Source: Oscillospiraceae bacterium
GTDB lineage: Bacteria; Bacillota; Clostridia; Oscillospirales; Ruminococcaceae
Length of the DNA stretch: 49,416 nt
Assembly (NCBI GenBank): GCA_017545185.1
Contig: JAFWQJ010000078.1
Location: 1-49,416 of the forward strand
Direction: 5' to 3'
The notes beneath the pieces were generated by a model. That model ran no database searches, was not told the DNA's origin, and saw only the letters and a list, made by a program, of their open reading frames with translations. A program made the translations under genes and the position numbers. How positions within the stretch are numbered: position 1 is the first letter of the stretch; the number at the start of each line of letters is the position of its first letter. This document shows, one piece after another, positions 1 to 49,416 of the stretch.

Positions 1-63
1 CCCCCCCTCGACCCCGCAAACTTTTTAAAATGTTTTATAAAAAATTTATTTTTTTTCCGCATA

Positions 64-133
64 ATGGGGTCTGGGGACATGGTCCCCAGCGGGGGTTGGG
101 GCGGAGCCCCATTTTGAATCCGCCGGAGGCACC
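64..133. repeat. Two-hairpin dispersed repeat, copy 1
   Basis: Two adjacent GC-rich hairpins just downstream of the first minus-strand gene. Arms CTGGGGAC (71-78) and GTCCCCAG (82-89) form the first; GGGGC (98-102) and GCCCC (106-110) form the second, separated by a GCGGGGG spacer. It ends in AATCCGCCGGAGGCACC (117-133). The same layout with different but still complementary stem bases recurs at 32015-32113, and a one-module relative lies near 46448. There is no coding potential and no transposase. The first 60 bases of the window are C- and then A/T-rich and hold no recognisable feature. Confidence 0.6.
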
Positions 134-137
134 TTTT

Positions 138-761
138 TCAGAAGTGGTTGAGCGGTTCGCAGCTGCCCATGAAGTTTCTGCGGTAGAGGATCTGCTCGCG
201 CTGATCCTCTGCGAGATGCCGCAGCACCGTGAAGAATGCGACATACAGCGTGCCCAGAAGCGCAAGCGACGGTATCTCCATGCGGATGATGACAGCCGCA
301 TCAAACAGCAGCAGCATTCCGCCCGCGATCAGCGCGGCAATGCGGAGACCCTCCGAGCGGCGCAGATACCATGCCGCCGCACCGAGCAGTGCCGCCGGAA
401 TCAGTGCCAGCAGACGCGCAGAAAGCAGCGCCGGATTGATCCAGAAGCCGCCGAGCTTTCCGGCGATGAAGCAGCCGGCGATCATCGGCATCAGATAACA
501 GACCACGCCCGCAGAAGCCTGCAGCGGCGTCTTTGCGCTGACCGCGATCAGTGTGCAGCAGACCGCCCACAGGAACAGTCCCGTTGAGACCTGACCGCAG
601 GCAAACAGCAGCTCGCCGAGGATGCCCGGATAATAGCCGCCGTACCATGCGGTCGTCAGGATGCCTGCCGCAAAGCCCGCGGCTGCGAGCACCAGCAGCC
701 ATTTGCTGAACCGCTTTTCCTCTGCCGGATCCCCGCCGCAGAAAACAGAATGTAATTTCAT
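138..761 (-). CDS. Polytopic membrane protein, function not recognised
   Basis: A 207-residue protein with a short N-terminal cytosolic stretch followed by about six hydrophobic segments (first near residues 20-39, last near 170-190) and a polar tail rich in Arg, so it is an integral membrane protein. I recognise no motif that gives a function. The ATG at 761 was chosen because AAGGAG lies 11 nt upstream and because it overlaps the stop codon of the VanZ-like gene (758-1291) by four bases (ATGA), which implies translational coupling and a two-gene transcript. A longer frame extends upstream but would run deep into the VanZ gene and lacks a ribosome site. Confidence 0.75.
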   Translation of the reverse strand: MKLHSVFCGGDPAEEKRFSKWLLVLAAAGFAAGILTTAWYGGYYPGILGELLFACGQVSTGLFLWAVCCTLIAVSAKTPLQASAGVVCYLMPMIAGCFIAGKLGGFWINPALLSARLLALIPAALLGAAAWYLRRSEGLRIAALIAGGMLLLFDAAVIIRMEIPSLALLGTLYVAFFTVLRHLAEDQREQILYRRNFMGSCEPLNHF

Positions 762-1291
762 TTGAATCCACGCTCCTTGTTGATGAATTTCAGAACGGCA
801 CCGGTCATCGGGCGGAACCATGCGGAAATGATGTACCCCGCCGCGCCGCCGGCTGTGTTGGTGATGAGGTCTGTGACGTCCGCGGTGCGGCCGGTGTACG
901 GCTGCAGCAGCTCGATCGCCAGACTGATGAGAAACGTCCGGAAAACGGTTCCGAAGAAGCAGGAGTCCTCCCTGGTCAGCGGCCGGAGAAAGCCGTACGG
1001 CATCAGCAGCAGCGCGTTCAGCCCGATCTGCCGCATGTAATCCCCGCGCCGCAGTCTGACGTCAATGAACGGCACGGTGTTCATCGGCGTGTACGGTATT
1101 TCCCTGATGTACGGCAGTGCGGCCAGCACCGGCAGCAAAGTCAGGTACAGTACCGCGGCAAAATGCACATACATCAGCGTTCTGATCAGCAGCATATCTG
1201 CGCCCTGTTTTTTCCAGCGCGGGAACAGTGTGAAGATATACAGGCAGAACATGACCAGCAGATCCGGGATCGTTGTCATATCGAGACTCAT
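758..1291 (-). CDS. VanZ family membrane protein
   Basis: A 177-residue protein with four to five membrane segments and the VanZ-family signatures: a PMNTVPFID stretch after the second segment, NALLLMPYGFL in the middle, and an ELLQPYTGRTADVTDLITN block near residue 130 followed by NTAGG. VanZ was named for teicoplanin resistance in enterococci, but most chromosomal members have unknown roles, so resistance is not implied. The start ATG at 1291 has AGAAGGAGA 9 nt upstream. It is the first gene of a two-gene unit with the downstream membrane protein (138-761), coupled by a 4-bp overlap. A plausible sigma-A promoter lies at 1328-1356. Confidence 0.88.
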   Translation of the reverse strand: MSLDMTTIPDLLVMFCLYIFTLFPRWKKQGADMLLIRTLMYVHFAAVLYLTLLPVLAALPYIREIPYTPMNTVPFIDVRLRRGDYMRQIGLNALLLMPYGFLRPLTREDSCFFGTVFRTFLISLAIELLQPYTGRTADVTDLITNTAGGAAGYIISAWFRPMTGAVLKFINKERGFK

Positions 1292-1327
1292 GTTGCTGTC
1301 TCTCCTTCTGTTTCTCTTTCTGACAGC

Positions 1328-1356
1328 ATCATAGCATGAACGGATTGAAAAAACAA
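1328..1356 (-). promoter_or_regulatory. Putative sigma-A promoter of the VanZ unit
   Basis: On the minus strand TTGTTT (1351-1356) and TATGAT (1328-1333) are separated by 17 bp, about 30 bp upstream of the VanZ-like start codon. The match to consensus is moderate. Confidence 0.5.
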
Positions 1357-1462
1357 GGGCTTTTCCCAATTATTCAGGTTTTCTTTCGCAATTCTTCATA
1401 ATCGCCGGGCGGGCAGCTGCCGGCGACCGGTTATGAACGCCTGACTTTTTTTCCTCTGCCCA

Positions 1463-1492
1463 TTGACAATTTTTCCTGTAATATGTTATAAT
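1463..1492 (+). promoter_or_regulatory. Sigma-A promoter of the binding lipoprotein gene
   Basis: Perfect TTGACA (1463-1468) and TATAAT (1487-1492) with an 18-bp spacer, 57 bp upstream of the start codon. The -35 box is preceded by CCCA, a feature shared with three other promoters in the window (32684, 36145, 46504). Confidence 0.85.
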
Positions 1493-1548
1493 ATGAGCAG
1501 GTTCCCGTCGCCGTGACGGAGGTTCTGAGATCAGGAGGTAGCGAGATC

Positions 1549-2337
1549 ATGAAAAGAAGGCTTATGACCGGCGGGATTTCCGCTCTGCTGCTCTGCGGGA
1601 TGCTGCTGACGGGCTGCGGCTCGAAGCTCCCGGCCAACAAGGTGAACAGCGTTGCCGATCTGAGCGGCAAAACGATCGGCGTGCAGGAAGGCACGACCGG
1701 CAATACGCTGGCAGGCGATATTGAAAACGCCAAGGTCGAGACCTACGCGAAGGCAGCGGACGGCATCATGGCGCTGGAACAGGGCAAGATCGACGCCGTG
1801 ATCGTGGACAGCGAGACTGCCAATGCATTTGTTGCGGATCATCCGGGCATCAGAGTTCTGGATGAGGCTTTCGCGGAGGAGGAATATGCGATCGCAGTCG
1901 GGATACGCGACAAGCAGCTGCTGGATGACATCAACATGGCTCTGACGCAGCTTGAGGTGGACGGTACGCTCGGCAGCATCAAGAAGAACTACGAGGGCGA
2001 TGAAAAGGGTCAGCATCAATATGAGATCAAGGATGTGGACAGAAGCAAGGGCACGCTGGTCATGGCGACCAATGCGGAGTTCCCGCCCTACGAGGAGCGC
2101 GTCGGCGCAGATATCGTCGGCTTTGATGTGGACATGATGAATGCGGTCTGCGATTATCTCGGCTATGAGCTGCAGATCTCCGACATGGCTTTTGATTCGG
2201 TCATTCCTGCGGTCGAATCGGGAACGGCGGATGTCGGCGTGGCCGGCCTTTCCGTGACGGATGAGCGAAAGGTGCATGTCAACTTCTCGAATGTCTACGC
2301 AACGACCAATCAGGTCGTTATCGTCAGAAATAACTGA
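1549..2337 (+). CDS. Amino-acid-type ABC substrate-binding lipoprotein, circularly permuted
   Basis: A 262-residue solute-binding protein of the SBP_bac_3 (polar amino acid) family. Residues 1-23 are a lipoprotein signal peptide ending in LLTGC, so Cys23 should be lipid-anchored outside the membrane. The order of the two family halves is reversed: residues 31-149 (SVADLSGKTIGVQEGTTG onward) match what is normally the C-terminal half, and residues 168-262 (GTLVMATNAEFPPYEE to QVVIVRNN) match what is normally the N-terminal half, joined by a linker at about 150-167. Both halves look complete, so this reads as a circular permutation rather than a truncation. Start ATG 1549 has AGGAGGT 9 nt upstream. 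No permease or ATPase gene is adjacent, so it is an orphan component. Confidence 0.9.
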   Translation: MKRRLMTGGISALLLCGMLLTGCGSKLPANKVNSVADLSGKTIGVQEGTTGNTLAGDIENAKVETYAKAADGIMALEQGKIDAVIVDSETANAFVADHPGIRVLDEAFAEEEYAIAVGIRDKQLLDDINMALTQLEVDGTLGSIKKNYEGDEKGQHQYEIKDVDRSKGTLVMATNAEFPPYEERVGADIVGFDVDMMNAVCDYLGYELQISDMAFDSVIPAVESGTADVGVAGLSVTDERKVHVNFSNVYATTNQVVIVRNN

Positions 2338-2338
2338 T

Positions 2339-2387
2339 AAAAAAAGCAGCGCCCCTTCCGGAAGTGAACCGGAGGGGGCGCTTTTTT
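2339..2387. terminator. Bidirectional intrinsic terminator
   Basis: The hairpin at 2348-2382 (arms AGCGCCCC and GGGGCGCT, plus inner TCCGG/CCGGA) is flanked by a T-run on the right and an A-run on the left. It can therefore stop transcripts from both the lipoprotein gene and the convergent dockerin gene. Confidence 0.9.
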
Positions 2388-2401
2388 GCGGAAAAGCGGG
2401 A

Positions 2402-3238
2402 TCAGACGGCGGTGCAGTAGCTGTAATTGCCGGTCATTCTGCCGTCGCTGTTGTTCATGAGGACGCCCATAGCATCGCGCCATGTGATCTGCCAGTCGCC
2501 GTCGATGTCGGCTGCTGCCATGGTCGCGTTATAGTCTGCGCCCGGGAAGCTGTATGCATTGTAATGGCTGCTCAGCCATGTGAAGTCGGCGCTGTCCACG
2601 ACGGAGTCGCCGTTTGCATCGCCTTCCTTGACCGGACGGACGACGTAATCAACGGTAAAGACGGTGCCGTCAGAGGTGCGTCTGAGCTTGTTGTAGCCGA
2701 ACTTGACGAAGCCGGTGCCCCACTGGACGCAGCCGTTCACGAGCTCGCTTGCGTTGATGGAATAGTCGCTGTAGACAGAGGTGACGAAGATCGCGTGCTG
2801 CTGGCCGCTGCTGCTGGTCATGACGATCTGGTCGCCCTGCTTGGCGGTTCTGATGTCGTCAACAATGTCAGCCGGCTGCTCGGTAAAATAGAGGTTTTCG
2901 CTGCCGTAGTTGCCGATCGCGAGGCTTCTGACCCATGCGAGCGGTGCGGGCAGCGCGGTTCCTTCAGAGATGCCGCTGAGATTGGTCACGGAATAGCCCG
3001 GGCCGAACACCTTGCCCTGACGGATCGTCTGCGACCACTGGCTGCCCTGCGGATAGTGATAAACAGACCAGAAGTAAAGGTTGTGGCTGAAGTTCATGCC
3101 GAACTCCGTGGAATCCTGTGTGTTGCCGGATGTCGGGTGCGCGTCTGTGATTGCGGATGCTGTGACTGCCTGCATTCCGCAGACGGCGGTGATTGCAGCG
3201 CAGAGTGCGGCTGCAGCTTTGATTGTGGTGCGTTTCAT
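2402..3238 (-). CDS. Secreted dockerin type I protein, papain-like module lacking Cys
   Basis: A 278-residue exported protein. Residues 1-29 form a Sec signal peptide ending TASA. Residues about 60-200 contain a KQGDQIVM stretch and an HAIFVTSV strand (His148), which resemble the second half of CHAP/NlpC-type papain-like modules, but no Cys is found at the position where the two neighbouring paralogues have one. Residues 206-260 are a dockerin with two good calcium loops: DANGDSVVDSAD (207-218) and DIDGDWQITWRD (244-255). The dockerin implies attachment to a cohesin-bearing scaffold. The start at 3238 follows an AAAGGGGA ribosome site. Enzymatic activity is doubtful; the fold assignment is inference. 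Confidence 0.8.
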   Translation of the reverse strand: MKRTTIKAAAALCAAITAVCGMQAVTASAITDAHPTSGNTQDSTEFGMNFSHNLYFWSVYHYPQGSQWSQTIRQGKVFGPGYSVTNLSGISEGTALPAPLAWVRSLAIGNYGSENLYFTEQPADIVDDIRTAKQGDQIVMTSSSGQQHAIFVTSVYSDYSINASELVNGCVQWGTGFVKFGYNKLRRTSDGTVFTVDYVVRPVKEGDANGDSVVDSADFTWLSSHYNAYSFPGADYNATMAAADIDGDWQITWRDAMGVLMNNSDGRMTGNYSYCTAV

Positions 3239-3288
3239 GCGTGTTTCCCCTTTAAGCAATATTTGCGCAATTTCCTGCGCATATTTCG

Positions 3289-3317
3289 ATTATAGCACAG
3301 GAAAACCGGCTTGTCAA
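3289..3317 (-). promoter_or_regulatory. Sigma-A promoter with AT-rich upstream block
   Basis: On the minus strand TTGACA (3312-3317) and TATAAT (3289-3294), 17-bp spacer. Upstream, 3318-3365 contains CAATATAATCTAAAT and TAATTATTA, resembling the blocks in front of the two downstream paralogues at 4549 and 5981. Confidence 0.88.
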
Positions 3318-3493
3318 TATGATTTCCGCGTTTGTAATAATTACATAAATTTAGATTATATTGCGGAATCCAACTATCAAAAAGCACGTAACAGCATTTG
3401 TTTTGTTATATCTTGTGTAATTTTGCAGAGTGGGATGCGCGCGTTCTGGTTCTGCCAGCCGCGAAAAAACAATATTGTTATAAAATAGGCGCA

Positions 3494-3529
3494 TAAAAAA
3501 ACACTTCCCGTTCCGGAGAACGGGAAGTG
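3494..3529 (-). terminator. Intrinsic terminator of the second dockerin gene
   Basis: Arms CACTTCCCGTT (3502-3512) and AACGGGAAGTG (3519-3529), followed on the minus strand by seven Ts (A-run 3495-3501). Confidence 0.9.
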
Positions 3530-3550
3530 CTGCTGTGTTCGGAATAATGA

Positions 3551-4489
3551 TTAAAGATCGTTGACGGTGACATAGTAGTAGCTGTTGCTGCCGTCCCATG
3601 TCATTCTGCCGGTGGTGTTGTTGCCTGACTTGCCATTCGGGTGACTGAGATTATAGCCGATTGTGTAGTAGGCAGAATACGGAATGGTGTTAGCCTCCGA
3701 ACCTGTCTTTGTGCCGAATGCTGCTCTAATGAAGAGCTCTGTTGCGTAGGTGTTCGGGTTCAGGAGTGAATTTGCATTCTTCGGATAATTGCCCATATCA
3801 CCGATATTAGTATTCATCCATGTACGATCTGCATCTGTGAACACACCATCACCATTCACATCGCCCTGCTTGATCGGACGGATGAGGAAATCGGTGTAGA
3901 TGTTATCCTCTGCGACAGTGCCGTTCGCGTTCAGTCTCTGGAATCTGTAAGAACCGTCGATTTTTCTGTACTTTTCGCGCTCGATAGTGTTGTTGGCGTG
4001 GTTGATCGAATAGGTATCGAAGGTGTTGCCGTTCACATAAGCGATGAAGATGGTCTTCTGAGACGCATTGCGCGTGTTGCCGAGTCTGACCTGATCGCCC
4101 GGCTTGTACACGGTATAGTACTGGGTAATCTGCTCCATGAAGACATTGGTGTTGAAGAAGGACTGTGCAAGATAGCTGCAGAGACCCTGGGACTTTGTCA
4201 GCACGGTGCCGTTGTTGTTGCCGCTGTAAGAACCCTTGTAATAATTCTTCTTGCAGACCGGGCCGCAGGTTGCGCTGCCGTTCCAGGTGCTGCCTGCGTT
4301 GATGCCTGCATAACGGCTCCAGCCTCTGATGACCTCGCCCATGTACTGTGCGCGCTCAGCGTTGTCTTGCGTGATTGTCGTATAAACGAAATACGGCTGG
4401 TATGCGGATGCAGTGATTGCCTGTGCTGCGCAGGCGGTCGTTGCCGCAGCAAACAGCATTGCTGCGATTCTGGACTTCATGTTCTTCAT
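3551..4489 (-). CDS. Secreted paralogue with half dockerin and CHAP-like module
   Basis: A 312-residue exported protein and close paralogue of 4986-5924 (same length, same MKNMKSRI start, same GRMTWDG ending). Residues 1-29 are a signal peptide. The middle holds GLCSYLAQSFF (Cys104 at the spot expected for a papain-like nucleophile) and KPGDQVRLG, but the strand that should carry the His reads KTIFIAYV (Thr146). One calcium loop is clear (DVNGDGVFTDAD, 210-221); the second repeat (about 237-262) has lost its acidic residues, so the dockerin is half degenerate. ATG 4489 is used because GAGGTGG lies 8 nt upstream; an in-frame ATG three codons on is too far. The promoter is at 4549 and the terminator at 3494, so it is probably monocistronic. 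Confidence 0.78.
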   Translation of the reverse strand: MKNMKSRIAAMLFAAATTACAAQAITASAYQPYFVYTTITQDNAERAQYMGEVIRGWSRYAGINAGSTWNGSATCGPVCKKNYYKGSYSGNNNGTVLTKSQGLCSYLAQSFFNTNVFMEQITQYYTVYKPGDQVRLGNTRNASQKTIFIAYVNGNTFDTYSINHANNTIEREKYRKIDGSYRFQRLNANGTVAEDNIYTDFLIRPIKQGDVNGDGVFTDADRTWMNTNIGDMGNYPKNANSLLNPNTYATELFIRAAFGTKTGSEANTIPYSAYYTIGYNLSHPNGKSGNNTTGRMTWDGSNSYYYVTVNDL

Positions 4490-4548
4490 ATTCTTTTCCA
4501 CCTCAAATATAATTTTACACCGTTGTCGTACCTCCGGTGCATGGCCAG

Positions 4549-4577
4549 AGTATACCACAAGTTGAATCCGTTGTCAA
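4549..4577 (-). promoter_or_regulatory. Sigma-A promoter of the second dockerin gene
   Basis: On the minus strand TTGACA (4572-4577), 17-bp spacer, TATACT (4549-4554), giving a 5' leader of about 50 nt. The spacer ends CAACTTGTGG, identical to the spacer of the paralogous promoter at 5981. Confidence 0.92.
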
Positions 4578-4931
4578 TATTATTTCCTGTATTTTAATAA
4601 TTATTTGATTATAAATTATATTGCGGCGATCTGTTTTGCAGGCTGCCGTGGAAAATCTTGCAAAAAAAGTTCGATTTGTTGTGACCTGGGCAAGATTATT
4701 ACACAAACCTTAAATTTTGGCCTGTATCCTAAGAAACTTGATACTGGGCTACATTTAACATTAAAATTTGCGCAGAAACGCGTATTATAAATATGTATAC
4801 CCGGAACAATTACTGCGTGCTCGGCGGAAAATCATCTGTGCCGGCAAAAATCGCACGGCAGACGGTAAATGGCGCGCACTTCCTGCAAAATCCCGGAAAA
4901 TGAATTATATTGCATGGAAAATGTTTACGGC
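4578..4931. other. Non-coding upstream region, duplicated with 6010-6140
   Basis: No gene is supported here. The first ~100 bases match the region upstream of the next paralogue: on the minus strand the block just upstream of the -35 reads CGCAATATAATTTATAATCA, and further out both regions share TCGATTTGTTG-type sequence on the plus strand (near 4670 and 6104). The duplication therefore covers gene, promoter and at least 100 bp of upstream DNA. The remainder (4690-4930) is AT-rich and shows nothing recognisable. Confidence 0.6.
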
Positions 4932-4970
4932 AAAAAAAGAACTCCCCGTTCCGGAGAGCGGGGAGAATTC
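4932..4970 (-). terminator. Intrinsic terminator of the third dockerin gene
   Basis: Arms CTCCCCG (4942-4948) and CGGGGAG (4959-4965), with a T-run on the minus strand (A-run 4932-4938). The loop sequence resembles that of the paralogous terminator at 3494. Confidence 0.85.
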
Positions 4971-4985
4971 TTTTTCTGTGTGGGA

Positions 4986-5924
4986 TCAGCCGTTCTCATC
5001 CATTTTGACATAGTAGAAGTAAGAGCTGCCGTCCCATGTCATCCGGCCGGTATCGTTATGGACGCCTGTCTGACCGTTCTTGTGGTAGAGGTTCCAGCCG
5101 ACCGTGTAGTAGGTCGAGTAGTTGATGCACCAGGTCTGCGGGTCTGCCCACAGTGCTCTTGCGAAGATATCCGCGCGGTGCGTGCCGGAATCCATAAGCG
5201 TGTTCACGTTCTTCGGATACTGTCCGGGCTGATTGCCGATGTTATCCTCGATCCATTCCTTATCGGCGTCGTCGAACACACCGTCGCCGTTTGCGTCGCC
5301 CTGCTTGATCGGGCGGTTGAGGTAATCCATCGTGAAGGTGCTCACAACTGCGCCGGAATCGTTGAGCTTCTGGAGCATGTAGCTGTTGCTGCTCGCTCTT
5401 CTGAAGGTCTCACGCAGAATGGTGTTGTTGCTGTCGAGCGAATAGGTCTCAAACGTAAGACCGTTCACATAAGCAACAAAGATCGTGCGGGTGTTTGCAG
5501 TGCCGAGGCCAAGCTTGATCTGGTCGCCGGGCTTGATCGGTGTGTCACCCCAGACCTCGATCTCCATGTAGGTCTTGGTGCCGAAGAAGGTGTCGGCCAG
5601 CTCACGGCAGAAGCCGACGGATCCGGTCAGCGTCTGGCCGAGGGAGGTGTGTGCGTAGTTCTCATAGCCTTCACCGCAGACGGTGCCGCTGACCCAGGAC
5701 TTCGGTGTGCCGTCCTGATTGATCCACTTGCTGCCGGCATTGTAGCCCATGAAACGGCTCCAGCCGCGAACGGTGTAGCCCATGTTCTGCGGCAGTTCGC
5801 ACCAGTCCTGAGACTGTGTGTCGTAGTAGAACTGCTCTGCAGATGCGGTGATGGCCTGCGATGCGCAGACGGTCATTGCTGCTGCGAACATCATTGCTGT
5901 GATTCTGGATTTCATGTTTTTCAT
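4986..5924 (-). CDS. Secreted paralogue with half dockerin and CHAP-like module
   Basis: A 312-residue exported paralogue of 3551-4489. Residues 1-29 are a signal peptide. It carries VGFCRELADTFFG (Cys106), KPGDQIKLG, and RTIFVAYV in place of the His strand (Thr147), so the putative papain-like dyad is again incomplete. The calcium loop DANGDGVFDDAD (210-221) is a good dockerin half; the second half (RADIFARALWA) has no calcium-binding pattern. The C-terminus again ends in a GRMTWDG motif followed by Tyr-rich sequence. The start at 5924 follows GAGGTGG at a spacing of 5-6 nt. Its promoter (5981) and terminator (4932) make it a single-gene unit. Binding to a cohesin is uncertain with only half a dockerin. 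Confidence 0.78.
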   Translation of the reverse strand: MKNMKSRITAMMFAAAMTVCASQAITASAEQFYYDTQSQDWCELPQNMGYTVRGWSRFMGYNAGSKWINQDGTPKSWVSGTVCGEGYENYAHTSLGQTLTGSVGFCRELADTFFGTKTYMEIEVWGDTPIKPGDQIKLGLGTANTRTIFVAYVNGLTFETYSLDSNNTILRETFRRASSNSYMLQKLNDSGAVVSTFTMDYLNRPIKQGDANGDGVFDDADKEWIEDNIGNQPGQYPKNVNTLMDSGTHRADIFARALWADPQTWCINYSTYYTVGWNLYHKNGQTGVHNDTGRMTWDGSSYFYYVKMDENG

Positions 5925-5980
5925 CTTTTCCACCTCAGATGTAAATTTACACCGTTGCCGTACCTCGGGTGTATGACTGA

Positions 5981-6009
5981 AGTATACCACAAGTTGATTT
6001 CGCTGTCAA
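5981..6009 (-). promoter_or_regulatory. Sigma-A promoter of the third dockerin gene
   Basis: On the minus strand TTGACA (6004-6009), 17-bp spacer ending CAACTTGTGG, TATACT (5981-5986). AT-rich block upstream to about 6055, nearly identical to that at 4578-4625. Confidence 0.92.
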
Positions 6010-6349
6010 TATTATTAATTGTATTTTAATAATTACTTGATTATAAATTATATTGCGCAGAAGTGTTTTACAGCACAAAGGTGGAATTTCTTGCACTGAT
6101 TGTGCGATTTGTTGCTTCTTTGCCGGTGCGCGGATGCAAATGCAGCTTTTTGACGTATACAGGCGAAAAATCGAAAACGAAGGAGAATTAACATTCAGAA
6201 TGACGAAGATGCGCGCTTAATAAATAAGTGCCCGCGGAATGGCTCCCCGGATTTGCAGCTGTATTTCTGCAGCGGCTGAACCGGAGGTCTGTCCAGGCGA
6301 AAACGGCAGCTTCCGGCAGCAAAATGGTAAAATATGTATTATTTTGCGA
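6010..6349. other. Intergenic region without a supported gene
   Basis: The first ~130 bases are the duplicated upstream region of the dockerin paralogue. From about 6180 to 6349 I see short open frames on both strands but no ribosome site, no family motif and no consistent codon bias, so none is called. The right end abuts the terminator of the RNA gene at 6350-6556. Confidence 0.5.
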
Positions 6350-6556
6350 AAAACAGGCGGACAGGCAAACCCCTCCCTGCCGAAGCGGGGAGGGGCTGCC
6401 TGTACCAAAGATATCAGCCGTGTTTGTGACGGCGGAAGAGCAGCGGGGCGGCCTGAGCGGCATCCGGACGGAAACACTGAGCGGAGGACTCTGCCTTGGT
6501 GCTTTCCGTGCCCCGCTTCGCGGAGCAGCATCCGATCGTCCGTCACCCTGCTGTGT
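6350..6556 (-). ncRNA. Structured RNA gene, about 207 nt, identity unknown
   Basis: A consensus promoter (6563-6591) reads into a sequence with no ribosome site and no long conserved frame, ending in a very strong terminator. Nested long-range pairing is visible on the minus strand: GTGACGG near the 5' end with CCGTCAC (positions 6540-6546 with 6426-6432), then AGCGGGGC with GCCCCGCT, then ACGGAAA with TTTCCGT. This gives a rod-like RNA with asymmetric internal loops, plus an alternative local hairpin GCTCCGC-GAA-GCGGGGC. The 3' end is an extended hairpin containing CCCCTCCC/GGGAGGGG and then TTTTT. Size and rod shape would suit a 6S-type RNA, but I do not recognise its conserved bubble. The SRP loop, tmRNA and RNase P signatures are absent. 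Confidence 0.65.
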
Positions 6557-6562
6557 GGCAAT

Positions 6563-6591
6563 ATTATACCATAATCTGGCGCGGATGTCAA
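6563..6591 (-). promoter_or_regulatory. Consensus sigma-A promoter of the RNA gene
   Basis: On the minus strand perfect TTGACA (6586-6591), 17-bp spacer, perfect TATAAT (6563-6568), preceded by TGG (extended -10). It is among the best-matching promoters in the window, yet no protein gene follows it. Confidence 0.92.
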
Positions 6592-6872
6592 CTGCGTTCA
6601 TGATATATTAAGATTTGCAGGCGGGAAAAATATCTTGCGGTGTGGCGGATCTTTCGCAGATGCGTGAAAAAGATGTATGCCTGAAAAATCCGCTGAGATT
6701 GCGGAAACTTATCGGGCAGTGCGGCGCAGAGGCGGGCGCGTGACTGTACAGATAATGAGACCATATTGCAGGAACGGACAACTGCGGCGCGGTTCCCGCA
6801 CGGATCCTGCACACTCCTGAAATGCAAGCAATATCGTTATATTTGAGAGGGGGACTATCATGATGCGGTGCC
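6592..6872. other. Intergenic region, nothing recognised
   Basis: It lies between the RNA promoter and the terminator of the zinc-ribbon gene. A GAGAGGGGG stretch followed by ATGATG occurs at 6845-6865, but the frame it opens runs straight through the terminator hairpin and antisense to a real gene, so it is not called. No tRNA-like fold is seen. Confidence 0.5.
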
Positions 6873-6906
6873 GAAAAAAGCCTCCGGCAGCACAAACCGG
6901 AGGCTT
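6873..6906 (-). terminator. Intrinsic terminator of the zinc-ribbon pair
   Basis: Arms GCCTCCGG (6880-6887) and CCGGAGGC (6897-6904), followed on the minus strand by six Ts (A-run 6874-6879). Confidence 0.9.
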
Positions 6907-6929
6907 CGTTTTCTATGCGGTTTCTTTGA

Positions 6930-7322
6930 TCAGAGCAGGCCGAGCAGCATCAGGCTGCCGACCTCACGCGCTTTTTCCACGTACCCCATCATTGCGGGGA
7001 CGAGGATCATAATGAGAATGATCGTCAGCACAATGCCGATGATCTGCATGATGAGCGTCAGCTTGGCGTAGTTCTTCGCAGTCGGATCCTTCACCGTGCA
7101 GAGCATGATGATCGTGCCGATGATCGGCAGGAACGACAGCAGCAGGAACCAGCAGAACCAGCCGCCTGCGCTTGTGACTTCACGCTGCTGGGACATCGGG
7201 ACATAGCCCGTCGAAGCCGGTGCTGCGCTCACAGGGCTTTTCGTAAGACTTGTGCCGCCGCAGTTCGGGCAGCTCGTATAGTAATCCGGCAGCTCGGCGC
7301 CGCAGGAATTGCATCTTGCCAT
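6930..7322 (-). CDS. Small zinc-ribbon membrane protein
   Basis: A 130-residue protein. Residues 4-21 are a zinc ribbon (CNSC and CPNC pairs), followed by a Ser/Pro/Ala linker (27-50) and two to three hydrophobic segments (about 55-80 and 90-115), so the ribbon should face the cytosol at the membrane. It is a tandem paralogue of 7369-7722, sharing the FLPIIGTIIM and CTVKDP(T/S)AKN core. Start 7322 has AGGAGGT 6 nt upstream. The two genes are 46 bp apart on one transcript from the promoter at 7807. Function unknown. Confidence 0.82.
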   Translation of the reverse strand: MARCNSCGAELPDYYTSCPNCGGTSLTKSPVSAAPASTGYVPMSQQREVTSAGGWFCWFLLLSFLPIIGTIIMLCTVKDPTAKNYAKLTLIMQIIGIVLTIILIMILVPAMMGYVEKAREVGSLMLLGLL

Positions 7323-7368
7323 AACAGTACCTCCTGGATAACCGTTCGTTTGTCAAATGTTGTCTTGT

Positions 7369-7722
7369 TCACATGTTGGTGATCGAGCCCATCATACCGG
7401 CCGCAAACGCAATGATATAAAATACGATCGCGACGCACTGCATGATCAGCATGACCTTCGCCGCATTCTTTGCAGACGGGTCCTTGACCGTGCAGAACAT
7501 GATGATTGTGCCGATGATCGGCAGAAATCCGATCAGCAGCGTCCAGAGGAACCACTGACCGACCGATGTGACCGGATCGGCGGCTGTGTACATTGTCGAA
7601 GATGAATAACCCGAGGGCGGTGCTGCGCTTTGTGCACGTGCAGCGGAAAGCTGCGTTCCGCAGTTCGGGCACTGCGTATAGTAGTCCGGATTCTGAGATC
7701 CGCAGCGCGGGCAGTTGAGCAT
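7369..7722 (-). CDS. Small zinc-ribbon membrane protein, tandem paralogue
   Basis: A 117-residue protein with an N-terminal zinc ribbon (CPRC at 4-7, CPNC at 18-21), a low-complexity Ala/Ser/Tyr linker and two membrane segments containing GFLPIIGTIIMFCTVKDPSAKN. It has the same architecture as the downstream gene at 6930-7322, so this is a tandem duplication. Start 7722 has AAGGAGGT 6 nt upstream. It is first in a two-gene operon with a well-formed promoter at 7807-7835. I cannot assign a function; the family resembles short zinc-ribbon membrane proteins common in gut Firmicutes. Confidence 0.82.
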   Translation of the reverse strand: MLNCPRCGSQNPDYYTQCPNCGTQLSAARAQSAAPPSGYSSSTMYTAADPVTSVGQWFLWTLLIGFLPIIGTIIMFCTVKDPSAKNAAKVMLIMQCVAIVFYIIAFAAGMMGSITNM

Positions 7723-7806
7723 AATATGACCTCCTTATCAGTCGCAAAAGCTCCGAATGGTATGGAACGGAGTCCTTCTCCCACTGTCATCGGAAGAATT
7801 GAAGAT

Positions 7807-7835
7807 ATTATACCATATTCCGGCAAAAAAAGCAA
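7807..7835 (-). promoter_or_regulatory. Extended -10 promoter of the zinc-ribbon pair
   Basis: On the minus strand TTGCTT (7830-7835), 17-bp spacer, TATAAT (7807-7812) preceded by TGG. Confidence 0.8.
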
Positions 7836-7955
7836 GTTTTTCAATATTACCGATTTTCACAAAAAATCAGGCCGTTCCTTGTGCATTCCGTATGACTGCT
7901 GCCGGCGGCCTTTCGTGAAAATTTCGTGAGAAGGCAAAAAAATCGAAAAAGGGTA

Positions 7956-7984
7956 TGGACATTTACGAAAAAATCATGTATAAT
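7956..7984 (+). promoter_or_regulatory. Sigma-A promoter of the PrsA-like lipoprotein
   Basis: TGGACA (7956-7961), 17-bp spacer, TATAAT (7979-7984), about 60 bp upstream of the ATG at 8045. Confidence 0.8.
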
Positions 7985-8044
7985 AGCAATGTATCGGGTT
8001 TTTTCAGAAATCTACCCAGAATTTGAAGGAGGCTCTTTATACCT

Positions 8045-9499
8045 ATGAATTTTATCAGAAAAGCCGCGGCGGCAGCACTGGCACTCTGCACAGTCCTGAG
8101 CTGCACCGGCTGCGGTGAGCGGACAGCCAATGTGATGCAGGTCAGCGGCTCCGACGTCCGCGCCGGCATTTACCTCTATTATGCGACCAGCGCATACGGC
8201 GAAGCGATCGAGGTCATGCGCAAGGACGGCGAGCAGTTCGAGAACGTGATCGACTCAAAGGATTACAAGAAGATCCTTGACAAGGCGGATATCGACGGCG
8301 TCAAGGCCGAGGAGTGGATCCAGAACAAGGCGATCGAGCACTGCGAGACCTTCATGGCGATCGAGAAGGAATTTGAGGCACTCGGCCTTTCGCTCAGCGG
8401 CGAGCAGCTCGCGGCGGCGGAGAGCAGCGCAGAGACCAGCATGAAGTATTACGGCGACTTCTTCCACGATGCCGGCATCGGCAAGGAGTCCGTCAAGGAT
8501 ATCGTGCTGAATACCTACAAGCAGGACGCTGTCTGGGAGGCCTACTACGGCAAGGACGGCAAGGAGAACATTCAGGAGCAGGAGCTCTACGATCATTATA
8601 AGGACAATCACTTCCGCATCAAGTACATCGAGATGCCGCTCAAGGACGGTGAGGGCAATCTGCTCAAGGCCGACGGCAAGGCGGAGATCGAGAAGATGGC
8701 GAACGATTACCTCAAGCGGCTCGGCAAGAAAAAGACCGAGGCCGAGAAGATGGAGGAGTTCGATTACCTGATCGACGAGCACAAGGCGTATGTGACCTCG
8801 CTCTCCGAGGCAGCGGTCACCACGACCGACGAGAACGGCAAGACGATCACCACGCCGACCACCGCAAAGGTCACGACCGTCGATGAGAAGGAGACGACCA
8901 CCGAGAAGGAAGCCGTCACCACCGCACCGGCAGAGGAAGACGAGAACGCGGAGCCGGAAACCGACGAGAACGGCGAAGCAGTCACGACCGCAGAAGTCAC
9001 CACGCAGACGACTGCGACCACCGAGACCACCACGACCACGACTGTCTCCGGCCTCGGCTATGACACCGCAAATGAGCGCGTGCTCGCAGTCAGCACCTCT
9101 GCGAAGGAGGAGGACAAGAAGAACGACGAGACCAAGACAGAGCCGACCTATACGCCCTGCGAAAAGGTCTATAACTGGGCGGTCGATCCGAATACCAAGT
9201 ACATGGAGCCGACGCTCATCAAGGATGAGGAATGCTACTATGTGGTCGTCAAAATGGATATCGAGGACCGCATGACCGAGGATGATCTGTGGACAAGCAG
9301 TGCGATCGAGAGCGTCCGTCAGGAGCTGTACTATGACAAGTTCCTTGAGAAGCTGGACAAGATCGCAAAGGATCTGCCGGTCACCCGCAACGAAAGCGCG
9401 TTCCGCCGCTATAAGGTGCTGGATATTGACTATGTGACCTATCAGAACGCTCTGATGAGCGCATATTCCAGCATGTACGGAAATTACTTCGGCGGCTGA
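8045..9499 (+). CDS. PrsA/SurA-like extracytoplasmic foldase lipoprotein
   Basis: A 484-residue lipoprotein with a signal peptide ending CTGC (Cys23). Residues 30-190 resemble the helical SurA/PrsA N-terminal chaperone domain. Residues about 190-235 (FRIKYIEMPL onward) and 375-410 (EECYYVVVKMDIEDR) look like the two ends of a parvulin-type prolyl isomerase domain. Between them sits a Thr/Glu-rich insertion of roughly 120 residues with many VTT repeats, an unusual position for a linker. PrsA-type proteins help exported proteins fold outside the membrane, which suits a genome secreting many dockerin proteins. AAGGAGG lies 12 nt upstream of the ATG; terminator at 9516. Whether the isomerase part is active is not clear. 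Confidence 0.72.
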   Translation: MNFIRKAAAAALALCTVLSCTGCGERTANVMQVSGSDVRAGIYLYYATSAYGEAIEVMRKDGEQFENVIDSKDYKKILDKADIDGVKAEEWIQNKAIEHCETFMAIEKEFEALGLSLSGEQLAAAESSAETSMKYYGDFFHDAGIGKESVKDIVLNTYKQDAVWEAYYGKDGKENIQEQELYDHYKDNHFRIKYIEMPLKDGEGNLLKADGKAEIEKMANDYLKRLGKKKTEAEKMEEFDYLIDEHKAYVTSLSEAAVTTTDENGKTITTPTTAKVTTVDEKETTTEKEAVTTAPAEEDENAEPETDENGEAVTTAEVTTQTTATTETTTTTTVSGLGYDTANERVLAVSTSAKEEDKKNDETKTEPTYTPCEKVYNWAVDPNTKYMEPTLIKDEECYYVVVKMDIEDRMTEDDLWTSSAIESVRQELYYDKFLEKLDKIAKDLPVTRNESAFRRYKVLDIDYVTYQNALMSAYSSMYGNYFGG

Positions 9500-9515
9500 T
9501 CCGAAACGGCAAAAC

Positions 9516-9553
9516 AGGCAGGGGCATAAACCGAATGTCCCTGCCTTTGTTGT
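9516..9553 (+). terminator. Intrinsic terminator after the PrsA-like gene
   Basis: Arms AGGCAGGG (9516-9523) and CCCTGCCT (9539-9546) with inner GCAT/ATG pairing, then a T-rich tail. Confidence 0.85.
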
Positions 9554-9581
9554 ATACTCCGGAATAGAAAGGATGATCGAA

Positions 9582-10256
9582 ATGTCTGAATACTCTGCAC
9601 ACGAACCGATGAACGAACAGCTTGTCATGAAGCTGGAGCGCACCGTCAAGGCGCTGCGCGAAAACCGCATGGATGCCTGCTGGGTCAGAACGAAGGCGGA
9701 TGCGCTCGCGAAGGTAAAGGAGCTGCTGCCGAAGGGCGCGGTCGTCTCGAACGGCGGCTCGATGACGCTCAGCGAATGCGGCATCATGGATCTGCTTCGC
9801 TCGGGCGACTATGAGTTCCTTGACCGCGCAGCCGTTCCGCAGGAGGAGCTGCCCAAGCTGTTCCGGAAGGTCTTTTCTGCGGACGCCTATCTGATGAGCA
9901 GCAATGCCGTGACGGAACAGGGTGAGCTCTATAATGTGGACGGCAACGGAAACCGCGTATCTGCGCTGATCTTCGGACCGGAAAGCGTCATCGTCGTGGC
10001 GGGCGCGAACAAGATCGTGCCGGATATCCCCTCTGCGGTGCAGCGGGTCAAGCGGCTGGCGGCGCCGGTCAATGCGATGCGTCTGCATCAGGATACGCCG
10101 TGCGCGAAATGCGGCACCTGCGCGGGCGTCAGGGGCGACCTTGCTGCGGGATGTAAGGCGGAGCAGCGCATCTGCTGCTCGTATGTCGTGTCCGGCTATC
10201 AGCGTTTCCCGAACCGCATCAAGGTCATTCTGGTCGCGGAAAATCTCGGCTACTGA
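9582..10256 (+). CDS. LUD-domain (lactate-utilisation-type) protein
   Basis: A 224-residue protein of the LUD/DUF162 family (LutC/YkgG-like). It shows the family NGGSMTLSECGI block near residues 60-70, an SSNAVTEQGELYNVDG block near 110-125 and the FGPESVIVVAGANKIV segment near 140-155. The C-terminal third has a Cys cluster (CAKCGTC, then CKAEQRICCSY) that could bind metal. The start at 9582 is preferred over an ATG three codons upstream, which would sit directly on the AAAGG ribosome site. Family members in lut operons aid lactate oxidation, but no lutA or lutB is nearby, so the role here is unknown. It is followed 14 bp later by 10271-10804 in the same operon. Confidence 0.85.
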   Translation: MSEYSAHEPMNEQLVMKLERTVKALRENRMDACWVRTKADALAKVKELLPKGAVVSNGGSMTLSECGIMDLLRSGDYEFLDRAAVPQEELPKLFRKVFSADAYLMSSNAVTEQGELYNVDGNGNRVSALIFGPESVIVVAGANKIVPDIPSAVQRVKRLAAPVNAMRLHQDTPCAKCGTCAGVRGDLAAGCKAEQRICCSYVVSGYQRFPNRIKVILVAENLGY

Positions 10257-10270
10257 CAGGAGGGAATCAT

Positions 10271-10804
10271 ATGGAACCGAAATATGCTGAAAACATCATT
10301 GCGGGCGTGCTGTTCAAGAAGAAATTTCAGTGGTATCTGACGGACAAGTCGATCTGGAAGCTGGATTACCGCAGGCTGTACGACGACTGGCATCTGACCT
10401 ATCAGAACCGCGGGAGATCCGATCTGGATTTTGTGCGGGAGGTCGGATCGTTCGGGGAATTTCTGTCCACGCGTTTCCGCATCCCGGTCGTTGACCGCGA
10501 TACCGCGAAGGATTTTCTGAAGCAGCTGCGCGACAATGCGATCTCCGGCGGCGAGCTGGCGTATCAGTTTGTCCGTGCGGAGAGTGCAGAGCAGCGGCGT
10601 GCGCTGGTGCCGGTGTTCTTCGTGGATTTTGACAACAAGCGGTTCTTATCGCAGTTCCCGGAAAAGGATAATTTTGAGCAGTATGCGCCGGAGGGCTGGC
10701 AGAGCGCCTATGCGGATTTCACTGCCTGCATCCCCGCCGCCGAACGCTACTGGATCGAGCCGGGCGCGGAGCCCCCGTTGGCATTTCCCTCCGGGGAGCG
10801 GTGA
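10271..10804 (+). CDS. Hypothetical protein, C-terminus overrun by a repeat
   Basis: A 177-residue soluble protein that I do not recognise. It is rich in Tyr, Trp and charged residues and has no signal or membrane segment. AGGAGGG sits 6-7 nt upstream of the ATG, 14 bp after the LUD gene, so the two are co-transcribed. The last residues (PPLAFPSGER) are encoded by the left end of a GC-rich hairpin repeat (about 10770-10890), which suggests that the original C-terminus was replaced or extended by insertion of the repeat. Transcription should stop at the terminator at 10907. Confidence 0.7.
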   Translation: MEPKYAENIIAGVLFKKKFQWYLTDKSIWKLDYRRLYDDWHLTYQNRGRSDLDFVREVGSFGEFLSTRFRIPVVDRDTAKDFLKQLRDNAISGGELAYQFVRAESAEQRRALVPVFFVDFDNKRFLSQFPEKDNFEQYAPEGWQSAYADFTACIPAAERYWIEPGAEPPLAFPSGER

Positions 10805-10890
10805 GCGAAGCTCTCCCAACATTCTTTTCTGCACGCCGCGAAGCGGCTTCTGCGGCGTTCCTTCTCCCAATGCTGAAGCCCTCCGGGAGT
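10776..10890. repeat. GC-rich palindromic repeat element
   Basis: Contains CCCTCCGGGGAG (10788-10799) and a second CCCTCCGGGAG (10879-10889) at its ends, a central hairpin with arms ACGCCGC (10833-10839) and GCGGCGT (10852-10858), and two CTCTCCCAA/CTCCCAA stretches. The layout suggests a non-autonomous interspersed palindromic element. No coding capacity. Confidence 0.5.
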
Positions 10891-10906
10891 ATAACTGAAA
10901 AATGAA

Positions 10907-10940
10907 ACGGGTGCTGACAGAACAGTCGGCACCCGTTTTC
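10907..10940 (+). terminator. Intrinsic terminator of the LUD operon
   Basis: Arms ACGGGTGC (10907-10914) and GCACCCGT (10929-10936), then TTTTC. Confidence 0.85.
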
Positions 10941-11010
10941 GTCTGCGCTGCCGGGTGCGGATCCGGCAGCACCGCAAGGCGCCCGGATACCCGCAAACAG
11001 CGGCCGTCTG

Positions 11011-11043
11011 CGAGCACGCTATGTGCTCGGCACCCGTTTTTTA
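11011..11043 (+). terminator. Second hairpin with T-run before the glycosyltransferase
   Basis: Arms CGAGCAC (11011-11017) and GTGCTCG (11023-11029). The T-run starts 7 nt later (11037-11042), so it is a weaker candidate. GCACCCG recurs here and in the preceding terminator. Between the two lies a further GC-rich palindrome (GCTGCCGG/CCGGCAGC near 10949-10972). Confidence 0.5.
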
Positions 11044-11114
11044 TACGCTATTGACAAATATTTGCACCGCAAAGGAAATCACATCCGCAACTTGCTTTTT
11101 TCTTCTATTTTCTC

Positions 11115-11143
11115 TTGCTTTTTTCGTTCGTATGCGTTATAAT
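11115..11143 (+). promoter_or_regulatory. Promoter at the head of the long plus-strand run
   Basis: TTGCTT (11115-11120), 17-bp spacer, TATAAT (11138-11143). The predicted transcription start (about 11150) falls on an upstream ATG frame, which supports the GTG at 11212 as the true start of the first gene. Confidence 0.8.
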
Positions 11144-11211
11144 ATATAGTGTATGATTATGCGAAAACGCCGATGCCGTACATACAGCGGCACGGGTCAG
11201 GAGGAACGCAA

Positions 11212-13470
11212 GTGGAAGACAAGAAACTGATATCCGTCATCGTACCGTGTTACAATGAGCAGGAGGTTCTGCCGATGTTCTACAAGGAGATCATGAAGGT
11301 CTCCGCGGAGATGCAGGCAAAGTATCCGGAAACCGAATTTGAGTACCTGTTCATTGACGACGGCTCCAAGGACCGCACACTCAGAACGCTGCGCACACTC
11401 GCACAGCATGACAAGCGTGTGCGCTATATCTCGTTCTCGCGCAATTTCGGCAAGGAAGCCGGCATCTACGCGGGACTTTCCAATGCGAAGGGCGATTACT
11501 GCGTTGTCATGGACGCGGATCTCCAGCATCCGCCTGCGTTTCTTCCGAAGATGTACGAGGCGGTCAGAAGCGGACAGTATGACTGCGCCACGACGCGCAG
11601 AGTCAGCCGCGCCGGAGAATCCAAGGTGCGTTCGTGGTTCGCGAGACTGTTTTATAAGATCATGAACAAGATCTCCCAGACCGAGATCGTGGACGGCGCA
11701 CAGGATTTCCGCTTCATGACCAGACAAATGGTCGATGCGGTGCTCTCCATGAGCGAGTACAATCGCTTCTCAAAGGGCATTTTCTCGTGGGTCGGCTTCC
11801 GCGTCAAGTATATCGAATATGAAAACGTCGAGCGCGCCGCAGGTACGAGCGCGTGGAGCTTCTGGGGGCTGTTCCGGTATTCGCTGGAGGGCATCATCGG
11901 CTTCTCGACCGCGCCGCTGACTGCAACGGCGGTCATCGGCTTTGTCTCCTGCCTGATCGGCCTGATTCTGCTGATCTTCACGATCACAAAGCGGCTTGCA
12001 GTCGGCGGAGACCCGCTCGGCTATCCGACGACGACCTGCTGCGTCGTGTTCTTCGGCGGACTGCAGGTGTTCTGCACGGGCATTCTCGGCCTGTATCTCG
12101 GCAAGACCTATCTTGAGGTCAAGCACCGCCCGATCTATCTGGTGCGGGAGACCGAGAAGGATGCCGACCGCATGGCGGAGCTGCCGGAGGAGGCAGAGAC
12201 CGCTGCAAAGCTCGAAAAGCTGGATGCCGCAAAGCGTCTGAAGGAAGAGACCGACGAGGAATTTGATGCGATCGTCGATGCGGCATTTGCAGACGATGAA
12301 AAAGAGAATGAGACCGTTGACCGCGTGATCGCTGCGGAGGCAGAGTACGACGGCGACGGCTATGATACCGACGGAAACGATACCATCACGGACGAGGAGC
12401 CTGCCTACGACGACGGTCTTCCGATCGCGGAAGAACCGGAGGAGGCAGACGCCGAAAAGGAGGAAACGAGCCATGAGAAGCAGTCACCACAGATCCATGC
12501 ACCGCTCTTCCGCACACCGAAGCTCCGCTCACAGGTCTATGCACAGCTCAATGCGTCATCACCGGTCGCTGGCGTCGAAGAACCGGAACAAGCCGACGCT
12601 GGGCGGCGTGAGACACGGGATGACATCGGCCGGACACCGGACGATGGCGTCAAGGCACAGGACTGGGACACACAGCTCAATGAGCGGCTTGCATCACTCG
12701 ATGAGCAGCTCGCACAGATCGCTGATGAGCCGTCTGCGCTCCGGACTGCGGAGCCTGTTCGGCCGCTGACGGAGGAATCCGCGGAGGAAGCTGACGAAGC
12801 TGAGGAAACATCTGTGCCTGAGACTCTGACGGAGGAGACGCCTGAGGAGAAAGAAACGCCGGCGGCAGAGGACGGATCCGCGGATGAGGACGAAGCAGAG
12901 GATGCTGCTGAGGAAATCGCGGAGGATGCTGCGGAGGACGAAGAACCGGAGGAAGCCCCTGCGCCTGCGCCGAAGAAAAAGGAAAAGTTCGAGATCAAGA
13001 TCGACTACGACAGCATTGATTTCGATGAGGACTACGAGGACGATCCGCGGGATGATGCGGAATACGATGAAGCGGACGGCTATGACGGCGCCTACGACCG
13101 CGCCGGCTACGAGGATGACCTCGATCCGTATTACGACGAAAATGCGCCGCGCAGCATCAAGGATAAGATCATTGATTTCTGGTATATGCTGGTGAACAGC
13201 GTGGACAGCTTCCGCTATTCGGTCGCGGAGAAGCTCAACAAGCTCGGCAAGGGCGGCTTCGACGAGGACGAGATCGAACGGCAGATCGACATGGAGGCCG
13301 GCTATGAGGACGGCTTCGATGACGGCTACGATGACGCGGAATATGACGATTACGATGACGAAGCCTATCAGAACGATGACGGCTATGACGATGATCTTGA
13401 TCCGAGCTACGATGAAAATGCAGAGGATCCCGATGAAGAAAACAGCGATTACCGCGGCCCGCGTTCCTGA
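11212..13470 (+). CDS. Family 2 glycosyltransferase with long acidic tail
   Basis: A 752-residue protein with a GTG start at 11212 (AGGAGG 7 nt upstream). Residues 1-310 form a GT2 enzyme of the polyprenyl-phosphate sugar transferase (GtrB/DPM1-like) type: SVIVPCYNEQE near 8-18, IDDGSKD near 48-54, the metal-binding DADLQHPP at 101-108, a QDFR motif near 163, then two membrane helices at about 240-262 and 282-304. Such enzymes move a sugar from a nucleotide donor to undecaprenyl phosphate. Residues ~320-752 are a strongly acidic, low-complexity tail with repeated EDDLDP/DDDLDP and DYDDEAY-type units and one less acidic stretch near 440-540. The tail is atypical for the family; it could be a binding surface or disordered. 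It heads a run that may extend to the purine genes. Confidence 0.88.
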   Translation: MEDKKLISVIVPCYNEQEVLPMFYKEIMKVSAEMQAKYPETEFEYLFIDDGSKDRTLRTLRTLAQHDKRVRYISFSRNFGKEAGIYAGLSNAKGDYCVVMDADLQHPPAFLPKMYEAVRSGQYDCATTRRVSRAGESKVRSWFARLFYKIMNKISQTEIVDGAQDFRFMTRQMVDAVLSMSEYNRFSKGIFSWVGFRVKYIEYENVERAAGTSAWSFWGLFRYSLEGIIGFSTAPLTATAVIGFVSCLIGLILLIFTITKRLAVGGDPLGYPTTTCCVVFFGGLQVFCTGILGLYLGKTYLEVKHRPIYLVRETEKDADRMAELPEEAETAAKLEKLDAAKRLKEETDEEFDAIVDAAFADDEKENETVDRVIAAEAEYDGDGYDTDGNDTITDEEPAYDDGLPIAEEPEEADAEKEETSHEKQSPQIHAPLFRTPKLRSQVYAQLNASSPVAGVEEPEQADAGRRETRDDIGRTPDDGVKAQDWDTQLNERLASLDEQLAQIADEPSALRTAEPVRPLTEESAEEADEAEETSVPETLTEETPEEKETPAAEDGSADEDEAEDAAEEIAEDAAEDEEPEEAPAPAPKKKEKFEIKIDYDSIDFDEDYEDDPRDDAEYDEADGYDGAYDRAGYEDDLDPYYDENAPRSIKDKIIDFWYMLVNSVDSFRYSVAEKLNKLGKGGFDEDEIERQIDMEAGYEDGFDDGYDDAEYDDYDDEAYQNDDGYDDDLDPSYDENAEDPDEENSDYRGPRS

Positions 13471-13509
13471 GCCGCGCCGCGGTGACCGGATGCGAAAGGA
13501 ATGCCGAAC

Positions 13510-14511
13510 ATGAACCGTCGTTTGAAGCTGCTGATCCTTGTGCTGCTGGCGGCAGTCATCTGCCTGAGCGTCGGGATCGCAAGCCTGCGCCTGAGTGACG
13601 GCAGCAGGGGACAGACGGTATCCGAGGCGCAGCCTGCCGCAAACGGTGCCGCGATCCAGCTGTATCAGGAAAACGGACGCTGGGGCGCCAAGACCGCGAA
13701 CGGCCGTGAGCTGATCGCGCCGACATGGGCGTTCCTGCGTGCCATGAGCGACAGCGTGCTGATCGCCCGGAGGGGAGACAGCCGCTCTGACAGGATCGGC
13801 CTGATCCGAACGAACGGCGAGCTGCTCGTGCCGTTCCTGTACCAGTCGATCGCACCGGCGGATGCGCAGGATACGAACGTATGGCTGGCGACGCTGCAGG
13901 AAAACGGCAGGACCTGCTGTCACCTGTATAAGGCGGACGGCACGCTCTGGATGCGGGAAGCGTGGGACAGCGCGGAGTATCAGGACGGCATTCTGGATGC
14001 GGCCAAGGGCGCGAACCGGTATCAGTGCAGACTGACCCGCGCAGGCATCGAATGGCTCTCGCGCTATGAGGAATATCCGGTCGGACTGTATAAGCTGGTC
14101 ATGGATCTTGACAGCAGCGAGCTCAGCCGGATGCCCGATGCGGAAACACTGACCGTGCTGGGCGAGAGTGCCGCATATTATCTGCGGTATCTGTTCACGA
14201 TGGGCGAGAAGCCGGATGAAACAATGCTGGAGCCGGAGACGGCCGCCGGGCTGACCGTGCGTTCGCGCTATGACGGATGCAGGCTGCAGAAGGCGGAGAT
14301 CAGCCGGATCCAGAGACAGGACACGGACGGTCTGCCTGCGTATCTCATACAGATGCAGGTCACCTATCTGCGCAGAACGGAGGACGGCGGAACCGACCGG
14401 ATCCAAACAGCGATGATGCTGACGGTCAGCCGCAGCGCGTCCGGCGGATATATTTACAACAGCTTTTCGGATTCGCAGATGCTTGCCGCAGGCAGCAGAC
14501 TGCTGAACTGA
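13510..14511 (+). CDS. Membrane-anchored WG-repeat-like protein
   Basis: A 333-residue protein with one N-terminal membrane segment (residues 5-25) and an extracytoplasmic domain. Residues 50-135 have NGRWGAKTANGRELIAPTW and GLIRTNGELLVPFLYQ, the pattern of WG (KWG) repeats, in two or three copies. The rest, including a Tyr-rich C-terminal region, is not recognised. The ATG at 13510 is preferred over one three codons earlier, which sits directly on the GAAAGGA ribosome site. It lies 39 bp after the glycosyltransferase and 34 bp before purE, so it is probably co-transcribed. Function unknown; WG repeats are usually binding modules. Confidence 0.72.
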   Translation: MNRRLKLLILVLLAAVICLSVGIASLRLSDGSRGQTVSEAQPAANGAAIQLYQENGRWGAKTANGRELIAPTWAFLRAMSDSVLIARRGDSRSDRIGLIRTNGELLVPFLYQSIAPADAQDTNVWLATLQENGRTCCHLYKADGTLWMREAWDSAEYQDGILDAAKGANRYQCRLTRAGIEWLSRYEEYPVGLYKLVMDLDSSELSRMPDAETLTVLGESAAYYLRYLFTMGEKPDETMLEPETAAGLTVRSRYDGCRLQKAEISRIQRQDTDGLPAYLIQMQVTYLRRTEDGGTDRIQTAMMLTVSRSASGGYIYNSFSDSQMLAAGSRLLN

Positions 14512-14545
14512 TTGCAGAGGGTATACGGAAAGGAGCTGAACCGAA

Positions 14546-15043
14546 ATGAAAAAGGTTGCAGTCATTATGGGCAGCGACAGTGATTTTCCTGTCGTGAAGG
14601 GCGCGCTTGCCGAGCTCAAAGGCTTCGGCGTGCCGTTTGAGGCGCATGTCATGAGCGCACACAGAACACCGGCACTTGCCGCGGAATTTGCAGAAAATGC
14701 AGAGGCAAATGGCTTCGGCGTCATCATCTGCGCGGCGGGCATGGCGGCACATCTGGCAGGCGTGATCGCCGGCCACACGACGCTGCCGGTCATCGGCATC
14801 CCGTGCAAGGGCGCACAGCTCGACGGGCTGGACGCACTGCTCGCGACGGTCATGATGCCGACGGGCATCCCGGTGGCAACGGTCGCCGTGGACGGCGCGA
14901 AGAATGCCGCGATCCTTGCAGTACAGATGCTTGCGCTCTCCGATGAGGGGCTTGCAGAGCAGCTGAAGGCGCGCAAGGCGGAGATGATCGCGGGCGTGCT
15001 GAAAAAGGACGCCGCGCTGCAGGAAAAGATCGCAGAGCTGTAA
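14546..15043 (+). CDS. purE: PurE, N5-CAIR mutase
   Basis: A 165-residue class I PurE. It converts N5-carboxyaminoimidazole ribonucleotide to 4-carboxyaminoimidazole ribonucleotide in purine synthesis. The motifs are clear: MGSDSDFPV near residue 8, SAHRTP near 40, and the small-residue loop CAAGMAAHLAGVIAGHT near 65-81. AAAGGAG lies 10 nt upstream of the ATG. No purK, which makes its substrate in the class I route, is in the window. First of eight purine genes, all on the plus strand; no separate promoter or purine riboswitch is visible in the 34-bp gap upstream. Confidence 0.97.
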   Translation: MKKVAVIMGSDSDFPVVKGALAELKGFGVPFEAHVMSAHRTPALAAEFAENAEANGFGVIICAAGMAAHLAGVIAGHTTLPVIGIPCKGAQLDGLDALLATVMMPTGIPVATVAVDGAKNAAILAVQMLALSDEGLAEQLKARKAEMIAGVLKKDAALQEKIAEL

Positions 15044-15056
15044 CGGGAAAAGCGCT

Positions 15057-15629
15057 ATGGAAATGTGTTCCCAGTGCAGGCAGAGACCTGCCGTGATCTT
15101 TTCAAGGGCGCATGAATACGGGCTGTGCCGGGAATGTGCATGGCTGCTGTATCCGCAGATCGACATTCAGCTTGCGGAGACGGAGCAGACCGCGATCGAG
15201 GATGCGCGTGCACATGCGGAGCCGTATGAAAGCTGCGGGATCTGCGGCGTGCGGAGCTCGCAGGTGCATACCGATGACGGGCGATACTGCATTGTCTGCG
15301 CAAAGAGACTGAAGCTGCCGCAGGCGGATAAATTCGCCGCAAGAATGGGCATTGCCGCAGACGATCTCGCGGATTTCGTGCAGAAGGTCGATGCCGCCGA
15401 GCAGACGGAGCAGGACACGGACGGTGCTTTCTCCGGACAGGCGGACGCGGCAAGGTTCCGGCTGCTGAACAGCTATGATGTGGACGGCGGCCGGCTTCTG
15501 ATCGTGCTGGATGCGGAAACCGGCATCCAGTATCTGACAAATCCGCAGTTTTCCGGCTTTTCACCGCTGCTGGACAGCGAGGGCAGACCGATGCTTTACA
15601 GGACTTCGGAAGGAAAGGATACAGAATAA
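15057..15629 (+). CDS. Double zinc-ribbon protein with DUF6440-like C-terminus
   Basis: A 190-residue protein. Residues 4-27 (CSQC and CREC) and 60-81 (CGIC and CIVC) form two treble-clef or ribbon-like zinc sites, the arrangement seen in UvrB/ClpC-accessory (McsA-like) and ClpX-type adaptors. Residues ~140-185 (a DVDGGRLLIVLDAETGIQYL stretch, then FSPLLDSEGRP) match the DUF6440-like module that forms the whole of the next gene. It begins 13 bp after purE and abuts 15630. Function unknown; its place inside the purine run suggests only co-transcription. Confidence 0.75.
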   Translation: MEMCSQCRQRPAVIFSRAHEYGLCRECAWLLYPQIDIQLAETEQTAIEDARAHAEPYESCGICGVRSSQVHTDDGRYCIVCAKRLKLPQADKFAARMGIAADDLADFVQKVDAAEQTEQDTDGAFSGQADAARFRLLNSYDVDGGRLLIVLDAETGIQYLTNPQFSGFSPLLDSEGRPMLYRTSEGKDTE

Positions 15630-15839
15630 ATGAGCATGATGAAGGACTTTTTCTCTCCGCCCAAAGGGGAGGACAATGACGGGGAACGCTTCTCGTTCAG
15701 CGAGCACCTGCTCGGTGGGATGACGCTCTATGTGGTGAAGGACAACAAAACCGGCATCAGCTACATCACGAAGCCGGGCAACGACTGTCCGCTGACGCCG
15801 CTGCTGGACGCAGAAGGGCATCCGGACGTTGAATACTGA
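15630..15839 (+). CDS. Small DUF6440-like protein
   Basis: A 69-residue protein made of one module: [17 protein letters not shown], then [28 protein letters not shown]. The TG-[IV]-x-Y-[IL]-T and PLLD-x-[ED]-G-[RH]-P signature is shared with the C-terminus of the preceding protein. The ATG follows the previous stop codon without a gap and AAAGGA lies 10 nt upstream, so it is translationally linked. No function known. Confidence 0.72.
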
Positions 15840-15895
15840 TGCGGACAGAATTCCGCAGAAATCCGTGCATATTATTATTTAGGAGGAATATTCCA

Positions 15896-16615
15896 ATGGC
15901 AAACGTAACAAAAGGCAAGCAGCTCTATGAGGGCAAGGCAAAGAAGGTCTTTGCGACCAGCGATCCGGATCTCGTGATCGTCGATTACAAGGACGACGCG
16001 ACCGCAGGCGACGGCGCCAAGAAGGGCACGATCAAGGGCAAGGGCGTCATCAACAACCAGATGACGAACGTCATGTTCCAGATGCTTGAGAAGGAGGGCG
16101 TTCCGACCCACTTCGTCGAGGAGCTCTCAGAGCGCGAGACGCTGGTCAAGAAGGTCTCGATCGTTCCGCTGGAGGTCATCGTCCGCAATGTTGCAGCCGG
16201 CAGCTTCTCCAAGAGAATGGGCGTTGAGGAAGGCAGAAAGCTCCTGACCCCGATCCTCGAGTTCTCCTATAAGAACGACGAGCTGCACGACCCGTTCATC
16301 AACGATTACTATGCACTGGCACTCGGCCTTGCGACCAAGGAGGAGCTCGATACCATTGCAAAGTATGCATTCAAGGTCAACGAGTTCATGATCGGCTTCT
16401 TCAAGAAGATGAACATTGACCTGATCGACTTCAAGATCGAATTCGGCAGATTCCACGGCCAGATCGTTCTGGCAGACGAGATCTCGCCGGATACCTGCCG
16501 CTTCTGGGATTCCACGACCCACGAGAAGCTCGACAAGGACCGCTTCCGCAGAGATATGGGCGGCGTCGAGGAGGCATATCAGGAGATCATGAAGCGTCTG
16601 AAGGAGAACGCCTGA
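15896..16615 (+). CDS. purC: PurC, SAICAR synthetase
   Basis: A 239-residue phosphoribosylaminoimidazole-succinocarboxamide synthase. It joins aspartate to CAIR using ATP, the step after PurE. Motifs: YEGKAKKVF near residue 10, [10 protein letters not shown] near 35, [11 protein letters not shown] near 95-105, DPFINDYY near 130 and DFKIEFGR near 180. AGGAGG is 9 nt upstream of the ATG at 15896; a longer in-frame extension lacks a ribosome site. Length is typical. Confidence 0.97.
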
Positions 16616-16660
16616 TCTCGGACTGTTTCCCAATGAATCTGAAATAACCGGAGGAAGTTT

Positions 16661-18061
16661 ATGGGCGGCTTTTTCGGCGCAGTGTCCAGAAAGGACATTA
16701 CGGACGACCTGTTCTTCGGAACAGACTACCACACACATCTCGGCGCACGCAGAGGCGGCATGGCGGTGTACGCACCGGAGACCGGCTTCCAGCGCGCGAT
16801 CCACAACATTGAGAACGCACCGTTCCGTACCAAGTTTGAACGCGATCTCGCGGAAATGCACGGAAACATGGGCATCGGCTGCATCAGCGATACGGACCCG
16901 CAGCCGGAGCTGGTGCGCTCGCACCTCGGCAGCTATGCGCTGACCACCGTCGGTAGGATCAACAATGCCGAGGAGCTGGTCAACGATATCATTTCCCACG
17001 GCGGACACTTCGGAGAGCAGAGCGGCGGCGTCATCAACCAGACGGAGCTCGTTGCGGCACTGATCGACCAGTGCGACACGATCCCGGAGGGCATCCGCTA
17101 TGCACAGCAGAAGATCAAGGGCTCGATGTCTTTGCTGCTCATGACGAAGGAGGGGCTCTATGCCGCCCGTGACTACATGGGCAGAACGCCGGTCATCCTC
17201 GGACACAAGGAGGGGGCTTACTGTGCGGCATTTGAATCCTTCTCGTACATGAATCTCGGCTATACCTACGTCTGCGATCTGGATCCGGGCGAGGTCGTGT
17301 TTATGACGCCGGATTCCTGCGAGCGCGTCATGGAGCCGAACAATCAGATGAAGATCTGTGCGTTCCTGTGGATCTACTACGGCTACACCACATCCTGCTA
17401 TGAGGGCGTCAATGTTGAGGTCATGCGCAACAACTGCGGCGCGCTGCTTGCAAAGCGCGACAAGGGCATCGACGTTGACTATGTTGCGGGCATTCCGGAA
17501 TCCGGAAACGGCCACGCGATCGGCTATGCCAACGAAAGCGGCATCCGCTTCGCAAGACCGTTCATCAAGTATACCCCGACATGGGTGCGCAGCTTTACGC
17601 CTGCCAAGCAGTCCACGCGCGACCTGACCGCGCACATGAAGCTGATCCCCGTGGAGCAGCTCATCCGCGGCAAGAAGCTGCTGTTCCTCGACGATTCCGT
17701 CGTCCGCGGCACGCAGATGCGCAATACCGTCGAGTTCCTGTACAACAACGGCGCGAAAGAGGTGCATATCCGTTCGGCCAGCCCGCCTTCGATGTTCGGA
17801 TGTAAGTTCCTGAACTTCTCGCCCGGCAAATCCGATATGGATCTGATCGCGCGGCAGGTCGTCCGCAGCTTTGACGGCGACGACCGCTATCTGCAGGATT
17901 ACTGCACGGACAACACCGAGCGCTATCAGGCAATGGTCAATGAGATCGCACACCGCCTGAATTTCACTTCGCTGAAATATCATCTGCTTGCAGATGTGAA
18001 GAAGGCAGTCGGCCTTGATCCGGACTGTCTCTGTACCTACTGCTTTACCGGCGAGGAATAA
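16661..18061 (+). CDS. PurF-like amidophosphoribosyltransferase lacking the catalytic Cys
   Basis: A 466-residue homologue of PurF, which makes 5-phosphoribosylamine from PRPP and glutamine. The PRPP loop is intact (LLFLDDSVVRGT, 340-351) and four Cys fit the iron-sulphur positions of the B. subtilis type (Cys233, Cys381, and Cys458 with Cys461 in the C-terminal CTYC). The N-terminus reads MGGFFG instead of MCG-[IV]: the Cys exposed as the glutaminase nucleophile is Gly2. The usual H-N-G oxyanion segment is also changed (TVGRINNAEEL near 96-106). So the glutaminase half looks dead, while the transferase half looks sound. It may use free ammonia, need a partner, or act elsewhere. It sits between purC and purM with no other purF in the window. 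Confidence 0.85.
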   Translation: MGGFFGAVSRKDITDDLFFGTDYHTHLGARRGGMAVYAPETGFQRAIHNIENAPFRTKFERDLAEMHGNMGIGCISDTDPQPELVRSHLGSYALTTVGRINNAEELVNDIISHGGHFGEQSGGVINQTELVAALIDQCDTIPEGIRYAQQKIKGSMSLLLMTKEGLYAARDYMGRTPVILGHKEGAYCAAFESFSYMNLGYTYVCDLDPGEVVFMTPDSCERVMEPNNQMKICAFLWIYYGYTTSCYEGVNVEVMRNNCGALLAKRDKGIDVDYVAGIPESGNGHAIGYANESGIRFARPFIKYTPTWVRSFTPAKQSTRDLTAHMKLIPVEQLIRGKKLLFLDDSVVRGTQMRNTVEFLYNNGAKEVHIRSASPPSMFGCKFLNFSPGKSDMDLIARQVVRSFDGDDRYLQDYCTDNTERYQAMVNEIAHRLNFTSLKYHLLADVKKAVGLDPDCLCTYCFTGEE

Positions 18062-18134
18062 GCCGGGAAACAATGCCGCCCCGCATGTGGGCGTAATAAC
18101 GGAGTCGGGCACTGCCCGCATAAGGAGATTATGA

Positions 18135-19181
18135 ATGGGACACGAAAAGAACAGTTTTTCTGAGAGCTATGCAAAGGCCGGCGTCGATGTCACCGCCGGA
18201 TACCGCGCCGTTGACCTGATGAAGCAGCACGTAGCCCGCACCGTGACGAAGGGCGTCATGGAGGGAATCGGCGGCTTCGGCGGTCTGTTCCGGCTCGATG
18301 TGAAGGGCATGGAGTCTCCGGTGCTTGTCTCCGGCACGGACGGTGTCGGCACAAAGATCAAGATCGCGTTCATCATGGACCGCCATGATACCGTCGGTAT
18401 TGACTGCGTGGCGATGTGCGTGAACGATATCATCTGCTGCGGTGCAAAGCCGCAGTGCTTCCTTGATTATATCGCCTGCGGAAAGAATATCCCGGAGAAG
18501 ATCGCGTCGATCGTTTCCGGCGTCGCGGAGGGCTGCGTGCAGGCAGAATGTGCGCTGGTCGGCGGCGAGACCGCAGAGCATCCCGGCCTGATGCCGGAGG
18601 ATGAATACGACCTCGCCGGCTTCGCGGTCGGTCTGGTCGATGAGAAGAAGATCCTGAAGCCCGATACCCAGAAGAAGGGCGACGTCCTGATCGCGCTGGC
18701 ATCCAGCGGCGTGCATTCCAACGGCTTTTCGCTGGTGCGCAAGGTGTTCAACGTCAACGAGAGCAACCTTGCACGGCATTATGCCGACCTCGGCTCGACG
18801 CTCGGCGAATGCCTGCTGACCCCGACCCGCATCTATGTGAAGCCGGTCATGAAGCTGCTGGAAACGGTCAATGTCAAGGCGATCTCGCACATCACCGGCG
18901 GCGGCTTCTACGAGAATATCCCGCGCAGCCTGCCGGACGGCCTGTCTGCGTATATCCCGCGCAAGAACGTGCAGGTGCTCCCGATCTTCGACCTGATCGC
19001 ATCGACCGGCAAGATCCCGGAGCGCGACATGTTCAATACCTTTAATATGGGCGTCGGCATGATCGTTTCCGTGGCACCGGAGGATGCAGATGCAGCAGTC
19101 GCGGCACTGAACGCATCCGGCGAGCGCGCATACGTCCTCGGCGAGCTGACCGAGAGCGACGCGGGCGTCGTCATCGAATAA
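18135..19181 (+). CDS. purM: PurM, AIR synthetase
   Basis: A 348-residue phosphoribosylformylglycinamidine cyclo-ligase, which closes the imidazole ring (FGAM + ATP to AIR). Motifs: [14 protein letters not shown] near 66-79, the metal/ATP segment [12 protein letters not shown] near 140-151, HSNGFSLVR near 195, and [13 protein letters not shown] near 256. AAGGAG lies 7 nt upstream. It is separated from the PurF-like gene by 73 bp and from purN by 16 bp. The substrate-making purL/S/Q genes are not in the window. Confidence 0.97.
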
Positions 19182-19197
19182 CAGCAGGAGGTGCCGC

Positions 19198-19830
19198 ATG
19201 GCACAGAAAAATATCATCGTTCTGGTGTCCGGCGGCGGCACCAACTTGCAGGCACTGATCGACGCAGAGAGCCGCGGAGAACTGGGCGGCGGAAAGATCA
19301 CCTGCGTCATCAGCTCCAAGCCCGGCGTATTTGCGCTGGAGCGTGCGGCAAAGGCGGGGATTCGGACGCGCGTGATCGTGCGGAAGGATTATCCCGATAC
19401 AGCGGCATACAGCGCGGCGATGCTCGATGCATTCCGCGAGGAGCAGGCCGATCTGATCGTGCAGGCGGGCTTCATGACGATCCTCGACGAAACGATCTGC
19501 CGCGCATACCCGAACAAAATGATGAACGTGCATCCCGCACTGATCCCGAGCTTCTGCGGCAAGGGCTATTACGGGCTGCATGTGCATGAAGCAGCACTGA
19601 AAAAGGGCGTCAAGGTCACCGGTGCGACCGTGCATTTTGTCACGGAGGTCTGTGACGGCGGCCCGATCATCCTGCAGAAGGCCGTGGCCGTGCAGCCGGG
19701 CGATACCCCGGAAATCCTGCAGAAGCGCGTCATGGAGCAGGCAGAGTGGAAAATTCTCCCGGAGGCCGTCAGGCTGTTCTGTGAGGAGAAGCTCTCGGTG
19801 CAGGATGACATTGTAACAGTCAAAGCATGA
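19198..19830 (+). CDS. purN: PurN, GAR transformylase
   Basis: A 210-residue phosphoribosylglycinamide formyltransferase using 10-formyl-tetrahydrofolate. Motifs: VSGGGTNLQALI near residue 10, and the catalytic NVHPALIPSFCGKGYYGLHV block near 105-125, containing the active Asn/His pair; then TGATVHFV and DGGPII near 140-158. AGGAGGT lies 5 nt upstream of the ATG. Its stop overlaps the start of the next gene by four bases (ATGA), linking it to the hydrolase. Confidence 0.97.
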   Translation: MAQKNIIVLVSGGGTNLQALIDAESRGELGGGKITCVISSKPGVFALERAAKAGIRTRVIVRKDYPDTAAYSAAMLDAFREEQADLIVQAGFMTILDETICRAYPNKMMNVHPALIPSFCGKGYYGLHVHEAALKKGVKVTGATVHFVTEVCDGGPIILQKAVAVQPGDTPEILQKRVMEQAEWKILPEAVRLFCEEKLSVQDDIVTVKA

Positions 19831-20888
19831 AGCCCGCGGTGAAGGCCGTGCTCGGCGTGACCTGCGCCGCGGCGGTGCTGTTTGCCGCGGCCATGGCCGG
19901 AACGGCACTGATCATGAAGGCGCAGTTCCGGCGCGGGGATTATCCCCTTGACAGAAGCTCCGAGCATACGGCGTTCGGCTGGTATCCGGCATTTGCGGCA
20001 GATCATCCGCGCGTGAAAGTGGAATTTCCGTCCGGCGATCTGATGCTGAAGGGCTGGATCTACGGGGCGGAAAATACGGAAAAGCTGATCGTGTTTGCGC
20101 ACGGCATCGGCTCCGGACACGAGGCATACGTCAATCAGCTCTGCTGGTTTGCCGACCGCGGCTGGTGCGTGTTCGCCTACGATGCGGCCGGCTCCGGCGA
20201 CAGCCCCGGCAATTCAACGGTCGGGCTGGTGCAGTCCGCGCTGGACCTGCACAGTGCGCTGACCTTTGCGGAGCAGGACCCGCGGCTCAGAGATATGCCG
20301 AAGGTGCTGCTCGGGCACAGCTGGGGCGGCTATGCCGTCGGCGTCGTGCTGAATTTTGACCATGATATCAAAGCGGCGGCCTCGCTTTCCGGCTATGCAT
20401 ATCCGCTGGAAATGCTGGATCAGGGCGCGGTGAATGTGCTCGGAAAGACCGGTGCAAAGCTGATCCGCCCGTTTGCCGCACTGTATAACAAACTGGTGTT
20501 CGGCCGGTATGCCGGACTGAACGCCGTGGACGGCATCAACAAAGCGAGGATCCCGTTCCTTGCGGTGCACGGCGAATCAGACGAATTTGTGCTGTACAGC
20601 TTCGGCATCATTTCGCAGCAGGATAAGATCACGAATCCTTATGCGGAATTTGAACCGATCACCGGCGATTTTTCGCATCACAACGATTATTTCCACAGCG
20701 AGGAATGCAACCGGTATGTTCAGGCGTTGTATTCCGGCAGCGATGCTTCGCAGGAGGAATTGCTCGGCATGTTCAGCAACAGTCATGCAGATGATGCGGA
20801 CAAGGCGCTGTTCCGCGCGGTCAATGAACCGCTGCTGGAACAGATCGACGCTTTTTATGAGCAGGCGCTGCATAGGCAGAACCCGTAA
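19827..20888 (+). CDS. Membrane-anchored alpha/beta hydrolase
   Basis: A 353-residue protein with one N-terminal membrane segment (residues 7-30) and an alpha/beta-hydrolase domain: FAHGIGSG oxyanion loop near 93-100, YDAAGSGDSPG near 120-130, nucleophile elbow GHSWGG near 163-168, HGESDEF (Asp candidate) near 250, and a late HHND (His candidate) near 282. This resembles serine aminopeptidase/monoacylglycerol-lipase-like hydrolases (S33-type). The start overlaps purN by 4 bp. Substrate unknown; there is no obvious link to purines beyond co-transcription. Confidence 0.85.
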   Translation: MKPAVKAVLGVTCAAAVLFAAAMAGTALIMKAQFRRGDYPLDRSSEHTAFGWYPAFAADHPRVKVEFPSGDLMLKGWIYGAENTEKLIVFAHGIGSGHEAYVNQLCWFADRGWCVFAYDAAGSGDSPGNSTVGLVQSALDLHSALTFAEQDPRLRDMPKVLLGHSWGGYAVGVVLNFDHDIKAAASLSGYAYPLEMLDQGAVNVLGKTGAKLIRPFAALYNKLVFGRYAGLNAVDGINKARIPFLAVHGESDEFVLYSFGIISQQDKITNPYAEFEPITGDFSHHNDYFHSEECNRYVQALYSGSDASQEELLGMFSNSHADDADKALFRAVNEPLLEQIDAFYEQALHRQNP

Positions 20889-20940
20889 CCCCCCGCACAG
20901 ATGCGGAGTATATACTGAAAACATACAGGAGGAAATCATT

Positions 20941-21657
20941 ATGGCTATGATCTCACTGGAACAGGAACTCAAGGGAAACAGCTATCCCGGCAGAGGCATC
21001 GTCCTCGGACGCACGGCTGACGGCAAGCACGCCGTTGCTGCGTATTTCATCATGGGAAGAAGCGAAAATTCCCGCAACCGCATCTTTGTGGCGGACGGCG
21101 AAGGTCTGAAAACACAGGCGTTCGATGAGTCCAAGTGCACGGATCCGTCCCTCATCATCTATTCGCCGGTGCGTGTGCTCGGCAACAAGACGATCGTCAC
21201 GAACGGCGACCAGACCGACACGATCTACGAGGGCATGGATCATCAGTTCACGTTCGAGCAGAGCCTGCGCTCCCGCAAGTTCGAGCCGGACGATCCGAAC
21301 TTCACCCCCCGCATCTCCGGCATCATCCGCTGCGAGAAGGGCGCGTTCAACTATGCGCTGTCCATTCTGAAATCCGCAGAGGGCAATCCGGAATCCTGCC
21401 AGCGGTTCACCTTCACCTATGAGAATCCGCTCGCAGGTCAGGGTCACTTCATTCATACGTATGTCGGTGACGGCAATCCGCTGCCGAGCTTCAAGGGCGA
21501 GCCGAAGCTCGTGGAGATCCCGGACGATATCGACGCATTTGCCGATATGCTCTGGAACAGCCTGAACGCGGACAACAAGATCTCCCTGTTCGTGCGGTTC
21601 ATCGACCCGCAGGACAACAGCACGGAGACCCGCATCATCAACCGCTATACAAAATAA
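20941..21657 (+). CDS. PurO-type IMP cyclohydrolase
   Basis: A 238-residue protein of the IMP_cyclohyd family (PurO, first known from archaea), which closes the last ring to give IMP from formyl-AICAR. Signatures: YPGRGIVLGRT near residue 15, YFIMGRSENSRNR near 38-50 and TNGDQTD near 87. This is not the IMP cyclohydrolase domain found in bacterial PurH; it is an unrelated fold doing the same reaction. The partner transformylase (22700-23884) lacks the PurH cyclohydrolase domain, so the two proteins together replace PurH. AGGAGG lies 8 nt upstream of the ATG at 20941. Confidence 0.88.
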   Translation: MAMISLEQELKGNSYPGRGIVLGRTADGKHAVAAYFIMGRSENSRNRIFVADGEGLKTQAFDESKCTDPSLIIYSPVRVLGNKTIVTNGDQTDTIYEGMDHQFTFEQSLRSRKFEPDDPNFTPRISGIIRCEKGAFNYALSILKSAEGNPESCQRFTFTYENPLAGQGHFIHTYVGDGNPLPSFKGEPKLVEIPDDIDAFADMLWNSLNADNKISLFVRFIDPQDNSTETRIINRYTK

Positions 21658-21742
21658 ACGGACGTTACAGCCGGACGGAATCAGACGATCTCGCAACCTC
21701 ATTCGCAGGACCCCTTTTCCGAAGCCGAAAGGAGTGTGACCT

Positions 21743-22657
21743 ATGGGACTGTTTGATAAACTGATCAAGGATGCTGTCGGCAATGCCGTCAGCGAGGCCG
21801 TCAAAAAGGCCGTGCAGCCGAAGGCCGACGAGCTTGCGGCAAATGCGGTCAGTCAGGCCGCGAATGCGCTGAACCAGACCGCGAACCAGACCGCCGCAGC
21901 CGCCGGAGCCGCAAATCAGGCAGCTGCGGAGGGCGCGCAGGCAGCTTCCGGGACCGAAGCTCCCTCGAAGGAGGAGATGCAGGCGGCGCTCGGAACGCTC
22001 GGCTCGCTGCTCGGCGGATTTGCGCAGCGCGCAGCCGAGAACATGAAGCTCTGTCCGAAGTGCGGCGAGGCTGCTTCCGCGGATAAGGACTTCTGTCCTT
22101 CCTGCGGCGCCAAGCTGCCGGATATGACCGTCGCGGACGGCGTCAAATGCGCAAAATGCGGAAAGCAGAACGAGCCGGGCACACGATTCTGCTCGGGCTG
22201 CGGGGAGAAGCTCCCGGCGGCGGTTCAGGCTGAACAGGCCGCTGCGGAAGCGGATGCCGAAGTCCTGAAGCAATGGGCGGAAAAGCTCCCGGATTTCCCG
22301 GTGTGGAGCTGCGGCGGCTCTGACATGGAGCTGGAGCAGGAAACGGGCACCGAGACCGAAAGCTGGCGGTTCTCCGTCACGCTGGTGACGCCCGTCGCTG
22401 CGGAGAATGCCGTGAAGCAGTACCGGCAGGTGCTGATGCAAAACGGGTTCAAGACCGAGGGACAGTATCCCGACGAGGAGCATCTCTATAAGCGCGTGAA
22501 CGGCGTCAGCTGCCATGTGGATACGGAGCACTGCTTCCAGGGGGATGCGGATTCCCCGACGATCTATCTCGATCACAGCCAGCCGACCGGCGGCTATGAC
22601 TATCAAAAGCCGGAGAAGAAGCAATCCGGCGGACTGCTCGGCGCATTGTTCGGATAA
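21743..22657 (+). CDS. Double zinc-ribbon protein with Ala-rich N-terminus
   Basis: A 304-residue soluble protein. Residues 1-75 are Ala/Gln/Asn-rich and helical-looking, followed by two zinc ribbons (CPKC/CPSC near 103-120; CAKC/CSGC near 136-153). The C-terminal half (160-290) is an alpha/beta-looking domain ending in SGGLLGALFG. I do not recognise the C-terminal domain. AAAGGAG is 8 nt upstream of the ATG. It lies between the two proteins that complete IMP synthesis, 85 bp after the first and 42 bp before the second. Confidence 0.72.
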   Translation: MGLFDKLIKDAVGNAVSEAVKKAVQPKADELAANAVSQAANALNQTANQTAAAAGAANQAAAEGAQAASGTEAPSKEEMQAALGTLGSLLGGFAQRAAENMKLCPKCGEAASADKDFCPSCGAKLPDMTVADGVKCAKCGKQNEPGTRFCSGCGEKLPAAVQAEQAAAEADAEVLKQWAEKLPDFPVWSCGGSDMELEQETGTETESWRFSVTLVTPVAAENAVKQYRQVLMQNGFKTEGQYPDEEHLYKRVNGVSCHVDTEHCFQGDADSPTIYLDHSQPTGGYDYQKPEKKQSGGLLGALFG

Positions 22658-22699
22658 TGTGCTGAATAAACTGCTGTTTGATTGGAAAGGAAGAAAATC

Positions 22700-23884
22700 A
22701 TGGAAACCGAACGTCTTTTGAAATACGGATGCAATCCGAACCAGAAGCCTGCCAGAATCTACATGAACGACGGCAGCGCGCTCCCGATCACCGTGCTCTC
22801 CGGCAATCCGGGCTACATCAATCTGCTGGATGCATTCAACGGCTGGCAGCTCGTCCGCGAGCTGAAGGCTGCGACCGGTATGCCGGCTGCGACCTCGTTC
22901 AAGCATGTTTCCCCGGCGGGTGCCGCGATCGGCAGACCGCTTTCCGATACGCTGAAGAAGATCTACTTTGTGGACGATCTCGGTGAGCTCTCTCCGCTGG
23001 CCTGTGCCTATGCGAGAGCAAGAGGCGCGGACAGAATGTCCAGCTTCGGCGACTGGATCTCCCTTTCCGACGAGTGCGACGCGATCACCGCAACGCTGAT
23101 CGCACGCGAGGTCTCCGACGGCATCATTGCGCCGGGCTACTCCACAGAGGCGCTCGAGATTCTCAAGACCAAGCGCAAGGGCAATTACAACATCGTGCAG
23201 ATCGACCCGAACTACGAGCCGCCGAAGGTCGAGCACAAGGAAGTGTTCGGCGTGACCTTCGAGCAGGGCAGAAATGATCTCGCGATCAACGAGGAGACTA
23301 TGCTCTCCAATATCGTGACCAATAACAAGGATATCCCGGATGACAAGAAGTTCGATCTCATCATCTCGCTGATCACGCTGAAATATACGCAGTCGAACTC
23401 CGTCTGCTATGTCAAGGACGGTCAGGCGATCGGTATCGGCGCAGGCCAGCAGTCCAGAATCCACTGCACGAGACTGGCCGGCACGAAGGCGGATAACTGG
23501 TGGCTCAGACAGGCGCCGCAGGTGCTGAATCTGCCGTTCCGCGATGACATCAAGCGCCCCGACCGCGACAACGCGATCGACCTCTACATCGGTGAGGATT
23601 ACATGGATATCCTCGCGGACGGCGAATGGGAGCGCGTGTTCACCGAGAAGCCGCCGGTCTTTACGAAGGAAGAGCGTCAGGCGTGGATCGCGAAGAACAC
23701 CGACGTCTGCCTCGGCTCCGATGCATTTTTCCCGTTCCCGGACAACATCGACCGCGCATTCAAGAGCGGCGTCAAGTATATCGTCGAGCCGGGCGGGTCG
23801 ATCAGAGACGACCTTGTCATTGAACAGTGCAACAAGTATAACATTGCAATGGCCTTCTGCGGCCTGAGACTGTTCCATCACTAA
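22700..23884 (+). CDS. purH: Stand-alone AICAR transformylase (PurH N-domain absent)
   Basis: A 394-residue protein matching only the AICAR formyltransferase half of bifunctional PurH. It transfers a formyl group from 10-formyl-THF to AICAR. Motifs: FKHVSPAG near residue 71 (catalytic Lys-His region), SNSVCYVKDGQAIGIGAGQQ near 235-254, and DAFFPFPDN then EPGGSIRDDL near 343-372. The ~200-residue IMP cyclohydrolase domain that precedes this part in standard PurH is missing; that reaction is supplied by 20941-21657. Start 22700 has GGAAAGGAAG upstream. Some authors call such single-domain enzymes PurV; the symbol here denotes the domain family. Confidence 0.92.
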   Translation: METERLLKYGCNPNQKPARIYMNDGSALPITVLSGNPGYINLLDAFNGWQLVRELKAATGMPAATSFKHVSPAGAAIGRPLSDTLKKIYFVDDLGELSPLACAYARARGADRMSSFGDWISLSDECDAITATLIAREVSDGIIAPGYSTEALEILKTKRKGNYNIVQIDPNYEPPKVEHKEVFGVTFEQGRNDLAINEETMLSNIVTNNKDIPDDKKFDLIISLITLKYTQSNSVCYVKDGQAIGIGAGQQSRIHCTRLAGTKADNWWLRQAPQVLNLPFRDDIKRPDRDNAIDLYIGEDYMDILADGEWERVFTEKPPVFTKEERQAWIAKNTDVCLGSDAFFPFPDNIDRAFKSGVKYIVEPGGSIRDDLVIEQCNKYNIAMAFCGLRLFHH

Positions 23885-23943
23885 GCACGGGCAGCGCCCG
23901 GTCGGCAGACGGGTGCAGAACGGATAAAATAAGGATGAATGGC

Positions 23944-24501
23944 ATGAAGATCTACCTCATGCGCCACGGTGAACCGACCTACCGCGATACCGAAGCGCTC
24001 GGGCTGCCCGGCATGGGCGCAGAGCTCGGACAGCTGACGGCAGAGGGCATCCTGCAGGCGGAGGAAGCCGCAAAGGATCCCCGCATTCAGGACTGCGACC
24101 TGATCGTCTCCTCGCCGTACCCGCGCGCCCTGCAGACCGCGGCGATCGTCACGAGAAGGCTGAACAGGCCGGTCGAGGTCGCGGTCGGGCTGCATGAGTG
24201 GCTGCCCCGCACGGACTATGCGGCAGCGACCCATGCGGAGATCACCGAAAGCTGGCATGAGTACATGAGAAACTGCGGGGTTCACACGCCGCAGGACAAA
24301 TTCCCGGATTGGGAGACCCACGCAAGTATGCGCAGACGCGCAAAGGAAGCGATCGCGCCGTATCTCGGCCGCAGCGATATCAGAAAGCTGCTGATTGTCT
24401 GTCACGGCGGGATCATGCGGGCACTGATGGATCAGCCCGATATCCCGAAGATCCGCTTCTGTGAGATCACGGAGCTGACGCCCGATATGCTGGAACCGTA
24501 A
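23944..24501 (+). CDS. Histidine phosphatase family protein
   Basis: A 185-residue phosphoglycerate-mutase-like phosphatase. The RHG motif (LMRHGEP, residues 6-12) provides the phosphorylated His; SSPYPRALQTA near 55-65 and CHGGIMRAL near 156-164 give the second Arg and His. ATG 23944 is favoured over one three codons upstream that overlaps the AAGGA ribosome site. It sits between the AICAR transformylase and purD, so it may act on a nucleotide or sugar phosphate, but the substrate cannot be read from sequence. Confidence 0.88.
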   Translation: MKIYLMRHGEPTYRDTEALGLPGMGAELGQLTAEGILQAEEAAKDPRIQDCDLIVSSPYPRALQTAAIVTRRLNRPVEVAVGLHEWLPRTDYAAATHAEITESWHEYMRNCGVHTPQDKFPDWETHASMRRRAKEAIAPYLGRSDIRKLLIVCHGGIMRALMDQPDIPKIRFCEITELTPDMLEP

Positions 24502-24578
24502 CGGCGGGGCGTACAGATACAGCCGGAGAAAATGCATTTTCCGGCAAGAACAAAGAAACTCCGAAAGGAATTAAAGGT

Positions 24579-25862
24579 ATGAAAGTATTGGTAGTCGGAG
24601 GCGGCGGCAGAGAGCACGCCATTGTCATGAAGCTCAGCGAATCTCCGCTGGTCACCGAACTCTACTGTGCGCCGGGCAACGGCGGAATCGCAAAGTATGC
24701 CGAATGCTATCCGGTCAAGGCGACCGATCTGGACGGGATGCTGGCGCTTGCGAAGAAGCTCGCCGTGGACTGGGTGTTCGTCGCGCCGGATGATCCGCTC
24801 GTGCTCGGCATGGCGGATCTGCTGCGTGCAAACGGATTCAAGGTATTCGGCCCGTCCAAGGCTGCTGCGATCATCGAGGGCAGCAAGGTCTTTTCCAAGA
24901 ACCTGATGAAGAAATACGGCATCCCGACCGCGAAGTACGAGGTCTTTGACGATGCGGAAAAGGCCATGGCGTATATCCGCAAACAGAATACCTATCCGAC
25001 GGTCGTCAAGGCGGACGGCCTTGCACTCGGCAAGGGTGTGATCATTGCGCAGTCCGAGCAGGAGGCCTGCGACGCCGTGCGCTCCATTATGGAGGATAAG
25101 ATCTTCGGAGAGAGCGGCTCCAAGCTGGTCGTGGAGGAATTCCTGACCGGTCCTGAAGTCTCCGTGCTGGCCTTCACCGACGGCGAGACCGTTGCGCCGA
25201 TGATCTCCTCTATGGATCACAAGCGCGCACTGGACGGCGACCGCGGCAAGAATACCGGCGGCATGGGCACCGTTTCCCCGAACCCGTACTATACCAAGGA
25301 GATCGCGGATCAGTGTATGCGGGAGATCTTCCTGCCGACCATGCACGCGATGAACGGCGAGAACCGCACCTTCCGCGGCTGCCTGTACTTCGGCCTGATG
25401 CTCACGCCGAACGGCCCGAAGGTCATCGAATACAACTGCCGCTTCGGCGATCCGGAGACGCAGGTCGTGCTGCCGATGCTGAAAACCGATCTGCTGGAGA
25501 TCATGGAGGCGGTCGAAAGCTGCACCCTCGAAAATCTCCCGATCCAGTGGAAGAACGGCGCCTGCGCCTGCGTCATCCTCGCAAGCGGCGGCTATCCGGA
25601 AAAATATGAGACCGGCAAGGAGATTTCCGGTCTGGACGAAAAGGGACAGCTTGCGGGTGCTGCGGTCTATCACGCAGGCACGAAGCTTTCCGAGGACGGC
25701 AAATTCCTTACGGCAGGCGGCCGCGTGCTCGGCATCACCGCCTCTGCCGCAAAGCTGAAGGATGCACTGGATGCTGCATACCGCGCAGCCGGTGCCGTCA
25801 CCTTCGATCAGGTGCATTACCGCCGTGATATCGGCCAGCGTGCACTTGCCGCGAAGAAATAA
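24579..25862 (+). CDS. purD: PurD, GAR synthetase
   Basis: A 427-residue phosphoribosylamine-glycine ligase: ATP-dependent joining of glycine to phosphoribosylamine, the second step of the pathway. Motifs: VLVVGGGGREHA at 3-14, ATP-grasp VVKADGLALGKGV near 142-154, the NTGGMGTVSP loop near 225-235, and EYNCRFGDPETQ near 286-297. AAGGA is upstream of the ATG. Length is normal. Last of the eight purine genes; the following membrane protein starts 8 bp on. Confidence 0.97.
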   Translation: MKVLVVGGGGREHAIVMKLSESPLVTELYCAPGNGGIAKYAECYPVKATDLDGMLALAKKLAVDWVFVAPDDPLVLGMADLLRANGFKVFGPSKAAAIIEGSKVFSKNLMKKYGIPTAKYEVFDDAEKAMAYIRKQNTYPTVVKADGLALGKGVIIAQSEQEACDAVRSIMEDKIFGESGSKLVVEEFLTGPEVSVLAFTDGETVAPMISSMDHKRALDGDRGKNTGGMGTVSPNPYYTKEIADQCMREIFLPTMHAMNGENRTFRGCLYFGLMLTPNGPKVIEYNCRFGDPETQVVLPMLKTDLLEIMEAVESCTLENLPIQWKNGACACVILASGGYPEKYETGKEISGLDEKGQLAGAAVYHAGTKLSEDGKFLTAGGRVLGITASAAKLKDALDAAYRAAGAVTFDQVHYRRDIGQRALAAKK

Positions 25863-25870
25863 TCCGCGCA

Positions 25871-26848
25871 ATGGCAAAGAAACAGGAGCGTACCGAACGG
25901 ACAGAACGCCGGCGCGCGGCACGCTCCGGAGCTGTTGTGCCGGAGGAGCTTTCATGGAGAGACCGGCGGGAGTATCAGCGCGAGCACAGCGGTGCGCGCC
26001 GCTATACCCTGACGGACTGCATGAAAATGGGCAGACTTGCCAATATCCTGTTCATTGTATTTATCGTCATTGCTTTGATATACTATTATTCGATCGGACG
26101 GAACGGCAAATTCTTCATTCCGTTTGAAGTCTTTGCGTTCTCGGTCGAGGGGATCGCCTTTGTGCTGTTCGCGGTCTGTGCGGCCTGGCTTGACAGACTG
26201 GTGCGCGCGCGCGGCATCATGAAAACGCTGCTGATCGTATATGTCACGGTTGAGGTCGGGCTGATGCTCGTGGAATTCGGACTGGTTCCGTTCCTTGAAC
26301 CGCTCGGCAAGAATGTCGGCATCATTCTGGTGCATGTGATCTTCTCTGCGGCGGTGTCGCTTTCGCTGCTGATGCTCGATCCTCAGAATAAAGTGCTGCA
26401 GCGGATCGTCATGATCACGACAGTCATCATTCTGGCCGGTATGCTGACGGCTGCGGCGGGCTACCGCATTTACGCGAGTATTCTGGTCAATGCGGTCGGC
26501 TATATCGTGTTCTTCTCGTCCATGGTGCGGCAGCTGGCACTGGATGAGCTGGATATCGACTGCTACGGCGATCAGGCGCGTGTCTCGGAAATTTCCTCGA
26601 CGATGTTTGCCGATACGCCGACCATGGTCGAGATCCCCGGCCTTGAGACGCCTGTCACACTGAAGCAGAAGCTTCGCCGCGCGATCATCCGGATGACGCC
26701 CAGCGACGAAAAGATCGTGCTGACCGATGACGACGAGAAGTTCGAGTACGAATTCGGCGCGGATGCGGATGACGACGACGAGGACGAATACGAAGAATAT
26801 GAGGACGCCGAAGCCGCAGACGACGATGAGGACGGCGGGGACGCATGA
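25871..26848 (+). CDS. Polytopic membrane protein with acidic tail
   Basis: A 325-residue protein: a basic N-terminus (residues 1-50, many Arg/Lys/Glu), then six to seven membrane segments (about 57-75, 85-105, 115-140, 150-170, 178-195, 200-220) and a cytosolic C-terminus ending in an acidic run of about 40 residues (DDDDEDEYEEYEDAEAADDD). No family recognised. No clear ribosome site precedes the ATG; it begins 8 bp after purD and is probably read by coupling. Its stop overlaps the uvrC start by 4 bp. The acidic tail recalls that of the glycosyltransferase at the head of the run. Confidence 0.75.
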   Translation: MAKKQERTERTERRRAARSGAVVPEELSWRDRREYQREHSGARRYTLTDCMKMGRLANILFIVFIVIALIYYYSIGRNGKFFIPFEVFAFSVEGIAFVLFAVCAAWLDRLVRARGIMKTLLIVYVTVEVGLMLVEFGLVPFLEPLGKNVGIILVHVIFSAAVSLSLLMLDPQNKVLQRIVMITTVIILAGMLTAAAGYRIYASILVNAVGYIVFFSSMVRQLALDELDIDCYGDQARVSEISSTMFADTPTMVEIPGLETPVTLKQKLRRAIIRMTPSDEKIVLTDDDEKFEYEFGADADDDDEDEYEEYEDAEAADDDEDGGDA

Positions 26849-28707
26849 ATCCGAGACTACCCTATCTGCAGCGGAAAACCGCTGCACTGACGACCTCTCC
26901 GGGCGTGTATATCATGAAGAACGCGCAGGAGAAGATCATCTATATCGGCAAGGCGAAGAACCTGCGCAACCGCGTGACCAGCTATTTCCGCGATCATCCG
27001 GATCACACCGTCAAGACCGCGCAGATGGTCTCGCAGGTCTACGATTACGATTTTATTGTCACCGGTTCGGAATACGAAGCGCTGGTGCTGGAATGCTCGC
27101 TGATCAAGCAGCACAAGCCGCGCTACAACATTCTGCTGAAGGATGACAAGGGCTATCACTATATCAAAATTTCGCCGCCGCCCTATTCCCGCATCACCGC
27201 GGAGCTGCGGGCGGACGGCGAGGGCACGTATCTGGGACCGTATATGAGCGGCTTCACCGCAAGGCAGACCGTCAACGCGGTCAACCGCATGTTCCGGCTG
27301 CCGACCTGTCACCGGCCGTTCCCGGAGAGCTTCCGGAAGGAGCGCCCCTGCCTGAATTATCACATCGGGCAGTGCATGGGCGTCTGCCGCGGACAGATCT
27401 CCGAGGCGGAATATGCAGAGGCGGTCAGCGATGCCGTGCGCTTTATCAAAAACGGCGGCGACCATACGATCACCGCGCTGGAGGAGCGCATGACGGCAGC
27501 GGCCGACCGGCTCGATTTTGAGGAGGCCGCCCGCCTGCGCGACCGCATCGCCGCGATCCGCAGTGCCGGGGAAAAGCAGGACATCATGGATGCCGTCACG
27601 GCCGACACCGATGTGATCGGTACGGCGGAAACGAACGATACGACGGTCATTTCCGTGCTGATCTACCGCAGCGGAAGGCTCTATGACCAGCAGTCCTTCG
27701 TGATCTCCTCGGAGGCGCTCTCGGAGCAGCCGCTTGACGATTTTCTCCCGCAGTATTACAGCACCCGCAGCGGTGCCGATCTGCCGAAAACGATCCTCAC
27801 GGAGCGGATGCCGGCGGAATCGGAGCTGATCTGCGAGATGCTTTCGGAACGCGCAGGCCGCAGCGTCACGATCGAGCAGCCTGTACGCGGTGCCAGACAC
27901 CGGCTCGTGCTCATGGCAAAGCATAACGCCGGAGAAAAGCTCTCGCTCCGCTCCGGAAGGACCAGCCGCGAGCTGCTCGGGCTGGAGGAGCTTGCAAGGG
28001 CACTCGGACTGGAAAAGCCGCCCGTGCGCATCGAATCCTACGATATCTCGAATCTGTCCTCGGCGTCGATGGTCGCAGGCATGGTCGTGTTCGAGAACGG
28101 CAGACCGCTGAAAAGCGCCTACCGCCGCTTCGCGATCAAAGAGCTGCATCAGCAGAACGACTACGCCGCGATGCAGGAGGTCATCCGCAGACGCTTCGGG
28201 GAATATTTCAAGGCACAGGCGGAAACGGACGAAACGAAAAAAGCCCTCAACGCCTTTGCCGTGCTGCCGGATCTGATTTTGCTCGACGGCGGTCAGACCC
28301 ATGTCTCCGCAATCGCACCGATCCTTGCGGAGCTGCAGCTTTCGGTGCCGCTGTTCGGCATGGTCAAGGACAGCAAGCACCGCACCCGCGCGATCGCTGC
28401 AAACGGCGGCGAGATCGCCGTGCGTGAGAGCAGAGCCGCATTTGCGCTGCTGACGCGCATTCAGGACGAGGTGCATCGCTATGCGATCACCTATATGAAA
28501 ACCAAGCACAAGAAAACAGGCTATGCGCTGACGCTCACGCAGGTGCCCGGCATCGGCGAGAAAAAGGCGCAGAAGCTGCTGCTGACTTATAAGACCCGCG
28601 CACAGCTCAAGGCGGCGACGCCGGAGCAGCTCGCAAAGACCGCCGGCGTCAGTACGGAGACCGGTCTTGCGCTGTTTGCACTGATTCAGGAGCTGCCGGA
28701 TTCCTGA
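26845..28707 (+). CDS. uvrC: UvrC, excinuclease ABC subunit C
   Basis: A 620-residue UvrC, the nuclease that cuts on both sides of bulky DNA lesions with UvrA and UvrB. Domains in order: GIY-YIG nuclease (SPGVYIMKN to YIGKAKNLRNRV, residues 17-55), Cys-rich region (CLNYHIGQCMGVC near 170), UVR helix pair (LDFEEAARLRDRIAAI near 215-232), RNase H-like nuclease with ESYDISN near 395, LLDGG near 472, and a C-terminal helix-hairpin-helix pair (PGIGEKKAQKLL near 570). Length is typical. The start overlaps the upstream gene (ATGA). Confidence 0.97.
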   Translation: MNPRLPYLQRKTAALTTSPGVYIMKNAQEKIIYIGKAKNLRNRVTSYFRDHPDHTVKTAQMVSQVYDYDFIVTGSEYEALVLECSLIKQHKPRYNILLKDDKGYHYIKISPPPYSRITAELRADGEGTYLGPYMSGFTARQTVNAVNRMFRLPTCHRPFPESFRKERPCLNYHIGQCMGVCRGQISEAEYAEAVSDAVRFIKNGGDHTITALEERMTAAADRLDFEEAARLRDRIAAIRSAGEKQDIMDAVTADTDVIGTAETNDTTVISVLIYRSGRLYDQQSFVISSEALSEQPLDDFLPQYYSTRSGADLPKTILTERMPAESELICEMLSERAGRSVTIEQPVRGARHRLVLMAKHNAGEKLSLRSGRTSRELLGLEELARALGLEKPPVRIESYDISNLSSASMVAGMVVFENGRPLKSAYRRFAIKELHQQNDYAAMQEVIRRRFGEYFKAQAETDETKKALNAFAVLPDLILLDGGQTHVSAIAPILAELQLSVPLFGMVKDSKHRTRAIAANGGEIAVRESRAAFALLTRIQDEVHRYAITYMKTKHKKTGYALTLTQVPGIGEKKAQKLLLTYKTRAQLKAATPEQLAKTAGVSTETGLALFALIQELPDS

Positions 28708-28875
28708 GCGTGCGGGGCGCATCATCCACGACACACACTTTGCATCGCACCACATTCCATTCCTTTTGAAACCCGCGCAATATCATGAGTTTGCAAGCAG
28801 CCGGGAACCCCGCGCTGCAGGACCGCGGAGCATCCGCATGACGCAATCCGAAATGCTATGAAAGGGGATCATGCT

Positions 28876-29853
28876 ATGGAACCTTTGAAACTTTTGCCTG
28901 CGTTTCAGGACTATATCTGGGGCGGAACACGGCTGCGTGACGAATACGGCAAGCCGTGCGATCTGGAGCGTATTGCCGAAAGCTGGGAGCTCTCCTGTCA
29001 CCCGGCAGGGGAATCCGTCATCATGAACAGTGTGTACAAGGGGCAGACGCTGAAATCCTATCTGGAACAGGACTGGGCTGCCCGTGTGGGAGAGGGTGCC
29101 GCAAGACTGTCGGCATTTCCGGTGATGGTCAAGCTGATCGACGCCCGGCAGGATCTTAGTGTGCAGGTGCATCCGGATGACCGCTATGCGCGTGTCCATG
29201 AGAAGGGCGAAAACGGCAAGACGGAATGCTGGTATGTCATGGACTGCGATGAGGGCGCGGCACTGGCTCTCGGCTTCAACAGAGAGCTGACGAAGGATGA
29301 GTTCCGCCGTGCGATCAAGCAGGGCACCGTGCTCGACTGTATGCAGCTTGTGCCGGTCAAAAAGGGCGATGTGTTCTTTATTGAGGCAGGCACGCTCCAT
29401 GCGATCGGTGCGGGCATCCTGATCGCGGAGATTCAGCAGAGCTCCAATCTGACCTACCGTGTGTATGATTATGACCGCGTCGGAGCCGACGGCAAACCGC
29501 GCGAACTGCATATTGAAAAGGCCGTGGATGTGACCAAGACATGGCCGGCGCCGCCGCGCAGAAATATCCCGCTGACCGATTATCAGGGCTACAGCGTGGC
29601 GCTGCTCGCGGACTGCCCGTATTTCACGGTCACGGAGCTGCATATCACAGAGGGTGCAGCATTCCCGGCAAGCGGCGGACGTTCCTATACGCATCTGCTC
29701 TGCACGGACGGCGAAGCGGCACTCGTCTATGACAACGGCGTCGCACTGCCGGTCGTCAAGGGCGATTCCCTGTTCCTGCCCGCGAATTTCGGCGCATATT
29801 CTCTGCGCGGCAAGCACTGCACATTCCTCTGTACGCAGACACTTCCGCGCTGA
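28876..29853 (+). CDS. manA: Class I mannose-6-phosphate isomerase
   Basis: A 325-residue type I phosphomannose isomerase interconverting mannose-6-P and fructose-6-P. Motifs: FQDYIWGGTRLRD near residue 12, ESWELSCHP near 40, the metal ligands in VQVHPDD near 97-103 and GTLHAIGAG near 175-183, and the late YRVYDYDR near 200. The ATG at 28876 has AAAGGGG 8 nt upstream, better than an earlier ATG at 28858. It is followed 12 bp later by 29866, suggesting a sugar-phosphate unit with the ROK kinase. The 168 bp after uvrC shows no clear promoter or terminator. Confidence 0.93.
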   Translation: MEPLKLLPAFQDYIWGGTRLRDEYGKPCDLERIAESWELSCHPAGESVIMNSVYKGQTLKSYLEQDWAARVGEGAARLSAFPVMVKLIDARQDLSVQVHPDDRYARVHEKGENGKTECWYVMDCDEGAALALGFNRELTKDEFRRAIKQGTVLDCMQLVPVKKGDVFFIEAGTLHAIGAGILIAEIQQSSNLTYRVYDYDRVGADGKPRELHIEKAVDVTKTWPAPPRRNIPLTDYQGYSVALLADCPYFTVTELHITEGAAFPASGGRSYTHLLCTDGEAALVYDNGVALPVVKGDSLFLPANFGAYSLRGKHCTFLCTQTLPR

Positions 29854-29865
29854 TAAGGAGTTTTT

Positions 29866-30741
29866 ATGGATCTATCAGGTTTCAGCGGCCTTCTCAAAAA
29901 TTTCGGCGTCGATCTCGATGCCGTTCAGGAGGCGATCAACAACCCGGAAACGCAGGAGCAGATCGCGGCCTGTCAGCAGGAGCTCACGCAGAATCCCGGC
30001 TTTTCGGATATGATGGGCAAGCTCGACGGGATCGCCGCACAGGGCGGCATCATGCCGGATGACATTGACGGGATGATCGAGAGCCTCGGCGGCATGGGCG
30101 GCATCAGCAATATGCTCGGCAGCATGGGCAGCCTGTTCGGGGCGATGACCGGCGGGAACGATATCGACAGCGCCGTTTCCGATTACGAGCCGGAAGCCTA
30201 CGATGCCGGCGACCGCGCATTCGTCACCGAGCTGAAGGCATGGCTCAAGGACACCGCTGCGGATATTCCGGCTGACGGTGTCTGTATGCTGGAAATCGGG
30301 TATCACCTCGTATTTCCGGGCGAGGGCGCGGAAAATGTGACGGGCGAGCTGTGGCTCGGCTACAACACCGCGCAGACCGATGCGGACAACTGCGCAAACG
30401 GTCATGCGGACGAGCGCTGGAACATTGCGTTCTGGACGGCCAACCGGTTCCGCCTGCTGGATCAGGAGCCGCTGGCGGACTGGTACGCATCGCAGGGCTA
30501 TGATCTTGCGGAGCTTGACGACGAGGACGGGCTCAAACAGCGCATTTACGATCTGGCTGCGGTTGCGGTCACGGAGCTGCACCGCGAGAAATTCACGGAG
30601 CAGCACTTCGGGAAGAAGATTCCGTTCATCATTGAGGATTACGAATACAACGAAAAAACCGCAGTCCGTGCGGTGAAAGCCAACGGGAAAGAACTGTTCG
30701 ACGGAGCATTTTTCGCTTTCTGCGGCTGGGCGGATGCATAA
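29866..30741 (+). CDS. Hypothetical protein, Gly/Met-rich N-terminus
   Basis: A 291-residue soluble acidic protein. Residues 1-105 are helical with a Gly/Met-rich stretch (GGMGGISNMLGSMGSLFGAMTGG near 74-96). Residues 115-291 form a separate alpha/beta domain with many Trp, Tyr and acidic residues. No known motif. AAGGAG precedes the ATG. It lies between manA and the ROK glucokinase, so it is likely co-transcribed with them. Function unknown. Confidence 0.75.
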   Translation: MDLSGFSGLLKNFGVDLDAVQEAINNPETQEQIAACQQELTQNPGFSDMMGKLDGIAAQGGIMPDDIDGMIESLGGMGGISNMLGSMGSLFGAMTGGNDIDSAVSDYEPEAYDAGDRAFVTELKAWLKDTAADIPADGVCMLEIGYHLVFPGEGAENVTGELWLGYNTAQTDADNCANGHADERWNIAFWTANRFRLLDQEPLADWYASQGYDLAELDDEDGLKQRIYDLAAVAVTELHREKFTEQHFGKKIPFIIEDYEYNEKTAVRAVKANGKELFDGAFFAFCGWADA

Positions 30742-30804
30742 CACAAAACAGAATGCGAACGCATTTTGAAATACAGAAAACCAAAAACGGAGGAACCAAA
30801 CCAA

Positions 30805-31758
30805 ATGAAATATTACATCGGCATTGACCTGGGCGGCACCAACATCGTCGCCGGACTTGTGGACGAGAATTACAAGATCCTGAACAAGGTCTCCCGCAAG
30901 ACCAACCGTCCGCGCCCCGCAGAGGAGATCGCGGCGGACATGGCGGCCTGTGCACTGGATGCGATCAAAGAGGGCGGTCTGACGAAGGATCAGATCGAGT
31001 GGATCGGCATCGGTACGCCGGGCATTGCAAATTCCGCGACCGGTATCATCGAGTATTCCAATAACCTGGATTTCCACAATGTCCCCATGGTCAAGTGGAT
31101 CTCGGAGCAGACCGGTCTGCCGGCATTCGTCGAGAACGACGCAAATGCTGCGGCCTACGGCGAATATGTTGCGGGTGCGGCAAAGGGCGCGACCAATGCG
31201 ATCTGTATCACGCTCGGTACGGGCGTCGGCGGCGGCATCGTCATTGACGGCAAGATCTATGCAGGCTCCAATTTCGCGGGCGCGGAGATCGGCCATACCG
31301 TGCTGAATCTGGACGGCCCGCAGTGCACCTGCGGCAGAAAGGGCTGCTTTGAGGTGTATTCCTCTGCGACCGGCCTGATCCGCATGACGGAGGAAGCGAT
31401 CGCTGCGCACCCGGAATGCGAAATGGCAAAAATGGCGGCGGAGCAGGGCAAGGTCTCTGCGCGCACCGCATTTGACTGTATGCGCCGCGGCGACAAGGCC
31501 GCAAAGGACGTCGTGGATTTCTACATCCGCGCACTGGCCGCAGGCATCACGAACACGATCAACATTTTCCAGCCGGATGTGCTCTGCATCGGCGGCGGCG
31601 TCTGCAATGAGGGCGACGCTCTGCTCCTGCCGGTCAAGGAGCTTGTCGCGCAGGAGGTCTACACCAAGAACTCCGAGAAGAACACCGAGATCGTGATCGC
31701 GCAGCTCGGCAATGATGCCGGTATCATCGGCGCAGCCTTCCTCGGCAAGGCAATCTGA
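30805..31758 (+). CDS. ROK family glucokinase
   Basis: A 317-residue ROK-family sugar kinase, most likely glucokinase. Signatures: phosphate loop IGIDLGGTNIVAG (residues 5-17), GTPGIAN near 72, the catalytic Asp in VENDANAAAYGE near 107-118, GTGVGGGIVIDGKI near 138-151, and the zinc-binding CTCGRKGCFE near 177-186. CGGAGGAA lies about 9 nt upstream of the ATG at 30805; an upstream TTG frame is rejected. It ends the long plus-strand run, with a terminator right after. Together with manA it fits hexose entry into glycolysis. Confidence 0.93.
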   Translation: MKYYIGIDLGGTNIVAGLVDENYKILNKVSRKTNRPRPAEEIAADMAACALDAIKEGGLTKDQIEWIGIGTPGIANSATGIIEYSNNLDFHNVPMVKWISEQTGLPAFVENDANAAAYGEYVAGAAKGATNAICITLGTGVGGGIVIDGKIYAGSNFAGAEIGHTVLNLDGPQCTCGRKGCFEVYSSATGLIRMTEEAIAAHPECEMAKMAAEQGKVSARTAFDCMRRGDKAAKDVVDFYIRALAAGITNTINIFQPDVLCIGGGVCNEGDALLLPVKELVAQEVYTKNSEKNTEIVIAQLGNDAGIIGAAFLGKAI

Positions 31759-31772
31759 TTCACCGAAAACAA

Positions 31773-31818
31773 AAGCCGCCTGATTCGCGCTGTGCGAGGT
31801 CAGGCGGCTTTATTTTTT
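31773..31818 (+). terminator. Intrinsic terminator of the glucokinase transcript
   Basis: Arms AAGCCGCCTGA (31773-31783) and TCAGGCGGCTT (31800-31810) with inner TCGC/GCGA, then TATTTTTT. Confidence 0.93.
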
Positions 31819-31962
31819 GTCCATATCCGCGAAGTACGTGCGGACGGAGGTCAACCTGTTGTAATACTGCTGGAAGTTGGAGAATCTGCGGAAGTAGAAA
31901 TCTCGGAAGATCATTATATTGAGATACACGGCGGTGCATTTGAACTGCTGCCGATTGAATAA
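31819..31962 (+). pseudogene. Possible 3' remnant of an unidentified gene
   Basis: An open plus-strand frame of 47 codons without any usable start codon, ending TAA at 31960-31962. The readable product (for example VVILLEVGESAEVEISED, then HYIEIHGGAFELLPIE) looks protein-like. Codons are AT-rich at third positions (GTA, ATA, GGA, GAA), unlike the neighbours. It is followed directly by a good terminator (31969). This suggests the tail of a gene whose front was deleted. It could also be chance coding in an intergenic gap. Confidence 0.35.
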
Positions 31963-31968
31963 AAACAC

Positions 31969-32006
31969 ACGCCCCGATTTCACGCGGATTCGGGGCGTCA
32001 TTTTAT
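31969..32006 (+). terminator. Intrinsic terminator after the gene remnant
   Basis: Arms ACGCCCCGA (31969-31977) and TCGGGGCGT (31990-31998), followed by CATTTTAT. Confidence 0.75.
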
Positions 32007-32014
32007 ACACAAAA

Positions 32015-32113
32015 ACGGGATTCTTAAGGGACAGTGTCCCTTAAGCGGGAGTTTGAGGGCAGAGCCCTCAACATCAATCCGTCGGAGACACCACACCGTC
32101 CGTCGGAGACACC
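32015..32113. repeat. Two-hairpin dispersed repeat, copy 2
   Basis: Arms CTTAAGGGACA (32023-32033) and TGTCCCTTAAG (32035-32045), spacer CGGGAG, then TTGAGGGC (32053-32060) and GCCCTCAA (32064-32071), then AATCCGTCGGAGACACC. The CCGTCGGAGACACC end is present twice in tandem. Same architecture as copy 1 at 64-133, with different paired stem bases. Confidence 0.65.
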
Positions 32114-32127
32114 TCTATGCACAAATA

Positions 32128-32652
32128 TCAGAGCCCGAACATATCATCAAAGGGGGCGGGGGTGCGCTGCAGCTCACCGTGGGCGGTCAGAATGCCGGAT
32201 TCCATGATATCGACCAGCCCGTAGGACGGCGCGAACTGGTCACGGGGCTGCGCCGCGCTGCCGGGGCTGAACAGGTGAATGCCGTCCACATAGCGGTCCA
32301 TGCGGATGTGCAGATGCCCGAACAGCACGAGGTCAGCACCGTCGGCCTTTGCGGTCTCGATGAGATTCTGCGGGAAATCCCCGGAAACATACCGGTGCCC
32401 GTGCACGATCAGTGCCTTGTGGCCGTAGGGCAGCGGGAGCGTCCTTGCCAGCGGAATGGCCGGGTCGTGGTCACAGTTGCCGCGCACCTGAATGAGCTTC
32501 TGTGCGTATTCGGGATGCTCGGCGAGGAATCGCTCTGTTTCGTATTCGCCGTCGCCGCAGTGCACGATCAGCTCTGCCTGCGGATGCGTCAGCAGTACAT
32601 GACGCAGAACGTCGTATCTGCCGTGTGTATCGGAGATCACCAGAATTTGCAT
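32128..32652 (-). CDS. YfcE-type metallophosphoesterase
   Basis: A 174-residue calcineurin-like phosphoesterase of the YfcE/MJ0936 group (phosphodiesterase activity on small substrates). The metal-binding motifs are complete: SDTHG (7-11), HCGDGE near 31-36, RGNCD near 57-61, IVHGH near 83-86 and FGHLHI near 111-116. AAAGGAG lies 9 nt upstream of the ATG at 32652, under the promoter at 32684. It is divergent from the small-protein cluster at 32785. Single-gene unit; physiological substrate unknown. Confidence 0.9.
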   Translation of the reverse strand: MQILVISDTHGRYDVLRHVLLTHPQAELIVHCGDGEYETERFLAEHPEYAQKLIQVRGNCDHDPAIPLARTLPLPYGHKALIVHGHRYVSGDFPQNLIETAKADGADLVLFGHLHIRMDRYVDGIHLFSPGSAAQPRDQFAPSYGLVDIMESGILTAHGELQRTPAPFDDMFGL

Positions 32653-32683
32653 GGGAACCCGCTCCTTTGTTCTTTTTTGCTTT

Positions 32684-32712
32684 ATTATAGCATATTATTC
32701 AGTGTATTTCAA
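32684..32712 (-). promoter_or_regulatory. Promoter of the phosphodiesterase gene, near-duplicate of 36145
   Basis: On the minus strand TTGAAA (32707-32712), 17-bp spacer, TATAAT (32684-32689), preceded by CCCA. A 36-bp stretch here differs at only about three positions from the promoter region of the unrelated gene at 36202. Confidence 0.85.
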
Positions 32713-32784
32713 TGGGCGGATGAAAATGGAGGCAGGTTCTTCCCGCATTATGGAAGAAACTGCAACAGATAAGGAGAGATCACT

Positions 32785-33027
32785 ATGGAGAAACCGAAGA
32801 ACAGTGCGCAGCTCAATGCGCTGCTGAATGCCGTCGGAAGCAAGCTTGGGATGCCGCCGGAGCAGCTGCGGCAGGAGCTCGAATCGGGCAAATTTGACCG
32901 CGCGATCGCGGGCATGGATCAGAAAAGCGCCGCGAAATTCCGGCAGGTGCTCGCAGACCCCAAAAAGCTCGATCAGATCATGAACAGCCGGCAGGCAAAG
33001 GCACTTTACGAAAAGCTGACCCGCTGA
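32785..33027 (+). CDS. Small protein of the BofA-like cluster
   Basis: An 80-residue soluble, helical, charged protein (LNALLNAVGSKLG, then PEQLRQELESGKFDRAI, then KLDQIMNSRQAKALYEKLT). It resembles short conserved clostridial proteins of unknown role. AAGGAG precedes the ATG. First of four closely spaced genes (to 33963) whose last member is BofA-like, so a link to spore development or envelope signalling is possible but is inferred only from context. Confidence 0.75.
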   Translation: MEKPKNSAQLNALLNAVGSKLGMPPEQLRQELESGKFDRAIAGMDQKSAAKFRQVLADPKKLDQIMNSRQAKALYEKLTR

Positions 33028-33057
33028 ATCAGGCATCCGGGAAGGGAGGTGCAGCAA

Positions 33058-33420
33058 TTGGACGATCTGACACAGAAGCTGCAGTCACTGCTTTCCGATC
33101 CGGAGAGTATGCGCGACCTGAAAGAGCTTGCCGCCATGCTGCACGATCCGCCGCCCGATGAGAAGTCCGCGCCGCCGCCGGAGCCCGCCGCCGCAGAAAA
33201 TCCGCTGCCGGATCTTTCAAAGCTGCTTGCGGTCGGGCAGGCGCTCTCGCAGGTGCAGCAGGACGAGACTGCGTCTTTGCTGCTTGCGCTGAAGCCGCAT
33301 CTTTCGGCGGAGCGCGCCAGACGGACGGACAAAGCCGTCAGGATGCTGCGGCTCTGGGCTGCGGCAGACGTCCTGCGGGAAAACGGAATGCTGCAGGAGC
33401 TGTTCGGGGAGCAGCAGTAG
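33058..33420 (+). CDS. Small helical protein of the BofA-like cluster
   Basis: A 120-residue protein: helical N-terminus (LQSLLSDPESMRDLKELAAML), Pro-rich linker near 35-55, helical C-terminus with LLLALKPHLSAERARRTDKA near 80-100. Start: TTG at 33058 is favoured because GGGAGGT lies 7 nt upstream; a GTG at 33049 would overlap that ribosome site. Similar helix-linker-helix proteins occur in clostridial genomes, but I know of no assigned function. 30 bp after 32785-33027 and 12 bp before 33433. Confidence 0.72.
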   Translation: MDDLTQKLQSLLSDPESMRDLKELAAMLHDPPPDEKSAPPPEPAAAENPLPDLSKLLAVGQALSQVQQDETASLLLALKPHLSAERARRTDKAVRMLRLWAAADVLRENGMLQELFGEQQ

Positions 33421-33432
33421 GAGGGGATCAGC

Positions 33433-33663
33433 ATGGCAAACAGCGTACCGAGGTGGTGGATGTGCGGGAACTGCTGTCCGCCCAAGCCGGAACCGCCGGA
33501 GCAGAAAGCCCCCGCGCCGCTGCCGCAGGAGCTTGCATCGCTGACGGAGCATCTGCGGCATCCGGACGGAGAAACGCTGCTCCTGCTCGCGCTGCTCTGG
33601 CTGCTGTGGCAGGAAAAGGCTGACCGGAAGCTCCTGCTTGCGCTTGCATACATCGTGATCTGA
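33433..33663 (+). CDS. Short hydrophobic-tailed protein of the BofA-like cluster
   Basis: A 76-residue protein with CGNCC near residue 11, a Pro-rich stretch, and a hydrophobic tail with an embedded acidic/basic patch (ETLLLLALLWLLWQEKADRK, then LLLALAYIVI). This tail pattern recurs in small clostridial proteins of unknown function. AGGAGGGG lies 6 nt upstream of the ATG. Third of four genes in the cluster, 12 bp before the BofA-like gene. Confidence 0.7.
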   Translation: MANSVPRWWMCGNCCPPKPEPPEQKAPAPLPQELASLTEHLRHPDGETLLLLALLWLLWQEKADRKLLLALAYIVI

Positions 33664-33675
33664 CGGGAGGACTGC

Positions 33676-33963
33676 ATGGAAAAGCTGCTGCAATTCCTGA
33701 CGGAACCGGCGCATCTCCTGACCGCGATCGCGGCGGCCGCATGTCTCTGGATGCTGCATGAATATCTGCGCAGAAGAAAGCACCGGCTGCTTGCATTTCT
33801 GACCGGCAGCGGCAGCGGGATCGCCGCGCTTTGGCTGATCCGGCTGCACGGCGGACTGTTCGGGTTTGTGCCGCGGCTGACGCTGCCGGAGCTCGGGACT
33901 GCGGCGGTCTGCGGGATCCCCGGCGTGCTGCTGCTCTGGCTGCTGGAACGGTTCCGTGTCTAG
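33676..33963 (+). CDS. BofA-like pro-sigma-K processing inhibitor family protein
   Basis: A 95-residue membrane protein with three hydrophobic segments (about 12-30, 40-60, 75-93). The C-terminal half, with a GG-x-x-G-[FI]-x-VP pattern, then GTAAVCGIPGVLLLWLLERF, matches the BofA pattern (a GIPG loop between the last helices). In Bacillus, BofA holds the SpoIVFB protease inactive until sigma-K is needed. Finding it here suggests a spore-forming ancestor or a retained regulatory part; no spoIVF gene is in the window. Its stop lies 2 bp from that of the convergent CotH gene, with no room for a terminator. Confidence 0.7.
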   Translation: MEKLLQFLTEPAHLLTAIAAAACLWMLHEYLRRRKHRLLAFLTGSGSGIAALWLIRLHGGLFGFVPRLTLPELGTAAVCGIPGVLLLWLLERFRV

Positions 33964-33965
33964 CG

Positions 33966-36020
33966 TTATTTGAGCAGCGCACGCTTCATGATCGAGAGGT
34001 CTGCCGCGTCCAGCCGGCCGTCTGCCAGCATATCTGCGGCATTGCTTCGGACAAGCACGGTATCCGGCACGGCGAGCAGCCACTTCTGCAATAAGACCGC
34101 ATCGGCTGCATTGCAAACGCCGTCGGCATTGACGTCGCCCCGGACAAACGCTTCCGGCTGCCAGAGTTCACAAAGCCAGTCTGTCCGTTTTTGGATGAAA
34201 CCGCCCGTTTTTTCGACGGATTCCATGAAGTCCGCACCGCTTGTCGCATAGCCGAACAGGGAATAGTCCTTGCCGCCGTAGGTATGCCAGCGGGCATTGC
34301 TCATGTCCGCCGACGGACGGATCGCTTCTGCGAGTTCCGTGAGATACGGGCGGTTTTCCGCGGTCAGCTGCCGCAGGAACGGCACAAACCGTGCGAAATA
34401 GATCTCGGATGTGCGTTTGACGAACGCTTCATTCTGATAGAGCTGCCCGATCCAGCTTCGGCCTGCCGCCGGACGTCCGCTGCCGGAGGACGAGGTCAGT
34501 CCGTCGTCGTCATAGCCGTGGATCGGAAAATATGCCGCAAACAGATTGTCCGGCAGCGAGGAATGCCCTTTCTGGCCGTCCTCATTCATGCGCGTTGTCG
34601 GGAAATTGTTGTAGCTGAGGTCAAAATCCCATGCGGGACTGAAATGCAGCTTGCCGTCGCCGGTCAGATCGGAGTCCTTCCAGAGAAAGAAGCTGGAGAA
34701 GGTCGCGTCAATGTTTTCGCTGATCTCCTGCACGAGATAGGCCGTGATCAGCGAATCTTCATCGAGATAATCGGTATAATGCTTTCCCTTGGCATTACAG
34801 CCGGTTTCGGAATAGATCGCGTCCTCCGCGTCCTGCACGAACGAGCGGATATATGCGGTCTGTGCTTCGGATGCATATTCCGGGCCGTCAATGCCGATCG
34901 CCTGTCCCCTTGCGGTCACAAAGCCGCTGTCACATTTTTTGCCGTACCGGTTCCACTGTTGGAACTGCAGCAGATAGCCGCCCGTGATATCCTCCGGGTC
35001 GTTCGGGATCTCGTAGTATTTGCAGCTGTTTTCCATGTAATCCTTTGCTGTGGCGGCACCGACGACCTTCTGCGGATACTCCGAAAGCTTCCGGCTGTTC
35101 AGCTGCTCGGTCTCCTCCTCCAGATCGCGGATATTGACGCGGTTTTTCTGGATCTGCACGCGCTCGCTGAGCTGATAGGTGCCGCGGTAGGAGCCGTCCG
35201 CATAGAGATCGACAAAGACGGAATCCATGACGCATTCCATACCGGCGGCCTTGCACATTTCCTCTGTCAGCTTGTTCCGGAGCATGGCGTGATCGAGATA
35301 ATTGGAAAGCAGCACCCATTTTTTTGCCTTGCCCATGCCGTAGAGATTTTCCTTTTTCGGCAGCTTCAGGTTATACGGCTTTTTCTTGCTGTAATCCCAT
35401 GAGGAGTTGCCGTGTGCCGAGAGCTTTTCAATTTCGCCGCTGTATTCCGTCCCGCCTGCCGCGTTCAGCATGAGGACGGTGCCGGTCTCGGTCACGTAGC
35501 GGCTGCTGTCCAGTTTATCCAGTCCGCCGTGCGAAGTTGTGAGATAAATGCAGCCGAGATTGGACTGCATGACTTTCAGCGTTCCGCAGTCCTGTTCGCC
35601 GACCGTGATCTGAAAGAGCCCGTCGCTGCCGGAAAGGTCAGCGGTTTCTCCGGATGTGACGGCCTGCCCGTTGAGATACAGCGTATCCCCGGCGGAGTAC
35701 GTGATCACGAGCTGCGCAGGGTCAGCCGTAACGGGGAGAAACAGATAGCGGCAGTCGTCCCATTCGCTGTACCACCAGTCCGTATAGTCCATGTCGGTGT
35801 CCGCAGCGGGGGACAGGTCACTGATGCGGAAGGCTGTGACCGGGATCTCGCTGTACTGCAGGGCGGATGCCTTCGGGCGCTTCTGCGTCATGCTGATCTC
35901 ACCGATCAGGTCTTGTGACCGGTCATAGAGCAGTTCATCATCCGCACCGGAGCGGAGCACCGTCTGCGGAAGCAGGACTGCGACGGCTGCCGCCGCGGCG
36001 AGGAGTTTTCTGAGGTTCAA
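33966..36020 (-). CDS. Secreted CotH-kinase protein with dockerin
   Basis: A 684-residue exported protein. Residues 1-26 are a signal peptide. Residues ~195-560 are a CotH-type domain (atypical protein-kinase fold): KPYNLKLPK near 214, WVLLSNYLDHAMLRNKL near 235-251, YRGTYQLSERV near 268-279 and FSPAWDFDLSYNN near 470. Residues 628-684 are a dockerin with loops DVNADGVCNAAD and DMLADGRLDAAD. CotH kinases phosphorylate spore-coat proteins in Bacillus; CotH-dockerin proteins are known in ruminococcal cellulosomes. Start TTG 36020 is preceded by AAAGGATG 8 nt away; no better ATG exists. Its transcript begins in the divergent region with the palindrome at 36091. Confidence 0.87.
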   Translation of the reverse strand: MNLRKLLAAAAAVAVLLPQTVLRSGADDELLYDRSQDLIGEISMTQKRPKASALQYSEIPVTAFRISDLSPAADTDMDYTDWWYSEWDDCRYLFLPVTADPAQLVITYSAGDTLYLNGQAVTSGETADLSGSDGLFQITVGEQDCGTLKVMQSNLGCIYLTTSHGGLDKLDSSRYVTETGTVLMLNAAGGTEYSGEIEKLSAHGNSSWDYSKKKPYNLKLPKKENLYGMGKAKKWVLLSNYLDHAMLRNKLTEEMCKAAGMECVMDSVFVDLYADGSYRGTYQLSERVQIQKNRVNIRDLEEETEQLNSRKLSEYPQKVVGAATAKDYMENSCKYYEIPNDPEDITGGYLLQFQQWNRYGKKCDSGFVTARGQAIGIDGPEYASEAQTAYIRSFVQDAEDAIYSETGCNAKGKHYTDYLDEDSLITAYLVQEISENIDATFSSFFLWKDSDLTGDGKLHFSPAWDFDLSYNNFPTTRMNEDGQKGHSSLPDNLFAAYFPIHGYDDDGLTSSSGSGRPAAGRSWIGQLYQNEAFVKRTSEIYFARFVPFLRQLTAENRPYLTELAEAIRPSADMSNARWHTYGGKDYSLFGYATSGADFMESVEKTGGFIQKRTDWLCELWQPEAFVRGDVNADGVCNAADAVLLQKWLLAVPDTVLVRSNAADMLADGRLDAADLSIMKRALLK

Positions 36021-36090
36021 TTCGCGTACATCCTTTCTGAAGGGTTTTGTACTGAGACGCCGTTTTTGCGGGAAAGCACTTATTTGAATA

Positions 36091-36107
36091 TATCGCCGCA
36101 GGCGATA
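36091..36107. promoter_or_regulatory. Perfect 7-3-7 palindrome in divergent intergenic region
   Basis: TATCGCC and GGCGATA flank a 3-base centre between the CotH gene and the DUF3267 gene. It sits about 70 bp upstream of the CotH start and 38 bp upstream of the -35 of the other gene. It could be a repressor operator or a short hairpin; there is no T-run, so not a terminator. Confidence 0.4.
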
Positions 36108-36144
36108 CCGCAGCTATTCACTCTCCACTTTTTTCGCTCTCCCA

Positions 36145-36173
36145 TTGAAATTCACTGCATAATATGCTATAAT
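36145..36173 (+). promoter_or_regulatory. Promoter of the DUF3267 gene, near-duplicate of 32684
   Basis: TTGAAA (36145-36150), 17-bp spacer, TATAAT (36168-36173), preceded by CCCA. Confidence 0.88.
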
Positions 36174-36201
36174 AAGACATACGGAAAAAGGGGGAGAGAT
36201 T

Positions 36202-36801
36202 ATGCCGCGCATCAAATGGGTCGGGATCATCCGCGACATTGACATCTATCAGACCGGCGTGCTGCCGAAACACGCGATCCAGCTCCGGATGCCGCGTGAC
36301 CTGAACGGGATGCTGACGACGGCACTGCCGTTTGTTCTGCCGCCCGCGCTGCTCTGCTGCGGGTCGGTATTCCTGAAAACGCTGCTGGTGCATCACCGGC
36401 AGATCCGGCCGCTCTGGATCGCAGCCGGTGCGGTGATCGGGCTGCTGCTCATGTTCCTGCACGAGCTGCTGCATGCGGTCGTCTATCCGAAGGATGCCTA
36501 TGTGTATATCGGTATTGTGCCGGAGTCCTTTGCCGCTGCGGCGCTGGCCTCGCACCCGATGAAGCGGAAGCGCTTTCTGCTGATGACGCTGCTGCCTTCC
36601 GTGCTGGGCATCGTGCCGCTGGTGCTGTTCTGGCTGCTGCCGAAGGATACGATCATGCTGAACAGCATTGTATTCGGGATCGCGGTCATGGGGCTTGTGA
36701 TGCCGTATCCGGATTATTATACCGCGTATCAGGTGCTCCGGCAGACCCCGAAGGAATGCTTCGTGCAGTACGAAAAAGACGACGTCTATTATTTTGAATA
36801 A
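36202..36801 (+). CDS. DUF3267 membrane protein with HExxH-type motif
   Basis: A 199-residue membrane protein with four to five hydrophobic segments. The second half of the third segment carries HELLHA (residues ~90-95), a zinc-protease-like HExxH motif typical of the DUF3267 family, which resembles site-2-protease-like membrane metallopeptidases. No second metal motif is obvious; NSIVFGIAVMGLVMPYPDYY near 153-172 may contribute. AGGGGGAGAGATT precedes the ATG. Single-gene unit with its own promoter and terminator. Peptidase activity is inference. Confidence 0.83.
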   Translation: MPRIKWVGIIRDIDIYQTGVLPKHAIQLRMPRDLNGMLTTALPFVLPPALLCCGSVFLKTLLVHHRQIRPLWIAAGAVIGLLLMFLHELLHAVVYPKDAYVYIGIVPESFAAAALASHPMKRKRFLLMTLLPSVLGIVPLVLFWLLPKDTIMLNSIVFGIAVMGLVMPYPDYYTAYQVLRQTPKECFVQYEKDDVYYFE

Positions 36802-36804
36802 CGG

Positions 36805-36842
36805 AACGGGCATTGATCTTGCGTCAGTGCCCGTTTTCTGTT
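36805..36842 (+). terminator. Intrinsic terminator of the DUF3267 gene
   Basis: Arms AACGGGCA (36805-36812) and TGCCCGTT (36828-36835), inner TTGA/TCAG, then TTTTC. It overlaps the 3' end of the convergent S41 gene by two bases. Confidence 0.8.
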
Positions 36843-38565
36843 ACTGTTCCAGATACTGTACTGCCCATTCCAGCTCATAGTCCTGCTTGTCGTGAAAGAT
36901 CTTCATGGCAGCGTCATGATTGAGCGGGATGCGCACCTCGACCGGATTGCGGCTGATGCGGTCGGCTTTCGTATCCACATTCGGGACGCCGTTCTCATCC
37001 ATGACCAGTCCGACCGGGAAGTAGACCGTCACGGCACTGCCGGACAGCACACTGATGCCGCCGGTCTCCTGATTGCAGCCGTTCGGGTCGGTGATGCCGG
37101 CCAGCGTCACATTCGGCAGCTTCGAGAGATACAGCGAGGTGCCGTCGCCGGCACTGGCGCAGTTATAATTCGTCAGCGCGACGGCCTGCAGGTCTGCAAA
37201 TTCGCCGGTGCCGTGAATGCCGTGGTCGGATACACAGGTATACTGCCCGTTTTTGCGGATGCCGAGCCCCTGCCCGTACCAGTCCTCTGTCGTCAGCAGG
37301 TCGCAGAGCGCACAGCCGATCTCGTCAAAGCCGCCCATGTTATTGCGCAGGTCGATGACCAGATACTCCATGCCCTGCGCTTTCAGTTCGCTGAGCCGCT
37401 CGCGGAAGAGCTCTCTGGCAAAAGTCTGGTCGCCTTTCAGATAGCCTGCCAGATCCTTGAATGTCGAGTCCATTGTTTCCGCATTCAGTCTGAGATAGCC
37501 GCATTTGTCGTCCAGCATTTTCGCACTGAAATTCTCTTTCAGGAACGCACGGTAATCCTCCATGGATTCCAGTTTCGGTTCCTGTGAAAACAGCCGGAAT
37601 GCCTCTTTGAGCGTGTGCATGTCCCCGAGATCGGAGAGCGTGACCGTTTTCTCGCTGCCGGACTTTTCAAGGAACGCGACCTCCACGGTCTCTCCGCCGA
37701 CACCGGACAGATTCATCACGGCAATGCGGTCGGCGTTTGCCTTTACGGGAAGTCCCTGATCCATTACATCCTCTGCGGCGGCCTGCAAAACAGGCTTGCC
37801 ATTCCATTTTGTGATGACGGTGCCGTCCTCGATGCCGAGCCTGTTCACTTCCTCCGAGGTGCAGACGGCGATGACCTCGCCGCTGTCAAGCTGCACCAGA
37901 GCCAGCCCGTACTCGTGCTGCTGATATTCAGATTTGTATGTGTCGCGGTCATAATCCGTGCTGACGGACACATGACCGTCATGCAGCTCACGGCAGAACT
38001 GTGCGACTGCGGCGGCGAATTTCGCGGGATTCTGCTCCTGCTCCGCCTCCTGAACGGCAGGCAGATATTTTGCTTCGAGCGCGGCAAAATCGACCTCTTT
38101 CCATTCCTTCAGGATATAGGCCTTGTCCATATCCCGTACCAGTGCGCGGAAGGAATCGGAATAGCCAAGCTGTGTATGGTTAAAGAGATTCGGCGCCTGC
38201 CCGCAGAAATAAAAGCCGCAGAGCGCCGTCAGCAGACCCGTGAGCGCCGCGGTGATCCTGTATCCGATCTTCCGCTTTGCAAAAAGCATCGGGAGCAGGG
38301 CGAGCACGGCGATCGCATAGAGCGGGACAAAGAGACTGACAGCCTCCGGATATCCGCGCACATAAAGCCATGCGTGCACGCCGCAGATCAGCAGCGGGAT
38401 CAGGCAGAGCAGCCGCCAGCGTCCGAGCTTTTTCTTATCATCCCGCCATACATGATGCAGGACTGCAAGCAGCAGCATAACAAGCAGAATGCCGCCGCAC
38501 CAGAGCATCTGGGTTTTGTTGGCCATGGCAAAGACATGGCGCAGCGAGCCGAACAACGTATTCAT
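36841..38565 (-). CDS. Membrane-anchored S41 family peptidase
   Basis: A 574-residue protein. Four membrane segments (about 20-38, 51-70, 76-94, 101-121) precede an extracytoplasmic tail-specific-protease-like domain. Residues ~210-310 may include a PDZ-like part (GLALVQLDSGEVIAV, then GIEDGTVITKWNGKPV). The S41 core has VIDLRNNMGG (403-412) and the nucleophile region NCASAGDG (Ser471). S41 peptidases cut exported proteins near their C-termini. ATG 38565 follows CGGAGG by 6 nt; a longer frame upstream would cross its promoter. It lies directly downstream of the radical SAM operon but is separated from it by a terminator and its own promoter. Confidence 0.85.
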   Translation of the reverse strand: MNTLFGSLRHVFAMANKTQMLWCGGILLVMLLLAVLHHVWRDDKKKLGRWRLLCLIPLLICGVHAWLYVRGYPEAVSLFVPLYAIAVLALLPMLFAKRKIGYRITAALTGLLTALCGFYFCGQAPNLFNHTQLGYSDSFRALVRDMDKAYILKEWKEVDFAALEAKYLPAVQEAEQEQNPAKFAAAVAQFCRELHDGHVSVSTDYDRDTYKSEYQQHEYGLALVQLDSGEVIAVCTSEEVNRLGIEDGTVITKWNGKPVLQAAAEDVMDQGLPVKANADRIAVMNLSGVGGETVEVAFLEKSGSEKTVTLSDLGDMHTLKEAFRLFSQEPKLESMEDYRAFLKENFSAKMLDDKCGYLRLNAETMDSTFKDLAGYLKGDQTFARELFRERLSELKAQGMEYLVIDLRNNMGGFDEIGCALCDLLTTEDWYGQGLGIRKNGQYTCVSDHGIHGTGEFADLQAVALTNYNCASAGDGTSLYLSKLPNVTLAGITDPNGCNQETGGISVLSGSAVTVYFPVGLVMDENGVPNVDTKADRISRNPVEVRIPLNHDAAMKIFHDKQDYELEWAVQYLEQ

Positions 38566-38595
38566 AGAGAACCTCCGGAAAGCAATTATGCTGTT

Positions 38596-38624
38596 ATTAT
38601 ACTGCATCAGCGCCGTTTTGTCAA
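38596..38624 (-). promoter_or_regulatory. Sigma-A promoter of the S41 peptidase gene
   Basis: On the minus strand TTGACA (38619-38624), 17-bp spacer, TATAAT (38596-38601). Confidence 0.9.
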
Positions 38625-38630
38625 TTCCTG

Positions 38631-38660
38631 CAAAAAAACGGACGCACACCGGCGTCCGTT
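38631..38660 (-). terminator. Intrinsic terminator of the radical SAM operon
   Basis: Arms AACGGACGC (38637-38645) and GCGTCCGTT (38652-38660), followed on the minus strand by seven Ts (A-run 38632-38638). Confidence 0.92.
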
Positions 38661-38676
38661 TTCAGTGCTTTCAGTT

Positions 38677-39750
38677 TCAGAACAGGATGTCCTTGAAGCA
38701 GACCTGCGGGCAGTTGTTGTCGAAGTCCCATGTATGATAGGCGTCGCCGTGGCAGAACTTCTGCTCGGAGCAGTTGCGGCACTTCTCGCAGTCCTGGCTG
38801 AGATCGCGCCGGAAGATCTGGAACTTGTTTTCCCAGACGTCCTTGAAATTGTCCTTGAGGATATTGCCCTGAATGAACTCCGGACGCCGCTCGATATCGA
38901 GACATGCGGTGATATCGCCGTTGACCATGATGCTCGCGGTATAAAGCCCCGCCGTGCAGAGGAAATACCAGTCTCTGACCTCGCGCTCGTACTCCATGCC
39001 GAGGTAATGGCTGCAGCCGTAGCAGACCGGCTCGCCGGCAATGCGCTTATTGCGGATGAACTCGAACAGATACTTGTAGTCCTCCTTTGTCAGGAGCAGC
39101 TCCGGATGCAGCTTTGCTCTGCCGATCGGGTCCATATTGACAACGCGCCACGAATCAATATCCACATTTTTCAGGATATCGTAGAGCGCATCCAGCTCCT
39201 GAATGCTCTTGTGGGAGCAGACCGTCGTGATCTGCACGGCCTGAAAACCGCCGACGCGCAGCAGGTTCATGACGCCGTCCATTGCCTTTTTCCAGCCGCC
39301 CGGTGTTCTGCGGAACGCATCATGTGTTTCCGGCAGGCCGTCCAGACTGATCGAGATCGTGCCCATGCCGACCTCCTTCAGCTTTTTCGCGACCTCCTCG
39401 GTGATGAGCGTGCCGTTGCTGGTCATGCCCCATTTGAAGCCGAGCTCGTGCGCAAAGCCCATGATCTCGAAAAACTCCTTGCGGAGCAGCGGTTCGCCGC
39501 CGGTGATGCAGAGCATGAAGCCCTCGGTTCCCATATCCGCCTTGAGCTGGGTCAGAAATTCCTTGTACTGCTCGACGGAGAGCTCGTCAGAGGGCACATC
39601 GCCCGCGCTGCTGCCGCAGTGGAGGCAGCGCTCGTTACATCGGAGCGTCAGCTCGAGAAACAGGTTCCGGAGCTGCGGCATCACCTTCAGTCCCTCTCTG
39701 TAGACTGCGAGACGCTTCATACTGTCTTCTTTCATTGCCGGATTGAGCAT
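38677..39750 (-). CDS. Radical SAM/SPASM enzyme, candidate modifier of YGPP proteins
   Basis: A 357-residue radical SAM enzyme. The cluster motif CNERCLHC (Cys38, 42, 45) and GGEP (84-87) are standard. The C-terminal third is a SPASM-type extension rich in Cys: 243, 246, 265, 283, then C321-x2-C324-x2-C327-x5-C333, and 347 and 351, enough for two auxiliary iron-sulphur clusters. SPASM enzymes mostly modify ribosomal peptides or proteins. It is the last gene of the operon, 24 bp after gene A (39775-40590), with AGGAGA 8 nt upstream of the ATG. The tight coupling to four secreted proteins with YGPP motifs makes those its likely substrates. Which residue is changed cannot be read from sequence. 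An anaerobic sulfatase activator is less likely, as no sulfatase is near. Confidence 0.9.
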   Translation of the reverse strand: MLNPAMKEDSMKRLAVYREGLKVMPQLRNLFLELTLRCNERCLHCGSSAGDVPSDELSVEQYKEFLTQLKADMGTEGFMLCITGGEPLLRKEFFEIMGFAHELGFKWGMTSNGTLITEEVAKKLKEVGMGTISISLDGLPETHDAFRRTPGGWKKAMDGVMNLLRVGGFQAVQITTVCSHKSIQELDALYDILKNVDIDSWRVVNMDPIGRAKLHPELLLTKEDYKYLFEFIRNKRIAGEPVCYGCSHYLGMEYEREVRDWYFLCTAGLYTASIMVNGDITACLDIERRPEFIQGNILKDNFKDVWENKFQIFRRDLSQDCEKCRNCSEQKFCHGDAYHTWDFDNNCPQVCFKDILF

Positions 39751-39774
39751 GGTTATGTTCTCCTATCTTGTGGT

Positions 39775-40590
39775 TTATGAATCCTTGTGACGGTTTGCTT
39801 CCTCAACGGTTTCCGTCTTTGTGGTCTTGTTATCCGATGCAGCGGTCGTGGATGTCTTTGAGCCCTCACCGGGGTGAAGATCCTCATAGGTGTCCCAGCG
39901 GAGCTGGTCGTCCCAGTCGATATTGGGCGGGCCGTACAGCGCAATGATCGGCGCATCGGTTATATTGATCAGGCCGGTGAGGATTGCAGGGTCAAGCGTG
40001 ACCTCGCCCGGTGCGGTGGTCTTGCGGAAACCCCGCTTTGTCGTTGTCGCCGTGGTTGCTTCCGCAGTCGTTTCGATCGCGGTCGTGGTGACGGCGGGAT
40101 TCTCCTCTTCCTTTTCCGGGATGCCGAGCACTTCCTTCATGAAATACTCCACATCGTCCTTGTCCACATCGTTGTCATGATCAATGTCCGCGATGAAACG
40201 CGCATCGGAGCCGCCGGGATTTCTGTTTCCCAACGCGATCTGCTTGATGAATGTCAGGTCGCGGGCATCGGTCTTGTTATCCATGTTGGCGTCGCCGGTC
40301 GGATAGAACACCCACGGCGGACCGTAAAGCACCACGGGCGCGGTATCGACTGTCATAGTAAAGGTCGTGGGCTCAGTCGGCTCCGTCGTTTTATGGGTCC
40401 TTCTCGTGCGTGCGGTCGAGGTCGTTGAAAGTGCAGGCGGCGGACCGTAGAGCACGGCCATGCCGGTCATGACCTCCGAGACCGGATCGCCGAGCGCCTG
40501 GACCGGCTGCCGGAACTGTGACGGTGCGGCACTTCCGAGCGCGGTCGCAAAGATCGCAGCGGTCAGGAGTGTCCGGGCTGTTTTCTTCAT
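39775..40590 (-). CDS. Gene A: exported dockerin protein with three YGPP motifs
   Basis: A 271-residue protein. The N-terminus MKKTARTLLTAAIFATALG is shared with genes B, C and D and looks like a Sec signal or leader. LYGPP occurs three times (Tyr48, Tyr89, Tyr209), each preceded by hydrophobic residues (VVLYGPPWVF at 86-95, directly before the dockerin; AVLYGPPP; IALYGPPN). The dockerin spans about 99-156: DANMDNKTDARD loop and DIDHDNDVDKDD loop. Thr-rich linkers follow each motif (52-80, 165-190, 235-260). AAAGGAG precedes the ATG. The region from the second YGPP through the dockerin is nearly identical to that of gene B, so the two are recent duplicates. Immediately upstream of the radical SAM gene. 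Confidence 0.85.
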   Translation of the reverse strand: MKKTARTLLTAAIFATALGSAAPSQFRQPVQALGDPVSEVMTGMAVLYGPPPALSTTSTARTRRTHKTTEPTEPTTFTMTVDTAPVVLYGPPWVFYPTGDANMDNKTDARDLTFIKQIALGNRNPGGSDARFIADIDHDNDVDKDDVEYFMKEVLGIPEKEEENPAVTTTAIETTAEATTATTTKRGFRKTTAPGEVTLDPAILTGLINITDAPIIALYGPPNIDWDDQLRWDTYEDLHPGEGSKTSTTAASDNKTTKTETVEEANRHKDS

Positions 40591-40701
40591 AGCGGGTCTC
40601 CTTTCTGAAAATAGGATGATCCGGTTCCGCAGTCACGGCACCGGTTTTTGTACAATGCCGATAAGCCCGAGCCGCCGGAGCGGCTCAGGCTCTTGGTTCC
40701 G

Positions 40702-41718
40702 TTACTGCATCATGGAAGGCGGGCCGTACAGCACAACAACATCGGTTGCACGCGTTGTCGTTTCCAGCTCGCTCTGGATATCGGGATTCGCCGCAGTTGT
40801 GACGGCGGGATCCTCCTCCTTCTCCGGGATGCCGAGCACGCCGTGCATGAAGAGATCCACATCGTCTCTGTCCACATCGCCGTCGTGGTCAATGTCCGCG
40901 ATGTTCTGCTCCATGAAGTCGATGTTCTTCTTTTTCCCGAGCGCGAGCTGCTTGATGATCGTCAGGTCGCGGGCATCGGTCTTGTTGTCCATGTTTGCGT
41001 CGCCGGTCGGATAGAATACCCACGGCGGACCGTAAAGCACAACGGGCTCCGTTTCGGTCGTGACCGTTGTCGTTCCGGTGGGATCGAACTCAAACGGGGC
41101 GGTCGTCTTGAGGCTGTCTTTCAGATAGACGACTGTCGCAAGCTCTGTGCCGTTTGCGGCGAAATCGGTCAGCGAATCGCCGGAGACCGGTACATAATCG
41201 CGGTTGCCGCTGAAGGTATAGGAATAATTCTCCGGCAGATTCCTGATCCTGACACCGTAAGTGATGCTGCCGAACGCGTTATACTGTTCAAATTCGTATT
41301 TCAGCTTTTTGATGTACTGCTCCGGATCATCGGAACTGTTCCATCTGGCGACAGTCTTGCCGGTCTCGATCTGGAAAAGCTCGCATTCCAGATCGGGGAT
41401 ATACTCGCCGGTGATGTCATCGCGGACAGAAAGATGCAGGTTGTAGGTGCCGGAGAGCGGCGTTTCGGAATAATCAAGTGCCGTGGTGACAGTGGTCGTG
41501 GTCGCGGTTTTCTGCCGCTCCGCCTCCAGACTGGAGAGCACCCACGGCGGACCGTAAAGGACAACGGGCGTTGTGCCGGTTGTCGTGGTCGTCGTCATGA
41601 ACTCTCCGCCGGCCGCGAATGCAGTCGGGATTCCTGCGGGCGTTTTGCCTGCCGCAGAGCTGCCGAGTGCCGTCGCGAACATCGCGGCAGTCAGCAGCGT
41701 TTGTGCTGTTTTCTTCAT
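40702..41718 (-). CDS. Gene B: exported dockerin protein with three YGPP motifs
   Basis: A 338-residue protein. Shared N-terminus (MKKTAQTLLTAAMFATALGS), then an AFAAGG cleavage-like region. LYGPP at Tyr55, Tyr229 and Tyr331; the last lies eight residues from the C-terminus (YGPPSMMQ ends the protein). Residues ~88-200 form an Ig- or prealbumin-like beta domain (YNLHLSVRDDITGEYIPDLE onward) not found in the other three. The dockerin (239-296) has DANMDNKTDARD and DIDHDGDVDRDD loops. Thr-rich linkers surround the motifs. ATG 41718 is chosen because the ATG three codons earlier overlaps the AAAGG ribosome site. The 111-bp gap to gene A holds a hairpin (GAGCCG/CGGCTC) without a T-run, possibly a processing or attenuation site. 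Confidence 0.85.
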   Translation of the reverse strand: MKKTAQTLLTAAMFATALGSSAAGKTPAGIPTAFAAGGEFMTTTTTTGTTPVVLYGPPWVLSSLEAERQKTATTTTVTTALDYSETPLSGTYNLHLSVRDDITGEYIPDLECELFQIETGKTVARWNSSDDPEQYIKKLKYEFEQYNAFGSITYGVRIRNLPENYSYTFSGNRDYVPVSGDSLTDFAANGTELATVVYLKDSLKTTAPFEFDPTGTTTVTTETEPVVLYGPPWVFYPTGDANMDNKTDARDLTIIKQLALGKKKNIDFMEQNIADIDHDGDVDRDDVDLFMHGVLGIPEKEEDPAVTTAANPDIQSELETTTRATDVVVLYGPPSMMQ

Positions 41719-41816
41719 ATTGTTCATCCTTTCCGTCTGCCTCCGGGCCTGAATCCGGAAGCATCCATGTTTGCGCCCTGACCGCGGGCGCGGCGGTTTA
41801 CCCGTAAAAATAATGC

Positions 41817-42758
41817 TTAAAACGGCCAGCCGACGCCGAAGTCCGGCATACTGATTTCCGCATCCTGCGCAATCGGTGTTCCGATGCGGACTTCGCCGGT
41901 CAGCATGTTGTATTCAACTTCCAGCTTGTCGTAGTATTTTACGGTACCGTCTTCGAGAATCTCGCGGGTAACGTACTCCAGATCAAGCCGGATATCGCCC
42001 TCCTGCTGCGTCTGCGGCATGGGAATCTCGTCCAGAATGCCGAGCTGGCCGAAGTCATCCTCTGCTCTGTGCTGCAGCAGCAAGGTCGCATGGCCGACGG
42101 TGCGGTTCGGGTTGTCCGGGTCAGGTGCCGCGGAGAAATCCAGATTAAATCCGATCGCCTGCAGACTGTGGAGCGCCATGCCGAACTGACCGGACGGAAT
42201 CTCCGGATTTGCGCTGCCGCGGTACGTGATGAACACATTATAGCAGGATTCGTTTGCAAGCTCGGATGCGCGGTTCAGAAGCGCATCTTTCTCCTCGTCG
42301 CTTTCCGGCACCTCATCGGAGAAGTACGGAACGGGCAGAAACCGGACGAAAAACGCGGTCGGCTCCTGCTGCCCGGTGAGCCTGTTGCGGAGCTCCCGTA
42401 CATCGCCGGGATTCAGAATCCCGTTCTGATCGAAGTCCATTGCCTTCGGGTTGAAGGCGGCCGTGTAATTCGGGGAATAATGCTCATGCAGAATGCGCGG
42501 TTCACCGGTGCGCCGTTCCTGCGTGAGAAGACGCCGTTTCAGCAGGGTGAGGTCGCGCGCATCAATATTCTTGTCGCCGTTTCCGTCCCCGAATGCCGAA
42601 ATCGGCGGCGGGCCGTAGACCGTGGCTGCAATCTGCTGGCTTTCCGGAGAAAACGCAATCGCTGCCGCTGCTGCGAAATCGGTGCTCCCTGCAGAAGAAA
42701 TGCCGATCGCCGCCGCAAATACCGCAGCGGTCAGTGCGGTCTGCTTTGTCCGTTTCAT
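41817..42758 (-). CDS. Gene C: exported dockerin-like protein with one YGPP motif
   Basis: A 313-residue protein with the shared N-terminus in variant form (MKRTKQTALTAAVFAAAIG). One VYGPPP motif (Tyr48) lies directly before a dockerin-like pair: DGNGDKNIDARD loop near 58-69 and DFDQNGILNPGD near 108-119. Residues ~130-313 are an unidentified domain that is related to the C-terminal domain of gene D (shared [RV]F-[LR]-PVPYF-[SA]-DE and EYNMLTGEVRI versus EWNVNTGKVRM). CAGGAGCG precedes the ATG, 19 bp after gene D. The last 98 bp before gene B show no T-run terminator. Confidence 0.82.
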   Translation of the reverse strand: MKRTKQTALTAAVFAAAIGISSAGSTDFAAAAAIAFSPESQQIAATVYGPPPISAFGDGNGDKNIDARDLTLLKRRLLTQERRTGEPRILHEHYSPNYTAAFNPKAMDFDQNGILNPGDVRELRNRLTGQQEPTAFFVRFLPVPYFSDEVPESDEEKDALLNRASELANESCYNVFITYRGSANPEIPSGQFGMALHSLQAIGFNLDFSAAPDPDNPNRTVGHATLLLQHRAEDDFGQLGILDEIPMPQTQQEGDIRLDLEYVTREILEDGTVKYYDKLEVEYNMLTGEVRIGTPIAQDAEISMPDFGVGWPF

Positions 42759-42777
42759 ATTTTACGCTCCTGTTCTG

Positions 42778-43728
42778 TCAGCCGGGGAACTCCCATTCCG
42801 GGATCTCCTGCTCCGGCGTGAGGGCGTCATGCATCCGTACTTTTCCGGTGTTGACGTTCCATTCGATCAGAATTTTGTCAAAGTATTCCTCACTCCCGTC
42901 CGGCAGCTGAATATAGGTCACGTAGCTTTCGTTGTAACTGTTTTGAACCGGTGTATCCGGCGGGCTGTCTGTTTCCGGATCGAGGTCTGCCTCAAAGGGC
43001 ACCGTGACGGAAAACTCCGCCCGGCGAAGGGCGAGATAATCTGCATCCTCCGGAGCGCCGTCCCAAAATGTATTCGGCACATATTCTGCCGGGAGCCATT
43101 CCGGGGAGACAACGCCGAGCATATTGCCCCATTTGAAATCTTCTGTAACGCTGACCGGGCAGATGGTAAATTCGTACTGTTTCCCTGCAACGGAATATGC
43201 GACTTTCGGCTCATACAAGAACAGTTCCGTTTCGTAGGTGTCCATCCGGCTGAGCCGGTGCTTCGCTTCCTGCACAAGCTTCTGCCGTTCCTCCGCTGTT
43301 TCCGGTGCCTCATCCGCGAAATACGGCACAGGCCGGAAATAAAGACGAAATTCGATCGGACGTTTATGTTCAGCGTACAGTTCACCTGTCAGATGCTGCA
43401 TCAGCGCGCGGGCATCTGCTCCGCTGAACCCCCAGAAGTCCGGCAGGAAATCAAACTGCGGCGTATAATTCCGGGTGTCCCCTGAAAGAAGCTTCTGCTT
43501 CATCAGCGTCAGGTCGCGGGCATCGAGCACCCGATCTGCGTTGATGTCGCCATCGATCTCGCGTTCGATGTTCGGCCCCGGTCCGTAAAGGATCTGCATA
43601 GTGCGCTGGTCGGTCGCGGCCAGATACTGCGCGGTTTCCGCTTCTGCCGGAATACTGCCTGTAATGGAAACGCCGATCGCCGCTGCAAATACCGCAGCGG
43701 TCAGAGCTGTTTTTCTGTTGTGCTTCAT
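42778..43728 (-). CDS. Gene D: exported protein with YGPGP motif, first of the operon
   Basis: A 316-residue protein. N-terminus MKHNRKTALTAAVFAAAIG. The motif reads LYGPGP (Tyr48), followed by one good calcium loop (DINADRVLDARD near 61-72) and a second repeat that has decayed (DFLPDFWGFSGADARALM). The C-terminal domain (~125-316) is related to that of gene C and contains many aromatic residues. It is first in the operon, under the promoter at 43843 with a leader of about 108 nt. The GGGTTCAGGATC stretch before the ATG is a weak ribosome site. Confidence 0.82.
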   Translation of the reverse strand: MKHNRKTALTAAVFAAAIGVSITGSIPAEAETAQYLAATDQRTMQILYGPGPNIEREIDGDINADRVLDARDLTLMKQKLLSGDTRNYTPQFDFLPDFWGFSGADARALMQHLTGELYAEHKRPIEFRLYFRPVPYFADEAPETAEERQKLVQEAKHRLSRMDTYETELFLYEPKVAYSVAGKQYEFTICPVSVTEDFKWGNMLGVVSPEWLPAEYVPNTFWDGAPEDADYLALRRAEFSVTVPFEADLDPETDSPPDTPVQNSYNESYVTYIQLPDGSEEYFDKILIEWNVNTGKVRMHDALTPEQEIPEWEFPG

Positions 43729-43842
43729 GATCCTGAACCCTCTTTTTCTGTCCGTGTCTGTCTCTGCGGTGCGGGCGGTATCGGTTCCGCATTCCGCAAT
43801 ATAATAGATGTATACGGAAACGGCGTACAGCTATACATTTTA

Positions 43843-43871
43843 AGTATAACACGAATCCGCAAAAATGTCAA
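43843..43871 (-). promoter_or_regulatory. Promoter of the YGPP/radical SAM operon
   Basis: On the minus strand TTGACA (43866-43871), 17-bp spacer, TATACT (43843-43848). No other convincing promoter lies between here and 38660, so genes D, C, B, A and the radical SAM gene are read as one transcript. Confidence 0.9.
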
Positions 43872-43921
43872 GCAGATTTCAAAGCAAAGCAGCCTTTTTG
43901 TGCATTTTTCTCAATCCGCAC

Positions 43922-43950
43922 TTGACGGCATCGCCGGAATCGGGTATAAT
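43922..43950 (+). promoter_or_regulatory. Promoter of a small RNA candidate
   Basis: TTGACG (43922-43927), 17-bp spacer, TATAAT (43945-43950), divergent from the YGPP operon promoter. Confidence 0.8.
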
Positions 43951-43955
43951 AAAAG

Positions 43956-44035
43956 GGAGAAAGCGGCCGGGGTTCCGTTTCCCGCGAAGGGGCACGGTCT
44001 GCGGAACGGCGGCATCCGCTTCCGGGATGCTTTTT
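43956..44035 (+). ncRNA. Candidate 80-nt small RNA
   Basis: A promoter at 43922 is followed by about 80 nt with two stacked structures and a terminator. GTTCCG (43972-43977) pairs with CGGAAC (44002-44007) around an inner CCGT/ACGG hairpin. Then GCATCC (44012-44017) pairs with GGATGC (44025-44030), followed by five Ts. No ribosome site or start codon gives a sensible peptide. It could be a trans-acting sRNA, or a leader with premature termination for something downstream, although no gene follows for 800 bp. Identity unknown. Confidence 0.5.
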
Positions 44036-44855
44036 CGTACAGAAAGCAATTCCCCGCAAAACAGCCTGACAGCGCGTGCTGTACGCGGAAAATCAGCCTG
44101 CAGGCGGCAGGGGCTCCTGCATTTCGGGAACATCTGCATCTGCGGTGCCTGCCGGGGACCGGAGTCTGCTGACAGCGGCATACGGTGCGTTTTTGAGAGA
44201 CCGATGCTGTGACTGTGAGCGGGCTCCATGCGGGCACGCTGATGCTTCCGTTCCGATCTGCGTTCGCTGCTGCGTTCTGCAAAGCGATCTCCGGGCTGAT
44301 GCGGGAAATGCTTTCTTTGGATTCTGACCGCCCTCCGGCGGCTGGGTATACCGATTGCCGTTCTGCGAAAGTGTACGGACCGTCCGCAGGGAAAGGCGCT
44401 CGGCGGGACCGGTGCATGCAGATGAGCCGGGGGGACTTTTCCGCGCTGCACGGGTTCGCTCACTCCGCCTCCGGAGCCGGTGCCGGGAGCACAGACCGTC
44501 AGCGGTCTCCGTCCGCGTACCTGAGCGTTCCTGTAATCATAATAGCACAGTGTTACGCAAAAATCAAGCGATCTGCGGCAGGTTTGGAGACAAGCACAAT
44601 CCGCACCGGAAAACTTTGGGTGAAATTCCATGTAACCTTTTTTGCGTTTTAGAGTAACGCGGGCGGAACCGGTCTATCATTCTGCAAGATGCTTGTAAAT
44701 CGAAGCGGCGGAACGTGCGGACGGAACATGCCGGGTATTCTGCTGCGGGCAAAAAATGAGCCCGCAGGCTTTCGGAAAAGCGGTCGGCATTCGCCGGATG
44801 CGCTTCCGGAGGGGGACTGCATCATCGTTGTAAAATTCGGAACGGGAGGTGCCGT
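44036..44855. other. 820-bp region without a recognisable gene
   Basis: Open frames exist on both strands because the region is GC-rich, but they have no ribosome site, no family motif and compositions typical of out-of-frame translation (Arg/Ser/Pro/Cys-rich). A promoter-like pair on the minus strand (44539-44567) points into it. Hairpins such as GCGCGTGCTGTACGC near 44071 are scattered through it. No tRNA, SRP, tmRNA or RNase P signature was found. It could be a decayed gene, a longer RNA or spacer. Confidence 0.5.
44539..44567 (-). promoter_or_regulatory. Promoter-like pair pointing into the unassigned region
   Basis: On the minus strand TTGATT (44562-44567), 17-bp spacer, TATTAT (44539-44544). 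No gene follows on this strand for over 800 bp. Confidence 0.45.
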
Positions 44856-46025
44856 TTGCAATACGAAAAAACGATCCGCGCCTGCTTTGTCGGGTACATC
44901 GTGCAGGCGGTCGTCAACAATTTTATTCCGCTGCTGTTTCTGACGCTGCAGCGGCAGTACGGCATCCCGCTTTCGCAGATCACGGCACTCATTACGGTGA
45001 ATTTCGCGGTGCAGCTGACCGTCGATCTGCTGTCGGCATTCTGGATCGACCGCATCGGTTACCGGAAAGCGGTCGTCGCGGCGCATGTGTTTGCCGCCGT
45101 CGGACTGCTTCTGCTGCCGGTGCTGCCGGAGTTTCTGCCGCCGTTTGCCGGCATCCTGACTGCCGTGATCCTGTACGCGGTCGGCGGCGGTCTGCTGGAG
45201 GTGCTGGTCAGCCCGATCATGGAGAGCTGCCCGACGGAGAACAAGGAAACGGCGATGAGCCTGCTGCATTCGTTTTACTGCTGGGGGCAGGTCGGTGTGG
45301 TGCTGCTCTCGACGCTGTTTTTCCGCTTCGCCGGGATCGCGCACTGGAAGCTGCTGGCGGCGCTCTGGGCGGTGATCCCGGCTGTCAACGGTGTGCTGTT
45401 TGCGCGGGTGCCGATCGCGCCGCTGGTCGCACCAGAGGAGGTGCGCATCCGGCCGCGGGAGCTGCTGAAAAGCAGACTGTTCCGTCTGCTCCTGCTGATG
45501 ATGATCTGTGCGGGCGCGTCGGAGCTGGCGGTCAGTCAGTGGGCGTCCTTCTTTGCGGAGGAGGCGCTGCACATCGGCAAGACCGCGGGCGACCTCGCCG
45601 GGCCGATGACCTTCGGCGTTCTCATGGGTACTGCGCGGACATTTTACGGCAAATACGGCGAAAAGATCCCGCTTGACCGCTTTATGACCGGCAGCGCAGT
45701 GCTCTGCATCATCTCGTATCTGATGATCGCGCTGGCACCGCTGCCTGCGGTCAGTCTGGCGGGCTGTGCACTCTGCGGGCTGTCCGTCGGCATTTTGTGG
45801 CCGGGGACATTCAGCAAGGCTTCTGCATCGCTGCGGCGCGGCGGAACGCTGATGTTCTCGCTGCTGGCGCTCGGCGGCGATATCGGCTGCAGTTCGGGGC
45901 CGACGCTGGTCGGTGCGGTCGCGGGGGCGGCAAACATGAAAACAGGGATCCTGGCCGCCGCGGTCTTTCCGGCGGGGCTGATCCTTTGTATGTATCTTAT
46001 CTCATCCGAAAGGAGCAGATCATGA
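44856..46025 (+). CDS. MFS transporter
   Basis: A 389-residue major-facilitator protein with about twelve membrane segments in two halves. The loop after segment 2 reads WIDRIGYRKAVV (residues ~64-75), the usual MFS motif D-R-x-G-x-[RK], and there is a central hydrophilic loop near 185-200. The N-terminal half has PIMESCPTENKETAMSLLHS, resembling fucose/sugar-type or sugar-efflux MFS members; the substrate is unknown. Start TTG 44856 has GGGAGGT 5 nt upstream and no ATG alternative nearby. It overlaps the next gene by four bases. Confidence 0.88.
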   Translation: MQYEKTIRACFVGYIVQAVVNNFIPLLFLTLQRQYGIPLSQITALITVNFAVQLTVDLLSAFWIDRIGYRKAVVAAHVFAAVGLLLLPVLPEFLPPFAGILTAVILYAVGGGLLEVLVSPIMESCPTENKETAMSLLHSFYCWGQVGVVLLSTLFFRFAGIAHWKLLAALWAVIPAVNGVLFARVPIAPLVAPEEVRIRPRELLKSRLFRLLLLMMICAGASELAVSQWASFFAEEALHIGKTAGDLAGPMTFGVLMGTARTFYGKYGEKIPLDRFMTGSAVLCIISYLMIALAPLPAVSLAGCALCGLSVGILWPGTFSKASASLRRGGTLMFSLLALGGDIGCSSGPTLVGAVAGAANMKTGILAAAVFPAGLILCMYLISSERSRS

Positions 46026-46363
46026 ACGATCTCCATGTTTATCAGCAGTATTTCGCAGGAGAATGCGAATATAACGGTGTACCGCGGAAGGCGGCGGCAG
46101 TTTCTCTGACGGCGTCCTCGGGCGGCGGACAGATCCGCTATGCGGTGCAGATCACCTTTTTCCCGCATGAGGATGCGGAGGATTACCGCATCACCTACGA
46201 TGCGTTTGCGGAGGAGGTGCTCTACGAGGCAGCGGGCAGACGCTCCAAAAAGCGCGAGCAGGTTTTTCTGGCGGAGCTGCGTGAACATGCGGATGTGCTG
46301 GCTGCGAAGCTCGGCGGCAGCATCTACTGGGAGCAGCCGCTGATCGAAGCGCGCCTCGGATAG
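46022..46363 (+). CDS. Small hypothetical protein
   Basis: A 113-residue soluble protein starting in a 4-bp overlap (ATGA) with the MFS transporter; AAAGGAG lies just upstream. It has a beta-rich N-terminal half (IRYAVQITFFPHEDAEDYRI) and a helical C-terminal half (KKREQVFLAELREHADVLAA). I do not recognise the family. Being coupled to the transporter, it may serve the same process. Confidence 0.75.
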   Translation: MNDLHVYQQYFAGECEYNGVPRKAAAVSLTASSGGGQIRYAVQITFFPHEDAEDYRITYDAFAEEVLYEAAGRRSKKREQVFLAELREHADVLAAKLGGSIYWEQPLIEARLG

Positions 46364-46394
46364 CGGGGCGAAGGTATCGCTGCGCGATGATTCA

Positions 46395-46484
46395 GAATGG
46401 GGTTTCAGCCTAAGCATGAAGAAACCTGTTTCTTCGTGCTGGCCTGACCAAAGGGACACTGCCCCTTTGGCATCCCGCTTCAGG
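46395..46484. repeat. Hairpin repeat related to copies at 64 and 32015
   Basis: Read on the minus strand: GCGGGATG, then arms CCAAAGGG and CCCTTTGG (plus positions 46448-46455 and 46463-46470), which match the second module of the dispersed repeat. Next to it is another hairpin (CATGAAGAAAC at 46415-46425 with GTTTCTTCGTG at 46428-46438). No coding capacity. Confidence 0.5.
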
Positions 46485-46503
46485 AAAATATTATCATCTC
46501 CCA

Positions 46504-46532
46504 TTGCATTTTTCCGTTTTGTATGGTATAAT
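46504..46532 (+). promoter_or_regulatory. Extended -10 promoter of the ProC-like gene
   Basis: TTGCAT (46504-46509), 17-bp spacer, TATAAT (46527-46532) preceded by TGG; CCCA precedes the -35. Confidence 0.82.
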
Positions 46533-46564
46533 CAATATACTATATAAGAAACGGAGGGTGCGGC

Positions 46565-47398
46565 ATGAAGATCGGCGTGATCGGCTGCGGCAGCATGGGA
46601 ACGATGCTGCTCCGGCAGTTTTCGGTGCGGTACCCTGCAGATGATCTGCTGGCTTTCAACCGGAGCGCGGAAAAGCTGCAGGCGGTCTCGGATATCTGTA
46701 CGGTATGCGGGAGCTGCCGCAGCCTTGCGGAACAGGCGGATATCATCTTTCTGTGCGTGCGCCCGGCTGATCTGCCTGCGGTGCTGACAGAGATCAAAGA
46801 TGCTGTTTTGCCGGATGCGCTGCTTGTCTCACTGAACGGCAGCGTCACATTTGAAGCGATCGCCGGGATCCTGCCGCATAAAACGGCGAAGGCGATCCCG
46901 AGCGTGACGGCGGAGATCGGCCGCTCGCAGACGCTTGTCTGCTATAACGAAGCGGTCACGGAGGCCGACCGGCAGAAGCTCGAAGCACTGCTCCGATGCA
47001 TGGGCAGCGTGACCGTGCTGCCGGAGCGTGAGCTCGGCATGGGCTCGGAACTGGTCAGCTGTATGCCCGGATTTCTCGCGTCCGTATTTGATGTCATCTG
47101 CCGTGAGGCGGAAACACATACGGCGATCCCGGCGGAGCAGATCACGGACATGCTGCTGCAGACCGTCGCATCCACTGCGGCGCTGATGACGGAGACCGGC
47201 ATGGACTTTCAGGAGGTCGTCACCCGCGTCGCGACAAAGGGCGGCATCACGGAAGCCGGTACGGCTGTCATATACGGGCAGTTCCCGGAGACCGCCGCGG
47301 AGCTGTTCCGCAGGACGCTCGCAAAGCGTGCGCAGACCGCGGAGAAAACGGCGGCGCTGATGCGGACATATACGGAAAACAAGGAGATGCAGTTATGA
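46565..47398 (+). CDS. Pyrroline-5-carboxylate reductase-like protein
   Basis: A 277-residue NAD(P)-dependent reductase of the ProC family. The nucleotide-binding loop GVIGCGSMG is at residues 4-12, LCVRPADL near 65-72, and the dimerisation-domain motif ATKGGITEAG near 225-234, where ProC has SPGGTT-[IA]-AG. The product-site PN segment reads IPSVTAEIG. The divergence suggests a ProC-like paralogue (as ComER is in Bacillus) rather than the main proline enzyme. GGAGGG precedes the ATG. Its stop overlaps the next start by four bases. Confidence 0.82.
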   Translation: MKIGVIGCGSMGTMLLRQFSVRYPADDLLAFNRSAEKLQAVSDICTVCGSCRSLAEQADIIFLCVRPADLPAVLTEIKDAVLPDALLVSLNGSVTFEAIAGILPHKTAKAIPSVTAEIGRSQTLVCYNEAVTEADRQKLEALLRCMGSVTVLPERELGMGSELVSCMPGFLASVFDVICREAETHTAIPAEQITDMLLQTVASTAALMTETGMDFQEVVTRVATKGGITEAGTAVIYGQFPETAAELFRRTLAKRAQTAEKTAALMRTYTENKEMQL

Positions 47399-47730
47399 AA
47401 CAGGTTCCTGCGCGGATGCGCGTGCCGCTGTATATCGGCGTGTCGGTGCTGGTCGCGGTGATCGGCGGCGCGCTGCTGATATGGGCGCTCCGCCACGCGG
47501 ATTTTTCCTTCGGCGGCGGCCGCGATGAGAGCTCGGTTTTTGCGGATATCTATTTTATCATGCTGCCGGTACTGTGCATCATCTGCGCATTTGCAGACCG
47601 CAGAGTCTATCCGGAGTGGTATAAAGGACGGGCGGTGCACTGGCGGCTGCTGCGCGGCTTCGCGATCATGCTGACCGTGCTGATCTGTTATTTTCTGGGC
47701 GGCTTTATCGTGGTAAAGCTGAACCCGTGA
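47395..47730 (+). CDS. Small membrane protein
   Basis: A 111-residue protein with three hydrophobic segments (about 10-32, 48-66, 85-108) and a short basic loop (DRRVYPEWYKGRAVHWRLLRG). It starts in an ATGA overlap with the ProC-like gene; AAGGAGATG precedes the start. Family not recognised. It is followed after 67 bp by the sensor kinase; the gap holds a short CCGG hairpin with three Ts that is too weak to call as a terminator. Confidence 0.75.
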   Translation: MKQVPARMRVPLYIGVSVLVAVIGGALLIWALRHADFSFGGGRDESSVFADIYFIMLPVLCIICAFADRRVYPEWYKGRAVHWRLLRGFAIMLTVLICYFLGGFIVVKLNP

Positions 47731-47797
47731 TCCGGTCAAACCGGCTTTACTACGAAAACACTTTTTGAACGGATATCATATAAAGAGGTGAAGGCTT

Positions 47798-49030
47798 ATG
47801 CAGCGGAAACTCCGCCTGCGCTTCATGGCGATCAGCTGGCTTCTGCTGTTTCTGCTGCTGATCGCGATCTGTGTCGGTGTCAGTGCGTTCATGTATCAGT
47901 CATCTGTCAACGATACGGAAAAGGCACTGCAGGTCTCCATGGAAACAATGTCGTTCCCGGATCCGACGCGCGGCATGGTCGGCGTCATGACCGATGACCA
48001 CGGCATTCTCCGCTGGCCGCCGATGCAGTCGCATATCAATCTTTCAACGGATACGGTGACGGCGATGCTGAAGCAGGTCAAGCCGAAGGGCGTCAAGCAG
48101 ACCGGCGTGATCTATCATGACGGGATCAAATACCGGTATCTGTCGGTCCCACAGAATAACGGTGCGCTCTGCAGCTTTGCGGAATGCTCCGCAGAGGAGG
48201 AGCTCATCCGGACGCTGAAACGGAACAGCCTGCTCGTGTCGTTCCTCGGCATGTTCCTGCTGATCCCGGTCTGCGCGATGCTGTCCAGATGGGTCAGCAA
48301 GCCGATCGAAGCGGCATGGGAAAAGCAGAACGATTTTGTCTCCGACGCGACCCATGAGCTGAAAACGCCGCTGACGGTCATCGCAACGAATACGGAGGCG
48401 GTGCTTTCCAATCCGAATGCGACGATTGAAAGTCAGGAGCGCTGGCTGGGGAGCATTCAGGGCGAGACCTCGCGCATGGCGGGGCTGGTCGCGAATCTGC
48501 TGTTCCTCGCAAAGATCGACGCCGCGGAGATACATCTATCTCCGGAGCAGCTGGAGATCTCGGAGCTGCTCGAGGAAATGTGCATCGAGCGCGAAACGGA
48601 CTTTTTCGAGGCGGGACGAACATTTGAATATGACATGACGCCGAATCTGCGGTATTACGGCGACTGGAAGCTGATCAAAAAGCTGATGGAGGAGCTGCTG
48701 AAAAATGCGCGGATGTATACGCCGGAGGGCGGAACGATCCGCATGGTCGTGAATCATGACCGGAAGCAGCGGCTGCGCATCGTGCTTTCAAACACCGGCC
48801 CCGATATTTCACCGGAGGATCTGGAAAAGCTGTTTGACCGCTTTTACCGTGCGGACCCGTCCAGAGCGCGGGAGACCGGCGGCTACGGGCTGGGACTCTG
48901 CGTCGCCAAAAGCATCGCGGAGCTGCATAACGGCACGGTCACGGCGGACAGTCAGAACGGAATCAACGTGTTTACGGTGATTCTGGGCGAGATCGAGCAA
49001 AAGGACAGCAAAAGCGACAAAAAAGAGTAG
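47798..49030 (+). CDS. Sensor histidine kinase without adjacent regulator
   Basis: A 410-residue membrane sensor kinase. TM1 12-32, extracytoplasmic sensor ~33-143, TM2 ~144-162, then H-box FVSDATHELKTPL (His186), N-box ELLKNARMYTPEGG near 308-321, the SNTGPDISPEDLEKLFDRF G1/F region near 331-349 and GGYGLGLCVAKSIAELH G2 near 361-377. It resembles OmpR-partner (HisKA/HATPase_c) kinases. The usual response regulator gene is missing on both sides, although these pairs are normally adjacent. AGAGGTGA precedes the ATG. It is followed by the rRNA promoters, so its transcript must end near 49050; CCCCTCGG/CGCCGGGG there may form the terminator. Confidence 0.92.
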   Translation: MQRKLRLRFMAISWLLLFLLLIAICVGVSAFMYQSSVNDTEKALQVSMETMSFPDPTRGMVGVMTDDHGILRWPPMQSHINLSTDTVTAMLKQVKPKGVKQTGVIYHDGIKYRYLSVPQNNGALCSFAECSAEEELIRTLKRNSLLVSFLGMFLLIPVCAMLSRWVSKPIEAAWEKQNDFVSDATHELKTPLTVIATNTEAVLSNPNATIESQERWLGSIQGETSRMAGLVANLLFLAKIDAAEIHLSPEQLEISELLEEMCIERETDFFEAGRTFEYDMTPNLRYYGDWKLIKKLMEELLKNARMYTPEGGTIRMVVNHDRKQRLRIVLSNTGPDISPEDLEKLFDRFYRADPSRARETGGYGLGLCVAKSIAELHNGTVTADSQNGINVFTVILGEIEQKDSKSDKKE

Positions 49031-49062
49031 AAAATTGCCCCTCGGTTTTACGCGCCGGGGGG

Positions 49063-49091
49063 TTGACTTTTTTGCCGATCTGTGGTATTAT
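49063..49091 (+). promoter_or_regulatory. rRNA operon promoter P1
   Basis: TTGACT (49063-49068), 17-bp spacer, TATTAT (49086-49091), followed by AAGTCGCC at the expected start site. Confidence 0.85.
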
Positions 49092-49097
49092 ATACAA

Positions 49098-49416
49098 GTC
49101 GCCGCGAGACGGTGACAAAATCTCTGAAAAAAAGTCGCCCGAAGGGGTTGACAAATTGCCGGAGATGTGATATAATGAGGAAGTCGCCTCAAGAGAATTT
49201 GAGCGCGGAAAACTCATTCACAGCACCTTGAAAATTGAACAATGCAACCAAAGAGGAACCCTTGAAGATTCCGCATTTACTGGAAAAAGCGAAAGCTGGA
49301 GTACGGTATAATGCAACGTCGAGGCGCGACGGTAAATAGCGCAAAACAAGTAATTGCGAGTGATCGTAATGACTGGGATTTTAGCTTTCTGAGTTGAAAG
49401 ACGAAGGAAGTTAATA
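49098..49416 (+). other. rRNA operon leader (16S begins beyond the window)
   Basis: Non-coding leader after the tandem promoters. The segment CAGCACCTTGAAAATTGAAC (49221-49240) resembles the boxA antitermination region found in front of Firmicutes rRNAs. The remainder to 49416 has hairpin-forming stretches (for example AGCGAAAGCT). No 16S sequence is included, so identification as an rRNA leader rests on promoter architecture and the boxA-like segment. Confidence 0.72.
49148..49176 (+). promoter_or_regulatory. rRNA operon promoter P2
   Basis: TTGACA (49148-49153), 17-bp spacer, TATAAT (49171-49176), again followed by AAGTCGCC. Tandem strong promoters are typical of rRNA operons. Confidence 0.9.

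Follow-up and report, generated by a model that had tools for sequence, protein, structure and literature searches.

A radical SAM/SPASM enzyme tied to exported X-Tyr-Gly-Pro-Pro proteins, a candidate splicease-like modification system in a Ruminococcus-type bacterium

The window, a stretch of 49,416 nucleotides from an Oscillospiraceae bacterium (contig JAFWQJ010000078.1), contains four co-directional genes for exported proteins followed by a gene for a radical SAM/SPASM enzyme, all on the reverse strand (Table 1). A sequence-only reading had described this arrangement, and the gene order, the N-terminus shared by the four exported proteins (TAAxFA is present in all of them), and the total of eight YGP(P/G) motifs, namely, one LYGPG, one VYGPP, and two sets of three, were confirmed. 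The final LYGPP of substrate 3 sits at the C-terminus, and the C-terminal region of substrate 1 has no confident Pfam match. The proposal that the four are dockerin proteins held in that Dockerin_1 was detected in each, but only substrate 2 exceeded the Pfam gathering score of 22.9 bits. The product of the last gene matched the Pfam profiles Radical_SAM (1.3e-23) and SPASM (3.9e-9).

Table 1. Features of the candidate operon (positions in the window)
Feature	Position	Strand	Description
Promoter-like site TTGACA-17-TATACT	43843..43871	-	11/12 consensus match only
Exported putative substrate 1	42778..43728	-	Signal-peptide-like N-terminus, LYGPG, partial dockerin (Dockerin_1 18.7 bits, below cut-off)
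Exported putative substrate 2	41817..42758	-	Signal-peptide-like N-terminus, VYGPPP, dockerin (Dockerin_1 32.2 bits, above cut-off)
Exported putative substrate 3	40702..41727	-	3x LYGPP, dockerin (22.3 bits, just under cut-off)
Exported putative substrate 4	39775..40590	-	3x LYGPP, dockerin (20.7 bits, below cut-off)
Radical SAM/SPASM enzyme, 357 aa	38677..39750	-	CxxxCxxC and 7 invariant Cys in C-terminal third
Terminator-like hairpin with T run	38632..38663	-	-21.7 kcal/mol, z -3.9 (folding)

The boundaries suggested earlier were retained in part. The promoter-like site has TG before its -10 box, but the region holds 5 promoter-like sites versus a mean of 2.4 in shuffled sequence, and on its own the match is therefore weak evidence. 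A U-tailed hairpin does lie 3' of the enzyme gene, as claimed for position 38631, but the consensus terminator scan did not list it. Since the consensus scan placed a TTGACA-17-TATAAT box with a 12/12 match at 38624-38596, 5' of the next gene, the transcription unit probably ends at the enzyme gene. That next gene, S41 peptidase like (36841-38571), was rejected as an operon member, having its own promoter-like box and being absent from the 25 largest neighbor clusters.

To place the operon in context, 61 loci encoding the enzyme were compared. YGP(P/G) ORFs lay directly upstream of the enzyme gene in 59 of them; of the remaining two, one was on a contig that is cut off, and the other had VYGIP in the adjoining downstream gene. 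These loci are not independent, as they represent 48 enzymes at <95% identity, and the enzyme of locus L018 is 100% identical to that of the window. Cultured strains that carry the locus include R. flavefaciens ATCC 19208. Among 197 genomes of the family, the enzyme was present in all 11 whose profile matches carry YGPP, and four additional weak profile matches, in genomes lacking the enzyme, carry no YGP. The enzyme is thus genetically tied to exported X-Tyr-Gly-Pro-Pro proteins in which the sites are often repeated. The original proposal of a radical SAM modification system for secreted YGPP-dockerin proteins is supported at this level of pairing, and, in the loci and genomes compared, the opposite was seen of YGPP proteins usually occurring without a neighboring SPASM enzyme. 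No other neighbor was similarly conserved: when ORFs of 70 amino acids or more were clustered, the most widespread cluster occurred in 15 of the 61 loci, and a leader peptidase or transporter as a partner was discarded, no neighbor being widely conserved. For some YGPP proteins the gene lies elsewhere, apart from that of the enzyme, and one genome (G096) has the enzyme and no YGPP ORF within the surrounding 19 kb.

The loci contain 136 precursor ORFs of 50 to 384 amino acids, in arrays of up to eight (L023 and L028). Five pairs of these ORFs, in L023, L032, L063, and L071, overlap one another, and a small number are therefore likely to be spurious frames. The precursor ORFs, selected for containing YGP[PG] and for their position upstream of the enzyme, comprise 27,929 residues with 338 occurrences of YGPP; the other ORFs of at least 250 amino acids at the same loci comprise 233,766 residues with none. 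The median distance from one motif to the next is 32 residues (quartiles, 26 and 86). Tyr and Gly are invariant, the preceding residue is free, and the prolines are looser; another 69 YG pairs in the precursors are followed by two residues neither of which is Pro. The motif, initially written as Tyr-Gly-Pro-(Pro/Gly), is indeed present in that form but is better described as X-Tyr-Gly-(x)Pro. None of 20 sampled dockerin proteins from the same genome contained YGP, and a genome-wide count of TAYGGNCCNCC in that genome gave no excess (18, versus 27 for a control pattern). LYGPP is also found in RuvB.

Dockerin_1 matches (E up to 0.01) were obtained for 92 of the 133 precursors scanned with Pfam; the scan omitted three of the 136 ORFs (L022:3-155, L063:7788-7988, and L071:7315-7518). 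Many precursors without a match are short lipoproteins. Full-size dockerin proteins, the substrates envisaged initially, are thus frequent, but the dockerin is not essential. The N-termini are signal peptide like or lipobox like, and the exported proteins are anchored via a dockerin to the cellulosome or via a lipobox-like Cys to the membrane. Of the 136 precursor ORFs, 81 have TAAxFA and 98 have the looser TAAx[FL]; the corresponding counts are 0 and 4 among 16 control dockerin proteins from the same genome whose N-terminus is complete (20 were sampled and 4 open-ended ones discarded). The TAAxFA enrichment is suggestive of a signal peptide that may also act as a leader. No Nif11- or nitrile-hydratase-like leader was matched by Pfam in the 133 precursors or the four window proteins. 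A lipoprotein pair from contig C36, searched for in the 197 genomes, was present only in its own genome.

The best NCBIfam model for the enzyme is TIGR04133 (265.9 bits, below the curated cut-off of 425), and relatives in three genomes of the same genus score 280.7 to 289.7 bits; identity to TIGR04133 enzymes is 32 to 36%. AhbD, NirJ2, and MftC (mycofactocin) models follow. TIGR04103, which we take to be equivalent to IPR026482, scores lower than these three, with 121.4 bits against a cut-off of 725. IPR026482 is named for PlpX, as stated in the available part of PMC11002830. In a midpoint-rooted tree of 33 rows, TIGR04133 and the clade of the window enzyme join each other, separate from the remaining SPASM rows sampled (support, 96/97). 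The next grouping is with the PlpX-like TIGR04103/GDL side, at 94/94, just under the level starred in the tree and with a sample of 3 to 4 sequences on the PlpX side. Alignment A2 was built from the window enzyme and its counterparts at 45 of the 61 loci. Residues G46, T176, W201, and E255 are common to the window enzyme and the TIGR04103/GDL rows. The Tropicibacter enzyme, left out of the tree and later added to an alignment only, is 47% identical to the Nostoc enzyme and shows S..FE...R where others show G..YE...R. The predicted structure of the window enzyme, in which one N-terminal helix precedes the barrel and SPASM domain, argues against a fused RRE, and its nearest folds are anSME and SuiB. 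The anaerobic sulfatase-maturing enzymes (anSME) differ from the YGPP system in residue, motif, and chemistry.

In the literature searched, a demonstrated reaction turned up neither for this clade nor for TIGR04133, and no paper mentioned TIGR04133, TIGR04134, or their model names. Among the matches listed, searches for YGPP with Ruminococcus or radical SAM returned none with YGPP, and searches for dockerin with radical SAM or RiPP returned none with dockerin; the accessible portion of PMC10352776 contains nothing on this enzyme family. The claim that no system with this layout had been described was nevertheless too strong on two counts. TIGR04133 and a "radical SAM-associated putative lipoprotein" with a similar motif have been catalogued, and such pairs occur in Parabacteroides, Phocaeicola, and Treponema. 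As here, an exported partner is adjacent and carries XYGxP near the lipobox (CEYGSP, CEYGTP, and CYGMP), whereas the proteins studied here often have several motifs and a dockerin and form multi-ORF arrays. The lipoprotein model TIGR04134 matched none of the four window proteins and nothing in six genomes, where the control matched nowhere either.

The other relevant system is that of the PlpXY spliceases, which, according to the available text of PMC11002830, act on XYG. Spliceases and spliceotides are attributed to Morinaka 2018 and Scott 2022 in PMC10533398, PMC11002830, and PMC11117315, the first of which credits the Scott survey with 939 predicted systems. Both PlpX and the window enzyme are radical SAM/SPASM proteins with an X-Tyr-Gly substrate motif and multiple sites per precursor, and Pro lies close behind XYG in the splicease tag PIRPLYGLPI (PMC10533398). 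A Nostoc TIGR04103 partner carries ALYGLPP, and YG is present in only 3 of 6 GDL precursors. Several features differ. The window enzyme is far under the TIGR04103 cut-off and belongs only to a neighboring clade; its putative substrates are exported dockerin proteins or lipoproteins instead of Nif11/NHLP leader peptides; and PlpX works with the RRE protein PlpY, whereas the operon and its surroundings contain no RRE gene. Two PqqD-like RRE proteins are encoded elsewhere in the genome (contigs C50 and C77), unlinked to the operon. Since, of the FtsZ insertions tested, PlpXY spliced just two (PMC10533398), the motif alone does not guarantee the reaction.

Judging from sequence comparison, the enzyme probably works like a splicease. 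The reading we favor, at somewhat better than even odds (roughly 0.58), is that one radical SAM enzyme and several exported substrates constitute a protein-modification system, splicease-like at X-Tyr-Gly, in this Ruminococcus-type gut or rumen bacterium. The enzyme would excise the tyrosine part (tyramine) from the substrate backbone, with a mass change of -135.068 Da per modified site, and would leave reactive beta-amino acids, electrophilic ketoamides, on surface proteins. Because no recognition protein is conserved beside the enzyme, recognition would likely occur via the motif and perhaps the uniform signal peptide, and an RRE protein encoded in trans may take part.

The main competitor, which we consider possible though clearly less probable, retains the X-Tyr-Gly-Pro sites and invokes another chemistry, such as crosslinking of the Tyr side chain, oxidation or desaturation of the beta-carbon, or epimerization. 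SPASM enzymes catalyze many reactions, the family has no characterized member in the literature found, and the AhbD, NirJ2, and MftC models and the anSME and SuiB folds are compatible with such diversity; however, an invariant Tyr-Gly preceded by a free residue is easier to reconcile with backbone splicing than with crosslinking to a single fixed partner, and the grouping and residues in common with the TIGR04103/GDL rows point the same way. A binding or structural role for the YGPP repeat, for instance as a cell-wall or scaffold ligand, with the enzyme modifying another part of the protein, appears unlikely: the spacing resembles that of short linear motifs on surface proteins, but export and XYG(x)P are the common ground of dockerin proteins, lipoproteins, and TIGR04133 partners, and the sampled dockerin proteins lack YGP. 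Least credible is an enzyme whose substrate is a small molecule or some different protein, with the linkage due to genomic hitchhiking, to which the dispersed YGPP proteins and the G096 enzyme would lend themselves, since adjacency persists despite changing neighbors and extends to co-occurrence among genomes.

Under the splicease-like reading, ketoamides would be displayed after export on the cellulosome or cell surface, often in arrays. By analogy, their likeliest role would be reversible protease inhibition shielding the cellulosome; alternatively, the ketoamides could capture amines covalently. A precedent for dockerin-bearing protease inhibitors is provided by the dockerin-serpins of Ruminococcus flavefaciens FD-1 (PMC2930009); these serpins differ in being protein inhibitors, and radical SAM modification is unmentioned in the available part of that article, which counts 118 dockerin proteins with unknown regions in the FD-1 genome. 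If correct, this reading would make backbone-edited beta-amino acids regular on surface proteins of rumen and gut fiber degraders and, via TIGR04133, perhaps of Bacteroidota too. It would also assign a function to an orphan radical SAM family that is already catalogued, account for part of the unknown dockerin proteins in Ruminococcus, and might yield a splicing enzyme for protein engineering that works with a short tag and without a linked RRE. Relatives of the YGPP system may be included in the Scott 2022 list of splicease systems.

The enzyme was present in 61 loci on named genome contigs (48 distinct enzymes at <95% identity), mostly of Ruminococcus or Oscillospiraceae; nine strains of R. 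flavefaciens are represented, along with two MAGs bearing its name. In 59 of these loci, a same-strand YGP(P/G) ORF ended at most 300 bases upstream of the enzyme gene; the exceptions are L076, a locus offering merely 134 bases upstream of the enzyme gene, and L075, in which the upstream region lacks YGP but LVYGIPD and KVYGIFN are encoded by the gene immediately downstream. The 136 precursor ORFs (putative substrates) contained 338 YGPP sites in 27,929 aa, compared with none in the 233,766 aa of the remaining ORFs of ≥250 aa of the same 61 loci. No other neighbor was widely kept, the broadest cluster of ORFs of ≥70 aa (UvrA-like) occurring in 15 of the 61 loci. At the family level, 12 of 197 genomes contained the enzyme (E ≤1e-40), and at the class level 16 of 391, including the window's own genome (E ≤1e-45). 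A profile built from 14 short YGPP proteins, which YGPP proteins of other build in enzyme-less genomes would escape, matched 15 of the 197 family genomes (E ≤0.01). Eleven of these carry the enzyme; in the remaining four (G081, G092, G097, and G111; E 0.0025 to 0.008), the matched loci lack YGP. The profile misses the twelfth enzyme genome, G124, yet YGPP adjoins its enzyme (locus L017). The co-occurrence that the sequence-only reading had proposed to check is borne out within the reach of this profile and these loci, and the enzyme-substrate pairing is real and conserved.

The window operon comprises five minus-strand genes encoding four exported proteins and the 357-aa radical SAM/SPASM enzyme. 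The earlier count of eight YGP(P/G) sites in the exported proteins agrees with ours, and the single promoter and terminator proposed for the unit have counterparts in a promoter-like site and a terminator-like hairpin (see the table). The dockerin assignment stands in part: all four exported proteins show the signature, and three score under the Pfam cut-off. The S41-peptidase-like gene behind the operon has its own sigma-70-type -35/-10 box (38624-38596, 12/12 match). Two unlinked PqqD-like proteins, in open frames of 90 to 97 aa, could serve the enzyme as RRE in trans.

Features of the operon surroundings and unlinked RRE candidates
Feature	Position	Strand	Remark
Promoter-like site	43871-43843	-	5' of all five genes
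Terminator-like hairpin	3' end of five-gene unit	-	
S41-peptidase-like membrane protein	36841-38571	-	next gene directly behind operon
PqqD-like (RRE) protein	G000 C50:91748-91951		elsewhere in the window's own genome
PqqD-like (RRE) protein	G000 C77:7852-8028		elsewhere in the window's own genome

A hydrophobic N-terminal stretch was detected in 124 of 136 precursors by a simple hydrophobicity scale, and Dockerin_1 matched 92 of 133; many of those without it are short and have a lipobox-like cysteine. The last motif lies ≤20 residues from the C terminus in 94 of 136 proteins. At locus L012 (120-1489, genome G178), five short tandem proteins with one YGPP each, four of them with the motif behind a lipobox-like cysteine, precede the enzyme as a gene-array version. 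Besides YGPP, the precursors carry 50 YGP[^P] and 15 YG[^P]P sites, but neither [^Y]GPP nor Y[^G]PP; 69 further YG lack Pro at the next two positions. The residue preceding Tyr in the 403 YGP or YGxP sites was V (210), L (98), A (32), E (14), T (13), I (10), D (10), or one of a few others. Such a pattern, with Tyr-Gly fixed and the preceding residue free, is predicted by a reaction that requires Tyr-Gly and tolerates any preceding residue.

The top NCBIfam model of the window enzyme was TIGR04133 (265.9 bits, below the cut-off of 425). Exported proteins with CEYGSP, CEYGTP, or CYGMP adjoin TIGR04133-type enzymes in Parabacteroides, Phocaeicola (unannotated), and Treponema plasmid records, and a Nostoc enzyme of the PlpX-like model TIGR04103 adjoins a Nif11 precursor with C-terminal ALYGLPPELF, with a 71-aa ORF directly behind. 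Eleven of 15 new class-level loci (50 to 68% identity) all have YGPP close by; neighbors of the other four (36 to 44%) carry LYGVP, MYGSP, AYGID (no Pro), and GCGMYGPPP. In a midpoint-rooted tree, in which MftC and PqqE are long branches of unsure placement, the window group, its class-level relatives, and TIGR04133 form one group (support 96/97), joined next by the TIGR04103, GDL (PlpX-side), and Agathobacter enzymes (94/94), apart from six other rows. G46, T176, W201, G251, and E255 are among the positions common to all three TIGR04103/GDL rows, a small PlpX-side sample, and to ≥90% of 23 window/TIGR04133 rows, and occur in none of six outgroup rows; S47, Y254, and R259 are also found in one or two outgroup rows. 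The Agathobacter enzyme has G46, T176, and W201 but lacks G251, Y254, E255, and R259. Beside it we recognized a 68-aa ORF with VMYGTG but no XYG(x)P partner. The Tropicibacter enzyme reads S..FE...R in the stretch from G251 to R259, which counts against the shared-residue argument. The window system is most likely splicease-like; it is no formal member of the PlpXY spliceases and, by score, lies outside TIGR04133 too. A phosphotransferase gene beside the Tropicibacter PlpX-side enzyme (L144 1206-2177) contains DFYGLPPG, possibly by chance. Among six DUF1843 precursors of GDL-type enzymes (including L140 546-1261 and L143 1653-2366), three have an N-terminal YG (LYGG, PYGV, and PYGA) and three carry MYMA, LYAA, or MYAA; Tyr chemistry may be common to PlpX-side enzymes.

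In the window's own genome, TAYGGNCCNCC occurred 18 times versus 27 for a control pattern, indicating no genome-wide excess; seven sites lie inside the operon. Three off-operon sites fall on contig C36, in a pair of paralogous proteins resembling lipoproteins (SCGVYGPPN; CGMTSLYGPPP); the stretches fetched around them contain no enzyme. The other eight include the RuvB P-loop LLYGPPGLGKTT, a GNAT-like protein, a sensor-like protein, and non-coding-looking frames. In genome G096, the 19 kb surrounding the enzyme contain no YGPP ORF, and YGPP proteins are found instead on contigs C49, C41, and C100. YGPP alone is therefore insufficient to define a substrate, and enzyme adjacency is not required. 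The C36 pair (L103 and L104; G000 C36 26790-28543) has YGPP right behind the lipobox, is flanked by RsmB-like and RlmN-like genes (named by eye), and turned up in none of the other genomes among the 197 of the family. A possible non-exported substrate is a 360-aa protein encoded apart from the enzyme (L161 1468-2550; G071 C171), with two N-terminal YGPP sites and no obvious signal peptide.

We infer both the step from motif to chemistry and that from chemistry to role. PlpXY spliceases act on XYG (passages of PMC11002830); according to PMC10533398, the PlpXY splicease works without leader and inside unrelated proteins, although just two of the FtsZ insertions that were tried underwent splicing. 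With PlpXY-type chemistry, each site in the window proteins and their relatives would lose 135.068 Da and turn into a ketoamide, derived mostly from Val or Leu, that precedes Gly-Pro-Pro. Dockerin matches in the genome number at least 149 (of 306 candidates, 150 were scored) and cohesin matches 24, of which 18 exceed the cut-off, so many of these proteins would be borne on a cellulosome. Passages of PMC10373908 and PMC11117315, both citing Scott 2022, report splicease beta-residues as protease inhibitors, and R. flavefaciens FD-1 possesses dockerin-serpins according to a passage of PMC2930009.
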